A stretch of DNA of 64,000 nt, from NCBI GenBank assembly GCA_016929595.1, contig JAFGIN010000172.1:1-64000 (forward strand), written 5' to 3'. Position numbers and translations under genes: made by a program. How positions within the stretch are numbered: position 1 is the first letter of the stretch; the number at the start of each line of letters is the position of its first letter. Shown piece after piece: positions 1-64,000 of the stretch. A model generated the notes under the pieces. That model made no database searches. It worked only from the letters and a program-made list of their open reading frames with translations, and was not told the DNA's origin. The stretch is from Chitinispirillaceae bacterium (GTDB taxonomy: Bacteria > Fibrobacterota > Chitinivibrionia > Chitinivibrionales > Chitinispirillaceae).

Positions 1-88
1 AGTCACTTAGTCACTTAGTCACTTAGTCACTTAGTCACTTAGTCACTTAGTCACTTAGTCACTTAGTCACTTAGTCACTTAGTCACTA
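1..88. repeat. Tandem 9-bp repeat (AGTCACTTA)n
   Basis: Nearly ten perfect copies of the 9-mer AGTCACTTA run from the window edge, so the array may extend further left. It abuts a 56-bp dispersed element. Related units recur in other intergenic gaps: TGACTGAG/TAACTGAG at 37935-37974, a short run at 46698-46713, 52977-52998 and 56683-56702. It lies beyond the 3' end of leuA and does not look coding. Confidence 0.95.
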
Positions 89-139
89 AATCGTCTACCA
101 TCCGTAGTTTTAACGAAGGCTGGCCTCGGGCGTCCATAT
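84..139 (+). repeat. 56-bp dispersed element, copy 1
   Basis: This stretch is the reverse complement of 46754-46809 with only about one mismatch. Both copies sit next to AGTCACT-type short repeats. No gene explains either copy, so it is a dispersed non-coding repeat of unknown origin. Confidence 0.85.
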
Positions 140-224
140 TCTGTTATATCTGAAACACTTTTCCTTGCAATTAACAAACAGGTGTTTCCAATAACCAACC
201 GCTACATGGTTCCAGCAGCAGAAT

Positions 225-1886
225 TCAGGAATGCATCCGATTGAGAGCGGAGCATAAGGAGCGCATTGTTGCAGCTGTAACAGTCGTATCGTTAGCCGCA
301 CCGGATTTCCGAATATTCCCGCTGTTAACCTGGATGTATGCAGTGACTCCTTCTGGATTATTGTTTGTGGTTGAATACATACTAACCGTTATTGGTACCT
401 TATCCGACCTTACGCTGTTCAAAAAGGTGATAATGGATTCGTGAATATTTCCGACGTCCGCCTGCTCTTCTGAAATATCGAAATTACCATACGGTGTCTG
501 AAATTTGAATGATCTCCATGGTTGCTGCGGGGACTTGTTTTTTATTGCTGTTGAGAATTCGAATGTTTCGAGAATCCGGTACGGCCCGGGTACATTGAAA
601 AACGTTTTTTTAAAAATTGCCCCGATTTCATCAGTCGAAAGTTCTGCATTGGTGAGAGATGTCGCATTTTTAATAGATTCGCCAATCTCAGAATGCATTT
701 CACGGGGTGCAGAATACCCATGATACTTCTCAAGAATATGCGCAGCTCCGCCTTTTCCAGATTGACTGTTGATTCTGATTACCGATTCATCATCTCTGCC
801 GATATCTGCCGGATCGATAGGAATATAGGGGATGCTCCAGTACCCGCCATGTGACTGGTGATATTTTATCGACTTGCTGATAGCATCCTGGTGCGATCCG
901 GAAAATGCTGTAAAGACAAATTCTCCTGCGTAGGGGTGACGGGGTGGAATGGTCATCTTCGTGCATTCTGAATATATGCGCGCCACCGCAGATATATCAG
1001 AGAAGTCAAGGCCTGGATCGATCCCTTGTGTGTACATGTTAAGAGCCATTGTTATAAGGTCGGCATTTCCGGTACGCTCACCATTTCCAAAGAGCGTCCC
1101 TTCAACCCGTGATGCTCCGGCACATTGCGCAAGTTCTGCTGCCGCCACAGCACAACCACGATCATTGTGGGTATGGACACTGATAATGACATTGTTCATG
1201 CTGCTGAATTCTCTTGACATAATCTCAATCTGATCCGCATACACCTGAGGTGGGGCGGCTTCAACCGTTGCGGGAAGATTGATAATGACAGGTTCATCAG
1301 GTGCCGGATTCCATGCTTCAATTACTTTATGACAAATATCTATTGCAAATGGACATTCTGTCTGGGAAAAACTTTCGGGAGAATACTCGAGGATAAATTC
1401 ACTCTTCGAGTTTCGCGCGATCTCCCGTGCATATGTTATACCGTCAACAGCGATCTGAATAATCTCCTGGCGTGATTTGCCAAATACCATTTCTCTCTGT
1501 GCGGGAGAGGTTGAGTTGTAAATGTGTACTATGGCGCGTTTCACCCCCTGAAGCGCTTCAAAGGTTTTTTTGATAAGATCTTTTCGGGATTGTGTCAACA
1601 CCTGAATGGTTACATCATCCGGAATGTGGTGATCTTCAATAAGCATCCGCGTAAATTCAAAATCCTGCCGTGATGCAGATGGAAAGCTGATTTCAATCTC
1701 ACGAAACCCGATTTCGGTGAGCATTCTAAACATCTTCAATTTGGCATCAGGATCCATCGGGTTGACAAGCGCTTGGTTGCCGTCCCTGAGATCGACACTA
1801 CACCAGGTTGGCGGTGTTGTAATTCGTTTGTCGGGCCAGCTGCGTTTTTCAAGAACAATCTGCGGAAATGGTGCATATTTTGACAT
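225..1886 (-). CDS. leuA: 2-isopropylmalate synthase (LeuA)
   Basis: Condenses acetyl-CoA with 2-ketoisovalerate, the first committed step of leucine synthesis, in the cytoplasm. The 553-residue protein has the HMGL-like TIM barrel, with the metal/catalytic motif DLRDGNQ at residues 32-38 and the metal-binding HTHNDRG further on. A C-terminal LeuA regulatory domain, the site of leucine feedback inhibition in the family, follows. The length fits the long (about 550-560 residue) LeuA class. An AAGGAA ribosome site lies about 7 bases before the ATG. The gene stands alone on the minus strand and is preceded by a leucine leader peptide and terminator, so transcription attenuation by charged tRNA-Leu is very likely. 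Confidence 0.95.
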   Translation of the reverse strand: MSKYAPFPQIVLEKRSWPDKRITTPPTWCSVDLRDGNQALVNPMDPDAKLKMFRMLTEIGFREIEISFPSASRQDFEFTRMLIEDHHIPDDVTIQVLTQSRKDLIKKTFEALQGVKRAIVHIYNSTSPAQREMVFGKSRQEIIQIAVDGITYAREIARNSKSEFILEYSPESFSQTECPFAIDICHKVIEAWNPAPDEPVIINLPATVEAAPPQVYADQIEIMSREFSSMNNVIISVHTHNDRGCAVAAAELAQCAGASRVEGTLFGNGERTGNADLITMALNMYTQGIDPGLDFSDISAVARIYSECTKMTIPPRHPYAGEFVFTAFSGSHQDAISKSIKYHQSHGGYWSIPYIPIDPADIGRDDESVIRINSQSGKGGAAHILEKYHGYSAPREMHSEIGESIKNATSLTNAELSTDEIGAIFKKTFFNVPGPYRILETFEFSTAIKNKSPQQPWRSFKFQTPYGNFDISEEQADVGNIHESIITFLNSVRSDKVPITVSMYSTTNNNPEGVTAYIQVNSGNIRKSGAANDTTVTAATMRSLCSALNRMHS

Positions 1887-1913
1887 GTTATAATTCCTTG
1901 TTAAATAAATTAA

Positions 1914-1941
1914 AAAAGCCCGCTTTTCTGAGCGGGCTTTT
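1914..1941 (-). terminator. Attenuator terminator of leuA
   Basis: Read on the minus strand this is an 11-bp stem (AAAAGCCCGCT / AGCGGGCTTTT) with a 6-base loop and a run of six U. It lies between the leader peptide stop and the leuA ribosome site. Its 5' arm contains CGCTCAG (1934-1928), which is exactly complementary to CTGAGCG (1980-1974) at the end of the leader coding sequence. Antiterminator and terminator are therefore mutually exclusive, as in classic amino-acid attenuators. Confidence 0.85.
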
Positions 1942-1965
1942 GAATACTGTATTAGAATTTAAAAG

Positions 1966-2109
1966 TTATCGATCGCTCAGATTACATAGGAATAGATGTA
2001 GTAGGTATAGAGGCAGGGATAGTAATAGTGAAGCAGACGGAACAGGCTGTTTTGCGTTTTCAATCACAGTGTGTTCAAAAGCATATCTTTTTATCGGTTG
2101 AATGTTCAT
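1966..2109 (-). CDS. leuL: Leucine leader peptide (LeuL-like)
   Basis: A 47-codon reading frame upstream of leuA. Its last 20 codons hold ten leucines (seven CTA, one TTA, two CTG), clustered between 2028 and 1978, followed by TAA at 1968-1966. This is the hallmark of an attenuation leader: ribosomes stall on Leu codons when charged tRNA-Leu is scarce, freeing CTGAGCG (1980-1974) to pair with the 5' arm of the terminator at 1914-1941 and let transcription reach leuA. The first 20 or so codons show no leucine. The start is uncertain: ATG at 2109 has no clear ribosome site and lies close to a candidate promoter, and GTG at 2067 is an in-frame alternative. The peptide itself is not expected to have a function beyond sensing. 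Confidence 0.75.
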   Translation of the reverse strand: MNIQPIKRYAFEHTVIENAKQPVPSASLLLSLPLYLLHLFLCNLSDR

Positions 2110-2116
2110 ACTTTTA

Positions 2117-2144
2117 ATATTATAAAAAAAAACTGAATAAGCAA
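2117..2144 (-). promoter_or_regulatory. Candidate promoter of the leu leader
   Basis: On the minus strand TTGCTT (2144-2139) and TAATAT (2122-2117) are 16 bases apart, with an overlapping TATAAT at 2124-2119, separated by a T-run. Transcription would begin near 2110, almost at the leader ATG, implying a leaderless start or use of the internal GTG. Supported by motif match only. Confidence 0.35.
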
Positions 2145-2234
2145 GCTGAAAATTTTATTTCTACTCTGCAGGAAAAAATAAAGAATAAGGGTATGCACCC
2201 GGTTGGAGTAATTTTACCATTAAAACTCAAATCT

Positions 2235-3118
2235 ACTCAAATGTAATAAATCGCCTCCGCATATTTTCAAATTTTCTTCCCCCTCTCCATTTTTTTATGG
2301 AGAGGGGGACCGAGGGGGTGAGGCGGTATGAGGATATCGCGATATCATGTCAATGAAGTGAAAACTCAAATGTAATAAATCGCCTCCGCATCTTTTCACA
2401 TTCACCTCCCCCTCTCCATTTTTTTATGGAGAGGGGGACCAAGGGGGTGAGGCGATATGAGGATATCGCGATATCATGTCGATGAAGTGAATACTCAAAT
2501 GTAATAAATCGCCTCCGCATCTTTTCACATTTTCTTCCCCCTCTCCATTTTTTTATGGAGGGGGGGACCGAGGGGGTGAGGCGATATGAGGATATCGCGT
2601 TATCATGTCAATGAAGTAAAAACTCAAATGTAATAAATCGCCTCCGCATATTTACACATTTACCTCCCCCTCTCCATTTTTTATGGAGAGGGGGACCGAG
2701 GGGGTGAGGCGATATGAGGATATCGCGAAATCATGTCAATGAAGTGAAAACTCAAATGTAATAAATCGCCTCCGCATCTTTTCACATTCACCTCCCCCTC
2801 TCCATTTTTTATGGAGAGGGGGACCGAGGGGGTGAGGCGATATGAGGATATCGCGATATCATGTCAATGAAGTGAAAACTCAAATGTAATAAATCGCCTC
2901 CGCATCTTTTCACATTTACCTCCCCCTCTCCATTTTTTTATGGAGAGGGGGACCGAGGGGGTGAGGCGGTATGAGGATATCGCGTTATCATGTCAATGAA
3001 GTGAAAACTCAAATGTAATAAATCGCCTCCGCATCTTTTCACATTTTCTTCCCCCTCTCCATTTTTTTATGGAGAGGGGGACCGAGGGGGTGAGGCGATA
3101 TGAGAATATCGCGATATA
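2235..3118. repeat. Seven tandem 129-bp hairpin-rich repeats
   Basis: Units begin at 2235, 2364, 2493, 2622, 2750, 2878 and 3007, with periods of 128-129 bp and more than 90% identity by eye. Each has nested inverted repeats: CGCCTC pairs with GAGGCG, and CCCCCTCTCC pairs with GGAGAGGGGG across an AT-rich loop. Each also carries a GATATCGCGATATC-type palindrome near its end, changed to GCGTTATC in units 3 and 6 and GCGAAATC in unit 4. There is no open frame and there are no unique spacers. The array fills the gap between the radical SAM operon and the leu leader. Confidence 0.95.
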
Positions 3119-3163
3119 AGAAATAATCTTCGCAAAAAGAGCACGATTAATGAGTTAACCGGT

Positions 3164-4459
3164 TCACACCGGCTTACGCGAAATGTCAACTCTTCGGAAC
3201 AGCGCTTTTACGATAAGAGTCAGCAGATACGGATGTTGTATAAATTGCGGTAATCGGCGTAGCAGCTTTAACCAGACGGTTCTTTTAAAGTACCCGTGAA
3301 GTCGTTCATACATTCCCTGCACACCCGATTCAAGTTCTTCGGCACTCATGTTCGCCGGACGGAATACGGCATTCGACCAGCCATAGTCAAGTCGTGCGGT
3401 ACTGAGCAGCCGATTTTCACGTTTTAATTGTTCATAGAATTCGGTTCCGGGATATGGTGTCAGGATGTAGAGGCAGACATCATCCAGATTGATTTGCCGT
3501 ATCACCTTCTCCGTTTCGCTGAAGATCGAAGTATCGTCATTGTCAAATCCGAACATGAAAAACCCCAGCACCAGTATGTTGTACCGGTGAAATGCCTTTA
3601 CCACCTTGCTGTATTCTTCAATCCGGTTCTGGGCGATTCCTGCGGAATGGAGTGATTTCGGGTTGACAGTCTGGAATCCGATCTGAACATGGAAGCATCC
3701 TGCATCCGCCATGGCGGAAAGCAGTTTATCATTACCGGCAATATTGGTCGGAGCCTGAATGGACCAGAGCTTTTTTAGTGGTGCAATCTTTTTGCAGAGC
3801 CGGATTACGTACTCTTCATCGGCGAAAATGTTATCATCAACGAAAAAAATGATATTCTGCCTGAGGCTTTTAAGTTCCTCGTAAACAAGGTCTATGTCAC
3901 GAATACGGTGGCGATGCCACGGAACATTGGGGAGATAACAGAATTTACAGCTGTTAGGGCACCCCCGGCTTGTCTGTACGGTTGCTATCCAGTAATCCTC
4001 CCTGAGCAGGTCGCGTCGCGGCAGAGGAACATCATTCATATCGGTAGGGTGTTCCTGCTGGTACTTTTTTTTGAGAGTTCCGGATTCGACATCCCTGAGC
4101 ACATCTTTCCAGACATATTCAGCCTCACCCTGCACCACAGCATCGGCATGTTCCAGACACTCCTGGGGTAAAAGAGTCGGGTGAACGCCTCCGAGAATCA
4201 CCTTTGCACCAAGTGAACGCCACCGGTCGGCGAGTGTATATACCCGCTCCGATGTGAAGGTGGCGGTGGTGATTCCCACCAGGTCGAATTGTTCCTCCCA
4301 TGGTACCTCTTCCCAGTCGTTGTCACAAAGTCGCACATCATGGCCATCAGATAGTGCTGCGATCACTGAAATATGCAAGGGCGTGAATTTAACCTCTTCA
4401 AGGAAGCGATAGACTCCTCCGTGGACGAACCATTTCGGTTTTATCAATAAAATTTTCAT
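3164..4459 (-). CDS. B12-binding-type radical SAM protein
   Basis: A 431-residue protein. Residues about 1-130 look like the cobalamin-binding fold placed before many radical SAM domains, though the canonical DxHxxG histidine motif is not evident. The 4Fe-4S cluster motif CxxxCxxC is at C167, C171 and C174 (RGCPNSCKFCY), followed by VDDNIF, typical of the MiaB/HpnJ-like group, and a radical SAM barrel to about residue 350. Substrate unknown; relatives act on lipids, bacteriochlorophyll precursors or antibiotics. It overlaps the upstream SPASM-type radical SAM gene by 4 bases (4456-4459), so the two are translationally coupled and probably act in one pathway. Confidence 0.85.
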   Translation of the reverse strand: MKILLIKPKWFVHGGVYRFLEEVKFTPLHISVIAALSDGHDVRLCDNDWEEVPWEEQFDLVGITTATFTSERVYTLADRWRSLGAKVILGGVHPTLLPQECLEHADAVVQGEAEYVWKDVLRDVESGTLKKKYQQEHPTDMNDVPLPRRDLLREDYWIATVQTSRGCPNSCKFCYLPNVPWHRHRIRDIDLVYEELKSLRQNIIFFVDDNIFADEEYVIRLCKKIAPLKKLWSIQAPTNIAGNDKLLSAMADAGCFHVQIGFQTVNPKSLHSAGIAQNRIEEYSKVVKAFHRYNILVLGFFMFGFDNDDTSIFSETEKVIRQINLDDVCLYILTPYPGTEFYEQLKRENRLLSTARLDYGWSNAVFRPANMSAEELESGVQGMYERLHGYFKRTVWLKLLRRLPQFIQHPYLLTLIVKALFRRVDISRKPV

Positions 4460-5676
4460 TTTTCCAGCTTTCTCTTAGGTTTCAATGGATCGACGATTTT
4501 ATGGATCATGATTGAGAAGAGGATCAAAAAGGTAGTAATACGTCCCACCATTCCACCAGCGAAAATATCACGCCATGGCCTGTGGGTTGCGACAAACTCA
4601 AGGAACAGCCGCGTATTTGCACAGGTTTCATCCTCATGTTCCGACTTTTCCTTCACAGAAGATGGTTTGAAAAAGCAGGTTGGATCTTCCCCGAAGCAGT
4701 CTCCGGAGGAGTAATACGCAAGTGCACGGCATCCGCCGCATGAGGTCCTGTAGCGGCATCGTCCGCATGAGCCTTTGAGGCCACGACTTTCTCGTAATGC
4801 ACTGAGGACTGGATTCGATCGATACAGTTCGGAAAGCGGGGTTTGTTTCACATTGCCGCACACGGCTTTAGAGTCCAGAAGGTGTACACAGGGGGCTACA
4901 TCTCCCTCTGGAGAAATTCCGATGAACCCTCGCGCCGCCTGGCATCCGAGATTACCCAGAGATACTCCAAGTTTTGAAAGAAGTGCATGCGTTGCCCCTG
5001 ACGGTGCAAAATAGGGCGCATAACTTACATAGTCCAGAGGGTTGCCGCGTAGGACCGGGTGGATGATGTTTTTCATCTCCTCGCTGCTGAACATGAGATC
5101 TCTGCGGTGAGCGGCTGCGCCCCGTGGTACAAACGGAGATCTGATCATCGGAATACCGCGCTCTTTAAGGAAACGGCTGGTCTCTGCCAATGTGTCCAGA
5201 TTTGCGCGTGATACGGTGACAAGAACAAAATAGCCCACACCCGCTTCATCACACATTGCAGTACACCGCAGCAGCTCCTCTTTACTACCGGGTCGACTTC
5301 TATTGTGCACCTCCGTATCTACCGAATCAAGCGATAGACCAAAGGTGACTCTTCCCCGACAGGCGTCTTTAATCCGGCTGATGAGCGTCGGTTCCAGAAG
5401 AGTGCCGTTGGTATTCACGAATGAATACAGCTTGCGGGAGGCTGCATAGTCGAGCAGTTCGAATGCGTCACTTCTAAGGAGAAATTCTCCTCCCGAAAAG
5501 GCAATTGATCCCGTGGGACAGATTTTAACGACCTCGTCGATGACAAGAGTTTTCGCCTCTTCAGTTGATAGTGACGGGGGAGCCTCGGATTCCATTCGTG
5601 TCATACATCCGGGACAGTTCAGATTGCAGTTTCGGGTAGTTTCAAAGTAACACATGAAAAACGGTAATTTATCCAC
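4456..5676 (-). CDS. Radical SAM/SPASM domain protein with C-terminal hydrophobic tail
   Basis: A 406-residue protein with the SAM cluster motif at C17, C21 and C24 (NCNLNCPGC) and a C-terminal SPASM-like cysteine set (CGRCRYRTSCGGC, then a Cys pair near GDCFGEDPTC) that would hold auxiliary Fe-S clusters. SPASM enzymes usually modify peptides or carry out oxidations. Residues about 370-395 form a hydrophobic segment followed by a basic tail, suggesting membrane attachment, which is unusual for SPASM enzymes. No precursor peptide gene is obvious nearby. It is the first gene of a two-gene minus-strand operon. Confidence 0.85.
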   Translation of the reverse strand: MDKLPFFMCYFETTRNCNLNCPGCMTRMESEAPPSLSTEEAKTLVIDEVVKICPTGSIAFSGGEFLLRSDAFELLDYAASRKLYSFVNTNGTLLEPTLISRIKDACRGRVTFGLSLDSVDTEVHNRSRPGSKEELLRCTAMCDEAGVGYFVLVTVSRANLDTLAETSRFLKERGIPMIRSPFVPRGAAAHRRDLMFSSEEMKNIIHPVLRGNPLDYVSYAPYFAPSGATHALLSKLGVSLGNLGCQAARGFIGISPEGDVAPCVHLLDSKAVCGNVKQTPLSELYRSNPVLSALRESRGLKGSCGRCRYRTSCGGCRALAYYSSGDCFGEDPTCFFKPSSVKEKSEHEDETCANTRLFLEFVATHRPWRDIFAGGMVGRITTFLILFSIMIHKIVDPLKPKRKLEK

Positions 5677-6096
5677 TGAATACCTTTCATTTATAATAAA
5701 ATTTCACGTACATAAACGGGAAACCGGAACAATTTTCAGACCAGATAGGAAGTGCGGAGCCTGAAATGTACGATCAAAAATCATAGCATTTGATCACCGG
5801 AAAAGCCACATGCTTTTTTTGGGGGGGTAATATGCATCAGATTGTTCGATGGGAATACGATTTTTGGCAGACTGATATGAAGGAACGAAGGTAAATGCAG
5901 TGATCCATGTCGATTGGTTCGAAATGTGAGTGGTTTGTTTTTTTGTTAGTATCAGACACTGGAGATGCACTTATTTACCAGCTGGTTAAAAAAAAATCTC
6001 ATTATAATTAATGAAATATGGTGAAAAAAGGACCAGGATGATGGTTTCTCTATATTCAATAATATGTCTTTGTAGAATTATGGTTGATGACTTCTA
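5677..6096. other. Intergenic region, no gene seen
   Basis: 420 bp between the radical SAM operon and the AT-rich island. It contains a T7G7 run near 5814-5827 and is otherwise AT-rich. It is the left boundary of the accessory island. I see no tRNA, att-like direct repeat or gene. Confidence 0.5.
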
Positions 6097-6864
6097 TTAA
6101 CTGGTCAATCCGAATTCTTTCGCTAATTCTGCATTGGTTATCCAGCCGATAACATCTCCGGTTTCATCACCAGTCTCGGTTACAAAAACATCCTGGCAAT
6201 TGGGTATCTTTTTCATTTTGTTTTTTGTATCAGCCAGACTGTCCGATTCTTTAACGAACGCAATTGCCTTTATTAATTGATTGTATCTTTTATCGTCAAG
6301 AAAATTTGATAAAGAGAAGGTGATTGTATCGATGTTTTTTGTTTGATAATCATATAATGCTTCATACAAAAGTGATTTATGAATTACATATTTTACCCGG
6401 TTGTTTTTTAAAAAGATAGGTACTCTGGTTACATTGATATCTTTTAAAAAATTTACAAGGTCAACAATTTTAATATTATCAAGACTCTTGGGACTGTCAT
6501 CTTCAATTTCTTTTACCCTGATGTCCCTACGCTTGATCATCACTTTTTGGGCTGTAACGATTTTTAATTTGTCTTCAATTGATAATAAGTTCTGAGCTTG
6601 TCTACTAGCAGCTTCAAAATTTTTATTCGAGTAATAATACGCTACGACAGCCCCCACCCACGCACCAAGTAGTGGAAGCGTAATATCGATAACACCTTTC
6701 CAGTTTTTCAGATATTCATTATCACTATCAGTTTCCCTGTTACAAAAAACTGGTATGGCTGTAAAAGTCAATAACAATAGAATATAAAACATCCCACCAC
6801 CTACAATGCAGTAAGCCAAGGTGGATTTGTCGTTATTGTTGCTACTTGAATTCTGATTATTCAT
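6097..6864 (-). CDS. Two-TM membrane protein with a C-terminal CBS-like pair
   Basis: A 255-residue protein. Two hydrophobic segments (about residues 17-40 and 58-78) are followed by a short helical linker and two CBS-like halves, about 103-170 (ending VPIFLKNNRVKYVIHKSLL) and 195-255 (with KKIPNCQDVFVTETG and VIGWITNAEL). CBS pairs usually bind adenine nucleotides, SAM or cyclic dinucleotides. The second half aligns by eye with the C-termini of the two TIR-like proteins at 7979-10912 and 10948-13422: each shows A/L-x(3)-K-x-I/M-P, then V-T-x-x-G and G-x-I-x(4)-L. It is divergent from those genes across a 353-bp gap. It could be a membrane anchor, sensor or pore-type effector of the same system. 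CBS assignment is by pattern, not by search. Confidence 0.6.
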   Translation of the reverse strand: MNNQNSSSNNNDKSTLAYCIVGGGMFYILLLLTFTAIPVFCNRETDSDNEYLKNWKGVIDITLPLLGAWVGAVVAYYYSNKNFEAASRQAQNLLSIEDKLKIVTAQKVMIKRRDIRVKEIEDDSPKSLDNIKIVDLVNFLKDINVTRVPIFLKNNRVKYVIHKSLLYEALYDYQTKNIDTITFSLSNFLDDKRYNQLIKAIAFVKESDSLADTKNKMKKIPNCQDVFVTETGDETGDVIGWITNAELAKEFGLTS

Positions 6865-7217
6865 TCAGTTCGACTCCCCGGGTTGAAAATTAACGTTGAA
6901 GATATAGTCTGATGATCAATAAGTTAACGACGAGTAAAAAATGTCCGGGATTTATTCAATATGCTTGTAGCTGTCCTATTTATACATTCGCCTGCAATCA
7001 TGTATTAAAAGGCTTTTTTAAGCAAAAAAAATGCCAAGGTTTGCGTCTTATCATAATGAAGCAATTGTAGAGTGATACTATGGTTGTGATATTTTTTAAT
7101 AATTAAAAATAGAGAAAAATTGCTGGTTCATGATTTGCACGAAGAAATGCTCCATAAGAGAATTAGAGAATAAAAAAGAAAAGAATCACTGGTAAAAAAA
7201 ATATTCTCATTAGGAGA
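6865..7217. promoter_or_regulatory. Divergent control region of the TIR/CBS island
   Basis: 353 bp between divergently transcribed genes, strongly AT-rich. Promoters for both directions must lie here. I cannot single out a convincing -35/-10 pair or operator. A TAGGAGA ribosome site at 7211-7217 serves the ATG at 7224. Confidence 0.4.
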
Positions 7218-7223
7218 ATGTTC

Positions 7224-7748
7224 ATGGGCAGGGGTTATGAACACAGACCTAGAATTCTTCTGGGGGCAGGTGGGAAACGGTCTAACCGTTTAATGGAATG
7301 GATGGCGCAACGGATTATTGAAGAAGACCTGGGGACAATTGTCAGGGTACAACTTGACGGAATCAATTCTTCTCAAATACTATTCAAAAATCTCCTTGAA
7401 CAAAGAGACCGTTGTGATTTCGCAGTACTGTTTTTAGTCAGCGAAGAAGATGGTACTTCAATTGATGTTCTCAGGGAACGGATGATTTTCAGTACAGGGC
7501 TATTTATCGGGAATGCTGTGATGCAACCCCGCCGGTGTATCACTGTGAGTTCTGTACCACTCTGCAGTTTTTTTTTCCCTATTTGTGATGTAGCGTTTGT
7601 GCCGATTAAAGAACCGCCGGGCTATTATATATACAGTAATCCTGAAACTGAAGACTGGTGTGACACAAAAATACGCTCGTCAATGAAATCAAAATTGTCA
7701 GGGGCTTCAGTGAGGAGACAATTTTCCACGTTGACGATAAATACATGA
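7224..7748 (+). CDS. Short TIR-like protein lacking the catalytic Glu
   Basis: About 174 residues; ATG 7224 is preferred over ATG 7218 because TAGGAGA ends directly before 7218 and 6 bases before 7224. It is a paralogue of the N-terminal domains of the next two genes: PRILLGAGG matches PRIFIGSS, CDFAVLFL matches CDFAVIFF, and RERMIFSTGLFIG matches RDNTIFEAGLFVG. The Glu of the F-E-x-G-L-F motif, the likely catalytic residue of TIR-like NADases, is Ser90 here, so an enzymatically dead or regulatory copy is likely. The reading frame appears broken near the end: the -1 frame is open from 7664 to 7846 and encodes a plausible helical tail. It lacks the middle and CBS regions of its paralogues. Confidence 0.6.
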   Translation: MGRGYEHRPRILLGAGGKRSNRLMEWMAQRIIEEDLGTIVRVQLDGINSSQILFKNLLEQRDRCDFAVLFLVSEEDGTSIDVLRERMIFSTGLFIGNAVMQPRRCITVSSVPLCSFFFPICDVAFVPIKEPPGYYIYSNPETEDWCDTKIRSSMKSKLSGASVRRQFSTLTINT

Positions 7749-7846
7749 AAAAATTACTAAACGAAAGTATTGATGAATTGTTCAAACTGACCGGTAGTGA
7801 GATATATCAAAAAGTTAAAAAATTGCTTAAAAGATTGATAAAATAA
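7664..7846 (+). pseudogene. Out-of-frame C-terminal remnant of the short TIR-like gene
   Basis: Frame -1 relative to the preceding gene stays open for 60 codons to TAA at 7844-7846, giving an acidic then Lys/Leu-rich helical tail (for example MKKLLNESIDELFKLTG from the ATG at 7745). The preceding frame stops at 7748 after an atypical low-complexity end. The simplest reading is a frameshift mutation in the gene; a programmed shift or assembly error is possible. Confidence 0.4.
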
Positions 7847-7978
7847 GTAAACTGAGAGAAATTTAACCAAAGATTTTTACCGGTACAGGTGGAGACGGTT
7901 GATCTTTGGAATAATAAGCAGTATCTCCTATTTTAAGATTTTGCATACAAAACAAAAAAATGATCCGGGGGAAGTAGT

Positions 7979-10912
7979 ATGGATAAGATGCTCTATGGAA
8001 AACCCAGAATATTTATCGGTTCCAGTGCCAGAGCATACGAACTGGTTAAATGGCTGGCAGAACAGATTAGAAGTCATGATTTTGCGGTTCCGATAGAATG
8101 GAAATCTGGTGGTTTCGCTCCCTCGAAGAGTACACTGGATAATCTCCTGGAGCAGTGTAGAACGTGTGATTTTGCGGTAATTTTTTTTACCAGAGATGAT
8201 GATAAATTTGCAAAACAGCTAATTGATTCCAATCCCACTCAAATTTTCAAGGGACCAAGAGATAATACCATTTTTGAAGCTGGATTATTTGTTGGTGCTC
8301 TGGGGCTGGCTCCGGAACGATGTATTCTGGTAAGTACAGTTCTTGAATCAACTCTTCCTTCAGATATACGGGGAGTAACCTACATCCCTATTGATGAGCC
8401 ACCGCCGGCAGAACCTCCCAATAACCGGATTCCTGAGGATTGGTGTATGGAACATCTTCAGCAAGTGCTGCAGAGTGTAATATTGTCAGTAAAACAATAT
8501 GGTGAGCTGTTAAACAGGCCTGTTTTAAAGGTGTTGACTAAAAGTCAATTGGCAGAGCGGCAGCAGGTCGGAAAAAATTGTCTTGAAAAATATGACAAAG
8601 TAGTTATTACTTCATCGGAGCCCGAAGAATGTTGCGACTATATATTGGCGAAGTCGGTTTGCAGAAATATAAAAAAACATGTTTATTATGATTATCATTT
8701 TTTGTTTAGTAATCAAAACAGAGAAAACGTTGCAAGTCAATGGATAGATCTTATCAGAATACTTTTAGCAATGATTTTGATTTTAGATAAGGAATACACG
8801 GAAGGTGATCTGAAAAAAGACAGTGATATAAATGATATTATTAATGGTTGTATGGAAAAAGATGAAAAAGCTGTTGATGATGCAATAAATACATTAAAAG
8901 ACCAGCTAAGATTCTTTATACACAAAGACGATCAGCCATTTCCGGTAAGAGTGACGGTTCATAATTACAGTTCAAATGATAAAGCTGTCTGTTATCTGAG
9001 AAAAAATGATTACTACGTAGAGTGGTTTAATCATAATGAGGCACAGATGCCGATAAGGTTGCTTGGAAAATTAGAACGCGTGGATGACCGCGTTTTTCAG
9101 AATTCTGAAAAATTTAAGCTTTTTCCTGAAGAATATTCACAAGATTGCAATTGTGATGAAATGAAGGATGCATTACAAACTGCATCGGAAAATATCGATA
9201 AGACCATAATAGACAGAAAAGAAATTGATAATATGATACATGTTTTAAAAACATCAAAACATAAAATTGCCTGCAAAATGAGTTTAAGAGATTTAAAGAG
9301 TAAAATAAAAGATGTAAATGAAGAAAAATGTACTAAAATAATAATTAATGAATTGAAAAATTTGACTAAAAAAATCGTGAATGACTTTAACCAGACAAAA
9401 ATAACCTATAATGAAATCAGGGAATCGGTACATAAGGCATTTTTAGTCGAAAAGATTATTATAGAAAAATCTAACAAAATAATTAGAACAGTAAATGAAA
9501 AAATAAGTGATTTAAAATTAAATGACATAGATAAAATTAAGAAAGCTGTTGAAAATGCATATGAACAAGAAATAAAAACATTCTCATGGTTTGATACAAT
9601 AGAAAAATTGATAGATGAGGAAGTAAAAATACGAAAAAAAGGTTTAATGAATATTAGTGAGGCTAAAGAATTTGTTAAAACAGCACTTCAGAAATCAAAT
9701 ACTTCACCGTTAACAGTTAGTGAAATTAAGAAAGTGATAGATGATGCAGCTGGGGGTAGAAATGAAGCTATTTTTAGTGTAAATGAAATAAATGATCTGA
9801 TGGAAATAACGATACAAAGTAATAATGAAAAAAATACATTAATCAATGAAATTATATCTTTACTGTTGGATCAAGAAAAAAAATCATGCATCAGCGATGA
9901 TGATCTTAAAAATATGATAAAAAATCTGGAGAAGAGTATTATAAGTAAGGTATTAAAAGAGAGTGTTATTCAAAAAATTACAGATGTTTATTGTAAACAA
10001 AAATGTTATATGATCGATATTCATGATGTTACTATTTTATCAAACGATATGATAAAAAACACAGCTCTGCAAAAAAGTGAAAATCAGCTACACGCTTGCA
10101 GTCTCACATTGCTGCATAATATTGATATTCAGATTAATAAGGAATTCAATACAAATATAAAGATTAGCATATCTGATATTGAAAGATTATTTGATAATGT
10201 GAGCAGTAGCATTAATGAAGAAAATCAATTACCTATACTGTTTGAAATTACGGATTTTTTAAAAAAACAAATTCAGAATGAAATTGATAAACAAAATTAT
10301 GAAAAAAGTAAAAATGATAATCTCGAAGGAATGAAACTGAGAAAAATTCTGATGGAAAAAATTACCACATTATTTTCTGATTACAAATTAAGAGAAAAAA
10401 TCAGAGATCTCTGTTTTGGGGTTGAAGACACCAAAATAAAATCAGAATGGAGAAACCTCCTGTTGAAAACGTATGGAATAAAAAAAGATAAAAATATACT
10501 TTCGGTTATTGATTCAGTTTCGATAAATTATGATAACAAAAGATGGGAAATTGTAGAAAAAATAAAAGACATCGATGATGATACGCTTATTCCGGTTTTT
10601 TTAGATAGTGATAGAAAAAATGTAGTTGTTAGTAAAAAGCAATTGGAAGAATTCATATGTGTCTATAATGATAATTATGATGGAAAACATGATGGTACCA
10701 TTAATTTTGATAAATTAAAAACGATAATTGAACGGTGCAATATTAAGCAATACAGATTGATTGTACCGGAATCAATGGAAATTGAGACTGCAATGGAAAT
10801 GTTGAAGTCTATTCCAACCGAGGAAGAGTATTTACTTGTAACCAAGGATGGACTAGAGTCACAACCGGGAATCGGATGCATTCAAAAATCAAAGTTATTC
10901 GAAATAATTTAG
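7979..10912 (+). CDS. TIR-like (PF10137-type) protein with helical repeats and a C-terminal CBS-like pair
   Basis: A 977-residue protein preceded by GGGGGAAG. Residues about 8-175 form a TIR-like nucleotide-binding domain of the Cap12/PycTIR type: PRIFIGSS (9-16), CDFAVIFFTRDD (63-74) and RDNTIFEAGLF (94-104) with likely catalytic Glu100. Residues about 185-370 are a second domain, shared with the next gene, that I cannot name. About 400-790 is a Lys/Ile/Asn-rich helical insert with at least seven degenerate repeats of the type hydrophobic-x-[VIL]-[NS]-[ED]-[IL]-x-x-[LIV]-[IMV]. A short shared block (LRKILMEKI to LCFG) follows, then a C-terminal CBS-like pair (about 860-977). TIR domains of this kind cleave or bind NAD in phage defence. 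The gene is AT-rich compared with its surroundings, suggesting transfer. It lies 35 bases upstream of its paralogue. Confidence 0.75.
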   Translation: MDKMLYGKPRIFIGSSARAYELVKWLAEQIRSHDFAVPIEWKSGGFAPSKSTLDNLLEQCRTCDFAVIFFTRDDDKFAKQLIDSNPTQIFKGPRDNTIFEAGLFVGALGLAPERCILVSTVLESTLPSDIRGVTYIPIDEPPPAEPPNNRIPEDWCMEHLQQVLQSVILSVKQYGELLNRPVLKVLTKSQLAERQQVGKNCLEKYDKVVITSSEPEECCDYILAKSVCRNIKKHVYYDYHFLFSNQNRENVASQWIDLIRILLAMILILDKEYTEGDLKKDSDINDIINGCMEKDEKAVDDAINTLKDQLRFFIHKDDQPFPVRVTVHNYSSNDKAVCYLRKNDYYVEWFNHNEAQMPIRLLGKLERVDDRVFQNSEKFKLFPEEYSQDCNCDEMKDALQTASENIDKTIIDRKEIDNMIHVLKTSKHKIACKMSLRDLKSKIKDVNEEKCTKIIINELKNLTKKIVNDFNQTKITYNEIRESVHKAFLVEKIIIEKSNKIIRTVNEKISDLKLNDIDKIKKAVENAYEQEIKTFSWFDTIEKLIDEEVKIRKKGLMNISEAKEFVKTALQKSNTSPLTVSEIKKVIDDAAGGRNEAIFSVNEINDLMEITIQSNNEKNTLINEIISLLLDQEKKSCISDDDLKNMIKNLEKSIISKVLKESVIQKITDVYCKQKCYMIDIHDVTILSNDMIKNTALQKSENQLHACSLTLLHNIDIQINKEFNTNIKISISDIERLFDNVSSSINEENQLPILFEITDFLKKQIQNEIDKQNYEKSKNDNLEGMKLRKILMEKITTLFSDYKLREKIRDLCFGVEDTKIKSEWRNLLLKTYGIKKDKNILSVIDSVSINYDNKRWEIVEKIKDIDDDTLIPVFLDSDRKNVVVSKKQLEEFICVYNDNYDGKHDGTINFDKLKTIIERCNIKQYRLIVPESMEIETAMEMLKSIPTEEEYLLVTKDGLESQPGIGCIQKSKLFEII

Positions 10913-10947
10913 AACAAAGTATAAATACATCTTTTCAAGGAGAATCG

Positions 10948-13422
10948 ATGGTTGAAAAAATCTCAGGGATACCAAAAATATTTATCGGTTCGAGTAACAA
11001 AGCATACGAACTGGTAAAATGGCTTGCTGAGCAAATCAGAAGTTATAATTTGGCAATTCCAATAGAATGGAAAACCGGTGGTTTTGCACCATCCAAGAGT
11101 ACTTTACAGAATCTGATTGATCAATGCAGAGTATGTGATTTTGCGGTATTATTTTTTACACGAGATGATAACAAACTATCAGGTGGAGATCAAACCGGAA
11201 ACCCTTTGGACATATTCAAAGGACCAAGGGACAACATGATATTTGAAGCTGGATTTTTTGTGGGTGGGCTGGGGCTTCAACCTGAACGTTGTCTTCTGGT
11301 TAGTTCTGTTGAAGAAAGGACACTTCCTTCGGATTTAAAAGGGGTTACTTATATTAAAATTGATGAGCCACCGCCGCCGGAACCACCGTATAACAGACTT
11401 TCTGAAGAATGGTGCAGAGAGCATCTTCAGGGAGTATTGGAAAGCGTTGTCTATTCTGTTAATAAACACGGCGAATTTCTGTATAGGCCGTTATTAAAAA
11501 TACTGACAAAAAAGGAGCTTGCCGAAAGAGAGCAGGTTGGAAAAGATTGTCTGGAAAAGTATGATCGTGTAGTATTTAATTCTTCGGAACCCGAGGATCT
11601 GTGCGAGTTTGATCTTGCCCGGGCTATTGCCGAAAATATTAAAAATTTTGTCTATTATGATTTTCATTTTAAAATCAGTGAAACAAATTATGAAAATGTA
11701 GGAAGTCAATTTATTGATCTTATAAGAATTCTCATGGCAACCTATTGTATTGGAGAAAAAAAGTATTCTGAAGGAGATTTGAAACAGGAGAAAGATATAA
11801 AAGACTTCCTTTGTTTAAAAGAAAACAGGGTTCTTATTGAAAGTGCCATAAATGATTTTAAAAAACGGCTGAATATTTTCATTCATAAATATACACACCC
11901 CATTCCATTCAGAATTTCTGTCCATAATGTGAGTTCATTTGATCGGGCAAAATGTTATTTGCGCCATGGGGAATTTTATGTAGAATGGTTCCTCAGGGAT
12001 GAGGCCCGGGAAGCGATTGATATACTGAAAAATAATGAAGAAGAAGAAGTGGAGTTTGACAAAAAAGGAAAAATCATTCAAACAACAGATAATTTTGATC
12101 TGTATAGTGAAGAGATTACTGAAGACGTTGCTAAAAAATTCCGAAAAGACCCGAATGGTGAGATAAAAAAATTAATCGATGAAAAGATAAATGACTATAA
12201 TCTTAAGAATATTGAAGATAGAAGCAAATTTATTAAAATAATAAAAACACGGTTAAGGACAATAAATAATCATCGAACAGATTTAGAAAAGAAATTGCGA
12301 AAAACCTTAATGAAAAAAATTATCGATCTGTTCCCGGATGAACTCTGGGCACAAATAAGAGAATTGTGTTTTGGAAATGATATAGATTTTGTCATGGAAG
12401 AATGGGAAAATATTTCAAAAAAGGGCAATGGAAGTATCATAGAAAAAGGTGTCCTTAGTGTTATGAAAAAAATTAACGATATTCATATAACTGATACGGT
12501 GAATGGGGCATGGGAAAAAATAAAATCATTACCGGGAAAATGCCCGGTTCGTGTATACGGAAAAAATAATGATACATTCTGGGAAACTGATAAAGAAAAA
12601 CTGGAACGCAGGAAACAAAATGATGGAAACAAAAAATTGGAAGAGTTGAGCATAGACAAAGATAACATAAAAGTAATTGATGATTTTTTAGATATACTGC
12701 CATTATTTGAAAAAGTATCAGATGAAATTAAGAATTCAAAAAGTGATAATTTACCACAAGTTAATGAAAAGATAAGTAACATATATGATAAGTTAAAATT
12801 CGTAGTTAGTAAAATGTCAAAGATCTTTGAAAAGTGTGAATATATGCAATCAAAAAAAGATTCTTTATCGAATATGCTAAAAAAAATAAATGGAAATGTA
12901 TTTCAGTCCATATATATGAAGATGTTTCAAAAAATTGATGATTTACCATTTATTGAGCCAGAGATTTTTACTAGAATACTGAAATCAAAGGACGGTGAAA
13001 AAGAAAATGATGAAATAGACAATATGAGTGAGTTGTTAGGAAAAAATATTGATAACATTAAAGAATCATTTGAAATTTTGAGATATTTGCTAGTACATAG
13101 AACCGAAATACTGGCAGAAATTCAAATAGTAGAAAATTGGGAGGATGTACAGAGTGATGCAGATTTACAAAATATGATACAAACAATGAAAGATTTATTA
13201 TCGTATGATATTTTACTAGCACCAGGAGAAACCGATGGTCGGAAAAATGATTATTCTGTTGCCTACATATCAAAATTACAGAAAGTATCATTTGCTAATA
13301 AATTGTTCAAATCGATGCCTGATTGTAATTGTATTGTAATTACTGATAATGGTAAGAAAACAGAGAAATGGCTGGGTGTAATAGATAGAAACGATCTATT
13401 GTATGCGTATGAAAAGAAATGA
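10948..13422 (+). CDS. TIR-like (PF10137-type) protein with a split CBS-like pair, paralogue of upstream gene
   Basis: About 824 residues. ATG 10948 is preferred because AAGGAG lies 6 bases before it; a longer frame from 10876 would overlap the upstream gene. The TIR-like domain (about 9-175) has PKIFIGSS, CDFAVLFFTRDD and RDNMIFEAGFF with Glu100. The unnamed second domain (185-370) closely follows that of the upstream paralogue (KDCLEKYDRVV, then NIKNFVYYDFHF). The helical insert at the paralogue's position is short. After the LRKTLMKKI to LCFG block, one CBS-like half (about 513-555) and a second (about 770-824, ending KWLGVIDRNDLL) are separated by roughly 200 residues of coiled helices. 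Probably co-transcribed with its paralogue and acting with it, possibly as a hetero-complex. Confidence 0.75.
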   Translation: MVEKISGIPKIFIGSSNKAYELVKWLAEQIRSYNLAIPIEWKTGGFAPSKSTLQNLIDQCRVCDFAVLFFTRDDNKLSGGDQTGNPLDIFKGPRDNMIFEAGFFVGGLGLQPERCLLVSSVEERTLPSDLKGVTYIKIDEPPPPEPPYNRLSEEWCREHLQGVLESVVYSVNKHGEFLYRPLLKILTKKELAEREQVGKDCLEKYDRVVFNSSEPEDLCEFDLARAIAENIKNFVYYDFHFKISETNYENVGSQFIDLIRILMATYCIGEKKYSEGDLKQEKDIKDFLCLKENRVLIESAINDFKKRLNIFIHKYTHPIPFRISVHNVSSFDRAKCYLRHGEFYVEWFLRDEAREAIDILKNNEEEEVEFDKKGKIIQTTDNFDLYSEEITEDVAKKFRKDPNGEIKKLIDEKINDYNLKNIEDRSKFIKIIKTRLRTINNHRTDLEKKLRKTLMKKIIDLFPDELWAQIRELCFGNDIDFVMEEWENISKKGNGSIIEKGVLSVMKKINDIHITDTVNGAWEKIKSLPGKCPVRVYGKNNDTFWETDKEKLERRKQNDGNKKLEELSIDKDNIKVIDDFLDILPLFEKVSDEIKNSKSDNLPQVNEKISNIYDKLKFVVSKMSKIFEKCEYMQSKKDSLSNMLKKINGNVFQSIYMKMFQKIDDLPFIEPEIFTRILKSKDGEKENDEIDNMSELLGKNIDNIKESFEILRYLLVHRTEILAEIQIVENWEDVQSDADLQNMIQTMKDLLSYDILLAPGETDGRKNDYSVAYISKLQKVSFANKLFKSMPDCNCIVITDNGKKTEKWLGVIDRNDLLYAYEKK

Positions 13423-13499
13423 ATGAAAATAGGGTGCCTTAAATTAAGGGGTTTTGTTTTTGATTTTGTGATTAAATAGTATCTATTCAAAATATTGTA

Positions 13500-13543
13500 G
13501 AAAGACCCCGTCCTATACTTCGTCCCGAGTACGGGCGGTCTTT
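13500..13543. terminator. Hairpin with T-tail between convergent genes
   Basis: AAAGACC near 13500 pairs with GGTCTTT near 13536, with imperfect inner pairing (CCGT with ACGG) and a T-run. It sits between the TIR-like gene ending at 13422 and the convergent patatin gene ending at 13664, so it could terminate transcription from either side. Confidence 0.55.
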
Positions 13544-13663
13544 TAATGTGAAATACTCAAATTACGCTAATCTGGCAAAAAGTGGGAAGTTTTTCGAGGT
13601 GTTGAGCAAAAGACATTATAAACAGATACTAATTATTATTGTAATTTGGCACTGTAAATTCGC

Positions 13664-14650
13664 TTAGGATTCATTTTTTAATCGTAAACAAAGCTGCTCT
13701 AGTTCATTTTCACACTTTCTTATAATGCTTTCACCTAAAAGCTTGATTGTTCTTATATTGTCATGGCTCGTATCATCCATATTTTCAGTTTGAGGAGGCA
13801 ACACCACCTGAAAACGATAGTAACTCTTTGGTGATTTGTATTTTAAAATTTGATGTAGCTGATAATCGACCGTATCGCTGACTCCGTCAAACACTATGTC
13901 AAGAATTGGTTGAGCCCAGTTCGCAAGACCCCAGCCTTTAATTTTATGGTAGAGTAAAGGATTTGTATATTCACCAGTGCCGATTGAAACCAGCAGAATG
14001 TTATCACAATCGGGATTTGTTTCGATACATTCGGCATAAGCACACATTGCCGGGTTATTGGCAAATACGCCACCATCAACCAGCGAGTAATATTCATCAG
14101 GTTTCATGGCATCAGTTAAACGAGCAGGTTCAAAATAAGTAGGAGCTGCCGATGTGGCACGAGCGACATCGGTCATTAGGAAATCGTAAGAATCTTTGTC
14201 GGCTTTATCTCCTTTTGTATATCTGCTCTTAAAGAACCATGGAATTCTTCGTTCGGTTTCATATGCTGTGATGATTACATCTGTAAGCACATCAGAAAGC
14301 ATTGCACTACCAAAATAATCTTTTAAAATGTTATTAATACCTTTACATGGATATTTCTCATTTCTTATACCACCAACACTAACAATGTCATGAGCAAAAC
14401 TGGACTGAAAGATATGTTTCCCATCCCGTTCATATATACTGATAAGATCCTGAGCCGAAAATTTTGGTCCACTTTCATCGGGTACGGTTAAACCTAATGC
14501 AAGGATTCCTCCGGTGGAAGTTCCAGCGATAAGATCGAATATTCTGCAGATTGGTTTTCCCACTTGTTTTTCAATTTCCGATAGAACTAAAGCGGGTATT
14601 ATCCCTCTTATTCCACCGCCATCAATTGAGAGGACTTTTTTCAGGCTCAT
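13664..14650 (-). CDS. Patatin-like phospholipase (CapV-like)
   Basis: A 328-residue patatin family lipid hydrolase. The oxyanion motif GGGIRG is at 11-16, the nucleophile elbow GTSTG has Ser45, and the catalytic Asp192 lies in DGG followed by VFANNP. These are complete, so the enzyme should be active, cleaving acyl chains from membrane phospholipids. An AGGAAGGAG ribosome site precedes the ATG. Stand-alone patatins of this length are common abortive-infection effectors (CapV in CBASS), but others are housekeeping lipases. It is convergent with the TIR-like genes with 241 bp between; no CD-NTase or other CBASS partner is in the window. Confidence 0.85.
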   Translation of the reverse strand: MSLKKVLSIDGGGIRGIIPALVLSEIEKQVGKPICRIFDLIAGTSTGGILALGLTVPDESGPKFSAQDLISIYERDGKHIFQSSFAHDIVSVGGIRNEKYPCKGINNILKDYFGSAMLSDVLTDVIITAYETERRIPWFFKSRYTKGDKADKDSYDFLMTDVARATSAAPTYFEPARLTDAMKPDEYYSLVDGGVFANNPAMCAYAECIETNPDCDNILLVSIGTGEYTNPLLYHKIKGWGLANWAQPILDIVFDGVSDTVDYQLHQILKYKSPKSYYRFQVVLPPQTENMDDTSHDNIRTIKLLGESIIRKCENELEQLCLRLKNES

Positions 14651-15412
14651 TTAAAAAAATCTCCTTCCTAAGTAAGAATGTTTTGCATTATACTAATTCT
14701 GAAGATTACCCTTAAGCGTTCAAGTAGTTTTCTCTTTATGGAATATTATCCTGTGTTAAACTTGATATATATCTGTTCCACTTAACAATGAATGAACACT
14801 ATAATCAACATTTGTACTTATTTCATCCACATGCAAAATTCTTTTTGCAAGATCTACATTTCAAACCAAATATGATGAGTAGTGTGCAAATTTTAATCCA
14901 AACTTAACAGGGATTGCGCTATGTAAAATTGTAAGAGAACTCAGGAACAGTAATGGAGAATGCTGACAGGTAGTAAAAGAGATGACTGTGATAATCTTTT
15001 ACTTCAAATCAGTTGCTGTAATCAGATATTGATTTCTCGCATTCAACTCCATGTTCTATTTACCAGGCCAACGAGAATGTGACAAAAAACTTATCATTAA
15101 AGCCGTAACAACTGGAAATTCCAGTTATCGAAAGACTGTTAGTGCTTAGCATCGTGATCAGTGGAAGGAACATTTGAATATCTGTTGAGTGTAATATCAC
15201 GTGTTTTCACTATAACAATTAAATGAGAATGTTATTAAGATTTGAAAAAATAAATTTTTAAGCAACTATTTGAAACTATCGTGAAGTAGTATCATTTATA
15301 TATAGATTAATACTTACATTGGACAATTCCTTATGTTGCCAGCATCCTGGCGCTAAGTAATCGTCTTGATCAGGTTACATATAAGTCATTTTTAGCAATC
15401 AGTGGGGGAGAA
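14651..15412. other. Intergenic region, no gene seen
   Basis: 762 bp between divergent genes, AT-rich, with many stops in all frames. Promoters for the patatin and GH5 genes should lie at its two ends. I see no tRNA, repeat or clear riboswitch. It marks the right edge of the AT-rich island. Confidence 0.5.
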
Positions 15413-17413
15413 ATGTTTAAAAAAGTGATTGTAATGTTCGCTAGTGTTTTGATTGTTGGAACAAATTCATCAATTTTTGCGATGGGGGCTGGTTCACGGA
15501 TCACGCTGCCCGGTGGTAAGAAGATTTTTGTCTGCGGGATGAATCTTGCCTGGAAAAATTATGCCAATGATGTTGGAGATTCACCGCTGGATGCACAGGA
15601 TGAAGACTATTACAATAAAGCATTTAAAGCTGTCGCTGATTCGGGCGGGAACTGTATGCGCGTCTGGCTTTCTACTGATGGAACAAAAGATCCTAAGTAT
15701 GGGAGTAATGGGCTGGTTACCGGCCCAGGTTCTCAGACTATCGCTAATATTCAGAAAATGCTCAAGATTGCTCAGAAAAACAAAATGCTGCTCATGCCTG
15801 TGCTGTTGACTCATAACTGGGTTAATAAAAGTATCAACAATACTATTCTCGAAAATAATAAGAAAATGTTAAAAACCGAGGAAGGTTTAAAGGCGTACAT
15901 TGATAACTACCTTATACCTGTTGTCAAAGCAATTGGAAACGATCCAAGTCTCATCTGCTGGGAAATTTTTAATGAACCCGAAGGTATGGTTGATGGATGG
16001 TCATCACCGAAGAATACGATCACTAAGGAGCAAGTGCAGCGTGCCGTAAACTGGATTGCCGCTGCGATACGTACAGAAGTGCCAAATGTACTAATCTCTA
16101 ATGGGGCAGTTACCATCGGTACAGTCAGCTGGTATACAAACTCAGCACTTAAAACTGTTGGCGGTAAAGAGAACGGATACCTTGATTTTTATATGGCACA
16201 CTACTACGGATGGAACGGAGTAAGTAATTCACCATTTACAAAAACATATGCCGCACTCAGTCTGGATAAGCCACTTGTTATCGGAGAGTATGCCTCTACA
16301 AGCTGGAGTCCATCCGTTAAGGATGAGTTACAGGATGCTGCGAATGTCGATACCCTGATGACCTACCTTCAGAAGGCGGGCTATGCTGGCGGACTTGGCT
16401 GGCAGTATCAAGAGGACGGGGGAGACCCATGGATGAAAGGCTTCCCAACATTTGGCCACTCAATAGCCCAGGCATTCAGGGCAGATTCCAATTCAATCAA
16501 ACTGGATGGTGTCAGTTCCAATACATTTACCGTTATGGTAGCTGCAGGAAGTGGCGGAACGGTGCAAACAAGTTTGACAGGGCAGATTGAACCGGGAAAA
16601 ACGGATACTCTGACCGCAAAGGCAAATGAGGGGTATGACTTTACAGGGTGGAGTGGTGACACGACCGCAGCCGATCTGGTCCTTATCTTAAAAAATATCA
16701 GCAAAGACTGGGTACTTCAGGCGAATTTTACTCCGAAAGCTGGAACAAATCTGATTAGAAGCGGGGATTTCAGCGATCTCACTTTCTGGGGTTTCTATGC
16801 AGCGACCGGGAATACCGCAGATGTAAAGTACGCAAACGGACAGGCGGATGTAACTGTTACCAAAGCTGATACACTCAATTACAATATACAGTTGTCTCAG
16901 GGAAACCTGAAACTCGATTCCGGAGTTACCTATGTAATATCCTTTGATGCCTGGTCATCAGAAGAAAGGAAGCTGTTTGTTGGATTGTCAACCATGGGAA
17001 CATGGCATTTTCAGGGAGGAGAGGAAGTAACGTTAACCGATAGTAAGAAAAAATTCGAAATTGAAGTTGAACCTGACTCAAGTACTGTTGACGGCGTTAT
17101 TCAGTTCAACTGCGGGAAGTATACATTACCGGTACATGTTGCTAATGTCAGCATGGTCAAAAAGACTGGTACAGCAGTCAGACAATTGCAGAGAAGAGTT
17201 GTTACCGGCGTTTCTTTTGTACGAGCTGGAAACCTGCTGCACTGGACCAGCAGGTCAGCAAATGCTCAGGCGTCTCTTATAAGCCTTTCCGGAAGAGCGG
17301 TACAGTATGCGAAGGCAAACAATGCGATAAATCTAGCTCATATCCCCGAGGGTATGTATCTGCTTGCGATTAAAGCCGACGGCCGTCTGACGACATTTAA
17401 AATTGTCAAATGA
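15413..17413 (+). CDS. Secreted GH5-type glycosidase with CBM and C-terminal sorting-like tail
   Basis: A 666-residue protein after a GGGGGAG ribosome site. A signal peptide (1-23) is followed by a GH5/mannanase-like TIM barrel: acid/base Glu188 in WEIFNEPEG, nucleophile Glu292 in VIGEYAS. Next come a divergent InlB-type repeat (about 375-440, GYDFTGWSGD), a CBM4/9-like beta-sandwich (about 445-580, NLIRSGDFSD onward) and a short C-terminal domain (about 595-666, ending IPEGMYLLAIKADG and a basic strand) that resembles sorting tails in Fibrobacter and T9SS cargo. It probably cuts plant mannan or related beta-glycans outside the cell. The substrate cannot be fixed from motifs alone. Confidence 0.85.
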   Translation: MFKKVIVMFASVLIVGTNSSIFAMGAGSRITLPGGKKIFVCGMNLAWKNYANDVGDSPLDAQDEDYYNKAFKAVADSGGNCMRVWLSTDGTKDPKYGSNGLVTGPGSQTIANIQKMLKIAQKNKMLLMPVLLTHNWVNKSINNTILENNKKMLKTEEGLKAYIDNYLIPVVKAIGNDPSLICWEIFNEPEGMVDGWSSPKNTITKEQVQRAVNWIAAAIRTEVPNVLISNGAVTIGTVSWYTNSALKTVGGKENGYLDFYMAHYYGWNGVSNSPFTKTYAALSLDKPLVIGEYASTSWSPSVKDELQDAANVDTLMTYLQKAGYAGGLGWQYQEDGGDPWMKGFPTFGHSIAQAFRADSNSIKLDGVSSNTFTVMVAAGSGGTVQTSLTGQIEPGKTDTLTAKANEGYDFTGWSGDTTAADLVLILKNISKDWVLQANFTPKAGTNLIRSGDFSDLTFWGFYAATGNTADVKYANGQADVTVTKADTLNYNIQLSQGNLKLDSGVTYVISFDAWSSEERKLFVGLSTMGTWHFQGGEEVTLTDSKKKFEIEVEPDSSTVDGVIQFNCGKYTLPVHVANVSMVKKTGTAVRQLQRRVVTGVSFVRAGNLLHWTSRSANAQASLISLSGRAVQYAKANNAINLAHIPEGMYLLAIKADGRLTTFKIVK

Positions 17414-18037
17414 TGATTAACGGTGTCAGAACAGGATTATAGTGATTACAGGATGGACAGGATTTATAATGAAAATTTTTCAGAAAAATCCTGTCAATCT
17501 TAAAATGATAGCAATTTTATAAAAAACACACCCACGATTACTTTATTCTGGAAAACAATCCACATTAACACTATGATAATACTAAATAAGGGAATTTACT
17601 ACCTTTCACCCTGCAAATGAATGCACTTGTAAACATTTCACGCCTCGCCCCATAGCGGGGATTTTATGAAAATTAAACCCCCTCCAGAGGAGGAGAATTG
17701 TCGCGGCACACTTCCACTCCCATGGAGGGGTGCCCATCGGGCGGGGTGGTCCGGGATGCCTGGAAAACCTGCAGTAAACTAAAAGGGCTCCAGCGTTACG
17801 GAACGTTACAAAAAATACTCCAATTCAGACATTAAAGAAGGTCCGACAACTATCAAAATGAAAACATGGTACTATTACCTTTAAATTTTATACTTTTCGG
17901 ATTTTCTTTTTACATTTCATTGTACGTTTATTATTTTCATAATGAACTTTATCCAATTGGTACATTATAGCATTGTGTTTCAGCGACTCGACACTTGCGG
18001 AATACCCAAAAATCTCATCACCTGGAGGAAATTGTCT
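17414..18037. repeat. Intergenic region with CT/GA-rich hairpins
   Basis: 624 bp. 17427-17470 carries ACAGGATT-type short repeats. 17641-17756 is a composite of CT/GA hairpins: GCCCC pairs with GGGG near 17647-17660, CCTCC-AGA-GGAGG lies at 17681-17693, and CTCCCATGGAGG lies near 17716-17728. It resembles the hairpins at 2235-3118, 27063-27114, 46958-46994 and 47779-47819. The ribosome site TGGAGGA lies just before the next start at 18038. Confidence 0.7.
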
Positions 18038-20590
18038 ATGAAAAAGAGTGCATGTTCAGCCTTTGGTCCAGTCCTGGCAACAGTTTGTGCCTTGCATCTG
18101 TTTTGTATTGGTTTCGATTCTCCATCATCTCCCGACAAGACCAGTGTGTCAGTTGTATTTATGGCATCAAATTCAGAGATATATCAGAACGCACTTGTCG
18201 ATTCTGTTGGTAAAGAGATCCGTGTCGGTGCTGCGCTTTATCTTCCTGAAAATTTCGATTCTGTAGAGATTCGTGTCCTCGATAATGGAAGTACTGTAAC
18301 AGATACCGTATTCAGAACATTCAGAACGGACTATTTTAAAGATACCGTCTGGATATCGTACACCTTTCTGAAACCCGGAGTAAAAAATGTCACTGTGACT
18401 CCATTTGTTACTCCCGCACGTTCATCATTGGGAGCAACAATTACCATACATGGTATCGAGCCGACTCCACGGGATACTATTACTCCCGTTCTATCCTTAG
18501 TTACACCACCTGATACAAATGCAACTATCACGACAGATACATTTACGATCGATCTTCAGTGCAGTGATTCCAGCGGTGTGGCATCAGTTTCTGCGGATAT
18601 GGGTGCAAAAACATTTCAGGCTACAATGAAAAACGGCCATTATGTGATACCGATTACCGGGTTTGCCAGTGGAGAGATCAATGTCGTTACCATACATGCA
18701 ACCGACTCTTCTGCAGCCGGAAATACTATATCCCGAAAACTTTATTTCGATTATCAGCCGATTACACATCCGGTAAAGTATAAAATTGTCTATAATGGCA
18801 ATGGAAATACGGGTGGTACTATCCCTGTCGATTCGAATACATATGAAGCATTGGCTACTGTGACGGTAAAAGAGAACACTGGTGCACTGGTAACATCTGG
18901 TTATTCATTTACAGGTTGGAATACTGCCGCAGCCGGAGACGGAGCGCTGTACGCTGAAGGTGCAACATTTATAATGGGATCCGCTGATGTAATACTCTAT
19001 GCTCAATGGGCAGTAAACAGATATACCGTTGCGTTCAATTCAATGGAGGGAAGTGTGGTTACATCGCAAGCGGTTGATCATGGCGGTAACATCACAGAGC
19101 CTGCTGCGCCAATTCGTACCGGTTATATATTCGGGGGCTGGTATGAAGACAAAACATATGCCTCAATCTGGAATTTTACAACCGGAACAATTGCCGCAAA
19201 CGATACGTTATATGCAAAATGGAATGCTGCCAGCTATACGGTTACGTTTGATGGTCAGAGTGTTGTGACCAATTCGACAATGCAGGTTACTTTTCCAAAA
19301 ACAACAATTGACACATTACCCGCTCCAATTGCGAGCGGCTATCGATTTGATGGCTGGTACACTGGTAGTAATGGCGGTGGATCACCGTTCCTTGCGACAA
19401 CTGTGGTGACCAGTGACATTACTGTGTATGCAAAATGGACACATTTATACAGGGTCACCTATGATGTCAACGGTGGTACAGGCACGGTGACTGTTGATCC
19501 TAATACTTATCAGAACAGTAATACGGTAATGGTTTTGAGTGGAAGCGGTTTATCAAAAACCGATTATACGTTTGCAGGTTGGAACACCCAGGCTGATACT
19601 CTTGGGACCAGTTACAATAGCGGCGGGCCCTTAATTATGGGCAGTGCAGATGTTACCCTATATGCCAAATGGCGTATGAATGCTCCAACGATATCTGCGC
19701 TGTCCAGTAAAACCTGTCCGGTCAATGATTCGGTTACATTTTTGGTTACTGCTACCGGTTTGGATTTGAGGTATACATGGCATATGAATAACTCAGAGAT
19801 TGAAAATGCAAATGGCGCGAGTTATACTACATCAAAATTGACCGCTGATGAAGTATCTACTCCAAGGTCTTACAAATGTGTTGTGACCAACCCTGCAGGA
19901 AATGCAAACAGCAGCGCGACACTTTCGGCTAGTACTGTCAGTGATATCGAAGGTAATGTGTATCACGAGGTGAAGATCGGCAGTCAGATCTGGACGATGG
20001 AGAATTTAAGGATGACAAAGTACATTGATGGGACTGCGATACCACATGTAATTGATAGCTCAGAGTGGACAGGATTGAGTACACCTGGTTATTGTTTTTA
20101 CAATAATAGCACATCTTTGGTAGAGAAGGAGAAATGGGGTGCATTGTATAATTGGTATGTGGTGGATTCGTTAAATCCTAAAAAGGTGGCTCCTCCAGGG
20201 TGGCACATACCGACAGATGAAGAGTGGACGATCCTGGAAAATTACCTGATTGCAAATGGTTACAATTGGGACGGTACAACCAGTGGAAACAAGATAGGTA
20301 AAGCGCTCGCAGCAAAGACGGATTGGAATACAACAGAAACTACAGGTGCTGTTGGCAACGACTTGAGCATTAACAACAGTACTGGTTTTTCGGCTCTTGC
20401 GGGTGGTTACCGTCAAAGTAACGATGGTGGTTACTACCGACAGAATAACTGGAGTGGCTGGTGGAGTGCTACGGAGAATAATGAGACAAATGCATGGGGG
20501 CGTCGACTATTCTCTGATGGTAAAGACCTCGGCAGGAGCCCTTGGGATGATAAGAAAAAAGGTTCCGCTATTCGACTTGTGCGGGACTGA
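18038..20590 (+). CDS. Cell-surface protein with InlB-type repeats and a Fibrobacter major paralogous domain
   Basis: About 850 residues from ATG 18038, chosen because TGGAGGA lies 8 bases before it and a signal peptide follows at once (MKKSACSAFGPVLATVCA, with a Cys soon after that may be lipidated). After an N-terminal beta-rich region come four Listeria-Bacteroides (InlB B) repeats (about 250-550, marked by SFTGWNT, FGGWYED, FDGWYTG and FAGWNTQ), an Ig-like segment (about 550-630), and a C-terminal Fib_succ_major domain (TIGR02145; about 635-850: IGSQIWTMENL, then GWHIPTDEEW, GYRQ and GWWSATE). That domain is strongly enriched in Fibrobacter and relatives. Likely exported and exposed at the surface; exact role unknown. 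Confidence 0.85.
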   Translation: MKKSACSAFGPVLATVCALHLFCIGFDSPSSPDKTSVSVVFMASNSEIYQNALVDSVGKEIRVGAALYLPENFDSVEIRVLDNGSTVTDTVFRTFRTDYFKDTVWISYTFLKPGVKNVTVTPFVTPARSSLGATITIHGIEPTPRDTITPVLSLVTPPDTNATITTDTFTIDLQCSDSSGVASVSADMGAKTFQATMKNGHYVIPITGFASGEINVVTIHATDSSAAGNTISRKLYFDYQPITHPVKYKIVYNGNGNTGGTIPVDSNTYEALATVTVKENTGALVTSGYSFTGWNTAAAGDGALYAEGATFIMGSADVILYAQWAVNRYTVAFNSMEGSVVTSQAVDHGGNITEPAAPIRTGYIFGGWYEDKTYASIWNFTTGTIAANDTLYAKWNAASYTVTFDGQSVVTNSTMQVTFPKTTIDTLPAPIASGYRFDGWYTGSNGGGSPFLATTVVTSDITVYAKWTHLYRVTYDVNGGTGTVTVDPNTYQNSNTVMVLSGSGLSKTDYTFAGWNTQADTLGTSYNSGGPLIMGSADVTLYAKWRMNAPTISALSSKTCPVNDSVTFLVTATGLDLRYTWHMNNSEIENANGASYTTSKLTADEVSTPRSYKCVVTNPAGNANSSATLSASTVSDIEGNVYHEVKIGSQIWTMENLRMTKYIDGTAIPHVIDSSEWTGLSTPGYCFYNNSTSLVEKEKWGALYNWYVVDSLNPKKVAPPGWHIPTDEEWTILENYLIANGYNWDGTTSGNKIGKALAAKTDWNTTETTGAVGNDLSINNSTGFSALAGGYRQSNDGGYYRQNNWSGWWSATENNETNAWGRRLFSDGKDLGRSPWDDKKKGSAIRLVRD

Positions 20591-20764
20591 TTATTACTTT
20601 GTTTGAACAAAAATTGCTAACAAGTAAACAAATCGCAACATTTTGAGAAAAAGAGACCCAATACATAATTGTATGTCAATAATTTGAAATCCGCTATTCT
20701 TCGATAAAGTATAGTTAACAGGACAAACCTTTCAGGTCGTAAAACAAATAACAGGATACAATAA

Positions 20765-21265
20765 ATGCCAAAGACATACATCACAAAAGAAAACGAAACA
20801 CTCGCCAGCATTGCTGACAGATTCGGTTTACCTTCATGGAAATACCTTTACCAATTAAATAAAGAGATTATCGGGGATAACCCGGATATACTCAATGAAG
20901 GAACTGCACTTAAAATTCCGCAGGCCGAAGAATCCAGCGGGTATCAATTGCTTCTGGATAAAGGTGCCATTCCCGGATCTTATACCGGAGGACTCAGGTA
21001 CCAGTATCCCTGGGTGCCGGTATCTTTTACAATTGCAAATCCTGATGGTACGGTATATAAAGAATTTGATGAAAACGGCAATGAGAGGGCGGAATTTGCC
21101 AAAAAAAAGAACTACGAAATCAGGGACGCAGATACCGGAACCGTACTGGCAAGTGGAGAAATAAAAAAATCGGAAGAGATCAGTGTGTTGGTTCCCGATG
21201 TAAAAAGAAAAATGTTAGTCGTTGATGGAATCAAGTATCAGCTTTGGAAAGAGGAGAATAAATAA
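20765..21265 (+). CDS. LysM domain protein
   Basis: A 166-residue protein with an N-terminal LysM-type motif (about 3-50: TYITKENETLASIADRFGL, ending ALKIP) and a beta-rich C-terminal domain I cannot assign. It has no signal peptide, unlike most LysM wall-binding proteins, which points to a cytoplasmic scaffold or baseplate/spike role or export as an effector. Its stop overlaps the start of the next gene by one base, so the two are translationally coupled. Confidence 0.75.
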   Translation: MPKTYITKENETLASIADRFGLPSWKYLYQLNKEIIGDNPDILNEGTALKIPQAEESSGYQLLLDKGAIPGSYTGGLRYQYPWVPVSFTIANPDGTVYKEFDENGNERAEFAKKKNYEIRDADTGTVLASGEIKKSEEISVLVPDVKRKMLVVDGIKYQLWKEENK

Positions 21266-22980
21266 TGTCATCAGGTATAGCAGCCCGTGTTGTTCCGGTT
21301 AAGTATACACCAGAGTTCCCCGCGAGTTTCGTGATAGATGGACATTCGCATATTCAGAGCGGGGTGACTGCTCCATTGCCGCTGTTATGGGATCAGGTGC
21401 CGGCAAAAATTCAAGCGCCGCGAGAACGTATTGCGGATGCCCTGAGTCTGATAAATAATAACGATGCAGGAGAGATATCCAAAAAAACGATAGAACAAAC
21501 TGCAGACCGGCTTGTAGAAGAGATCAATTCTACGTATAAATGTTCAAAATTGCTGGAACAGAAACCATATAAAGACGGAATGACTGTTCAGCAAAAAGGT
21601 GAGGAATTATTTACCGGGAAAAGGCATCTGTTTACACCTGTGATAATAATGCCCATGGATATGGATTATGCTCATATAGCAGGTTTTCCACCGGAAAGTT
21701 CACCAATTTATCATGAAGATAGTAAAGATAGCACTGAGATGGTTGAAATTAAACAGGGTGAAAGTCTCGATGGCGCTGTTTTTCTTGATGGAGCATACTA
21801 TAAAAAGGAAAAAAAAGGCTCCGTAGAGCGTGTGATCTATTATGAACGCAAAGATGCTTTTGCTGAAGAAAACAGAGGTTATATTATTGATGTTTCGGAT
21901 GAAAAACCGAATCATGTCTGGAAATATCAGGCGTACAAGAGACAATTTGAAGCCACAAAAACTGCAATCCTGAAATATCCCTGGCAATTGATTCCGATGT
22001 TTCACTATGATCCCCGGCGCTGGTGTTATCCGACAGGCGGGGAATTGGAAGAAGAAAACTGGACACATGGTCCGTGGGATTTTCCCTTCAAATATATTGC
22101 GACTCTGAAAAATTCCGGAATGTTTATCGGTTTTAAAATGTACCCGCCATTGGGGTACAAACCACTTGACCCCCGTCTTCCAGATCTTGAAAAATTCTAT
22201 GAGCGCTGTGAAGCTGAAGGCATTCCGATTCTTACACATTGCTCGCCAGGTGGAGTGGGTACCCATGAAGCAAAATATTATTATAAACTTGATAAGGTAG
22301 AGCTGACAAAAGAGACGTATGAAACTGTTTCCTGCTCGTATAAACCCTGGACACCTATTGGGTATTTTTATAACGAATATGTACACCCGAAAAACTGGCG
22401 TCCGGTTTTGATGAAATTTCCCAAACTTAAACTCTGCCTTGCCCACTTTGGCGGTGCTGAATGGAAAGATGTCGGCATTGCATCGGACTGGGTAGAAGAA
22501 ATTATTAAATTGTCCGATCCTGAAATCGAACAGGGGCACAACGCAGCAGGGCCAGTGCATTTTGAAAATGTGTATACCGACGTTTCCTGCTACAATCTTA
22601 AAGATAGCAGTACGCGAAAAAATGTTGATGAACTTTTCAGGCAAATGCGATCGCGAAAAGTGCTTGGCCATATGAAGGACAAAGTAATCTTCGGGGTTGA
22701 CTGGTATCTGTCGCTGGTTACCGGTGCTCCCGGATACCAGGAGTATGTTGAACTGTTTTTCGATACCATGGATGGATTCGATGAGTGGCAATGGTACAGG
22801 AGCACGATTGTTAATCCAGCGACGTTTTATGGATTGGATAATTCTACATTGTTGAAAAATATGGATAGTGCTCTAGCTGATGCGACTGAAAAGAGTAGGA
22901 GTCAGCAGGAAGGATTTGAACGCATAAAAACCTTACCAGCGCAAGTAGAAAAGATCCGTAATGAACTTGCAAAACTATAA
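21265..22980 (+). CDS. Amidohydrolase-family metal-dependent hydrolase
   Basis: A 571-residue protein with the TIM-barrel amidohydrolase-2 (PF04909-like) pattern: metal-binding DGHSHI with His27 and His29, later THCSPGG, LAHFGG and FGVDWYL, which supply the remaining His and the Asp. It is longer than usual (300-400) because of an insertion at about 75-230. No signal peptide. Substrate unknown; relatives are decarboxylases and lactonases. It is coupled to the LysM gene and followed 20 bases later by a lipoprotein gene, which suggests a three-gene cassette acting at the envelope. Confidence 0.8.
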   Translation: MSSGIAARVVPVKYTPEFPASFVIDGHSHIQSGVTAPLPLLWDQVPAKIQAPRERIADALSLINNNDAGEISKKTIEQTADRLVEEINSTYKCSKLLEQKPYKDGMTVQQKGEELFTGKRHLFTPVIIMPMDMDYAHIAGFPPESSPIYHEDSKDSTEMVEIKQGESLDGAVFLDGAYYKKEKKGSVERVIYYERKDAFAEENRGYIIDVSDEKPNHVWKYQAYKRQFEATKTAILKYPWQLIPMFHYDPRRWCYPTGGELEEENWTHGPWDFPFKYIATLKNSGMFIGFKMYPPLGYKPLDPRLPDLEKFYERCEAEGIPILTHCSPGGVGTHEAKYYYKLDKVELTKETYETVSCSYKPWTPIGYFYNEYVHPKNWRPVLMKFPKLKLCLAHFGGAEWKDVGIASDWVEEIIKLSDPEIEQGHNAAGPVHFENVYTDVSCYNLKDSSTRKNVDELFRQMRSRKVLGHMKDKVIFGVDWYLSLVTGAPGYQEYVELFFDTMDGFDEWQWYRSTIVNPATFYGLDNSTLLKNMDSALADATEKSRSQQEGFERIKTLPAQVEKIRNELAKL

Positions 22981-23000
22981 ATTGAACAAGAAGTAGAACA

Positions 23001-24377
23001 ATGAATTTAAAAATGATAATTACATCCGCAATTGTTTTTCCATACCTGGTTCTTTTTGGATCAGGGTGTTCAGGAACAGAAGATGCAAAATGTAAACTAA
23101 TACTACAGGAGATACGGACAATGGTTGATACTACAATAATGGATTATGGCGATTATGATATCATGCTGCCTCCATCAATGTATGCTCAATGGGCTGAGAT
23201 GGATAATGTTTTTGCAGTTCCGAAAGATAATATGGTCGGCACCAATGATCTTGACAATGCTGTAAAACTGCTTGAGTTTAAAACCGATGGAGAGTTAAAG
23301 CAGCACATTGTCAAAAAAGATTTCATGGAAGAGGTTACCGGAGCATACTATTTCAGGTTCATGCCGGTCTGGTCGGAAAAAGAGATTGCTTATGCCCAAT
23401 CAAAAGGGTTTTTGATAGTAAATATTCCAGAGCAAAAGGTTGAAATCCATTCTATCAGCAAGGGGATATATACCGGCGATATTGAGAATGCAGCAATTTT
23501 AAATGCACAACAGAGATTGTTTGTTCTGGAAATCGCTCCACATGCGGCAGATGGGTTTAAAAAAATTCTTAAAACAATCAGATTTGAAAATAATGCATAT
23601 ACAATACTAAATGAACATTACGCAGGGATACGAACAAATGTTTATACAGAGCCCTGGTTTGTCTTCCAGAAGAAAATATTCACCTACAACGACAGTACAA
23701 CGAAACTTGAGGTATTTGATGAGAACTTCAATACAACCAGTCACCCCCTGGCAGAAGCATTTAACCGTAACAAGGTAGGATTCAGATGTATGCAGGAGAT
23801 TGTAATTCATCCTAAATTGCAATTTGCATTGATAGTCGAACGAGGTAAGCCCGCAACAAAAGAGCAGTTGGCTTCAGCGCGAGCGCTGCCTGAACCAGAA
23901 AACGAAAAGGCCGTTGATATCATTTACGATGAAGTAAAAAGACGTAGCCTTTACCTCTTCCGTTGGAATGAACCTGACGAAAAAAAACAATTAATTCCTG
24001 TTATTTCTGTTGCCGGTTCAATCTGGAACAGGTATAATCCTTCAAATGAATATTCGCATTTAACCTTCTCACCTGATGGTAAGTGGCTTGTATTCAGGGA
24101 TGGTACCATGCGGGGAAGTAATACAGACAGCGAAAGAAACCCCGTATTTGTCGCAGTTCCGATCGATGAGAAAAAGCCGCTGTTTCTTGGAAAGCCGGTT
24201 AAACTCGGCTACGCGATGCGTGATGGTGCGCTTGAACCAAAAACCACCGCATGGACAACCAATCCTACTGCTTTTGTCATGTGTGATGGTAAAGTACTCT
24301 ATCGCTGGAATTTTGACAGATATACCAGGTCACAAAAGATTAAGATGCCCCCTGGAGCAAAAGATCCATTTCAGTAA
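23001..24377 (+). CDS. Predicted lipoprotein of unknown function
   Basis: A 458-residue protein with a lipoprotein signal (hydrophobic 4-20, then FGSG before Cys23), so it is probably anchored in a membrane facing the periplasm. The rest is beta-rich, with a late segment SHLTFSPDGKWLVF that resembles a WD40/TolB-type propeller strand. I do not recognise the family. It lies 20 bases after the amidohydrolase and may be an immunity, substrate-binding or accessory protein for the cassette. Confidence 0.65.
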   Translation: MNLKMIITSAIVFPYLVLFGSGCSGTEDAKCKLILQEIRTMVDTTIMDYGDYDIMLPPSMYAQWAEMDNVFAVPKDNMVGTNDLDNAVKLLEFKTDGELKQHIVKKDFMEEVTGAYYFRFMPVWSEKEIAYAQSKGFLIVNIPEQKVEIHSISKGIYTGDIENAAILNAQQRLFVLEIAPHAADGFKKILKTIRFENNAYTILNEHYAGIRTNVYTEPWFVFQKKIFTYNDSTTKLEVFDENFNTTSHPLAEAFNRNKVGFRCMQEIVIHPKLQFALIVERGKPATKEQLASARALPEPENEKAVDIIYDEVKRRSLYLFRWNEPDEKKQLIPVISVAGSIWNRYNPSNEYSHLTFSPDGKWLVFRDGTMRGSNTDSERNPVFVAVPIDEKKPLFLGKPVKLGYAMRDGALEPKTTAWTTNPTAFVMCDGKVLYRWNFDRYTRSQKIKMPPGAKDPFQ

Positions 24378-24385
24378 ACCTGAAT

Positions 24386-24526
24386 GGTGGCTTCGAGAGC
24401 CTCAGCCACCGGTTTTAGTAATGAGCCTCAGCCACCGGGTTGGGTAAATGGTGGCTTCGAGAACCTCAGCCACCGATTTAGTAATGAACTTCAGACCCGC
24501 TGCCTGAGGCTCTCGAAGGCAGCGGG
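24386..24526. repeat. Hairpin repeats with shared TTCGAGAGCCTCA loop, left cluster
   Basis: Three near-complete palindromes: GGTGGC / GCCACC arms at 24386-24410 and 24450-24474, and CCCGCTGCC / GGCAGCGGG arms at 24496-24526 (inverted orientation). A half copy lies at 24424-24437. All carry the same loop, TTCGAGAGCCTCA or its complement, with one base changed in the second. The stems differ but stay base-paired. The cluster ends 69 bp before the GIY-YIG gene. Confidence 0.9.
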
Positions 24527-24595
24527 CCAAAAATGTTCAAAAAAGGGTTTAAAACAAAGAAAAAGATATAACAGAAATTTCGAAAAGGTGTAGAT

Positions 24596-24916
24596 ATGAA
24601 AGGATGGATGTATATCCTGAAATGTTCTGACGGAACTTATTACACCGGCAGCACCAATAATCTTGAATACCGTTTAACCCAACACCAGAATGGTGAAGGC
24701 GCGAATCATACAAAGAAACGGTTACCGGTTAAGCTTGTTTATTTTGAAGAATACCACCGAATTGACGAAGCATTCAACCGGGAAAAACAGATACAAGGGT
24801 GGAATCGTAAAAAGAAAGAAGCGCTGATTAATGGGGCAAATGCGTTATTACCGGAATTGGCTGTTGCTTATCGGGATAGGAATGGTGGCTTCAAGAGCCT
24901 CAGCCACCGGTTTTAG
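24596..24916 (+). CDS. Single-domain GIY-YIG endonuclease
   Basis: A 106-residue protein of the small GIY-YIG family (COG2827/YhbQ-like). The Y-x(n)-Y motif appears as MYILKCSDGTYYTGSTNN (5-22), followed by the conserved Arg and His (YRLTQHQNG) and the REKQIQGW block with its metal-binding Glu. The core ends near residue 90; the last 11 or so residues are encoded inside a copy of the flanking palindrome, so the natural C-terminus was overwritten or extended by the repeat. An AAAGGTG site precedes the ATG. It lies between two clusters of the same hairpin family, an arrangement like REP palindromes around their RAYT transposases. Confidence 0.9.
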   Translation: MKGWMYILKCSDGTYYTGSTNNLEYRLTQHQNGEGANHTKKRLPVKLVYFEEYHRIDEAFNREKQIQGWNRKKKEALINGANALLPELAVAYRDRNGGFKSLSHRF

Positions 24917-25026
24917 GTAAATGGTGGCTTCGAGAGCCTCAGCCACCGGTTTTAGGTAACGAGAGCCTCAATCCCGCTGCCTGAGGCTCTCTCGAAGGCT
25001 GCGGGATTGAGGCTCTCGAAGGCAGC
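24884..25026. repeat. Hairpin repeats with shared TTCGAGAGCCTCA loop, right cluster
   Basis: GGTGGC / GCCACC palindromes lie at 24884-24908 (loop TTCAAGAGCCTCA, inside the GIY-YIG 3' end) and 24923-24947. A nested one with ATCCCGCTGCCT / AGGCTGCGGGAT arms lies at 24971-25007, and a partial copy at 25008-25026. The loop is the same as in the left cluster. Confidence 0.9.
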
Positions 25027-25211
25027 GATTACGGGGAGCAACTGAAAGAGGAAGAGATGCTGAATCAGGTGATTTTTGAGAATTTGACGAGGAGAAGGTT
25101 ATCCCTGCAATCCCTACTTTTCGCAACGAAATAAAACCTGATTATAAAACAGGTTCATCAACATTCGAAAAAGCATTCACCCAAATAGAAGAATTCGAGA
25201 TATTGCTGTAG
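25020..25211 (+). pseudogene. Frameshifted gene remnant
   Basis: Two adjacent frames give a continuous-looking acidic peptide if one -1 shift is allowed near 25081: EQLKEEEMLNQVIFE, then EEKVIPAIPTFRNEIKPD, then FEKAFTQIEEFE, ending at TAG 25209-25211. The upstream end is lost in the palindromes. I do not recognise the family. Confidence 0.35.
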
Positions 25212-26085
25212 GTCTCGCGAATTCTGCCCTGCAACCTTGATGATCACTTCTTTGATGCATTTGCGGCATCAGGGCAATTGTTGCGACAGGGGCTACTACA
25301 GTTCGTAAACCGGGACTACATTACAGTAAGCAAATGCTTTTATCTGCAATTTCCTGCATGCATGTATCTATTGAATGTAAAAATACCCGACATCATCAGG
25401 TAATTTATTACAAATAAAAAGAGGTTACATTGTGAGACGGAAAGAGTGAACTAATGATTTAGTAGTCCGGGGGGGGGCAGCCCTTTAGAAAATCTGGGAA
25501 AGATTTGAATGATGTTTATTCTTAGTATAAAAAAGGAAAGGGGATCTTGCGATCCCCTTCCTCTACCAGGTTTTCACCTGATACCCCATCATCATCACAC
25601 ACATCTGCCATTCTTCATGGCATAACACCTGCCTTAATAAAAAAGCAATGAGTGTGCCAATTCATTAAAACCGGAAAAACGGCTATTCTAAGAGTTAATT
25701 ACGCTTTTTTATTTTCATACATTTTTTTAGGAGTATAAAGGAAATGCTACTTTCGGTAAAAATTACCTAAATGAGCATAAAGTTACTATCTGATTTATGT
25801 TAATGAGGTTCTGGAGTACATTTAAATATGGCTCGCAATAAAAAGTAACCTGATTCCAGGAGAATGCACATTGCCGTAGCGGATGAGAGATAGAGTGGAA
25901 AAAAACTCCATGAGCCAGGGCATCTTTTTCCTGGTAACTGTTCTTTATTTATTACTTTGAAATCTGTCTGCGTTTATAAGAAGTTGAAAATAAACGAAAT
26001 ACAACAGTTTGTAATTTTTTTCAAATCGCTGATAAATCAGGCACGAATATTGAATAATTAAGCGGATAAACTCAAAGGAACGGTA
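25212..26085. other. Long non-coding gap before the flagellar operon
   Basis: 874 bp with stops in every frame. It holds a G9 run at 25469-25477 and a strong hairpin at 25535-25561 (GGAAAGGGGATC / GATCCCCTTCC, loop TTGC) that lacks a U-tract. The end of the gap must hold the flgB promoter; AAAGGAACGG before the flgB ATG is the ribosome site. Confidence 0.5.
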
Positions 26086-26505
26086 ATGATTGAACATCTT
26101 CTGAACAAAACCAATAAAAATGTCCTTTCACGTGCGATGGACGCATCGATGCTGCGTGCCCGAACCATATCCAACAATATCGCCAATGTTACCACTCCAG
26201 GATACAGAAGGGTTGAGGTAAGCTTTGAGGAGGAGTTGCGAAACGCTCTCGATAAAAAGAATTTGAAAGGCTCTCAAACTGATGGCAGGCATATAGACTT
26301 TGGAAGGAAGTCGCTTGAGAATGTTCATGCGGAGGCGTATCATCCCTACGACCCGTCTATGGCCAGTGGTGTTAATAATGTAGATATCGATATGGAAATG
26401 GCAAAGCTTGCAGAAAATCAGATCACCTATAATTATCTGACCAAATTTTCACAGGGAATTTTTAAAAAACTGAATGCATCAATTCAGAGTAAACCGATTC
26501 AATAG
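26086..26505 (+). CDS. flgB: Flagellar basal-body rod protein FlgB
   Basis: A 139-residue proximal rod subunit crossing the periplasm between MS-ring and hook. The N-terminal rod motif is clear (MLRARTISNNIANVTTPGYRR, residues about 22-42), as is the C-terminal amphipathic helix (ENQITYNYL). Length is normal for FlgB. It is the first gene of the flagellar operon and lies 17 bases before flgC. Exported by the flagellar type III system without a cleaved signal. Confidence 0.95.
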   Translation: MIEHLLNKTNKNVLSRAMDASMLRARTISNNIANVTTPGYRRVEVSFEEELRNALDKKNLKGSQTDGRHIDFGRKSLENVHAEAYHPYDPSMASGVNNVDIDMEMAKLAENQITYNYLTKFSQGIFKKLNASIQSKPIQ

Positions 26506-26522
26506 AATAAAACGGAGATAGT

Positions 26523-27026
26523 ATGTCATTGACAGGAATTTTTTCGGGGTTTAAAATCAGTGCATCAGGAATGCATGCACAGCGTCTTCGTCAGAATGCT
26601 ATATCATCAAATCTGGCAAATGCCGAAACGACCAGGACAGATAAGGGTGGTCCATATCGCAGGCAGTTTGTTGTTTTCAAAGCAGATTCTGAGCAGAGAG
26701 ATATTCGTCTTTTAAATGTTGAACCTGAGCTTGAAGGCAGTTTGACTGATAATGCACATCTGCCGGTGCCTGATAAATTCACCAGAGATGAACGATTTTT
26801 TGGTAACGGTGTCGGTGTGGCAGAAATTCGTGAGGACAGCAGGCCGCCAAAACTTGTCTATGATCCTTCACATCCTGATGCAAATGAAACAGGATATGTT
26901 GAAATGCCAAACATTAATATTATTGAAGAGATGACTGATATGATTGCTGCCACGCGTGCATACGAGGCCAATGTAACGGCATTTAATGCATTAAAATCGA
27001 TGTACATGCAAGGTTTACAGATTTGA
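26523..27026 (+). CDS. flgC: Flagellar basal-body rod protein FlgC
   Basis: A 167-residue rod protein with the N-terminal motif ASGMHAQRLRQNAISSNLAN and the C-terminal helix typical of the family (MPNINIIEEMTDMIAATRAYEANV spans about 136-159). It works with FlgB, FlgF and FlgG in the rod. It is somewhat longer than the enteric protein (about 134), mainly from a central insertion. Unlike most FlgC-FliE pairs, it is separated from fliE by an extra small gene. Confidence 0.95.
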   Translation: MSLTGIFSGFKISASGMHAQRLRQNAISSNLANAETTRTDKGGPYRRQFVVFKADSEQRDIRLLNVEPELEGSLTDNAHLPVPDKFTRDERFFGNGVGVAEIREDSRPPKLVYDPSHPDANETGYVEMPNINIIEEMTDMIAATRAYEANVTAFNALKSMYMQGLQI

Positions 27027-27062
27027 TTTTGACGTGTGATTTATTTTTTGTAACTATTAAGG

Positions 27063-27114
27063 TACGCTCCCCCCTAAGTCCCCCTGCGGGCCCCTGCGGG
27101 GGATTTAGGGGGTG
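27063..27114. repeat. CT/GA inverted repeat within the flagellar operon
   Basis: CCCCCTAAGTCCCCC pairs with GGGGGATTTAGGGGG around a GC-rich centre (CTGCGGGCCCCTGCG). There is no U-tract after it. It lies between flgC and the following small gene and could stabilise or attenuate the mRNA, or be a decayed dispersed element of the same style as 2235-3118. Confidence 0.85.
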
Positions 27115-27191
27115 TAAAACCGGTAAAAGGTATACTACCTGAATAATTACACATGTTTTTTAAATACGATTGATATGGAGATTGGATTCAA

Positions 27192-27455
27192 ATGAATACA
27201 TCAGCAGCAGGGCCAGCAGGGGGCAGTGATGCCTGGATCCGATTCATTCAACTGGCGCAGGAGGCGCGATCGAGGAATGCTGGTTTGTCAACTGTTCAGA
27301 AAAAGAGTATGGTTGAACCGGCGATTCCATTAACAACAACATACAAGCCAACCAGGACATACAAACCATCGGGTTCGCTCAGTACAGGGTTTTCCCAGAG
27401 TGCTCCCAATGTTAAACAGCGGATTCTTGGTGGACAATTTGACACATATGCATGA
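27192..27455 (+). CDS. Small protein between flgC and fliE
   Basis: An 87-residue protein with GGAGATT upstream of the ATG. It has an N-terminal predicted helix (DAWIRFIQLAQEARSR), a Thr/Pro/Tyr/Ser-rich disordered middle and a C-terminal motif RILGGQFDTYA. I do not recognise the family. Its position in the basal-body operon, with a good ribosome site, suggests a flagellar role, for example an export substrate or assembly factor. Confidence 0.6.
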   Translation: MNTSAAGPAGGSDAWIRFIQLAQEARSRNAGLSTVQKKSMVEPAIPLTTTYKPTRTYKPSGSLSTGFSQSAPNVKQRILGGQFDTYA

Positions 27456-27503
27456 TAATGATACAATTACATTTCAAAACACATCCTCAAATGGGGAAGA
27501 GAT

Positions 27504-27809
27504 ATGAATGAGATTAATTCTATTGGTCCAGTAGGCGGAAATAGTGGGATTGAGCGGAAAAAAGGTCCGGATTCTGTCTCGTCAAATGGTGTTTCGTTCA
27601 AGGATACCTTGAAAGGACTGATGAATGATGTAAATGAGATGCAACTTAAGGCAGATGAGTCGATACAGAAAATGGTATCGGGAGAAATCAATGATGTTCA
27701 TCAGGTGATGACATCGGTGGAAGAAGCAAATACAGCCTTTAACATGATGATGGAGATTCGCAATAAAGTACTTGATGCTTATCAGGAGGTCATGCGGATC
27801 AGGTTGTAA
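27504..27809 (+). CDS. fliE: Flagellar hook-basal body protein FliE
   Basis: A 101-residue protein joining the MS-ring to the rod. The C-terminal half has the family pattern SFKDTLKGLMNDVNEMQLKA, then VHQVMTSVEEANTAFNMMMEIRNKVLDAYQEVMRI. A GGAAGAG site lies just before the ATG. The gene is 29 bases from fliF. Confidence 0.93.
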   Translation: MNEINSIGPVGGNSGIERKKGPDSVSSNGVSFKDTLKGLMNDVNEMQLKADESIQKMVSGEINDVHQVMTSVEEANTAFNMMMEIRNKVLDAYQEVMRIRL

Positions 27810-27838
27810 TTTGTATATAATGTTGCGGGGAGAAGTAG

Positions 27839-29386
27839 ATGTCAGAGTTTTTTAAGCAGTTGATCGTTCAGCTGACTGCGATCTGGGTCAGATTATCATT
27901 ACAGCAGAGAATTGTGACAATTGCACTTATTGGCCTGACATTCCTTGGAATGACCGGACTTCTTGTCTGGTCACAAAACGACACAAAAAAGGAAAATGGT
28001 TATAAAATACTCTATAATGATGTTGAAGTAGATGATGCCGCTGGGATTACTGATCACCTCCAGAAAAATAATTTCAAATATAAAGTAGAAAATAACGGGC
28101 GGACAATACTGGTTGAATCAAAAAATATTTATGAAATCAGAATGTCGCTTGCGCGGGAAGGACTTCCTCATAAAGCCGGATTAGGGTATGAACTGTTTGA
28201 TAAAACTAATTTCGGAATGACTGATTATGTTCAGAAGATCAATTCCCGAAGAGCAATAGAAGGAGAACTTCAGCGCACGATTGAGGGACTTGAAGAGGTA
28301 AAGAGTGCGCGTGTACATATTGTCATTCCAGAACCGACAATTTTCCTCGATAAACAGCAAAAAGCGAAAGCTTCAGTGGTTGTAAAATGTCTTCCCGGAA
28401 GAGTGCTCTCGAAGGAGCAGGTACGAGGCATTACTAATCTGCTCTCATCAAGTGTTGAGGGATTGCGCTCAGGTGATATCTCTGTAATTGATTATAGTGG
28501 AAAACTGCTTTCAAATCCTTTTACAGACAACGATGAAGCGATAGTCAGTTCTCATAATATGGAATTGCAGCAGAATGTAGAGAAATATCTTGAGGGGAAG
28601 GCTAATCAGTTTCTCGAGAATGTCCTTGGACCATCAAAAGCCTATGTTAAAATTGCATGCGACCTTGATTTTGATCGGGTGGAGAAAAATCATGAAAAAT
28701 ATGATCCGGAAAGCAGGGTTATCCGTTCTGAGGAACGAATTGATGAAAATAAGAAAAACGCTCCGGATGGTGATAATACAAGAGAACGGTCTCTGTCAAA
28801 TTATGAAATTGACAAAACAATGCAACACATTATTCAGGAAGTGGGTAACATCAAACGTCTGACAATATCAGTGGCGGTTGATGGACGATATAATATCTTA
28901 AAAGACGGCAAACAGGAGTATATAGCCCGAACCCCTGAAGAGTTACAGAACATAGAGGATATCATAAAAAATTCGGTAGGTTATGATCTGACCCGAGGGG
29001 ATCAGATATCGGTGTCGGCGGTTCAATTTGATAATGAGTTTCTGCGTAAAGAACAGGCTGAAATGCAAAAGCGTGAGCAGTGGGATTTCTGGCTGTCAAT
29101 TGCAAAATATGTTCTGGGATTCTTTATTGCAGTTTTGTTCATATTCTTCCTGAGATACCTGGCAAAAACTGTTTCTGAAGCAATGAATCCTCCCGTCCCG
29201 GCGCTGGAGCAGTTCGGGTTTGAAGAGCCGGTAGAGGAAGCGATGCCTGAAGATTTGAGAAAGACTTCTGAAATTCTCGAACGCGTCGAAATGCTCACAC
29301 GTGAGGAACCTGTCAATATTGCCTCAATTATACGGCAATGGCTCATGGAATCTACTTCCAATAAGAGTAAGGCAAATAAACGGTAA
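27839..29386 (+). CDS. fliF: Flagellar MS-ring protein FliF
   Basis: A 515-residue membrane protein forming the MS-ring base of the motor. It has an N-terminal TM (about 24-44), the ring-building motifs YKILYNDVEVDDA and RRAIEGELQRTI, a second TM near 417-440 (YVLGFFIAVLFIFFLRYL) and a C-terminal FliG-binding helix (ASIIRQWLMES). Slightly shorter than the usual 530-570. GGGGAGAAG lies before the ATG. A 228-bp gap follows before fliG. Confidence 0.95.
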   Translation: MSEFFKQLIVQLTAIWVRLSLQQRIVTIALIGLTFLGMTGLLVWSQNDTKKENGYKILYNDVEVDDAAGITDHLQKNNFKYKVENNGRTILVESKNIYEIRMSLAREGLPHKAGLGYELFDKTNFGMTDYVQKINSRRAIEGELQRTIEGLEEVKSARVHIVIPEPTIFLDKQQKAKASVVVKCLPGRVLSKEQVRGITNLLSSSVEGLRSGDISVIDYSGKLLSNPFTDNDEAIVSSHNMELQQNVEKYLEGKANQFLENVLGPSKAYVKIACDLDFDRVEKNHEKYDPESRVIRSEERIDENKKNAPDGDNTRERSLSNYEIDKTMQHIIQEVGNIKRLTISVAVDGRYNILKDGKQEYIARTPEELQNIEDIIKNSVGYDLTRGDQISVSAVQFDNEFLRKEQAEMQKREQWDFWLSIAKYVLGFFIAVLFIFFLRYLAKTVSEAMNPPVPALEQFGFEEPVEEAMPEDLRKTSEILERVEMLTREEPVNIASIIRQWLMESTSNKSKANKR

Positions 29387-29614
29387 AAGTTTCATGATAA
29401 AAATCTCCGGCATCCATCATTATCATCCATATATCATTGAAAATAACTGAAATAACGATTTTTTTCTATTGAAGAGTCTATGCTGCTTCTGTATAATCCA
29501 TACTGAAACCTTGAGTTGTGTAAAAGATGACCTGAGTTGCAAAGTAGAAAGCCCGCCACGGGGGAGTGATTGCGAACTGTTCATCGACAAAATTAAAAAG
29601 GCAGTTGAACGTCT

Positions 29615-30718
29615 ATGGCTGGTACAGATAACAAAAATCAGGGTAAAGGTCAAAAGACTGGCTTTTATAAAGAGAGCTACGACAGCTCAAAAAAGAAATC
29701 TAAGGCTATCGATATATCAAATATTCCCGGTCCGACAAAAGCGGCAATCGTAATGGTTGCTCTTGGCTCAGATGCTTCATCGCAGATTTTTAAAAATCTT
29801 GAAGAACTTGAAGTCGAAAAGTTGTCAACAGAGATTGCACGGCTGGATAATGTCTCACCAGAAATTCGTGAAGCTATCCTTGAAGAGTTCCATAATATTG
29901 CAATCGCTCATCAGTATGTATCGCAGGGTGGTATTGATTACGCACGGGAAATACTTGAAGCGGCTCTGGGTCCCCGAAAAGCAAAAGAAATTCTTGAAAA
30001 AGTACAGCAGACAATAAGAACGACCGGTTTCAATCTTCTGGAAAATATAGATCCAAAGCAGATTGTAAATTTCATACAGAAAGAGCATCCTCAGACGATC
30101 GCTCTTCTTCTGGCCCACATGGAACCAAAGAATGCTGCACCAATCATTTCTGCATTACCGCAGGAGTTACAGGTTGATGTTGCGACCCGCATTGCGACAA
30201 TGGAAAGCATATCACCCGAAACACTTGACCAGGTTGAAGAAGTACTCGTGAGTCAGATTAAATCGCTCTTTGGGGGAGATGTCTCCGAAATCGGTGGCAT
30301 CAAAGCTGTTGCTGAAATGCTTAACAGTGTTGATAGAGGAGCGGAGAAGAACATTCTCGGTAATCTCGAAAGAGAAAATCCGGAACTTGCCACAGAAATC
30401 AAGAATCTCATGTTTGTCTTTGAAGATGTGCTGCTGCTTGATGATCGTTCCATGCAGCGTGTTCTTAAGGAAGTTGACACGAAAGATCTGTCAATGGCTC
30501 TCAAAGGCGCTTCAGAAGAACTGCAGGAAAAATTCTTCAGAAATATGTCTTCACGTGCATCTGAGATGATTCGTGAGGATATGGAATTTATGGGGCCGAT
30601 ACGGTTGAAAGATGTTGAAGAGGTGCAGCAGCGTATTGTCGATGTTATTCGCAGACTTGAAGAAGACGGGGAGATAATTATTTCCGGTCGTGGTGGTGAC
30701 GAAGATATTGTTGTATGA
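29615..30718 (+). CDS. fliG: Flagellar motor switch protein FliG
   Basis: A 367-residue switch protein that transmits torque from the stator. It has a family N-terminal domain (PGPTKAAIVMVALG), the middle EHPQTIALLLAHM motif and the C-terminal charged torque helix region (DDRSMQRVLKEVDTKDL). An N-terminal Lys/Ser/Gly-rich tail of about 35 residues precedes the fold, longer than usual. The ribosome site is weak, so an internal start is possible. Confidence 0.95.
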   Translation: MAGTDNKNQGKGQKTGFYKESYDSSKKKSKAIDISNIPGPTKAAIVMVALGSDASSQIFKNLEELEVEKLSTEIARLDNVSPEIREAILEEFHNIAIAHQYVSQGGIDYAREILEAALGPRKAKEILEKVQQTIRTTGFNLLENIDPKQIVNFIQKEHPQTIALLLAHMEPKNAAPIISALPQELQVDVATRIATMESISPETLDQVEEVLVSQIKSLFGGDVSEIGGIKAVAEMLNSVDRGAEKNILGNLERENPELATEIKNLMFVFEDVLLLDDRSMQRVLKEVDTKDLSMALKGASEELQEKFFRNMSSRASEMIREDMEFMGPIRLKDVEEVQQRIVDVIRRLEEDGEIIISGRGGDEDIVV

Positions 30719-30725
30719 GGTGTAA

Positions 30726-31589
30726 ATGAACGGCAGTAAAGAAAACCCGGAAAATGTATCTTCCATTATAGATAAAATTCTTAAAACCAATGATCCTGCA
30801 ACCGTGGGATTAAGACGTATTATTAAGAAGAAAGCTGATGAAGGCGCAGATTTTCCAGCCCGCCTTCCCTTGATAGAAACTTTTGACGTTCCGGGAAAAT
30901 CTAAAATTTTATCTGAAGATGAGCGACGCATTCTTGAGCTCGAAAAAATAGTAATGGAACTTCAGGATAAGCTCAAAAGGCAGCCCGTTGAACAGAAAGC
31001 CGCTGAAGAAGCAGCTTATAAAAAAGGAACAGCCGAGGGCATGAAAAAGGGAATTCAGAAAGGTGCTTCTGAAACCGCTACTGAGTATGGAAAGAAAATC
31101 GATATACTTCAGATGGAAATTGCTACATTTTTACAAAATATAGAAAAAGAAAAAAAAGACTATTTCATAAATTCAGAGCACATTCTTTTAAAATTAGCTC
31201 TTGAGATTGCAGGCAAGGTTATCGCTACAGAGGTTTCAAGCAATCAGGAAGTTATTCTCAAGGTACTTAACAAGGCACTGTCGCATATAGCAGACAGGGA
31301 ACGGATTGTTATACATGTTTCTCCGCAGGATTGTACCCTGGTTTCACAAAGAAAGGATTTCTGGAATACAATTACCGATAAGCTCAGTAATATTGCCATT
31401 TCTGAGGATGCCAGGATAGAAAAGGGAGGATGTCTTATTGAGTCAAATTCCGGATTAGTTGACGCTCGTCTTGGTGTACAATTTGACGAAATATGCTCGA
31501 TTGTTGAAAGTGAATGGGAGGGCGCCCGTCAGGCAGTCGATAACGATATCGATATTTTTTCTGAAGGGGATCATCAATCAGAAGGATGA
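30726..31589 (+). CDS. fliH: Flagellar assembly protein FliH
   Basis: A 287-residue regulator of the export ATPase. The middle holds the FliH-type GxxxG-like run (KKGTAEGMKKGIQKG), followed by the FliH/YscL C-terminal domain (LALEIAGKVIATEV, then IHVSPQD). It lies 7 bases after fliG and 4 bases before fliI, as expected for a FliH-FliI complex. Confidence 0.9.
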   Translation: MNGSKENPENVSSIIDKILKTNDPATVGLRRIIKKKADEGADFPARLPLIETFDVPGKSKILSEDERRILELEKIVMELQDKLKRQPVEQKAAEEAAYKKGTAEGMKKGIQKGASETATEYGKKIDILQMEIATFLQNIEKEKKDYFINSEHILLKLALEIAGKVIATEVSSNQEVILKVLNKALSHIADRERIVIHVSPQDCTLVSQRKDFWNTITDKLSNIAISEDARIEKGGCLIESNSGLVDARLGVQFDEICSIVESEWEGARQAVDNDIDIFSEGDHQSEG

Positions 31590-31593
31590 CTGC

Positions 31594-32922
31594 ATGTCTA
31601 TAAACGGGCATCTCGAGAACTACACTGATCTGGTCGCGCATAGTGAGACCATGAGGGTTAGTGGGAAGATAACGGAAGTTATAGGACTGCTGATTGAATC
31701 GACAGGTCCTTCATCTTCGGTAGGTAACGTGTGTACTATTGAGAGAAATGGAACCGTTCTTGGGAGAGCTGAGGTTGTAGGGTTCAGAAAAAATCAGACG
31801 TTGTTGATGCCGCTTGGGCCTGTCGAAGGTATACATCCGGGACTTATTGTTTCGGATACAAAGCGGCCGCTGAGCGTTAGTGCAAGTTCACAACTTCTTG
31901 GAAGAATTCTTGACGGGTTAGGTAATCCGATCGATTCCATGGGACCCATACCAGCTAAAAATCTCAGGCCTGTATTTTCAAAAATTCCAAATCCTCTGAA
32001 ACGTAAAAGAATTACAGAGCCGTTTCAGACGGGTATCCGTGCGATTGATTCACTTACTACATTTGGAAAAGGCCAGCGAATGGGAATTTTTGCTGGCAGC
32101 GGAGTTGGAAAAAGTGTACTGATGGGAATGATGGCGCGTAACTGTAAATCTGATGTTAATGTGATTGCGCTCATTGGTGAACGGGGAAGAGAGGTACGGG
32201 AATTTATAGAACGTGACCTTGGAGAAGAAGGGTTGAAACGATCTGTAGTCGTTGTTGCAACTTCTGATCAACCGGCGCTGATACGATTGAAAGGAGCAAT
32301 GGTAGCTGCTTCAATCGCAGAATTTTTCAGGGATGAGGGTAAGGATGTTCTACTGTTTGTCGATTCCATAACACGTCTGGCTACTGCACAGCGGGAGATT
32401 GGATTGACAATTGGTGAACCGCCCGCGACACGTGGATATACCCCGTCGGTGTTTTCGGTTTTACCGCAGTTCCTCGAACGCGCCGGAACTTCTGATGTAG
32501 GAACCATAACAGGAATTTTTACCGTTCTGGTTGAAGGCGATGATATGGATGAACCTATTGCCGATGCTGCCAGAAGTATTCTTGATGGGCATCTTGTACT
32601 TTCACGCAAAATTGCGCACAGAAATCATTTTCCTGCAATTGATATTCTGGAAAGTGTTTCCCGTTGCATGAATGATGTCATCTCTCCTGAACATCAGAAA
32701 TATGCGGCTGCAGTTAAAGATGCGATGGCCATTTATCGGGAAAATGAGGATTTGATACAGATTGGAGCGTATGCTGCAGGAAGCAGTGATAAGATTGATA
32801 AATCAATACGTTTACATGAGCCGCTTCAGTTATTTCTGCGACAGGCAAGAACTGAAAAGGCTTTACTGAACGAGAGCGTTTCCAAACTTAAGGAATTATC
32901 AAAAATTATTGGTGTGGCGTAA
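31594..32922 (+). CDS. fliI: Flagellum-specific ATP synthase FliI
   Basis: A 442-residue export ATPase. Walker A GSGVGKS is at 168-174, Walker B DVLLFVDS ends near 258, and the GERGREVREF motif lies between. Start at ATG 31594, which has AAGGA about 7 bases before it; a longer frame starting inside fliH is unlikely. It powers unfolding and entry of flagellar substrates at the cytoplasmic face. It overlaps fliJ by one base. Confidence 0.95.
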   Translation: MSINGHLENYTDLVAHSETMRVSGKITEVIGLLIESTGPSSSVGNVCTIERNGTVLGRAEVVGFRKNQTLLMPLGPVEGIHPGLIVSDTKRPLSVSASSQLLGRILDGLGNPIDSMGPIPAKNLRPVFSKIPNPLKRKRITEPFQTGIRAIDSLTTFGKGQRMGIFAGSGVGKSVLMGMMARNCKSDVNVIALIGERGREVREFIERDLGEEGLKRSVVVVATSDQPALIRLKGAMVAASIAEFFRDEGKDVLLFVDSITRLATAQREIGLTIGEPPATRGYTPSVFSVLPQFLERAGTSDVGTITGIFTVLVEGDDMDEPIADAARSILDGHLVLSRKIAHRNHFPAIDILESVSRCMNDVISPEHQKYAAAVKDAMAIYRENEDLIQIGAYAAGSSDKIDKSIRLHEPLQLFLRQARTEKALLNESVSKLKELSKIIGVA

Positions 32923-33359
32923 TGAAAAGGTTCAGGTTCAGACTCGATGTATTGCTGGATATACGGAAAAGAAGGGAAGAGAAAATAAAACTAGAACTGG
33001 CTATGCAGGACAGGGAAATTATAACGTATCAGGAGAAATTAAACGGTCTGCATGAGGAACTGAAAAAACTGCAATCTGATGAATTGATGCGCAGACAAAG
33101 TGAGGATAGCATCCAGTTTCTGAACCAGTCGGTGGCCTATAGATATGTTTTAAAAAATGAGATGCTCAAAACGGGCAGTAAAATGGATGAAATTCAGGAG
33201 ACAATTTTTCGGATTCGAAAAAAACTGGTATCTGCAACAAAAGACCGTAAAGCAGTTGAAATACTCAAAGAACGTCAGAAAAGTGAATGGTTAAAGAAAT
33301 ACAGGACTCTGGAACAGGGCTTTATTGATGATATTTCACAAAAGAGATCCTATCAATGA
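32922..33359 (+). CDS. fliJ: Flagellar protein FliJ
   Basis: A 145-residue all-helical coiled coil, the central stalk of the FliI export ATPase. It starts RFRFRLDVLLDIRKRREE, typical of FliJ, and is rich in Lys/Glu/Gln throughout. It is coupled to fliI by a TAATG overlap. Confidence 0.88.
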   Translation: MKRFRFRLDVLLDIRKRREEKIKLELAMQDREIITYQEKLNGLHEELKKLQSDELMRRQSEDSIQFLNQSVAYRYVLKNEMLKTGSKMDEIQETIFRIRKKLVSATKDRKAVEILKERQKSEWLKKYRTLEQGFIDDISQKRSYQ

Positions 33360-33366
33360 ATCGATA

Positions 33367-36300
33367 ATGCATTGGCGATGGTTTGTAAAGACTCTTTTTT
33401 TTATCGCATATGTAGGTATTATTACAAACACATTTTCCGGAACCTATACTAATTCATCATTTACAGTTGTAAAAGATGGAATAAAGGATTCATCACTTGA
33501 TTTCAACGGTACACTGCAACTAGCAATTGAACATTTCACCGGAGTAAAAATCTACGGTGATTCTATTCTGCCGTTATACCCCCTCGCAATGTGCCCTGAT
33601 GTGATCGCTGCTTCAAAGGACACTTTTTCGGTTTTTTATATGGATACAGCAAATAATGCTGTAAAAAAGCTTGATATTACTAATATTGGAGGCACTCCAA
33701 CTTCGCTTCCAACAGCAAAAGTAATGGATGCCAATACGACCAACAATTGTTATCTTCATGCAGACAAAGGAAAAACCGGTTATCTTGTTTCAATAGTAAA
33801 TAAGGCTCAGGATAATCAACTGGCGCTGCGGGTTGGAAATGGTACCAGTTTTAAGGATTGTGATACAACAATCTCAAAAAGCGGGTGGATGTTTTTGTCT
33901 CAATGCCACATGGAAAGCGATACGTTTCTTGTCGTCTACAGTATAGACGCAACCAGCATTAAACTGATGAAGCTGTTTTCAAGCGGAAGTGTCATCGATG
34001 TAATTGATATAATAACGGTATCAAATGATGTATCAGAATCATTGAAACTCTTGAACTGCAGTGTTGTATCTGATAAAAAGGGAGGAATCCTGGTTTTATG
34101 GACAAGAGGTGTTCCGGTTGGAGACAAGACGATATATTACAGATTTTATTCAAGAGATCTCTCAGCTATTCAGGGTGGTGTTCTTACCGACAATGTTGGA
34201 GACAAAATTTTCTATTATTACGATGACTCTCCTGCTGCTGCTCTCGATTCACTTAAATTTGCAGTCGTACACTGGGACGGAAATGGTGTCGTGATGGATA
34301 TTCTTGGCATGAACGAGGGTTCACTGTCACGGGCGACATCACGGATTGTCAATAGTACAGATGTTAAATTTGCAACCATTTCAACAGATTCAAATGGGTG
34401 CATTGTTGCATACCTCAGAGATACTACTAATAGTGAATCTGTCGGGATCGAGGGAATTCACTATGATCTTGAAGATGGTGTTCTCACCAATCCATCCCAT
34501 TACCAGTTATCAGATCCCGGTAATTTGAAACTTAAGGACAAATATCACATTGTTGTAAATACTGCCATAAACAGTGCCCGACTGTTTGCTTCTGTCTGGA
34601 GATATTCTGATCGGGTTCAGGGGGCTATCTGGGCTGAGCTAGGAGTCAGGTATAGAAATGGTTTCTGGATTTCAGATGCTGAATCTTTAAGTGTCAACAA
34701 TGGCGATTCGATCCGTTTTCATCCTGCCACCATGAATGTAATCAACTCTGTGTCGTGGGATATCAATAGCTTCATCAGAACCGGAGCCAGTAGTAATGAA
34801 TGTACAAATTCATCATGGGTTTCATTAGTTGATGACAATGCTCTTTTACAAAACAGGTCTGTCAACAGGTATTTTCAATATAAAATTCAGGTAAAAAGGA
34901 ATTCAATCGGGGATTCAATAAATACACCATCGATTTCATCAATAACAATTCCATATAATATTCAGCCGCATATCACCAGTGCTGATTCCATCAAAACTGG
35001 TAATGGTACATTTAAGTCGATGATTTCGGGAGATACTATACATGTGTTTTCACGGTCTGATTCGGTACGTCTGAAGATAACAGTTTACGATCATGATCCA
35101 TCAGAAGTACTGTATCTCAAAACTTCATGGCCTGGAAATGGTCTCTTTGAGCAACTCAGTGGTACCGTTCCTTTGACAGCCTCTGTTTTTTTATCTGCAG
35201 CGAACCGCGATACTGTAGCTCAGTGTACTGTATCTGTCCGTGATTCGCGGGGATGGTATGCGAAGCCTCTGGTGCTTAATTATAAAAGCAGAAATGCTTT
35301 ACCGGATCTAACCGTCTCCGGGATAATTAATTATGCGGCTGGCAGTGCGGATACTGTTACAATTATCGATAACCAGCATTTTTTTATTCAGGAAACGGAT
35401 TCGTTACAGTTATTATACTCGGTATCTGATATCAATGATACCGGCAGGGTTATGGGCTACATATTTAATGTACATGAAAACGGATTTTCTAAACTTGATT
35501 CAACTGGAGAGGATGGTGCCGGATGGTTTCAATTGAGGGGAGATACACTCACACCCTCTTTTCATCACCAGTATCAGATAGCTGCAATTGATAACGATAC
35601 CTCCAGTCCTCTCAATATTTATGTTCATGTTAACCACTCACCGGTGATCAGAAGTGTTATTGTTGATGGTACCATTCTGGGATCAGGGGATACGGCACAT
35701 ACTAAAATCAGCAAGATGATCACCATTGAAGTTTCGGTTCATGATACTGACTGCTATTTTGGTGATACTCTTACCTATCGATTAGTACTACCAGATACAA
35801 CAATTTCAATAAAGTCTCATCATGAATCAGCTTCTTTTCAATGGATTCCATCGCAAACGGATTCGGTAATAACTGTAGTTGTAAATGACAGGTATGGAAA
35901 AGCGGACTCCATGTTTTTCTTTCAGAAATACCCATGGTTTGAAAGTGACCGTCAGATTTTCAGTGATTATTCTGATGCTCTGGATACACTCTCGAAAATG
36001 ATATCATTAATTATATCCAGTGGACAGGGCGATACAGTTTTATTACCGGTGTTTAACAATGGCTCAGATACACTTACGATTGAATCGGTACGGGTACAAA
36101 ACAAAAGTAGTAAATGGTTTAGTCTTGGTATCCCCTATGATACCGGAACATATAGTACGAATGGTGCATCAGAGGAGATATTTGATACACTAAATATTGC
36201 TCCTGGAACAAAAAGAGTTTTTCAATGTTTTTTTACAGCCGATTCTCTCAGTGGAGACAGTATACTTTCTGATACCATTGCCATTATTACAAATGATTAC

Positions 36301-37914
36301 CCGCACTCCAGTATGTCAATACCTGTACGGCTTGAATATAATGATTTACCACGAATCGTATCAATAAATCCGGATTTTTCTGCAAGTAATCCCTGGCATC
36401 TTTCGAAAAGAAAAGCATCAGAATCTGTCTTTCCACCTCACGCGTCAATTTGTATTCAGTTTTCCGAACCAATGGATACCGTTTCCATACAGAGAGGACT
36501 TACTATTTATAGCAGGAGGGATTCGATTGCAGGCAGGGCTGAAGAACCGATCCGGACGAGAAGAGAGTGGAGTCAGAATTATACAAAATGTTACTGCTTT
36601 GCATCATACGACAAACCAAGTGCAGCGTTTTCACTGTTTCCTCCGGAAAGCCTTTTTATTCCTACCGATAATCTTGCTATCAGGCTCAATGGAAATGTGA
36701 CCGATAGAGCATCGACGCCATCAGGGCCCAATGCGCTCGATATTAACATGGATTTCAAAAGAAACAGTGCTTCTGATGATACAACGGTCACCATGAATGT
36801 AGATAGTATCTACTTTAGCGTTTTGTCAATATCACCAATACCATACGATACGCAGGTAAAAGTAAAACCTGTTATTACCCTTACGTTTTCATCGGGTGTA
36901 TACAGTGCAAGTGTCGATAAATCATTGAAAGCAAACAAAACACTTATAGTCAGATCGAGATATAACGGTGGGGAGCAACTCGATTTTGATTCAATTTCGG
37001 TTGATAAAAACAAGGTGTCTTTTTCTATCGCCAGAAAACTGTTTTATTGTGACAGCCTCTGGTGCAGGTATAATGCATCATCAATAAAAAACAGTCTGGG
37101 GTTCCAGTCTGATAACAATGATGATGGCATTGCGGTATCGATGTTCGATACTTCCGATTCATCAGATGATCTTTTCTGGTTTTACAGAATAAAAAATATC
37201 CATATTGTTTCCCACACACCCGAAAAGGATGACATTATCAAAGAGATATCTCCTGCAGTGACCATACATTTTGATGACGTTATCGATGAATCGGTAATTG
37301 ATACTGATACTTCAAACAATAATATGAGCTTCAATATAGTGTCCATGTACGAATCAGGCTTTTGCTCATACAAAACGATAACAATCTTAAACAGCGGTAC
37401 GACGGTAGAAATTCAGCCGACAAGAAAATTTTTCAGCAGAGACTCGATACATTTTACTTTCAATGGTTTTTCGAGGAACTATCGTTACAAAAACAGCAGC
37501 AATCTTCCTGGTGTTGATAGCCTCGAAAATTTTGACAGGCTTACATGGTCTTTTTACACTGGTAATACCGGTTTTTATACTTTTCCAAACCCGTATAAAC
37601 CTGGGAAAGATCCCAGGCACTGCAATGCCCATGGTCCCTGCGGAATCTGGTTCAAGAATTTTCACGTGCTGAAAAAGGGGGTGAACGACCTTATTGTAAA
37701 GGTGTATTCAATGAATACTCACCCTGTTTATAATAGTCAGAAAGCAGGTGATGTGATCCATTTTGAAGAAAACAGCGCCAGATATCTGCCGCAATGGCTC
37801 TGGGATACGAGAAATACAAAAGGTGAGCTGGTTGCATCAGGACTGTATTTCTATACGGTCTCAGACCTTAAAAATAAAGTCCTTACAAAAGGTAAGATCA
37901 TGATTGTCAGGTAA
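33367..37914 (+). CDS. Giant secreted Ig-like surface protein with C-terminal sorting-type domain
   Basis: About 1515 residues from ATG 33367, which gives a clean signal peptide (MHWRWFVKTLFFIAYVGII); starts at 33325 (TTG) or 33328 (ATG) inside fliJ are possible. The protein is Ser/Thr/Asp-rich and all-beta: an N-terminal region of propeller-like strands, middle Ig/cadherin-type modules (for example GDSIL and DSVRLKITVYDHDP), SbsA-type Ig-like domains (about 1140-1370: ISPAVTIHFDD) and a C-terminal FlgD/T9SS-like domain (about 1415-1515: FYTFPNPYKPG, then GELVASGLYFYTV). It begins 7 bases after fliJ, so it is probably transcribed with the flagellar operon. Function unknown; a surface adhesin or filament-associated protein is possible. 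Confidence 0.75.
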   Translation: MHWRWFVKTLFFIAYVGIITNTFSGTYTNSSFTVVKDGIKDSSLDFNGTLQLAIEHFTGVKIYGDSILPLYPLAMCPDVIAASKDTFSVFYMDTANNAVKKLDITNIGGTPTSLPTAKVMDANTTNNCYLHADKGKTGYLVSIVNKAQDNQLALRVGNGTSFKDCDTTISKSGWMFLSQCHMESDTFLVVYSIDATSIKLMKLFSSGSVIDVIDIITVSNDVSESLKLLNCSVVSDKKGGILVLWTRGVPVGDKTIYYRFYSRDLSAIQGGVLTDNVGDKIFYYYDDSPAAALDSLKFAVVHWDGNGVVMDILGMNEGSLSRATSRIVNSTDVKFATISTDSNGCIVAYLRDTTNSESVGIEGIHYDLEDGVLTNPSHYQLSDPGNLKLKDKYHIVVNTAINSARLFASVWRYSDRVQGAIWAELGVRYRNGFWISDAESLSVNNGDSIRFHPATMNVINSVSWDINSFIRTGASSNECTNSSWVSLVDDNALLQNRSVNRYFQYKIQVKRNSIGDSINTPSISSITIPYNIQPHITSADSIKTGNGTFKSMISGDTIHVFSRSDSVRLKITVYDHDPSEVLYLKTSWPGNGLFEQLSGTVPLTASVFLSAANRDTVAQCTVSVRDSRGWYAKPLVLNYKSRNALPDLTVSGIINYAAGSADTVTIIDNQHFFIQETDSLQLLYSVSDINDTGRVMGYIFNVHENGFSKLDSTGEDGAGWFQLRGDTLTPSFHHQYQIAAIDNDTSSPLNIYVHVNHSPVIRSVIVDGTILGSGDTAHTKISKMITIEVSVHDTDCYFGDTLTYRLVLPDTTISIKSHHESASFQWIPSQTDSVITVVVNDRYGKADSMFFFQKYPWFESDRQIFSDYSDALDTLSKMISLIISSGQGDTVLLPVFNNGSDTLTIESVRVQNKSSKWFSLGIPYDTGTYSTNGASEEIFDTLNIAPGTKRVFQCFFTADSLSGDSILSDTIAIITNDYPHSSMSIPVRLEYNDLPRIVSINPDFSASNPWHLSKRKASESVFPPHASICIQFSEPMDTVSIQRGLTIYSRRDSIAGRAEEPIRTRREWSQNYTKCYCFASYDKPSAAFSLFPPESLFIPTDNLAIRLNGNVTDRASTPSGPNALDINMDFKRNSASDDTTVTMNVDSIYFSVLSISPIPYDTQVKVKPVITLTFSSGVYSASVDKSLKANKTLIVRSRYNGGEQLDFDSISVDKNKVSFSIARKLFYCDSLWCRYNASSIKNSLGFQSDNNDDGIAVSMFDTSDSSDDLFWFYRIKNIHIVSHTPEKDDIIKEISPAVTIHFDDVIDESVIDTDTSNNNMSFNIVSMYESGFCSYKTITILNSGTTVEIQPTRKFFSRDSIHFTFNGFSRNYRYKNSSNLPGVDSLENFDRLTWSFYTGNTGFYTFPNPYKPGKDPRHCNAHGPCGIWFKNFHVLKKGVNDLIVKVYSMNTHPVYNSQKAGDVIHFEENSARYLPQWLWDTRNTKGELVASGLYFYTVSDLKNKVLTKGKIMIVR

Positions 37915-37934
37915 TGATGGGGCCAGAAGGTAAT

Positions 37935-38012
37935 AGTAACTGAGTAACTGAGTGACTGAGTGACTATGTAACTGAAAGTATCTTCTTCACTCTTCACTCT
38001 TCACTCTTCATC
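37935..38012. repeat. Short tandem repeats TAACTGAG/TGACTGAG and TTCACTC
   Basis: 37935-37974 holds about five 8-bp units (TAACTGAG or TGACTGAG). 37985-38012 holds a (TTCACTC)n heptad run. Both unit types recur in other gaps of this window, always outside genes. Confidence 0.85.
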
Positions 38013-38021
38013 CTTGTGCTA

Positions 38022-38237
38022 CTAATTATTAACAATCATTCCGGTAGAAAAAACAATCATGAATGCCAGCCATAAATAGAGAAGAATGTTATTAAGTATC
38101 TGCTCTGAGACCGACTGTACTTCCTGTTTTGCAGTATTTATCTTCTGTTGCTGTTTTACATGCTTGTAAATGGAGAACAGTGTCCAGACCAGAAATATTA
38201 TGCCGGTGATTTTTGCAAGAATTGCTGAAAGATCCAT
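38022..38237 (-). CDS. Small two-TM membrane protein
   Basis: A 71-residue protein with hydrophobic segments at about 5-24 and 48-67 separated by a polar helical linker (KHVKQQQKINTAKQEVQ). No family recognised. It follows the next minus-strand gene by 37 bases and has AGG-type ribosome spacing, so a two-gene operon with it is likely. Confidence 0.6.
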   Translation of the reverse strand: MDLSAILAKITGIIFLVWTLFSIYKHVKQQQKINTAKQEVQSVSEQILNNILLYLWLAFMIVFSTGMIVNN

Positions 38238-38274
38238 CTTTAAACCTGCCTTTTCTCACTTTCTCTGAAATGAG

Positions 38275-38706
38275 TTAATTGTTGTTGGGAGAACTGTTTT
38301 CATCACCTGGAGGCTCTTCAAGTGTGATTTTTACTGCTGTGAGCCTTCGATGGGCTATTTCCATTCCATTCCATAAAAGGGCAAATTCATAATTTCCTTC
38401 TTCTGGAAGTGGAAGACCATTAATATTTCCGCCGATTTCTACAACTGCTCGTCTACTATCCGGCATTTTTACATCCCATGGTGGAAGTTCCATGGAAAAA
38501 GAGCCACCTTCTTTTCTAAAGACAAGTTGCGCAGTTCCATCGGCGGCAACATCTGTAAGCGCTACATAGACGGCACAATTCCCATGTTTTGATGGAAAAC
38601 TGGGACTGTTAATCGAGCTGAACGTACCGGAGAGGATACTTTTTCCTGTATGGGAATCTCTGTAATAATAATCGCAGATTACCATTGCTGGAACTATTGG
38701 TTTCAT
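38275..38706 (-). CDS. DUF6941-like protein
   Basis: About 143 residues from ATG 38706; an upstream TTG at 38721 is the alternative, but the ATG has GGAAAA at better spacing. The pattern CDYYYRDSHTGKSILSGTFSSI, then AVYVALTD and the end GNYEFALLWNGMEIAHRRL matches the small DUF6941 family as I remember it: a beta-sandwich of unknown function. No signal peptide. Confidence 0.6.
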   Translation of the reverse strand: MKPIVPAMVICDYYYRDSHTGKSILSGTFSSINSPSFPSKHGNCAVYVALTDVAADGTAQLVFRKEGGSFSMELPPWDVKMPDSRRAVVEIGGNINGLPLPEEGNYEFALLWNGMEIAHRRLTAVKITLEEPPGDENSSPNNN

Positions 38707-39195
38707 AGGAACATTTTCCAAACATTAAAATGTAACGATTTCAAAATCGGTGCGACAGAAAATATAATGTCCGACTTTAAACAATGTCCAGAAATACCAT
38801 CGAAAACTTTCAATGTATCTCTATTGCTACCCTTCGGAGCGATCAGAACAGACTATTAATACAATTTAATATGTAATTTTTAAATATTCTTTAAATAGCT
38901 ATAGTGTTTTTTATTTTTTTTTGTATATTTCTCTTTAAGGCCTCTCACAAAATAAATGGGCTCATAGACGTGTTGGATTCAATTATAGTTCTTTATCGTC
39001 ATTTATCACAATGCTCAGGTATGCCATTTATTCAGTGAAAGGCTTTCAGACACAGGAATACCTTTCGACCTGGAGACCGCGTACCTCTTGATTCAATATC
39101 CTTGCGGTTTACAGGTTACCTGCAGTTCGGGTTTAATCTCTCGCAGTAAGATTGTATAGAGCGAGGGTTTCATTTCAGATTTCCGGAGGCCTTTC
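38707..39195. other. Divergent intergenic region, no gene seen
   Basis: 489 bp between divergent genes, AT-rich around 38860-38940. It must carry promoters for both. GGAGG at 39185-39189 is the ribosome site of the next gene. I see no structured RNA that I can name. Confidence 0.45.
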
Positions 39196-39417
39196 ATGAA
39201 GGATGTGATTAAAGTTAAAAAAGAGATACTCTCTACAACAGTTACTATTCCAGAGCTTGAGCGTTTTATTGGTAAAAATGCCGAAATTACAATATCTGTC
39301 GAAGGAGAACCAAGCAACAGATCTCAGCTACGGGATCGGTTGATGAATGGAGTTGCTTATTTGTCTGGAGCATCATTTCTTGACGCTGAGTTCAGAGATC
39401 GTTTCGATTTTAAATAA
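39196..39417 (+). CDS. Small antitoxin-like protein
   Basis: A 73-residue protein with a strong GGAGG site 6 bases before the ATG. The N-terminal half (TTVTIPELERFIGKNAEITISVEGE, spanning 14-38) has the beta-strand plus 'PEL..FIGK.VEI' pattern of small DUF2281-like putative antitoxins. The C-terminal half is polar. No partner toxin follows. It overlaps nth by 61 bases tail to tail. Confidence 0.55.
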   Translation: MKDVIKVKKEILSTTVTIPELERFIGKNAEITISVEGEPSNRSQLRDRLMNGVAYLSGASFLDAEFRDRFDFK

Positions 39418-40088
39418 AGTTCAGGTAAAAACTTCGTCTTTACGTTTATTCGGCTGCAATAATCAAATATTGGACACCGGTCGCATCGGGGATCAATTGG
39501 GAAACAGTTGTTCTGTCCAAATGAAACGAAGTATGAATTGAAGGTTGTCCAGTATTTTTCCGGTAGTGATCGTCTTAATTCCATCTCTGTATCAAACGGG
39601 GTCTCAGTCTCCAGGTAGCCCAGACGGTTAAAAATTCTGTGAACGTGTATATCAACACACACTGCCGGCTTGTTGAATGCCACAGCAACCACTAAATTAG
39701 CAGTTTTTCTACCGACTCCGGGGAGTATCGTCAGCTCATCTACTGTTGAAGGGATAGTTCCACCGAATTTTTCCTTAATAACACGTGGAAGCTCCTTAAT
39801 ATTCTGTGCTTTTGTCCGATAAAAACCAACGGGATAGATAATTTCCTGGAGTTTTTCGATGCTCAGTTTTTCGATATCCTCAAAAGAGGTTACTTCTTTG
39901 AAAAGTTTTTCAGCCGCTTTTGCAGTAACATTGTCTTTGGTTCTGGCACTCAGAATAGTTGCAAGTAAAACTTTAAATGGGTCATGAGTCTGAATCTCTA
40001 TCAGTTCAACAACCGGAGCACGATGTTTACTGTACTCGCTTTTGAGCACGGCGTAAACGACATCAATCTCGGAACTACTTTTTTTCAT
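39357..40088 (-). CDS. nth: Endonuclease III (Nth)
   Basis: A 243-residue base-excision repair glycosylase/AP lyase removing oxidised pyrimidines. The helix-hairpin-helix LPGVGRKTANLVV carries the catalytic Lys, with the catalytic Asp in VDIHVHR. The 4Fe-4S cluster C-x6-C-x2-C-x5-C is complete (CFPIDPRCDRCPIFDYC). The tail after the cluster is about 20-30 residues longer than usual. It overlaps the upstream gene by 4 bases and ends the purC-nth operon. Confidence 0.95.
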   Translation of the reverse strand: MKKSSSEIDVVYAVLKSEYSKHRAPVVELIEIQTHDPFKVLLATILSARTKDNVTAKAAEKLFKEVTSFEDIEKLSIEKLQEIIYPVGFYRTKAQNIKELPRVIKEKFGGTIPSTVDELTILPGVGRKTANLVVAVAFNKPAVCVDIHVHRIFNRLGYLETETPFDTEMELRRSLPEKYWTTFNSYFVSFGQNNCFPIDPRCDRCPIFDYCSRINVKTKFLPELYLKSKRSLNSASRNDAPDK

Positions 40089-41236
40089 TCTTTTCCCGGA
40101 ATACGTCTCGATATACCAACGGAAATCTCTATTTTATTGGTATAAAAATTCAGTGGTTTGTTAAAGTCCTTAACTCCGGGATTAATCCACTCCTTTTTCA
40201 AACGATGACCGTCGGAATAGAAATAATCATTTCTGCTGATGATATATGAAAAGCCGAATTCAACGAAGTTCTTTTTTGATAACGCACGGATGGTAGTGAA
40301 TCCAGCCCTGAATGACAGTGCCGCTCCAATTGCCGATTTGTCATCAAGGACAGTATTGACAGCTGATCTGATGGAATCCATACGGATACTCTTTCCGCCA
40401 TGATCGATATCATTGTTGATTTTGACAATTATCGATGAAAGAGATATGCCTGCGGTAAAATAACTTCTGTCAACACCATCAACTTTGAAATATTTTTCAG
40501 GAAGCTCAAATGAATAGTTTCCTTCAAGAGACAACGACACAGATCTTAAATTCTGTTTAATATTGACCGTTTCTGAGAGAGTGTCGGTCAGCCCCGTGAT
40601 GATAGCTTTCTGAGTTTTACCAATATATGCAAATGAGAGCAGCAGTGTCTTTTTTCCTGTTTCGGATATTTTTGTCAGACAGAGGCTAACAGGTACTGAT
40701 ATATTGTAAACACCCGGAAGCTCCTTTATCAGGTATTTAATTCTGGATGTATCGCTGTAGTGGTACGTAGAGACGGTTGAATCAGCCATTTTAAATGAGG
40801 TGTCATTGAGAGAAAAATGTGACAATGAATCCGGAAGCGCCTGTTGCCATTGATTGACCAGTTCAAAACTGCCAATAGTCCATCCAAGGCTGATTCCCAG
40901 CCAGGTACCGTTAAAATCGATTATGGAATCTTCTTCAGGTTCGATATCTGCTGATAATAGTTTTGAAGTTGAATCGACTTTTTGAGAATCGGTATCAGTT
41001 GGTAATCTGCTCTCCAGAGAATCATTCAGAATGGATATCGTGGTGTCCGGATGGGTGGATACGCTGCTGGTATCACTGGTCATGAGTGAATCGGGAGACA
41101 CTATGCCTGCGGCTTTAATACTATCGTTTTCTGTGTTGAGCGTATCTGAAGTCTGCGAATATACGGTGCATATCGGGAAAAGTACAAAAGAACATGCTAT
41201 ACAAACAAATGAGAAAAAGTTTCTGGAAAAAATCAT
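40085..41236 (-). CDS. Predicted outer-membrane beta-barrel protein
   Basis: A 383-residue protein with a signal peptide (MIFSRNFFSFVCIACSFVLF, ending before QTSDT), a Ser/Thr/Asp-rich disordered stretch (about 28-105) and a C-terminal part of alternating hydrophobic strands (about 105-383) ending VGISRRIPGKE, typical of a small porin-like barrel. No family recognised. Its 3' end overlaps nth by 4 bases and its start is 25 bases after the phosphatase gene, so it belongs to the same operon. Confidence 0.6.
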   Translation of the reverse strand: MIFSRNFFSFVCIACSFVLFPICTVYSQTSDTLNTENDSIKAAGIVSPDSLMTSDTSSVSTHPDTTISILNDSLESRLPTDTDSQKVDSTSKLLSADIEPEEDSIIDFNGTWLGISLGWTIGSFELVNQWQQALPDSLSHFSLNDTSFKMADSTVSTYHYSDTSRIKYLIKELPGVYNISVPVSLCLTKISETGKKTLLLSFAYIGKTQKAIITGLTDTLSETVNIKQNLRSVSLSLEGNYSFELPEKYFKVDGVDRSYFTAGISLSSIIVKINNDIDHGGKSIRMDSIRSAVNTVLDDKSAIGAALSFRAGFTTIRALSKKNFVEFGFSYIISRNDYFYSDGHRLKKEWINPGVKDFNKPLNFYTNKIEISVGISRRIPGKE

Positions 41237-41261
41237 GGTAAATGTCCAATGTGATCTTATG

Positions 41262-42500
41262 TCAATTCATCTCGATTGCAATAAATGTGTAATCATCATC
41301 ATAGGATAAACGGGAGAGTTGATTACTTATTGATGTAAAAGCTTTGACAAAAGAATGGTTGTTGTGATTCTGAAGTATGCTGACAAAGCGTTCATACCCC
41401 AGCATTTCGTTATGTGGATCTTTTGTGTCTATAACTTCATAAATACCATCAGTAAATAGAAAAATACGGTCTCCATTTTCAAAGTGTATGGTACTTTTTT
41501 CGAAGGTAGTCTCGGGGATTAAACCAATAAAAGTACCATTTGAGCGCAATTCTATAACAGTGCCGTCCTTTTTGATAAGCACCGGTATAGGATGTCCGGC
41601 GCGGCTGAATGTAAATGTCCTCTCTTCTATGTCGATAATTCCCCAGAAGCAGGTTATATAGTGACCCGTATGAATGTTGTTAATAAGATCGTTATTGATA
41701 TTTGTGAGCAATTGATCAACAGGCATCTCTTCCTTGCTGTGATTATAAAGGGACATTTTGGAAATAGTCCCCACAAATGCAGCCGCAAGCCCATGGCCCG
41801 ATGCATCACCGATGAAAATTCCCATGCGGTTATGAGAAAATTTTATGAAATCGTAGATGTCACCACCGACATCTGTAACCGGGTGATACGACACAGAAAT
41901 AGAGAGACCATCCATTTCGGGAGCGTTTTTAGGTAGTATTCCCTGCTGAATAAGCCGTGCCAGACGAAGTTCATCCTTGATATTTCCCTGTGCAACTTTA
42001 AGATTCTTCATGGTCTTTGCAAGAGAACGGTTCTTCTTTTGAAGATCATCTTTTAACTTTTCAAGAAGGGTGATATCACGGATATGTTCGATAATTGATG
42101 GTTCATCATGTTCCAGCGACAGGGTAAATGGTGAAAATGTTATTGACACAACCCCTTCTTTTGACGGATGGTGAGAAAATTCGGTGATCTGACTTTCTTT
42201 TGTGGAAAGTGACTGGTTCAGAAGGCAATCGGTACAGGGTGAGGTCCTCTGACGAAGTACCATGTAACATTTTTTACCTATTATCTCATGAAAATCCTCT
42301 TTGACAATAGATGCATAGGATTTGTTAGCTCTTTTAATGATATAATTACCTGAAATAACCGCAAGGGGATCATCGATCCCATCGATCATTTCCTGAAGAC
42401 CTATTTTACTCTTAATAATAAGATGCAACGGATATTTTTTATATATCACAATGGCTATTATTAAGGCCACCAGCCCTGAAGACGCTATAACTACAAGCAT
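41262..42500 (-). CDS. PAS-SpoIIE-type PP2C phosphatase
   Basis: A 412-residue protein with an N-terminal TM (about 2-20), a PAS-like sensor (about 35-145, with CTDC possibly binding metal or a redox group), a coiled linker (about 145-185) and a SpoIIE/RsbU phosphatase domain (about 200-412) with metal motifs VGGDIYDF, IGDASGHG and DDDYTFIAIEM. It probably dephosphorylates an anti-anti-sigma (STAS) protein in a partner-switching pathway; no such partner is in the window. The start lies one base after the tsaB stop. Confidence 0.88.
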   Translation of the reverse strand: MLVVIASSGLVALIIAIVIYKKYPLHLIIKSKIGLQEMIDGIDDPLAVISGNYIIKRANKSYASIVKEDFHEIIGKKCYMVLRQRTSPCTDCLLNQSLSTKESQITEFSHHPSKEGVVSITFSPFTLSLEHDEPSIIEHIRDITLLEKLKDDLQKKNRSLAKTMKNLKVAQGNIKDELRLARLIQQGILPKNAPEMDGLSISVSYHPVTDVGGDIYDFIKFSHNRMGIFIGDASGHGLAAAFVGTISKMSLYNHSKEEMPVDQLLTNINNDLINNIHTGHYITCFWGIIDIEERTFTFSRAGHPIPVLIKKDGTVIELRSNGTFIGLIPETTFEKSTIHFENGDRIFLFTDGIYEVIDTKDPHNEMLGYERFVSILQNHNNHSFVKAFTSISNQLSRLSYDDDYTFIAIEMN

Positions 42501-42501
42501 A

Positions 42502-43197
42502 TCATCCTTTCGGAGAAGGAATACGTGCCGCTGAAGAGCGGAGATAATTAGGGTGCAGGTCTATCTCATTGATCCATGCACTACTGTCTCCAAGTACTGA
42601 AGCTCCTGTTGAAGCACAGAAATAACCCCGTTTAATAGGAAATGTTTCAATAGGGAGATGAATATTTATAGATGAGATTGATGTAAATACAGTGCTTTTA
42701 GCATATCCCATTGTATCAGTGACAATTACCGAATCAGGAAGAATTGATTGCATAAATTCATCTTTTGAGCATACACAATCTTCTGAACGTCGTTCAATCT
42801 TGCCGTTGATACATTCAAAGGTTGCCTGAAACACATCTCCATTTCGCGCATCGATGGCAGCTGTAATACTACCAGTATGTGTTCGCGCAGCATGTGCGAG
42901 TACATGAAGTGATGAGACAGGATGCACGAGCGCACCATTGGCGAATGAAAAACCCTTTGCAAACGCAATGCCGATTCTCAAACCGGTAAATGAACCCGGG
43001 CCGCAGGTTATTGCAATATGTTTAATATCTGATGGTAAAACATTATTTACAGAAAGAATATGCTCTACTGCCTGTGAAATGTGCTCAGCGTGAGAGTTTT
43101 TTACATATCGCGAGTATGATGCGACTGCATGTTCGTTTTTAAACAAACCAATCCCCATATCAACCGATGACGTATCAATTCCAAGCACCCAGCTCAT
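42502..43197 (-). CDS. tsaB: tRNA threonylcarbamoyladenosine protein TsaB
   Basis: A 231-residue ASKHA-fold partner of TsaD needed for t6A37 of ANN-decoding tRNAs. Family motifs: LGIDTSS, HAEHISQ, GPGSFTGLRIG, and DARNGDVFQA. Overlaps ddl by 4 bases. Confidence 0.92.
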   Translation of the reverse strand: MSWVLGIDTSSVDMGIGLFKNEHAVASYSRYVKNSHAEHISQAVEHILSVNNVLPSDIKHIAITCGPGSFTGLRIGIAFAKGFSFANGALVHPVSSLHVLAHAARTHTGSITAAIDARNGDVFQATFECINGKIERRSEDCVCSKDEFMQSILPDSVIVTDTMGYAKSTVFTSISSINIHLPIETFPIKRGYFCASTGASVLGDSSAWINEIDLHPNYLRSSAARIPSPKG

Positions 43198-44240
43198 GAA
43201 AGAACCCGTTTCTTCTTTGCCAGTGCACAGGTAATAAGAATGTCAAGAAGCTCGGAATAGGATCCACCGACAGCTTTGAACTCTTTTGGCAATAAAGAAT
43301 TGCTGGTCATGCCGGGAAGAGTATTGGTTTCCAGGACGTAAAGGATGTCATTACTGTAAATGACATCAGTTCTGGAAACACCCGAACAACCTAAAACCCG
43401 GTGAGCTTTCAGTGCAACATCTTCAATGCGTTTTCGAAGCACAGTGTCATCCGGTGATGGGCAGATCTCTTCAGAGGCATTATCGGTGTACTTGGCTGTA
43501 AAATCAAAATAACCGGATTTGGGACGTATTTCCACCGGAGGAAGTGATCGTACTGATCCATTAGGATATTCTAAAACGCCGCAGGTGAATTCAACACCGT
43601 TGACCAACGATTCGACAAGTATAGATGGTGAATAGTCACTGAGTTCAGATAGCATCAGCTCCAGACTTTCCAGATCTTCAGCTTTGCCCATCAGCCTGCT
43701 TGAACCCGACTGCGGACATTTTACAAAACAGGGGAAACCATGCTTTTGTGCCAGAGACTCAACCGTGACTTCCGGATAATTTTTTCCGTAAACAGAGTAG
43801 GGGGGAACCTCAAGACCGCTTTGTATATACATGAACTTTGAAGCAATTTTGTTCATGGATAATGCACTTGAAAAGACATCTGATCCCTGATATGGAATGC
43901 CGATCGAATCCAGGTATCCCTGGAAAACACCATCCTCACCAAAACTTCCATGAAGTGCCAGAAGTGCCATGTCGCACGATTTCCATAATTCTTCTGATGC
44001 TGTCGGGTGATAAGGGCCTTTAAAGATGATAGATTTCGATGGATCACCAAGATCTGATGGTGAGAGCTGAACCAGAGCAGCATCTTTACACCAGAAAAAT
44101 GTACTGTCGTGTGCAACGACAATGATATCGAGATCGTATCGATTCTTATCAATATGATTGAATATTTCGTAACCTGTTTTAAGTGACACTTCGTGTTCGG
44201 CAGATGGACCGCCGATAACGATACTTACGCGGGGTTTCAT
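43194..44240 (-). CDS. ddl: D-alanine--D-alanine ligase
   Basis: A 348-residue ATP-grasp enzyme making D-Ala-D-Ala for peptidoglycan. It has IGGPSAEHEVSLKTG at the N-terminus, LHGSFGEDG in the first lobe, and the C-terminal ETNTLPGMTSNSLLP with metal ligands. Overlaps glyS and tsaB by 4 bases each. Confidence 0.95.
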   Translation of the reverse strand: MKPRVSIVIGGPSAEHEVSLKTGYEIFNHIDKNRYDLDIIVVAHDSTFFWCKDAALVQLSPSDLGDPSKSIIFKGPYHPTASEELWKSCDMALLALHGSFGEDGVFQGYLDSIGIPYQGSDVFSSALSMNKIASKFMYIQSGLEVPPYSVYGKNYPEVTVESLAQKHGFPCFVKCPQSGSSRLMGKAEDLESLELMLSELSDYSPSILVESLVNGVEFTCGVLEYPNGSVRSLPPVEIRPKSGYFDFTAKYTDNASEEICPSPDDTVLRKRIEDVALKAHRVLGCSGVSRTDVIYSNDILYVLETNTLPGMTSNSLLPKEFKAVGGSYSELLDILITCALAKKKRVLS

Positions 44241-45562
44241 AGACTTTTTACCTTTATTTTCTTTGAAACTGTTTCAACAACTGATGCTGCTGCCACTCTG
44301 AACTGCTCTCTGCTGTCACGCTCACGAATTGTCACCGTCTGATCTTCAAGCGATTGACTGTCGATCGTGATGCAGAATGGCGTACCAACTTCATCCTGAC
44401 GTGCATACCGCCTTCCGATAGCCGCTGTATGATCATAGAATGACTTTATTGAATTGTCAAGAAGTTCTTTGTAAATTTTTTCCGCCATCTCCGGCATGCC
44501 ATCTCTTTTCACCAGTGGCAGGACCGCTGCTTTGATTGGAGAAAGAGATGGATGAAGACGAAGAACCGTACGTGCATCTTTCCCTTCACCCTCAACGTCA
44601 TAAGAGTCGACAAGAAATGCAAGTGTCGCTCTGTCTGCCCCTGCTGCAGGCTCAACAACATAAGGGAAATAGTGGGACTTTGACTCTTCATCGAAAAATG
44701 CAAGGCTCTTTCCACTTGCTTCTGAATGACGTTTAAGGTCAAAGTCGGTTCTGTTGGCTATACCTTCAAGTTCACTCCAGCCAAAAGGGAATTTGTACTC
44801 GATATCAGCACAGGCTTTTGCATAATGAGCAAGCTCATCCTTCCCGTGTTCTCTCATGCGAAGGTTATCTGATTTAATGCCATGATTTTTATACCAGTTA
44901 AGCCTTTGCTCCTTCCAGTAATCATACCACTGTTCATCTTCAGTGGGGGGAACAAAAAACTCCATCTCCATCTGTTCAAATTCACGTGTTCTGTAGGTGA
45001 AATTTCCAGGGGTAATTTCATTGCGGAAGCTTTTTCCAATCTGAGCAATACCAAATGGCGGCTTTAGCCGTGATGACTGCTGAACGTTCAGGAAGTTTAC
45101 AAAGATTCCCTGTGCGGTCTCCGGACGCATGAAAACTGTCGCGGACTGATCTTCAACCGGACCCATGAATGTCTTGAACATCAGATTGAATTTTCTTATT
45201 TCAGTTAATTGACCACCGCATTTCGGACATTTATCGAGGTTATCCAGATGATCTGCTCTGAAACGGCTTTTACATGCTTTACAATCTACAAGCGGATCGG
45301 TAAAACCGGCAAGGTGCCCTGATGCCTCCCAGACTTTGGGATGCATAAGTATCGATGCATCGATACCGACGATGTCTCTGCGGTTGGTAACCATCGAGCG
45401 CCACCATGCTTCCTTGACATTACGCTTGAGCTCAACGCCAAGAGGCCCGTAATCCCAGCAGCTGTTTAACCCACCATAAATTTCACTCGATTGAAAAATA
45501 AAACCACGTCGTTTACACAAACTGACGATTGTACTCATGAGATCCTGACTGGGAACGGCCAT
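44237..45562 (-). CDS. glyS: Glycyl-tRNA synthetase (alpha2 type)
   Basis: A 441-residue class II synthetase of the homodimeric type. Motifs: YGPLGVELKRN, zinc-site CKACKSRFRADHLDNLDKCPKCGG region (Cys pairs), motif 2 RTREFEQMEMEFF and motif 3 PSLSPIKAAVLPL. It is charged with Gly-tRNA formation, essential for translation. An AAAGGA site precedes the ATG. No T-box is visible in the 67-bp gap after purC. Confidence 0.95.
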   Translation of the reverse strand: MAVPSQDLMSTIVSLCKRRGFIFQSSEIYGGLNSCWDYGPLGVELKRNVKEAWWRSMVTNRRDIVGIDASILMHPKVWEASGHLAGFTDPLVDCKACKSRFRADHLDNLDKCPKCGGQLTEIRKFNLMFKTFMGPVEDQSATVFMRPETAQGIFVNFLNVQQSSRLKPPFGIAQIGKSFRNEITPGNFTYRTREFEQMEMEFFVPPTEDEQWYDYWKEQRLNWYKNHGIKSDNLRMREHGKDELAHYAKACADIEYKFPFGWSELEGIANRTDFDLKRHSEASGKSLAFFDEESKSHYFPYVVEPAAGADRATLAFLVDSYDVEGEGKDARTVLRLHPSLSPIKAAVLPLVKRDGMPEMAEKIYKELLDNSIKSFYDHTAAIGRRYARQDEVGTPFCITIDSQSLEDQTVTIRERDSREQFRVAAASVVETVSKKIKVKSL

Positions 45563-45629
45563 TTGAAAAAATCCTTTGAATGTTATTTATACAATAGTAA
45601 TAATCGTTAATGTAAATAGAATCCGCTTG

Positions 45630-46604
45630 TTATTTCAGATAACCGGCATTTGAGAGATTGTCAAGCATTCTCTCCCGGATCGATGACGATGTATCGGTTG
45701 AGAACTGAAGACCGGTTATCATTTCGTATAGCTTAATATATCTCGACGAGAGCTCTGCAATCAAATCATCAGGTGCTTTTGGTAAAACAGCATCTTTATA
45801 CGGATCACAGTGATCCCTGAACCAGAGACGCAAAAACTCCTTATCAATATTTTCCGGTTCCATGTTCTGCTCAAACCGTTCACGATATGATGAACTGAGC
45901 CAGTAGCGAGATGAATCCGGGGTATGAATCTCATCAATAAGAAGGATATTCCCCTGAGCATCCAGACCAAGTTCATATTTGGTATCGACAAGGATCAGTC
46001 CGTTTTTCGCCGCCGTTTGAGTTCCAAACTCAAAAAGGGCAAAAACAATCGATTCAAGTTTTTTCCAGGTAGACTCATCGATAAGCTTTCTACTGAGTAT
46101 CTCCTCAACAGATATCGATTCATCATGAAGATCAGATTTTGTAGTCGGCGTTAAGATCGGTTTCTCAAACTTCTGATTTTTAACCATCCCATCAGGCATA
46201 CTATTTCCGCAAATAGTTCGTTCACCATTGCTGTAAAGTGTCCATGCTGAGGTACTGGTTGAGCCGGTGAGATAACCTCGGACAACAAATTCAATCGGAA
46301 AAACGGAGCATTTTTTTGCAATGGTGATGTTTGGATCAGGAGTCGCGATCAGGTGGTTCTCTACTATGTGACGGGTATTCTCAAACCAGAATGCACTCAC
46401 CTGATTTAGCACCTGACCTTTAAATGGAATACATGCCAGAACACGGTCAAAAGCACTCTGACGATCGGTGGTGATAAGCATCAGTTTATCCCCTAAATCG
46501 TACGTATCACGTACTTTGCCCTTTTTCATACCCGGAATATTCAAAAACGAGGTGTCTTCAATACAATTAGAAAGGTTTTGCAGTATCGTACTTTTCTGAA
46601 TCAT
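45630..46604 (-). CDS. purC: SAICAR synthase (PurC)
   Basis: A 324-residue enzyme joining aspartate to CAIR in purine synthesis. Motifs: GKVRDTYDLGD, DRQSAFDR, FPIEFVVRGYLTGS, KGQVLNQVSAFWF and the late LIDEIHTPDSSRYW. Length matches the longer (about 300) PurC group. It starts the seven-gene minus-strand operon. Confidence 0.95.
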   Translation of the reverse strand: MIQKSTILQNLSNCIEDTSFLNIPGMKKGKVRDTYDLGDKLMLITTDRQSAFDRVLACIPFKGQVLNQVSAFWFENTRHIVENHLIATPDPNITIAKKCSVFPIEFVVRGYLTGSTSTSAWTLYSNGERTICGNSMPDGMVKNQKFEKPILTPTTKSDLHDESISVEEILSRKLIDESTWKKLESIVFALFEFGTQTAAKNGLILVDTKYELGLDAQGNILLIDEIHTPDSSRYWLSSSYRERFEQNMEPENIDKEFLRLWFRDHCDPYKDAVLPKAPDDLIAELSSRYIKLYEMITGLQFSTDTSSSIRERMLDNLSNAGYLK

Positions 46605-46753
46605 TAAAACTCCATGAGAGATTCGGTCCTGAAATAAGATGACTACTAAAATAATTTCTTTACGCTCAGATGGGTAGAGATAAGTGGGGAGACGGGGAGA
46701 CTAAGTGACTGAGTTTGAGAATTGAACGGCGATTAGCGAACCGCGAGCGGGGG

Positions 46754-46809
46754 ATATGGACGCCCGAGGCCAGCCTTCGTTTAAACTACGGATGGTAGAC
46801 GATTTAGTG
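46754..46809 (-). repeat. 56-bp dispersed element, copy 2
   Basis: This copy is inverted relative to 84-139, with about one difference. It follows an AGTGACTGAG-type run, as copy 1 follows AGTCACTTA repeats. Confidence 0.85.
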
Positions 46810-46957
46810 TGGGTTGGTGAGACTTGTGGTACGCCGTAATAGCAGTGATCCCACACTTTGAGGCATTTGGTGTCGCAGAAAGGTGTTAATCGCTGGTTTC
46901 TTTACTTGCGCATTGAATCGGACAACGATGGGTTCAACGCGATAAAGCCCACTTTTT

Positions 46958-46994
46958 CTCCCCTCGCCATGCTTCCGAGGGGTTGGGGGTGAGG
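46958..46994. repeat. CT/GA hairpin
   Basis: CCCCTCG (46960-46966) pairs with CGAGGGG (46976-46982), followed by TTGGGGGTGAGG, the same 3' motif as in the 129-bp units. It lacks a U-tract. Confidence 0.75.
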
Positions 46995-47221
46995 TTTACA
47001 TTGCGGAGGTCGTCGCTGGGCTATCTTCCCGGAAACATACACACTCAAAGAGATCGTACATAAGAAATCGTCAATCGCTATACAAAAAAGATAAAAAATA
47101 TGCTTCTAAACAATTAACCTGTTAAGGACTGGACTGTGAATGATGTGGGAAGTATTTTTTGGGGATTACTACTCAGCAGGTATCCAGTCCGATGATATCT
47201 TTGGCATCAAAGGGCACATAA

Positions 47222-47284
47222 TGAAGTTTGAAGTGAGAAGGGTGAAGTTTGAAATTGAAAAAATTATCCTTCATCCTTCATCCT
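47222..47284. repeat. GAAGTGTGAA-type / TTCATCC heptad repeat
   Basis: GAAGTTTGAAGTGAGAAGG runs into AAATTGAAAAAA and then TTCATCCTTCATCCTTCTC. The two ends are partly complementary (GAGAAGG with CCTTCTC). The same order of parts occurs at 56790-56843. Confidence 0.7.
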
Positions 47285-47302
47285 TCTCAGAATGAGGTGC
47301 TT

Positions 47303-47743
47303 ATGAACAAGAGAGATTTTCATGGTTGGTTCAGCCTGTTTTTAATGGCTTGTGCTATCTCGATTGGAACGGTTACCATTTTTTTCCAGTCAATTCAATT
47401 TGCTTTGTTATACCTCGCTGTAGCCGTTGCCGGAATTGCATTTGTTCTTTTTTCATTCTGTTCTAAATGCCCGTGTCGGGATAATGCCTGCAGACATATA
47501 GTATTTGGGCCTGTTGCCGGGAAACTTTTCAAACGACCGGAGGAGCCATACTCATTTCCCGATATTGTGTTGACGACTATCGGGATCGCATTTATTGCGA
47601 TGTATCCACAATTCTGGCTTGTCAAAATGCCACTTTTAATGATAGCTTTCTGGGTGGCATCTATAGTACTCGTTGTTGAAATCATCACAAATATTTGTAA
47701 AACCTGTGATAATATTTTCTGTCCAGGGTATGTAAAGGGATGA
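47303..47743 (+). CDS. Four-TM cysteine-containing membrane protein
   Basis: About 146 residues from ATG 47303 (GAGGTG just upstream). Four hydrophobic stretches (about 8-28, 33-50, 88-105, 110-130) and conserved-looking Cys pairs (FCSKCPCRDNACRH and ICKTCDNIFCPGYVKG) suggest a redox or metal-binding membrane protein. No family recognised. A longer frame from 47249 lies in heptad repeats and is unlikely. Confidence 0.55.
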   Translation: MNKRDFHGWFSLFLMACAISIGTVTIFFQSIQFALLYLAVAVAGIAFVLFSFCSKCPCRDNACRHIVFGPVAGKLFKRPEEPYSFPDIVLTTIGIAFIAMYPQFWLVKMPLLMIAFWVASIVLVVEIITNICKTCDNIFCPGYVKG

Positions 47744-47778
47744 AAATAAAATATGGGTAGTTACTTCGCAAATACTTG

Positions 47779-47819
47779 CTCCCTTTCTCCACAAGTGGAG
47801 AGAGGGCTGGGGAGAGAGG
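47779..47819. repeat. CT/GA hairpin
   Basis: CCCTTTCTCCAC pairs with GTGGAGAGAGGG across an AA loop (47781-47806), followed by CTGGGGAGAGAGG. Same style as other CT/GA hairpins in the window. Confidence 0.8.
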
Positions 47820-47970
47820 CGATTGCCAGCGGTGATTGCGGTCACGCTCAAAGACGGTAGACTGTTTTTGATTCGATATTCGATATTTTTGGCTTTTGAT
47901 TTTTTTTACCACTGATAAAACCGCCACGAGGTTTCCTCCTGAAGATGTTACAGCTTTCACCCGGTGCGGG

Positions 47971-48000
47971 GGTGACACGTTCGGCAACGCTCAGTGCACC
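47971..48000. repeat. Hairpin with TTCG...CTCA loop, variant C1
   Basis: GGTGACAC pairs with GTGCACC with one bulged A; loop TTCGGCAACGCTCA. It is the same loop class as the palindromes around the GIY-YIG gene and is followed by GAAG and TTTAGC as at 56726-56780. Confidence 0.75.
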
Positions 48001-48194
48001 GCCCAAAAAGAAGTCTTTAGCTTCATATCTTTTTTAAATTGACACTTTTATGTAGTGCACATTTAAAAAGGAAATCAAAAGCAGATACACTCAACAACAG
48101 CAGAAAATCATATAGAAAATGTTAAAAATTCATATATCAGTTCAAGGTTTAATTAAACATCATTCTTCTCTGTGACGACTACTATTTTATCTGT

Positions 48195-48920
48195 ATGATG
48201 AAAAAAATTCTGGTAATTGAAGATGAGTCGTCGATTGCTGACACAATCGTCTATGCACTGAAAAGTGAAGGATTTGAGCCTTACTGGTGTGCAACAGGGA
48301 TGGATGGTCTTACCCGATGCAATGAAGGGGACATTGATCTTATTATTCTGGATATAGGACTTCCTGATGCAAGTGGTTTTGAGATCTTAAAAAAAATCAG
48401 GGCAACCTCGAGCCTGCCGGTGATATTTCTCACCTCACGAAGCAGCGAGCTTGATCGTGTTGTGGGGCTTGAGATTGGGGCTGATGATTATGTTGCAAAA
48501 CCGTTCAGTCCGCGTGAGCTGGCTGCACGTGTTAAAGCCGTGCTGCGCAGGAGTGCTCAGGTAAATCATGTTTCGAATTCAGAACCTGGAAAACCATCAG
48601 ATACTATCGTTGGGACAGAGGGAACAGCTGCACCTTTCAGGATTGATACCGAATCGATGAAAATAACCTATTTCGACCAGATTGTCGAGCTGACAAAATG
48701 CGAGTTCAGGCTTCTTGCTGCACTGATTGCTCATCCGGGGAGAATCTATACCAGAGATGCACTTAAAGAACTGGCGTGGGATGAGCCGGAATTCAGTCTG
48801 GATCGTACGGTTGATACTCATATCAAAACGATAAGAACAAAGCTTAGAGCAGTACGTTCAGACATCGATCCCATAGAAACCAGGCGCGGATTTGGATACG
48901 CGCTGAAAACATCATGGTAA
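48195..48920 (+). CDS. creB: CreB-like response regulator
   Basis: A 241-residue OmpR-family regulator. The receiver has phosphoacceptor Asp53 (LIILDIGLPD) and the conserved LTS and KPF motifs; the C-terminal winged helix binds DNA (FSLDRTVDTHIKTIRTKLR). It begins MMKKIL; either ATG may be used. It overlaps the kinase gene by 7 bases. The pairing with a CreC-like kinase makes CreB the best match, though targets are not visible here. Confidence 0.85.
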   Translation: MMKKILVIEDESSIADTIVYALKSEGFEPYWCATGMDGLTRCNEGDIDLIILDIGLPDASGFEILKKIRATSSLPVIFLTSRSSELDRVVGLEIGADDYVAKPFSPRELAARVKAVLRRSAQVNHVSNSEPGKPSDTIVGTEGTAAPFRIDTESMKITYFDQIVELTKCEFRLLAALIAHPGRIYTRDALKELAWDEPEFSLDRTVDTHIKTIRTKLRAVRSDIDPIETRRGFGYALKTSW

Positions 48921-50365
48921 CAATTCGCACCCGTATCATTACTGGGATGCTTGTCATTGTCGCTGTAGGGTTTTATTATCTTATAAATTGGGTGGTTGAT
49001 GATCTTCGCCCGCACTATGTGAAATCAATGGAGGAATCCTTAGTTGATCAGTCAGTGCTGCTTGCATCAATTGTTGAGCAGGTGTTAGACAACAATGTGA
49101 TTGAGACCGGGGTACTTCGTGAAGCATTCAACAAAGCAAACCGGCGGAAATTTGATGCTGCAATTTACGACCTGGAAAAAAAACGGATGAATGTCCGGGT
49201 CTATATTACCGATAATAAAGGAATTGTCCTTTTTGATTCTGATGACGGGATGGATGAAGGGAAAGATTATTCGCAGTGGAATGATGTTTACAGAACATTA
49301 AGAGGTGAGTATGGTTCCCGAACGTCACGTAAAATTCCCGGTGACCATTCGACATCAGTGCTCTATGTTGCAGCTCCGGTAATGCAGGATACATTGATCG
49401 CAGGTGTCCTTACTGTATGTAAACCATCTGGAAGCGTTGCATTCTTTGTTGAAAAAGCGCAGAAAAAGATTATCATGGCTGGATGTATTATCGGTTTCGG
49501 GGTACTTATTGTAAGCATTGCGCTTTCAATCTGGGTGACATCACCGATCAAGCGTCTCACCAGTTATGCACGGGCTGTACGTGACGGAGAACCGGTGAAG
49601 CTTCCACGGCTGGGTGTCTCCAGTTATCTGGGGCGAAGTGAGGTTGGCCTGATGGGGAAGACGATTGAAGAGATGCGTCAGACGCTTGAGGGAAAGAAAT
49701 ATGTCGAGCAGTATGTACATACCTTGACACATGAAATCAAGGGGCCGATTGCTGCAATACGTGGTGCTGCCGAGTTGATTGATGACACTATGCCAGCCGT
49801 TGATCGCGATCGTTTTCTGCGAAATATTCATGTTGAAGCACAGCGGATGCAGTGCATTGTCGAGCGGCTTCTTGAACTTGCTTCATTGGAAAACAGATCC
49901 GGCTTGAGAGAAAAGGAAGAGATCGATATGAGTCTTCTGATAAATGATTGTGTAAAAACTGTTACACCAGCCTGTGATGCAAAACACCTTCGGTGTGAAG
50001 CCTTTGTTTCGGAAAAAATTACTATACCGGGTGAACGTTTTCTTATGACACAGGCAATTCTCAATTGTTTACAGAACGCAATCGATTTTACTCCCTCCGG
50101 GGGAAACATTTATGTTACCCTGGAAAAGGTTGAAAGTACAGTACGGATAATCATTGAAGATACCGGCAGTGGAATTCCCGATTATGCACTGGATAGGGTG
50201 TTTGATCGGTTCTATTCACTTTCACGACCCGATACCATGCGTAAAAGCACTGGTCTGGGGCTGAGTCTTGTTCGTGAAGCGATTGCATTGCATGGTGGAA
50301 CTGTTTCAATCGGAAACCGCCAGCAGGGTGGAGCCCGGATTGAGATTATATTGATTGTCTCATAA
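48914..50365 (+). CDS. creC: CreC-like sensor histidine kinase
   Basis: A 483-residue membrane kinase with TMs at about 8-26 and 186-208, and a periplasmic sensor whose start (LRPHYVKSMEESLVDQSVLLASIVE region, 31-55) is characteristic of CreC. HAMP, HisKA with His273 (HTLTHEIKGP) and HATPase with NALDF-type N box and DTGSGIPD/GLGLSLV G boxes follow. It phosphorylates CreB. CreD, the usual partner product, is not adjacent. Confidence 0.88.
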   Translation: MVTIRTRIITGMLVIVAVGFYYLINWVVDDLRPHYVKSMEESLVDQSVLLASIVEQVLDNNVIETGVLREAFNKANRRKFDAAIYDLEKKRMNVRVYITDNKGIVLFDSDDGMDEGKDYSQWNDVYRTLRGEYGSRTSRKIPGDHSTSVLYVAAPVMQDTLIAGVLTVCKPSGSVAFFVEKAQKKIIMAGCIIGFGVLIVSIALSIWVTSPIKRLTSYARAVRDGEPVKLPRLGVSSYLGRSEVGLMGKTIEEMRQTLEGKKYVEQYVHTLTHEIKGPIAAIRGAAELIDDTMPAVDRDRFLRNIHVEAQRMQCIVERLLELASLENRSGLREKEEIDMSLLINDCVKTVTPACDAKHLRCEAFVSEKITIPGERFLMTQAILNCLQNAIDFTPSGGNIYVTLEKVESTVRIIIEDTGSGIPDYALDRVFDRFYSLSRPDTMRKSTGLGLSLVREAIALHGGTVSIGNRQQGGARIEIILIVS

Positions 50366-50412
50366 TACAATGCACAGGAGTTTACATTGTGGAGTCGGGA
50401 TCGGCGAAATAT

Positions 50413-50457
50413 AAATCGGGCATGCCGCGCAATATTTCGGGGTCGGGGTCGCTATCG
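50413..50457 (+). repeat. 45-bp direct repeat, copy 1
   Basis: Begins AAATCGGGCATG and ends GGGGTCGCTATCGG. The second copy is at 50700-50744, with about six differences. A short fragment, TTTCGGAGTCGGGGTC, recurs at 52936-52951. Confidence 0.8.
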
Positions 50458-50597
50458 GTATCCGAATCGAATTGATACCGATACCGATTCCGATACCGAT
50501 TCCGATACCGATTCCGATACCAACATCGATACCAACATCGATACCAACATCGATACCGACATCGATACCAACATCGATACCGACATCGATGTGCCAT
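50456..50597. repeat. Hexamer/12-mer tandem array (GATACCGATTCC, GATACCAACATC)
   Basis: About ten 12-bp units, the first part GATACCGATTCC and the second part GATACCAACATC with GATACCGACATC variants. The array reads as an Asp/Thr-rich or Ile/Pro-rich repeat in several frames, but no gene start or ribosome site precedes it. A related run is at 51661-51730. Confidence 0.9.
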
Positions 50598-50699
50598 GAT
50601 AAACAAGAGCAAAAAAGTCAAATTACATGGTTTTTGTTGAAAATACGGAATGAAAACGATCGCTTATTGTAGTGAAGAAAAAACTGAGACTGTGAAAAG

Positions 50700-50744
50700 A
50701 AATCGGGCATGTCGCGTAATATTTCGGAGTCGGGGTCGTTATAG
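50700..50744 (+). repeat. 45-bp direct repeat, copy 2
   Basis: Similar to 50413-50457: AAATCGGGCATG, then GTCGCGTAATATTTCGG and GTCGGGGTCG. Non-coding. Confidence 0.8.
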
Positions 50745-50991
50745 GCAATACTGCGCCAAGACGATGATTAGTATAAATTTAATCTAAAATCTTAAAAACC
50801 TGCGCCCAAAGAAGACCCGCATTCATACCAAAAAAAAGTAAGAAAACAGATACACTGTTTATGAAAACTAATATATTTTACCAATCCCGGATACGACACA
50901 AGTGGTGCAAAGCATGTAAATCTGATTACGGTACGAAGGGAAAAATGTTCTGTAACTATGAACAATTTTCTTATACCTAAAAGGAGTGCTT

Positions 50992-51471
50992 ATGCCTACC
51001 ACAAAATTACAACTATTATTTTTCATGTCTCTCACCGTTTTATTATCCGTTGTTGCTTTTGTTAATTATAACATTGCAATTTCAATGGGTTCCATGACAA
51101 ATCAAGTATTCTTCTTATCTTTAAAAGAAATTCCAATTGAATTTTTGTTTGCTTTTCTAATTCAATTTGTTTTTGGTAATAAATTAGCTACAAGGATGGC
51201 ATTCAAGATTGTTGATCCCAAAACTGATAAGCCACTATTTATTATTATAGCTATTGCATGTATGAATATCTTGATTATGTGCCCAGCAATGAGTTTTATA
51301 GCTACAGTAATACACAATGGAATAAATATAAATTTTATTGCCAATTGGCTTCAAAAAATGACTTTTAATTTCCCATTTGCATTTTTTATTCAGATTTTTT
51401 TTATAGGACCAATCGTTCGTAATGTTTTTAATGTGGTTTTCAAGAAAAGTCTCTCAACAGAGAATGTTTAA
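50992..51471 (+). CDS. DUF2798-like four-TM membrane protein
   Basis: About 159 residues from ATG 50992 (AAGGAG 6 bases before it). It has four TMs in two similar halves, each with the DUF2798-like end: EFLFAFLIQFVFGN near 50 and FPFAFFIQIFFIGPIVRN near 127-144. Function of the family unknown. It is distinctly AT-rich compared with its neighbours, so recent acquisition is possible. Confidence 0.7.
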   Translation: MPTTKLQLLFFMSLTVLLSVVAFVNYNIAISMGSMTNQVFFLSLKEIPIEFLFAFLIQFVFGNKLATRMAFKIVDPKTDKPLFIIIAIACMNILIMCPAMSFIATVIHNGININFIANWLQKMTFNFPFAFFIQIFFIGPIVRNVFNVVFKKSLSTENV

Positions 51472-51660
51472 AAAAAATTATTACCAAAACATATTTTAGT
51501 GGATGCACCTCCTTTGCTACAGTAATGTGGGCGCATGGTTTTAAAGAAAATGATTTCCAGATTGGCGCAGTACAGCCTATAACAGCGGCAGCCAGCAATA
51601 CATCTATAAAGCTTCGTTTCACTACGCATTACAAATGTACTACTGGCGGTGAAGCGACCC

Positions 51661-51730
51661 GGAATCGGAATCGGAATCGGAATCGAAATGACATTGATAC
51701 CGATAACGACATTGATACCGATACCGATGT
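51661..51730. repeat. Hexamer tandem array (GGAATC then GATACC)
   Basis: Five GGAATC-type hexamers followed by CATTGATACCGATAACGA units. Same composition as 50456-50597. Confidence 0.85.
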
Positions 51731-51769
51731 GTCTTCATAAAAGATAGTTACTATTGAACCTTAATTCCC

Positions 51770-52765
51770 TCAATAACGCTGCATCCAGTACACTTCATAC
51801 CACTGCCATTCCTCTGGATCTGTTGTCCAATGCGCGTAAATTGCAACACCTTCAAAATTGTCTGAGTTATGCCTGCTCTTTTCCAGCGCCGCACGAATAC
51901 CCGGAACCGCAGTTTGGATATTTTCAACTCTGGGATCATGGACACTGAGATTATCACTATATGAAGGAATTCCGATCATCAGTGAATGATTCGGAAAATC
52001 GGCTGTACATTCAAGGAGTTTTTTTGTCTGCATGCTGATTGATCCCGTATACAATTTTTTTAATTTAAGGCAGGTATCGTACCCCATCAGAACAGTCTGA
52101 TCTGTAAATTTCATGCAGGCTTTGTAGAAAGAAGCTGTCCAGAAATATGTTTTTACTGGCCAGAACGAACATTCAAAGGGCGCAACTCTTCTTGTTGCAT
52201 GACTAATAAAAAATGGCTTTTTGAATGAACTCCTGAGCTCTTTTAAGAGTTCAATATATCCGGGGTGAAACGATTCTAATGGTTCAATGTCAATATGTAT
52301 GCCTTTAACCCCCTGAGAATGAAGTAACTTGATTGTGGAGATCAATGAGGCTCGCCAGCGGGGACTTTCAAGGTCGTATCGTCTGACATCACCGCCAATC
52401 CAGGGAAGAAACCGAATCTCAGGAGCAGCATTCTGCAGATCATTGAAAAAACGTGCAGGTTGATCAGCAATACTGCCATCAGGTAGTATTGGGCCAGCAT
52501 GAACAAAAACAGTTCGAATACCATATATTCGTAACTGTTGGATAAAGAGATCACGTTCCAGGATAGTCACACTGTCACCACTTTTTACTGCTTTACCTGA
52601 AAACCACTGATGCCCGGCCCAGATACCATTTGTTTTTTTATCATAAGAGATCGTACTGGATGGACCGGGCTTCCAGAGCCAGTATACAATTGAAAAAATG
52701 AGAACCAGGCCTGAAAGAATATAACCTGCCCAAAGTAACTTTTTCTTTTTAAGATGTACTATCAT
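51770..52765 (-). CDS. Membrane-anchored GH18-like TIM-barrel protein
   Basis: About 331 residues from ATG 52765, which has GGAGG 5 bases before it (an ATG at 52777 lies on that site). One N-terminal TM (about 10-30) is followed by a TIM barrel with VKGIHIDIEPLE near 165-176, the beta-4 motif (D-x-E) of GH18-type chitinases and relatives, though without the full DxxDxDxE. Probably anchored in the inner membrane and acting on a glycan; activity and substrate not certain. Confidence 0.65.
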   Translation of the reverse strand: MIVHLKKKKLLWAGYILSGLVLIFSIVYWLWKPGPSSTISYDKKTNGIWAGHQWFSGKAVKSGDSVTILERDLFIQQLRIYGIRTVFVHAGPILPDGSIADQPARFFNDLQNAAPEIRFLPWIGGDVRRYDLESPRWRASLISTIKLLHSQGVKGIHIDIEPLESFHPGYIELLKELRSSFKKPFFISHATRRVAPFECSFWPVKTYFWTASFYKACMKFTDQTVLMGYDTCLKLKKLYTGSISMQTKKLLECTADFPNHSLMIGIPSYSDNLSVHDPRVENIQTAVPGIRAALEKSRHNSDNFEGVAIYAHWTTDPEEWQWYEVYWMQRY

Positions 52766-53168
52766 GAATGCCTCCATTGGTCGGGATTTAAAATGTGGTT
52801 TACTGCTGAGTACCCCGTTTCATTGAACATTAATAATAATACAAAAGAAGATTGAGGAGTCTATGAAGCCGATGTGAAATCTGTGTGAAGTTCTGAGGGT
52901 TTATTAACTGTCTTATATTATTAACAAAGTTTTCATTTCGGAGTCGGGGTCATCCCGAGGGTGGGAGAGAATCTGTGACTGAGTGACTGAGTGACTAAGG
53001 GAATAGGGAATAGTGAATAACCCGCGTAGTGGTTGGTTACAGGACACAAATGAAGTGTGAAGTTAGAAGTGTGAAAAGTTAAGTATAAAAATGCATTTTT
53101 TTTATAATTCATAATTCATAATTCATAATTAATCAGTGAGTTATGTAGTTGAGCAGTAGTAAAAAAAC
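52766..53168. other. Repeat-containing intergenic region
   Basis: 403 bp. It holds the GGAGTCGGGGTC fragment (52938-52951), TGACTGAG units (52977-52998), GAAGTGTGAA repeats (53049-53075) and an (ATAATTC)n run near 53103-53130. Apart from these I see no gene. Confidence 0.7.
53049..53130. repeat. GAAGTGTGAA and ATAATTC heptad repeats
   Basis: GAAGTGTGAAGTTAGAAGTGTGAA is followed by an AT-rich stretch and then TATAATTCATAATTCATAATTC units. The layout parallels 47222-47284 and 56790-56843 but with a different heptad at the end. Confidence 0.75.
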
Positions 53169-54860
53169 TTAGTGGTTTTTAAAATATGTCAACGCGAATG
53201 AACCTGTACGAAGAAGCACCGATGAGATAATTGCTGTAGACAGCCTGGCTCGACGGATTCTCCTTCCTCTGTAGTAATCACCGTTCTTATTGTTGTTTAC
53301 AATCGATTGATCTCTGTAATCTTTGTTATAGGAGTACAACTGATACGCTGTTCCAAGTACAGCCAGATCGCTCAGTATACCAACAGAAAAGAGCGAAAAT
53401 CCGGGTGTTTTTTCGCCAAGAATGATCTGGCCTGTGCCTGCAAATGCAAGATTTGAAATTGATGCAATCTTTTTCTTTTTCTCCCATGTACGATAATTAC
53501 CGGAATGGTTCTTGAATGATTCAGTAATTTCCATTTTTGCTCCGGGAATCAGATTCAGGTTCATCTCTATCGGTTCATATGCCCAATGAGACAACTGAAG
53601 TTTATAGGTTCCGGGAACGATCGATGGGAAAATGCAGGGGGTTTTACCGATGTCTCTGTCATTCAATACAATGGATGCATCATCGGGTGCTGACTGGATA
53701 CTTAAAGCCGCAGGGTGGGGGGCATATTGCACCACATGTTTTGTCGTATCACCGGGATGTGCTTTTAATCGAAAGTTTCGTGAGAAAAACCCTTCCCGCT
53801 CGATACTGAGAACATGTTCACCCGGTGTAACCATGTAAAGATTGGAAATGTTTATGTCCAAGGGTACTTTATCCAATGAAATCCTGGAATTATCTGTTAC
53901 ACCTTCGATGCGAATAAATGAAACTTTTTCTGGCGTCAAATTAATTTCCGCTGTTTTCTGGCACATCACATTGACCGTGTCGTACGAAGTAAAGTATCCG
54001 TCATTGATTGATTGAACTGTATAGATACCCGCTGGTATCGAGTCGAGCTGAACCGGAGTGACAAATTCACCAAGCGAACCGATAGAAACATTTAAACCCG
54101 GGACTGAGCTCAGAACTCTCAGAGTTCCAAAACCATCTTTAAGTTTTACAACCATTTTTTCTAATTTTCCCGAAACAATTTTCACCTCTGATGAACCAAT
54201 TTTGTTTCCGGAGTTTACCGCAACCGAATAGCGACCGGGGTTGACACCTTTAATTGTAGCCGGAGTTTTAAGTGGTGTTTCGATGCCATCAACGAGTATG
54301 GTACCATTTTCCGGAACCGATTCGATAAAAAGAATGCCCTTTTCCTTTTGTATTGTTAGAAATGAGAGCGTTGAATCGATACCGGATAGCAGCTCTTTAG
54401 AAAATTCAGGAATTTTTGAAGAGATAAGGTCTTTGAACAGGACATCATACTCTTTAATTTTGGCATAAATAATCTGATCACGCTTTGTATCGACAATCCG
54501 TGCAGAGAGCGCTATAATACTACCGGCTTTCGATACTCTCCCCGTCAATAGATAGTGATTTTGCTGATCTGATACTGCTGCAGGTACGGATTGGGTGGAC
54601 GAGTCATCAAATACAGCTCCGAACTGATGGATCGTGACAGCTTCTCTGGTGACTTCAGAGCGTTCCAGTATCCGGTAATGGGATGATTCAACAATTGATG
54701 AGCGAAGTTTATCTGAAACCATGACAATCTCATTGGTCTTTAACCCGGCACCCTCAAGATCGTTTATTACAAGGCTGATAGTATCATTTGGGGATGCTGT
54801 AATTACCTTGGATACTACAAGTAAGAAGAGGACAATTATGGCAACGGTGCTTCTGATCAT
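53169..54860 (-). CDS. PEGA-domain protein with CsgG-like N-terminus
   Basis: A 563-residue exported protein: signal peptide (1-21), an N-terminal CsgG/curli-type domain (about 25-160: LRSSIVESSHYRILERSEV), then three to four PEGA-type beta repeats (about 170-450: SVPENGTILVDGIETPLKTPATI, GTYKLQLSHWAYEP) and a C-terminal region with hydrophobic stretches (about 465-563). PEGA repeats often bind surface layers or sugars. Likely part of an envelope assembly. No partner is adjacent. Confidence 0.75.
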   Translation of the reverse strand: MIRSTVAIIVLFLLVVSKVITASPNDTISLVINDLEGAGLKTNEIVMVSDKLRSSIVESSHYRILERSEVTREAVTIHQFGAVFDDSSTQSVPAAVSDQQNHYLLTGRVSKAGSIIALSARIVDTKRDQIIYAKIKEYDVLFKDLISSKIPEFSKELLSGIDSTLSFLTIQKEKGILFIESVPENGTILVDGIETPLKTPATIKGVNPGRYSVAVNSGNKIGSSEVKIVSGKLEKMVVKLKDGFGTLRVLSSVPGLNVSIGSLGEFVTPVQLDSIPAGIYTVQSINDGYFTSYDTVNVMCQKTAEINLTPEKVSFIRIEGVTDNSRISLDKVPLDINISNLYMVTPGEHVLSIEREGFFSRNFRLKAHPGDTTKHVVQYAPHPAALSIQSAPDDASIVLNDRDIGKTPCIFPSIVPGTYKLQLSHWAYEPIEMNLNLIPGAKMEITESFKNHSGNYRTWEKKKKIASISNLAFAGTGQIILGEKTPGFSLFSVGILSDLAVLGTAYQLYSYNKDYRDQSIVNNNKNGDYYRGRRIRRARLSTAIISSVLLRTGSFALTYFKNH

Positions 54861-55097
54861 AGGTTTTCCAGTTTAAAAGATTGGTATAATGACATACAAA
54901 TGTCCAATTTCGAAAGAAACCGCAATTCAACCTTAACACACTGTACAGTTAATTTTTACCAGTTCTGCTTTATTAACTTGGGGCTTAATAAGTGTAATAT
55001 ACTTATTACATTCAGGAGAAGTAACCAACTTTTAATTATCTTTCATGTAACAATCTGTCGTTAGTGAACGTTACAAAGGTCATTGAAGAAAGGCATT

Positions 55098-55520
55098 ATG
55101 AAAATTAACTATCAGAACCTCTTAAAAGCGACCATTTCAGCCGTACTGGTGTTTATCATCATTGATGCAGTTGTTGAATATATTATTCTAAAAGTTACAG
55201 GTGTGTCGCTGCTGTCATATTTTGAGCAATCGCAAGATCAGCATTACGGTCCACGATTTCATCTGTTCAACCTGATTATATTCACTCTTGAAATGGTGCT
55301 GGTGATGACATCTTATGCTGCAGTGAGACCATTATTCAGATCAAGGGGTTCTGCAATCTTTGTCTGTGCCTGCTTTTTTATATGTTTTATCGGACTGTTT
55401 TTGTTACAGCTGATTAATCTGGGTGTTTATCCGATGAAACCGGCATTGATTTTTTGTGTGAGTACACTGTTTGGTTTTCCTGCGGCATTATTTGCTGGTG
55501 CTGTGGTGTATGAAAGATAA
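55098..55520 (+). CDS. Four-TM membrane protein
   Basis: About 140 residues from ATG 55098 (AAAGG just upstream); an in-frame TTG at 55083 is less likely. Four hydrophobic segments at about 11-34, 55-75, 84-104 and 113-135. No family recognised. It stands alone with its own promoter region (54861-55097). Confidence 0.6.
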   Translation: MKINYQNLLKATISAVLVFIIIDAVVEYIILKVTGVSLLSYFEQSQDQHYGPRFHLFNLIIFTLEMVLVMTSYAAVRPLFRSRGSAIFVCACFFICFIGLFLLQLINLGVYPMKPALIFCVSTLFGFPAALFAGAVVYER

Positions 55521-55843
55521 ATATTGAATAGGGCTAATCGGGCTATCTGCAGAAATGCAGGTGGCTTCACCCGTATGCGATCTGGACCGGAAAGAAAATA
55601 TTTTTCTAAGCTCCCCATCTATGGCAGCAGAAGCGGCAGAGTTGTGTTTCCTGATTTGTCGGCGTCGAACACAGGTGTACTACTTTCAGAACGGTGATGT
55701 CGTTTTCAATCTCAGTCCTGCTTAAGTTGAGAAAAAATGTTGAATTGAACGTTTTTTACTTTCATCGCTACAAATATCTGTTCTGTTCGTTATTGCACAA
55801 ATATTTTGAATAAGCATTACAATCATTAAAGACAGGTATTTTT
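55521..55843. other. Intergenic region, no gene seen
   Basis: 323 bp between two plus-strand genes. No repeat, terminator or RNA that I can support; AGGT before ATG 55844 is the ribosome site. Confidence 0.45.
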
Positions 55844-56590
55844 ATGCGTTCTGTACTACGCTGGTTCATTATTCTGCAATGTTTTTTATTATGTGGTGTA
55901 TCAGCCGTTTTTTCCGGGGAGCCGGAGATATTTCTCTGTATTGATTCTATGATGGTACTTAAGAGATCCACCGGAAAAGATCCGGGAAAGCTTGTTTATG
56001 GATATGTTAATGGGCAAAAAACTCCCTGTATGAGTGAACATGAACTGCGCGTTACTCTTTCCCGCGCTCAATTTGTGAAGGATAGTTCAGGTATAGCGGC
56101 CCAGCAGCAGAAGACATTTTCACGAAATGCCATTTTTCGGGGAGAGAAAAACCTTTCCGGTGCAGACCTCCGTGGGATGGATCTTCAGGGCATCGATCTT
56201 TCGGGAGCAAATCTTCAGAACGCGCAGCTCGAGTCGGTCGATTTACGCAATGCAAACCTTTCCGGCACAAATTTGACTGGTGCAAACTTGAGATCTGCGT
56301 ATTGTAAAAATGTCAATTTCAGCAATGCTGATTTTACCGGAGCAGATCTTCAGGGCGCATTTTTCCAGAACGCCAACATGAAAAGTACCGATGGGCTTTC
56401 CATCGAAGTTTTATGTAAAACCGCTACACTCTACCAGACATTGCTTGATGAGGAAATGCTTATGGTGCTTGAAGAGAATTATAGGGCAAAACTGGAAAAA
56501 CCACGTGGGGGATGGGTTCAAAAAGATTTTAATGCTGCACCTGATTCTTCAGAGCCAAAGAAAAAAAAGGCCAGAAAATCCAAACGGTAA
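55844..56590 (+). CDS. Exported pentapeptide-repeat protein
   Basis: A 248-residue protein with a signal peptide (about 1-24), a short N-terminal domain, and about 18 pentapeptide A(D/N)LXX repeats (about 100-178: LSGADLRGMDLQGIDLSGANL and so on), forming a right-handed beta-helix. A helical region (about 185-225) and a highly basic tail (KKKKARKSKR) end it. The tail is unusual for an exported protein. Function unknown. Confidence 0.75.
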   Translation: MRSVLRWFIILQCFLLCGVSAVFSGEPEIFLCIDSMMVLKRSTGKDPGKLVYGYVNGQKTPCMSEHELRVTLSRAQFVKDSSGIAAQQQKTFSRNAIFRGEKNLSGADLRGMDLQGIDLSGANLQNAQLESVDLRNANLSGTNLTGANLRSAYCKNVNFSNADFTGADLQGAFFQNANMKSTDGLSIEVLCKTATLYQTLLDEEMLMVLEENYRAKLEKPRGGWVQKDFNAAPDSSEPKKKKARKSKR

Positions 56591-56855
56591 ATTATTTGTT
56601 ATCCTGTTAAGCAATCTGTGTCTTTCAAAACAAAGCATCCTATGATCAACCGCCAAGGGGGCTATTTGCCATTGGCTATTCACTTAGTCACTCAGTCACT
56701 TACATGGTGCTGCTCCCGCCATCGGGGTGACACATTCGACCAGCTCAGTGCATCGTCCAAACAGAAGCATTTAGCCTCATTGAAGAGAGAAGTGTGAAAT
56801 TGGAAAAAGGCATTCACTCTTCACTCTTCACTCTTCACTCTTGACGGATTACATT
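56591..56855. repeat. Intergenic repeats: TCACTTAG, TTCG-loop hairpin and TTCACTC
   Basis: 265 bp with ATTCACTTAGTCACTCAGTCACTT units (56680-56702), the TTCG...CTCA hairpin variant C2 (56726-56754) and GAAGTGTGAAATTGG followed by (TTCACTC)n (56790-56843). The gap lies between convergent genes. Confidence 0.8.
56726..56754. repeat. Hairpin with TTCG...CTCA loop, variant C2
   Basis: GGTGACAC pairs with GTGCATC (one bulged A, one G-U), loop TTCGACCAGCTCA. Homologous to 47971-48000 over about 60 bases, including downstream CAGAAG and TTTAGCCTCAT. Confidence 0.75.
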
Positions 56856-58256
56856 TCATCGCCGACGTTCAAAAAACGACTGAACCTCACTGAAAACCTC
56901 TCGCCTTATCGAAAAGGGGTATTTCAGGAGATCTTTCAACTCTATGATTGAAACGTACCTGGGATTGACAAATTGACGAATCTGGGAAAGCGGAATGTTT
57001 GCAGGGTTCTTGAGGAGTGCGAGTGGAACTCCTGCATTTGCCTGGCCGGTATGAAGCTCGCGGGTTATGGCTATTTTTTGTAGAATGAAACGGGAATGGC
57101 TGTTGTAAATGATACGTTCTATAAGGCCTGGTGAGTTATATACCTTGGGATTTTCAATCAGGCGCGCCAGAAGTGTGTCATTTTTCAGGCAGCGGCTGAC
57201 CATCTCACGGATAGTCAGTTCTCCAGACTCTCTGAAATCCCTTGTGCACATATCCTCTCCGGTAAGGTTGACAAAGGAGTTTTTTGTGAAGGAGCCTGTA
57301 ATGGTGGTTCCATTAATTTCTGCCCCGCTGTTATTGAGATACTTTTTAAGTGCAGGTAGCGCTTCTCCGGCATCAATAGAAAAACCATCTTTCGTGCAGT
57401 GCTCGAGTGCCAGAGCGATCCATGAGAGTGGATTGGGATCATTCTTTAAAACTGCCCTTGCTATTGTTGCTACCGCTGCAAGATACCGTGCAGGAATAAG
57501 CTTGTTTCGTTGTGCGGTAATAACAGTGTTAAAAAAAGCAAGCTCAGGTTGTTTTCCTATCTGTTGTAACCACTTTTCAAAAGCGTCAGTTTTCATGGAT
57601 AGCTCTAATGTAAGGATTGGTGCACCGGGCATTTTATCTTTTTCGAGCAGGTCAGCCAGATCGGTGATTGCTTTCGCGTGTTCATCACAGAAAGAGATCA
57701 CTGGCAGGAGTTGTACCATCTTTTTCATGTTGTAGGTATCAGCATTTTCTGAGATCCAGAAAGTGCGGGCCCGAAGCGCCTCTGATTCGCATCGGTAGAG
57801 TGTGCTCAACTGTTTACGGCGAAGTTCGCCGGGATCCTTTTTCTCCATGAATTGTTGCAGCCATGTGTTTATAACGGATTGGGCGATCTTCAGAGTTTCA
57901 ACATTCTCTACCGGTGATGTATCAGTCAATTTTTTTACAAGATATTGTTCAGTCGTTGAAAGCATTCGGGGGTGGAAAGTGTTTCTGCCAAGTAATCGTT
58001 CAAGACGATGGAATCGTTGAATCGATTTCATGAGTTCAAAATCAGAAACGCCTGTATCGAGAATCGAAAAGAGGATATACTCTACCATTTTTTCGCTGGA
58101 AAACTTTGAATCAAGCAGTTGGCAAAGTAGTCCGGCTGGAGGAAGGTGCTCTTCAACGGCTCTGAAAAATGAGGCTATTTTCTTCGAGCCACTCGAGGTG
58201 TCTTCAGATATGGAGAGTTGTTTAAGTAATGCAGAAGCTGCCTCATTAATCTGCAT
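56856..58256 (-). CDS. Helical protein of unknown function
   Basis: About 466 residues from ATG 58256 (AAAGGG 7 bases before it); a longer frame to 58322 runs into repeats. It looks all-alpha, with HEAT/TPR-like alternating helices and no signal peptide or catalytic motif that I can name. It is a stand-alone minus-strand gene in a housekeeping neighbourhood. Confidence 0.55.
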   Translation of the reverse strand: MQINEAASALLKQLSISEDTSSGSKKIASFFRAVEEHLPPAGLLCQLLDSKFSSEKMVEYILFSILDTGVSDFELMKSIQRFHRLERLLGRNTFHPRMLSTTEQYLVKKLTDTSPVENVETLKIAQSVINTWLQQFMEKKDPGELRRKQLSTLYRCESEALRARTFWISENADTYNMKKMVQLLPVISFCDEHAKAITDLADLLEKDKMPGAPILTLELSMKTDAFEKWLQQIGKQPELAFFNTVITAQRNKLIPARYLAAVATIARAVLKNDPNPLSWIALALEHCTKDGFSIDAGEALPALKKYLNNSGAEINGTTITGSFTKNSFVNLTGEDMCTRDFRESGELTIREMVSRCLKNDTLLARLIENPKVYNSPGLIERIIYNSHSRFILQKIAITRELHTGQANAGVPLALLKNPANIPLSQIRQFVNPRYVSIIELKDLLKYPFSIRREVFSEVQSFFERRR

Positions 58257-58779
58257 TGTCGATCCCTTTAAATAAAAAGTGAGAAGTGTGAAATCTGGTA
58301 TGCCGGATCCTTCCCCCTTCACGGAACATCATTACCAGGCAGCAATGATGTTGATCGATGAAGTGTTGTGGTTCGAGAAGAGATACCTGACCGTCTTTGT
58401 TCATTCTTCGCCATTTCGACTTCACACTTCTCACATAAAGCGGCTGTTTTAACCTGATTTGTGAAATTGTGATAAGGTATGTAGAAACATTGTATAATAG
58501 AACGGGTTGTAATGCAACTGAGGATTTATGATTGGATACAGGGAGTTTAGAAATAAAAGCGCTCTTTAGCGTGCCCAGCATTTATTTTTAGATAGGCGGG
58601 GTTGTAATGGAGTGTTGAATTTGCTGCGTTTCGTGATAAATTGATGGTTTTTTGAAAAAAATCACGGATCGATCATGCATTTGAGACGATGATTGTATAT
58701 GACAGGTAAAATATCCTGTCAGAATACTGAACAATTCCTGATTTCCTTTGAATAACGATCAAATAGAGAATTTATTGAG
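58257..58779. other. Divergent intergenic region with an inverted repeat
   Basis: 523 bp. GTGAGAAGTGTGAA (58279-58292) and TTCACACTTCTCAC (58421-58434) are a perfect 14-bp inverted pair, with the GAAGTGTGAA unit seen in other gaps. Nothing else that I can name. Promoters for both flanking genes must be here. Confidence 0.6.
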
Positions 58780-60579
58780 ATGATTCATAGGCCCTCTGCT
58801 CTCCAGTTTTCTGAGTACGTAAAAGCGCTCTCTTCTCCGTGGGTACTGGAACATTTTCTTTCTGAATCTGAGGCTTCAAGAAAGGTTGTTTCATCCAATG
58901 TGATTGAGAATGCGATTTCAGAGTTCATTAAACCCGAAAATCTTCAGGCGCGATTTGATGAGCTTGAGCTTTCGGAACAGCTTCGATGCGCAGTAATTTA
59001 TCTAACCGGGAATGTTGGGTTGCTATGTGATCGTGATGATCCTCTTGAGGACCCATTAGTGAAATCATTCCTTGTTTATGCTGCTTACAGTAACGAAGGG
59101 GTAACACGTCTATTCGGTTTTGATGAGTTCGAGGAGAGCCTTTTATCCAGGATGATCAAAACAATACTGCGTAGCAGCGTTGTGGTTTCGCCGCTTAATT
59201 CAGCGCCGCAATGGAAATATCGGCCGCTTAACGATCTGATCATCGTTGCATCAATGGCAGCACAATCGGAATTAAAGAAGGGGAAAAATGGAAAGTTTCC
59301 CCGAACCGCCATTATTAAACTCAAAAAACTTATTGATACATACTCCGATTCGAAATCCGACACTACCGATTTCATTACACGGTTAATTATCGCTTACTGT
59401 AAATCTAATGGTGTTCTTCAGGAATCTGAACTGGAAATCATGTTTAACTCCGAGGCAATGATTAACTGGATGAATCATGATCTGGAGTTCAGATTGAATG
59501 AGCTTAAGGAATTTGCCATTAATGCGCATGGATCATGGCGTCTGGATTTTGTTGATAGACTTATAGAAGCTGCTGAAGGCAGCTGGATCTCATTGCGTAT
59601 GTTTCCCGAAAAGGATCGTCAGGATGCATTCGATGCAATAAGGGCACTGAAATTTGCCGGTATTATAGATTACCAGACTCAGGACGAGATGGTTATTTTC
59701 AACCGTATGAAGTTATTTTCTGTACCCGATTCACAGGCAAGTCCCGTAGTCGTTCAGGCGGATTTTACAGCGGTCATACCAGAGGAGTCCGATCCGGATG
59801 AAATTTTTCATTTCTCTCAGGCAGGAGAGCTACAGTCTCTGGATAAGGTCTTTAAAGGGAAGTTAAATAAGGATATCCTCTCCAATTCATTAAGCCGTGG
59901 AATTGACAGTGACCATATAGTCGAGTGGCTGCAAAATCATCAGGCACCTGCAAATGTCATTGAAACGGTTAAGGAATGGATACGTGAATTTTTCAGACTA
60001 TTTATCACTGAGAGGATGATGCTTATCAGTGGAGAGATGAAAGTCAGTCGACAGATTGAATCGTATGCACCTTTAAGAGCATATCTTGAGATTATTCCTG
60101 CCCAGAGCGTGTATCAGATAAAACGTGGCTGTGAGGATAAAGTAAAAGAGATTCTAAGCGGCCTTGGCTTCGATTATCGTCAGGCGGGTGAAGAGCAGAT
60201 AGAATTTCAGGCAGAGCCACGAATCGATGCCGGGGAGTACCTGGAATTTGCAGGGGCAAAATGGAGACCGGTTACTGAAGTCCGCTCTGAAGAAAAAAAG
60301 CAGATGAGTGCGATGAGGGGAACAAAATATGGTGAAGAGCTTAAAGCTCTTGATATTAGTGAAATCATACATGTGATCGATTATGCTGTACTTACCGGTA
60401 GAAATCTCATTCTTGACTATGAAGGCAGCCCGTATCTGAAACCTGGTGTATATACTGTACTTCCGCTGTCATGTCGTAAAGGGATGGATCCAATCCTTGA
60501 AGCAGAGCTTTTGCGAACTAAATCAAAAAAACAGTTTTATGTAAAGAAAATCAGGAAAATTGGAGTCGCATCTGAATGA
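58780..60579 (+). CDS. XPB-N (helicase_C_3)-like protein with WYL-like C-terminus
   Basis: A 599-residue protein lacking helicase motor motifs. About 330-420 (VVVQADFTAVIPEESDP, then FHFSQAGELQSL and LSRGIDSDHIVEWLQNH) matches the XPB/Ssl2 N-terminal-like (PF13625) domain. About 525-595 (IIHVIDYAVLTGRNLILDYEG to KKQFYVKKIRKIGV) has the WYL-domain pattern, a nucleotide or ssDNA ligand sensor. The first 300 residues are mostly helical and unassigned. It overlaps dnaE by 4 bases, so it is expressed with the replicative polymerase, which suggests a role in DNA metabolism. Confidence 0.6.
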   Translation: MIHRPSALQFSEYVKALSSPWVLEHFLSESEASRKVVSSNVIENAISEFIKPENLQARFDELELSEQLRCAVIYLTGNVGLLCDRDDPLEDPLVKSFLVYAAYSNEGVTRLFGFDEFEESLLSRMIKTILRSSVVVSPLNSAPQWKYRPLNDLIIVASMAAQSELKKGKNGKFPRTAIIKLKKLIDTYSDSKSDTTDFITRLIIAYCKSNGVLQESELEIMFNSEAMINWMNHDLEFRLNELKEFAINAHGSWRLDFVDRLIEAAEGSWISLRMFPEKDRQDAFDAIRALKFAGIIDYQTQDEMVIFNRMKLFSVPDSQASPVVVQADFTAVIPEESDPDEIFHFSQAGELQSLDKVFKGKLNKDILSNSLSRGIDSDHIVEWLQNHQAPANVIETVKEWIREFFRLFITERMMLISGEMKVSRQIESYAPLRAYLEIIPAQSVYQIKRGCEDKVKEILSGLGFDYRQAGEEQIEFQAEPRIDAGEYLEFAGAKWRPVTEVRSEEKKQMSAMRGTKYGEELKALDISEIIHVIDYAVLTGRNLILDYEGSPYLKPGVYTVLPLSCRKGMDPILEAELLRTKSKKQFYVKKIRKIGVASE

Positions 60580-63500
60580 GTTCCGGATTTGTACATCTTC
60601 ACAACCATACTGAATACAGCTTCCTTGATGGCGCAATAAAAATCAAAAATCTCGTAAAAAGAGCTGTCGAGTTCGAGATGCCGGCGCTTGCCATTACCGA
60701 TCATGGCGGCCTGTTTGGTGCTGTTGAATTTTATGAAGCATGCATGGGTGCAGGGATTAAACCGATTCTTGGATTTGAAGCATACGTTGCACCAAATTCC
60801 CGTTTTGACAGATCGTCAAGTAAAGATGAACGATCATACCATCACCTTATTCTTCTTGCTGAGAATAATGAGGGATGGAAGAACCTGATGCGCTTAAGTT
60901 CTATCGGGTATCAGGAAGGGTTTTACTATCGTCCCCGTATCGATCTTGAGGTACTTCGTCAATACAATAAAGGAATTATTGCAACTTCTGCATGCGTGGC
61001 GGGTGCAATTCCCCAGGCGCTGCTTGAAGGGAACAGGGAGAAGGCGCGGAAAATTACTGAAGAATATATTTCAATTTTCGGTGCCGATAACTTCTTTTTT
61101 GAATTGCAGGATCATGGTATCGATGATGAAACTGTTGCGTTTGGAGAGATGATACAACTTGGAAGGGAGATGGGCATTCCATTTATCGTTGCCAATGATG
61201 CACATTATCTCAGGCGTGAAGATGCGGTTTCACATGAAGTGCTGCTCTGTATTCAGACTCAGACAACTATGGCAGATCCAAACCGGTACCGGTTTTCATC
61301 CGATCAGATTTATTTCAAATCGCCGCAGGAGATGGCTACTTTATTTCCGGAAATCCCTGAAGCGATGTCAAACACGGTGGCAATTGCTGAACGCTGCAAT
61401 GTATCGGTAAAGATGAAGCCGCAGCTGCCTCGTCCGGAGGTTCCTGAAGGTTTCGAGACTCCCGAAGAATATCTGTGCGGACTGGCAAAAATGGGTTTAA
61501 AGGAAAAGTATGCTGCTATAACGCCCGTTCTTGAAGAGCGGATGGAATATGAGCTTGGGATTATTAATTCGATGGGCTTCGCAGGATACTTTCTTATCGT
61601 ACGTGACTTTGTGATAGCTGCTCAGAAAATGGGTGTCATGGTAGGATGCAGAGGTTCGGCTGCCGGAAGTCTTGTTGCCCATGTGATCGGTATAACCAGC
61701 GTGGATCCGATAAAGTTTGATCTTATCTTTGAACGTTTCCTCAATCCGGAACGTATATCCATGCCCGACGCCGATATTGACTTTGCAGACCGTGACCGGT
61801 ACAAGGTGATCGATTATGTGATACAAAAATACGGGCGGGAAGCGGTTTCTCAGATTATCAATTACGGCCGTATGAAAGCAAAAATGGTTGTCAAGGATGT
61901 TGCCAGAGCGATGGCGATACCAGTTGCTGAAGCCAACAAACTTTCCGGAATGGTAAATGAAAAGGATCTTGAGAGGTCGATTGCTGCAAATGCCGATCTT
62001 CAGAACACCATTAACAGTAACGATCAGTATAAGGAGCTTTTCAAGCACGCATCAGTTCTCGAGGGTTTTGCACGTCAGGCAGGTATGCATGCCGGCGGTG
62101 TTATTATTGCTCCCGGTGATGTTGTAAACTGGGCACCGCTTTTCAAGCAGCCCAGCTCCGATATTCTTATGACCCAGTTTGACATGAACTACGTCGAGAA
62201 GGTCGGTCTGATAAAGATGGACTTTCTTGGGTTGCGTACGCTCACTGTTCTTCAGGAATCGGTTCGTCTCATTCGGAAATATCATGATATAGATATTGAT
62301 ATATGGAAAATCGCTGATGGGGACCCTGAAACATACGAATTGTTTGGCAAAGGTGAAACAACCGGGGTTTTCCAGTTTGAATCCCAGGGAATGCAGGATT
62401 ATCTCAGAAAGCTCAAACCGACTTGTGTTGAAGACCTTATCGCTATGACAGCTCTTTACAGGCCCGGTCCTATGGATAATATCGATACCTATATTCACCG
62501 TAAACATGGGGTAGAGGAGGTCGTATACCTTCATCCAATGCTCAGTGAGATTCTTGATGTAACGTATGGAGTTATAATATATCAGGAACAGGTGATGCGT
62601 ATTGCGCAGAGAATGGGCGGCTTTTCACTGGGACAGGCCGATATTCTTCGTAAAGCAATGGGTAAGAAAAAAGCCGATGTTATGGAGGAGATGGGGAAAA
62701 AGTTTATCGAGGGTGCTAAAGAGAAGGGGATTGATGGGAAAATCGCAAAAGATGTGTTTGATCTGATGGCGAAATTTGCAGAATATGGATTCAATAAGGC
62801 GCATGCTACGGTGTATGCACACGTTTCCTATCAGGCCGGGTACCTTAAGGCACATTACCCTCTTGAGTATATGACCGCCAACCTGACTTCGTGGATAGGT
62901 AATCAGGAAGGTTTTCTGGTTATGAAAAACGAGGTGGAGAGGATGGGTATCAAAGTTCTTCCGCCAGATGTCAATCGCAGTGAGGATGAGTGCAGTATAG
63001 ACAATGGAAATATCAGGCTTGGGATGGGCGCGATTAAAAATGTAAGCAAAGGTGCTGATGAGATTATTAAAGCGCGTAACGAAAAAGGTCAATTTACCTC
63101 CATATTCAGTATGTGTAAATCTGTCGATCTTCGTATTGTGAATAAAAAATGCCTCGAATCGCTTATCTCCGCCGGGGCTCTGGACAGTCTTCATGGTACA
63201 CGTGCGCAACTGTGTGAGGCTATCGATAAGGCAATTGAATATGGTAGCTCATTTCAGAAAGACCGTCTCAGCGGTCAGTTTAATCTTTTTGAGGACCTCT
63301 TTGGTAATTCCTCATCCGGAGAAGAAAAATCGGTAATTCCAGAACCACCATTACCAACTGTTGAACCCTGGCCGTACAACAACCTTCTGCAGCGTGAAAA
63401 GGATGTGCTCAATTTTTATGTCAGTGGTCATCCTCTTGACAGATTTATTGATGAAATAAAAGGCTTTACTACGATAACAATGACACCTGATAATCTCACT

Positions 63501-64000
63501 GCGATCAAAGACAGTGCAGCGGTCACGGTTGGTGGAATGATTACCAGTTTGAAAACCCACACGCAGCGTGATGGCAGGCCGATGGCGTTTCTGGAGCTTG
63601 AAGATTTTGATGGAATGATCGAGCTTCTGGTATTTGGTGATGCATACGAAAAATTTCGTCATCTTCTGGCTGCTGATTCAATGGTGCTGGTTCATGGCCA
63701 GATCAGTAAACGTGATGGTGAAGACAAGCCCAAGCTTAAAATCGATAACTGTATCTCTCTATCTGAGGCTCGGGATAAGCTGGTCAGAAGTGTGCATATC
63801 AAATTGAAAACACAGGGACTCGAAAAGAGTTTCATTGAAGAAATACGTAATGAGTGTACAAAAAGTAAAGGTGAATGTTCTCTGATTCTCCACCTTGTTA
63901 CCGGAGAAAACAATAAATTCAAAATCAGAGCAAAAAATTGTAAGACTGCAGCAAACCCTGAACTGATAAAATCTCTCCGGGAAAAAGTTGGAAAGGAAAA
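60576..64000 (+). CDS. dnaE: DNA polymerase III alpha subunit (DnaE), 3' end outside the window
   Basis: The frame opens at ATG 60576 and is still open at the window edge (1141 complete codons). It starts with the PHP domain (HLHNHTEYS, 7-15). The catalytic Asp triad is in PDADIDF (Asp398, 400, 402), with the DnaE finger motif FQFESQGMQDYLRKL, and the HhH/OB-fold region near the end (VTVGGMITSLKTHTQRDGRP). DnaE-type rather than PolC. It carries out bulk DNA synthesis at the replication fork. The upstream overlapping gene is the XPB-N-like protein. Confidence 0.95.
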   Translation, partial: MSSGFVHLHNHTEYSFLDGAIKIKNLVKRAVEFEMPALAITDHGGLFGAVEFYEACMGAGIKPILGFEAYVAPNSRFDRSSSKDERSYHHLILLAENNEGWKNLMRLSSIGYQEGFYYRPRIDLEVLRQYNKGIIATSACVAGAIPQALLEGNREKARKITEEYISIFGADNFFFELQDHGIDDETVAFGEMIQLGREMGIPFIVANDAHYLRREDAVSHEVLLCIQTQTTMADPNRYRFSSDQIYFKSPQEMATLFPEIPEAMSNTVAIAERCNVSVKMKPQLPRPEVPEGFETPEEYLCGLAKMGLKEKYAAITPVLEERMEYELGIINSMGFAGYFLIVRDFVIAAQKMGVMVGCRGSAAGSLVAHVIGITSVDPIKFDLIFERFLNPERISMPDADIDFADRDRYKVIDYVIQKYGREAVSQIINYGRMKAKMVVKDVARAMAIPVAEANKLSGMVNEKDLERSIAANADLQNTINSNDQYKELFKHASVLEGFARQAGMHAGGVIIAPGDVVNWAPLFKQPSSDILMTQFDMNYVEKVGLIKMDFLGLRTLTVLQESVRLIRKYHDIDIDIWKIADGDPETYELFGKGETTGVFQFESQGMQDYLRKLKPTCVEDLIAMTALYRPGPMDNIDTYIHRKHGVEEVVYLHPMLSEILDVTYGVIIYQEQVMRIAQRMGGFSLGQADILRKAMGKKKADVMEEMGKKFIEGAKEKGIDGKIAKDVFDLMAKFAEYGFNKAHATVYAHVSYQAGYLKAHYPLEYMTANLTSWIGNQEGFLVMKNEVERMGIKVLPPDVNRSEDECSIDNGNIRLGMGAIKNVSKGADEIIKARNEKGQFTSIFSMCKSVDLRIVNKKCLESLISAGALDSLHGTRAQLCEAIDKAIEYGSSFQKDRLSGQFNLFEDLFGNSSSGEEKSVIPEPPLPTVEPWPYNNLLQREKDVLNFYVSGHPLDRFIDEIKGFTTITMTPDNLTAIKDSAAVTVGGMITSLKTHTQRDGRPMAFLELEDFDGMIELLVFGDAYEKFRHLLAADSMVLVHGQISKRDGEDKPKLKIDNCISLSEARDKLVRSVHIKLKTQGLEKSFIEEIRNECTKSKGECSLILHLVTGENNKFKIRAKNCKTAANPELIKSLREKVGKE

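Follow-up and report, generated by a model that had tools for sequence, protein, structure and literature searches.

The closest described counterparts of the locus considered here are the leu attenuators of Escherichia coli and Salmonella, in which a Leu-rich leader containing CTA codons is followed by an intrinsic terminator and then by leuA, and whose regulatory logic it appears to share. E. coli leuL carries three consecutive CTA codons, and the leu attenuator of S. Typhimurium, as described at second hand in PMC1183508, has CUA control codons and became less sensitive when these were changed to CUG (Carter et al. 1986). According to a 2010 paper, no such leaders were known from phyla other than Proteobacteria and Actinobacteria (PMC2965389), and a preliminary description of the present locus likewise placed ribosome-stalling attenuation mainly in these two groups; that view holds in part, as leader-peptide attenuation is also described in Firmicutes (PMC5794164, PMC5864092), with strong clues in flavobacteria (PMC9723704), so that its presence in a further lineage is a moderate surprise. 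A full-text literature search centred on Fibrobacter found no earlier report of leader-peptide amino-acid attenuation in the phylum Fibrobacterota. Here we analyse a candidate leucine attenuator in a 64,000-nucleotide stretch (the window) from a member of the Chitinispirillaceae, within that phylum, and compare it with related leaders. By sequence comparison we demonstrate a leader, its CTA-rich codons, predicted mutually exclusive arms, a terminator, a cognate gene and the joint conservation of these parts.

A leucine leader precedes a second leuA

The elements of the locus are collected in Table 1. As the preliminary description had it, the leader is of 47 codons with ten Leu codons in the last 20, seven of them CTA; this is confirmed by the ORF at 2109-1966(-), which translates as MNIQPIKRYAFEHTVIENAKQPVPSASLLLSLPLYLLHLFLCNLSDR up to the stop codon, ends in SASLLLSLPLYLLHLFLCNLSDR, and has two CTG and one TTA as its remaining Leu codons. 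The proposed complementarity of CTGAGCG (1980-1974) to CGCTCAG (1934-1928) proved exact, and one more pair on the 5' side brings it to 8 bp, all eight bases of TCTGAGCG (1981-1974) pairing with CGCTCAGA (1934-1927). A 24-nt spacer lies between TCTGAGCG, at the leader end, and the terminator, which reads AAAAGCCCGCTCAGAAAAGCGGGCTTTT (1941-1914) followed by T and has the stem-loop-stem layout AAAAGCCCGCT-CAGAAA-AGCGGGCTTTT. Since the pairing of TCTGAGCG with CGCTCAGA enters the terminator loop, TCTGAGCG does more than duplicate the 3' arm of the terminator. Directly upstream of the leader, at ~2250-3190, lie several copies of a non-coding repeat of roughly 130 bp (CACCCCCTCGGTCCCCCTCTCCATAAAAAAATGGAGAGGGGGA...).

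Table 1. Elements of the leuA leader region, with positions in the window.
Feature	Coordinates	Strand	Basis or remark
Candidate -10 box TATAAT	2119..2124	-	9 nt 5' of leader ATG
Leader peptide ORF, 47 aa, 10 Leu (7 CTA)	1966..2109	-	ORF; kept in all 5 same-family genomes that carry leuA of this type
Leucine control region, codons 28-44, nearly G-free	1978..2028	-	Sequence; CTA enrichment p 4e-8 against same-genome genes
Putative antiterminator 5' arm TCTGAGCG	1974..1981	-	Within leader ORF end
Putative antiterminator 3' arm CGCTCAGA (terminator 5' arm and loop)	1927..1934	-	Pairing
Intrinsic terminator hairpin, 11 bp, about -17 kcal/mol, U tract	1914..1941	-	2/11 pairs with double changes, 5 relatives
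Candidate Shine-Dalgarno AAGGA of leuA	1895..1899	-	Sequence
leuA, 2-isopropylmalate synthase, 553 codons	225..1886	-	NF002991

The encoded enzyme belongs to the 550-aa PRK03739/NF002991 type (NF002991 717 bits, cut-off 455). It is a second leuA in its genome, the operon copy, of the leuA_bact type, lying on another contig (C84). In the LeuA tree the window protein has a branch of 1.09, roughly twice the length of those of its clade-mates; it retains the DLRDGNQ and HTHNDRG motifs and departs at five otherwise invariant positions.

As to the genome more widely, the assembly contains no 16S rRNA; TIGR02147 (Fsuc_second, named for Fibrobacter succinogenes) points to Fibrobacterota, since 111 of the phylum's 121 genomes have it, mostly as many copies, and 14 control genomes lack it altogether. 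The genome of the window holds at least 18 copies, together with a FISUMP domain, a type IX sorting tail and FliF. Its order, presumably Chitinivibrionales, would be a different one from that of the most species-rich genus (g24, probably Fibrobacter). Elsewhere in the window (7979-13422), two adjoining large genes each carry a CAP12/Pycsar-type TIR domain (PF10137) and perhaps serve in anti-phage defence. A search for a his attenuator through runs of His codons returned 88 matches in the genome and was not discriminating.

Conservation of the leader among relatives

At least ten Leu in 20 residues would be expected with a probability of about 7e-6, assuming 10% Leu, and a scan of the whole 64-kb window on both strands for a Leu-rich short ORF followed by a terminator returned a single match, the leuA leader. 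The arm pairing in the window was equalled by 0.2% of dinucleotide shuffles; the corresponding p values were 0.0005-0.008 in each of five Leu leaders, and for 18 leaders of both the Leu and the Ilv kind (see below) the combined Fisher value was 4e-31.

The five Leu leaders come from five genera of the same family that have this leuA (the window's own genome, G000, and G006, G004, G008 and G003), and leader, arm and terminator are present in all of them. LeuA of the four relatives is 50-57% identical to that of the window, and the proteins form a single clade (99% SH-aLRT). Their leaders end in LHLLSLFL, LFLLHLFLHLLSGI, LYLLYLFL and LYLLLTLFLRF, each directly before the stop codon, with arms of 6, 8, 6 and 10 bp, respectively; in G003 the pairing, GATTCTGAGC with GCTCAGAATC, covers ten bases and runs through the loop. 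Peptide N-termini differ among the five, and the parts are identical in kind. The genes flanking leuA are a radical-SAM-like gene in the window (from the ORF sequence) and, in the relatives, NAD synthase; a cellulase and a TraB-like gene; a glycosyltransferase and an oxidoreductase; and a GHMP kinase and a LysM protein. As the flanking genes differ in each genome, leader and leuA have been kept together despite a changed neighbourhood. Loss of the Leu codons or of the complementarity in relatives had been named beforehand as what would count against an attenuator; instead, all five genomes retain a Leu- and CTA-rich leader, a 6-10 bp arm and a terminator. Conservation in four other genera is the strongest evidence against chance.

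A covariance model built from the five Leu leaders (R1) gave strong matches, among 151 genomes of the phylum, in those five only (E 6e-24 to 1e-18); the next match (E 8e-6) was confined to the model's terminator half, as were most of the weak matches elsewhere (E above 1e-6). Two weak matches inspected in the window's own genome, on contigs C70 and C172, showed no Leu leader. Covariation, suggested at the outset as a check, was found in the terminator, where 2 of 11 pairs change on both sides among the five relatives, and not in the antiterminator, whose core is invariant among the few sequences available, with no double changes in the five Leu leaders. Together, conservation in relatives, arm pairing, model specificity and CTA codons support the original proposal of a leucine attenuator upstream of leuA.

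Beyond these genera, members of the sister family f7 and a single f4 genome (L092) have this leuA with no Leu leader directly before it. In two f7 genomes it follows ilvN within an ilvB operon, which is itself preceded by a Leu/Val leader attenuator (peptide MVQTTLLLVNVVVLRKKSAG). Outside the phylum, the same type of leuA is preceded by a T-box in three Bacillota MAGs and, by inspection only, by Leu-rich leaders and hairpins in myxococcal, spirochaetal and planctomycete MAGs. No T-box (RF00230) matched in the window or in the four relatives, no Rfam family, riboswitches included, reached its gathering threshold in the window, and the Rfam Leu_leader family (RF00512) scored 24.0 bits against a gathering threshold of 50.

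Codon choice and the predicted start of the transcript

In sampled genes of the five genomes CTA is used less than any other Leu codon (2.9-7.3% of Leu codons), and yet it accounts for 26 of 47 in the five leaders taken together (per-genome p 0.0025 to 1e-8), a preference with a parallel in the CUA control codons of S. Typhimurium. The recurrence of a rare CTA control codon in a phylum so distant from E. coli provides a further case for the tRNA-charging theory of control-codon choice.

In 13 of 18 leaders the best promoter-like pair has its -10 box 3-9 nt upstream of the ATG (binomial about 4e-6), which suggests that most leaders are probably translated from the RNA 5' end; in the remaining five the distance is 17-22 nt, mostly with a Shine-Dalgarno-like sequence. 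The -10 box in the window is a perfect TATAAT, but the full -35/-10 score there is no better than that of shuffles (p 0.73), and the site draws its support from the like placement in those 13 leaders. For most leaders, that of the window included, the predicted transcription start appears to coincide with the first codon or to lie no more than a few bases from it. Leader peptides without a 5' UTR are known from S. meliloti trpL (PMC7298713) and S. lividans (PMC8079986).

Parallel leaders before the ilv-leu operon

The operon copy of leuA in the window's genome has a leader of its own. On contig C84 an Ile/Leu/Val-rich leader (724-816, L129; MNTLNLINNLLDPIVINSGIILLSSGSAGL to the stop codon) precedes ilvB-ilvN-ilvC-leuA_bact-leuB, with a citramalate-synthase-like gene and ilvE further down. 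Most members of the order have Ile/Val/Leu-rich leaders of this kind (L130-L144, L145-L174) ahead of the ilv-leu operon, and a covariance model from 13 Ilv leaders (R2) gave strong matches throughout the order and in some other families. Most of these leaders end in VIIVPxxRETG before the stop codon, the RETG codons forming the antiterminator arm, which pairs with the terminator over 9-15 bp. In the alignment of the Ilv antiterminators 97% of cells pair, as against at most 66% in slid versions; 7 of 11 pairs have changed on both sides, and no shuffle attains the observed covariation score. Covariation in this independent set argues that an architecture in which the arm resides in the last leader codons has been selected in this lineage. 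A similar leader and terminator precede ilvD in f9 and f10 (L222, L225), and in f11 a leader and terminator precede an EamA-like transporter (L223, L224; gene call by eye).

Proposed mechanism

With a Leu-rich leader ORF, an intermediate intrinsic terminator, an arm-sharing antiterminator and the cognate gene directly downstream, the locus is, by its predicted features, one that falls within the testable definition of ribosome-mediated amino-acid attenuators. It very probably represents a cis-acting, ribosome-mediated transcription attenuator that would tie a stand-alone leuA to charged leucyl-tRNA, chiefly the CTA-reading tRNA. In the mechanism we propose, transcription would start at the leader ATG or a few bases 5' of it, with the ribosome trailing the polymerase. 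When leucine is ample, the ribosome would arrive at the leader end and cover TCTGAGCG, allowing the terminator to form and transcription to stop; when leucine is scarce it would stall in the CTA run, leaving TCTGAGCG free to pair with CGCTCAGA once this has been made, so that the terminator would be blocked and leuA transcribed.

A simple footprint model, in which a ribosome is assumed to extend from the A-site codon about 18 nt upstream and 12 nt downstream, can accommodate both states. On reaching the stop codon it covers the arm entirely in the window and to 83-100% in all 18 leaders; stalled at a Leu codon, it leaves the arm free for 8 of the 10 in the window and, across leaders, for 6-9 of 8-10. 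In folding calculations for the window the antiterminator (about -11 kcal/mol) is weaker than the terminator (about -17 kcal/mol) and must accordingly act by forming first, like known attenuators. Two relatives with a 6-bp pairing, in which the antiterminator is far weaker still (about -7 against -18 to -20 kcal/mol), would likewise rely on this order of formation.

The preliminary description considered all classic parts to be present, which is borne out for leader, antiterminator, terminator and gene, and not for the four-arm anatomy, as a protector hairpin is unsupported: no upstream segment pairs with the arm beyond shuffles in either kind of leader (Fisher p 0.78 for Leu and 0.99 for Ilv, in a crude comparison of contiguous pairs only). 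It appears that the competitor of the antiterminator would be the ribosome itself rather than a protector hairpin. A three-arm switch is the simplest reading, and predicts read-through when the leader is wholly untranslated; if true, such a design would be ON by default without translation, the opposite of the 'superattenuated' default of trp. That a minimal three-arm attenuator, with the ribosome as sole competitor and a leader translated from the RNA 5' end, is the order-wide form of branched-chain control is a more tentative suggestion, which we consider possible and rather doubtful.

Alternative explanations

The leader could instead encode a nascent-chain arrest peptide, in which a hydrophobic L-x-LL-x-LFL segment stalls the ribosome upon binding of a metabolite, and not because Leu codons are decoded slowly. 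Four of the five leaders indeed keep the spacing L-(Y/H/F)-LL-x-LFL, the fifth having one extra residue; the motif extends beyond the Leu codons themselves, and the synonymous changes in it, such as Phe TTC/TTT (2028-1978 in the window, and L083-L086), hint at selection at the peptide level. However, an arrest peptide would not need a strongly preferred rare CTA codon, the Leu run is long and repetitive, the C-terminus of the leader varies from genus to genus, and a G-free, unstructured RNA may itself account for the conserved spacing; we accordingly regard arrest as improbable.

That the ORF encodes a genuine small membrane protein or toxin-like peptide, located by chance before leuA and followed by an ordinary terminator, would be in keeping with the hydrophobic peptide and the adjacent terminator, but conservation is limited to the Leu run and extends to neither terminus, the ORF always lies directly before this leuA in otherwise differing neighbourhoods, and its last codons form the putative antiterminator arm, all of which makes this explanation highly improbable. 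For a single locus taken alone, and given the weak promoter score, a chance ORF beside the terminator of an upstream transcript would be conceivable; conservation in five genera, the specificity of the covariance model and the codon bias contradict it to the point that it is scarcely credible. Ribosome-mediated attenuation remains the reading that we prefer.

Relation to known systems

These observations extend amino-acid leader-peptide attenuation to Fibrobacterota, where it was apparently unreported. What is new is the phylum and a leucine-only switch on a second leuA, separate from the operon copy, the principle being already known. About 30 Ilv and five Leu leaders now form a set for comparative study of the switch.

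Among leaders outside Proteobacteria, those of actinobacterial leuA (the LEU element; S. lividans LeuL1 and LeuL2) resemble the window leader in having a run of Leu codons before leuA and in being transcribed without a 5' UTR (PMC8079986), but involve a pseudoknot and no typical terminator (PMC1262725, PMC8079986), whereas the window has a plain terminator/antiterminator pair. The leucine-rich ilv-leu attenuator of Staphylococcus aureus and Rli60 of Listeria similarly represent branched-chain leader-peptide attenuation (PMC5794164, PMC5864092); they differ in serving a whole ilv-leu operon, together with CodY, and are unrelated in sequence. With respect to the enterobacteria, E. coli leuL is a peptide of 28 aa with four adjacent Leu codons and precedes a leuA of the leuA_bact type, whilst the window leader spreads ten Leu codons over 17 and precedes a leuA of the NF002991 type; moreover, the four-arm leu and trp type has a protector arm, of which none was found for the window leader. 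Finally, the tail of the E. coli ilvGMEDA leader peptide IlvL (VVVIIIPPCGAALGRGKA) can be set beside that of the Ilv leader of G004 (VVSGVVIIIPKGRGTGA): the Ilv leader tails of the order resemble IlvL (VVIIIP...GRG), and in both it is the final codons that supply the arm.
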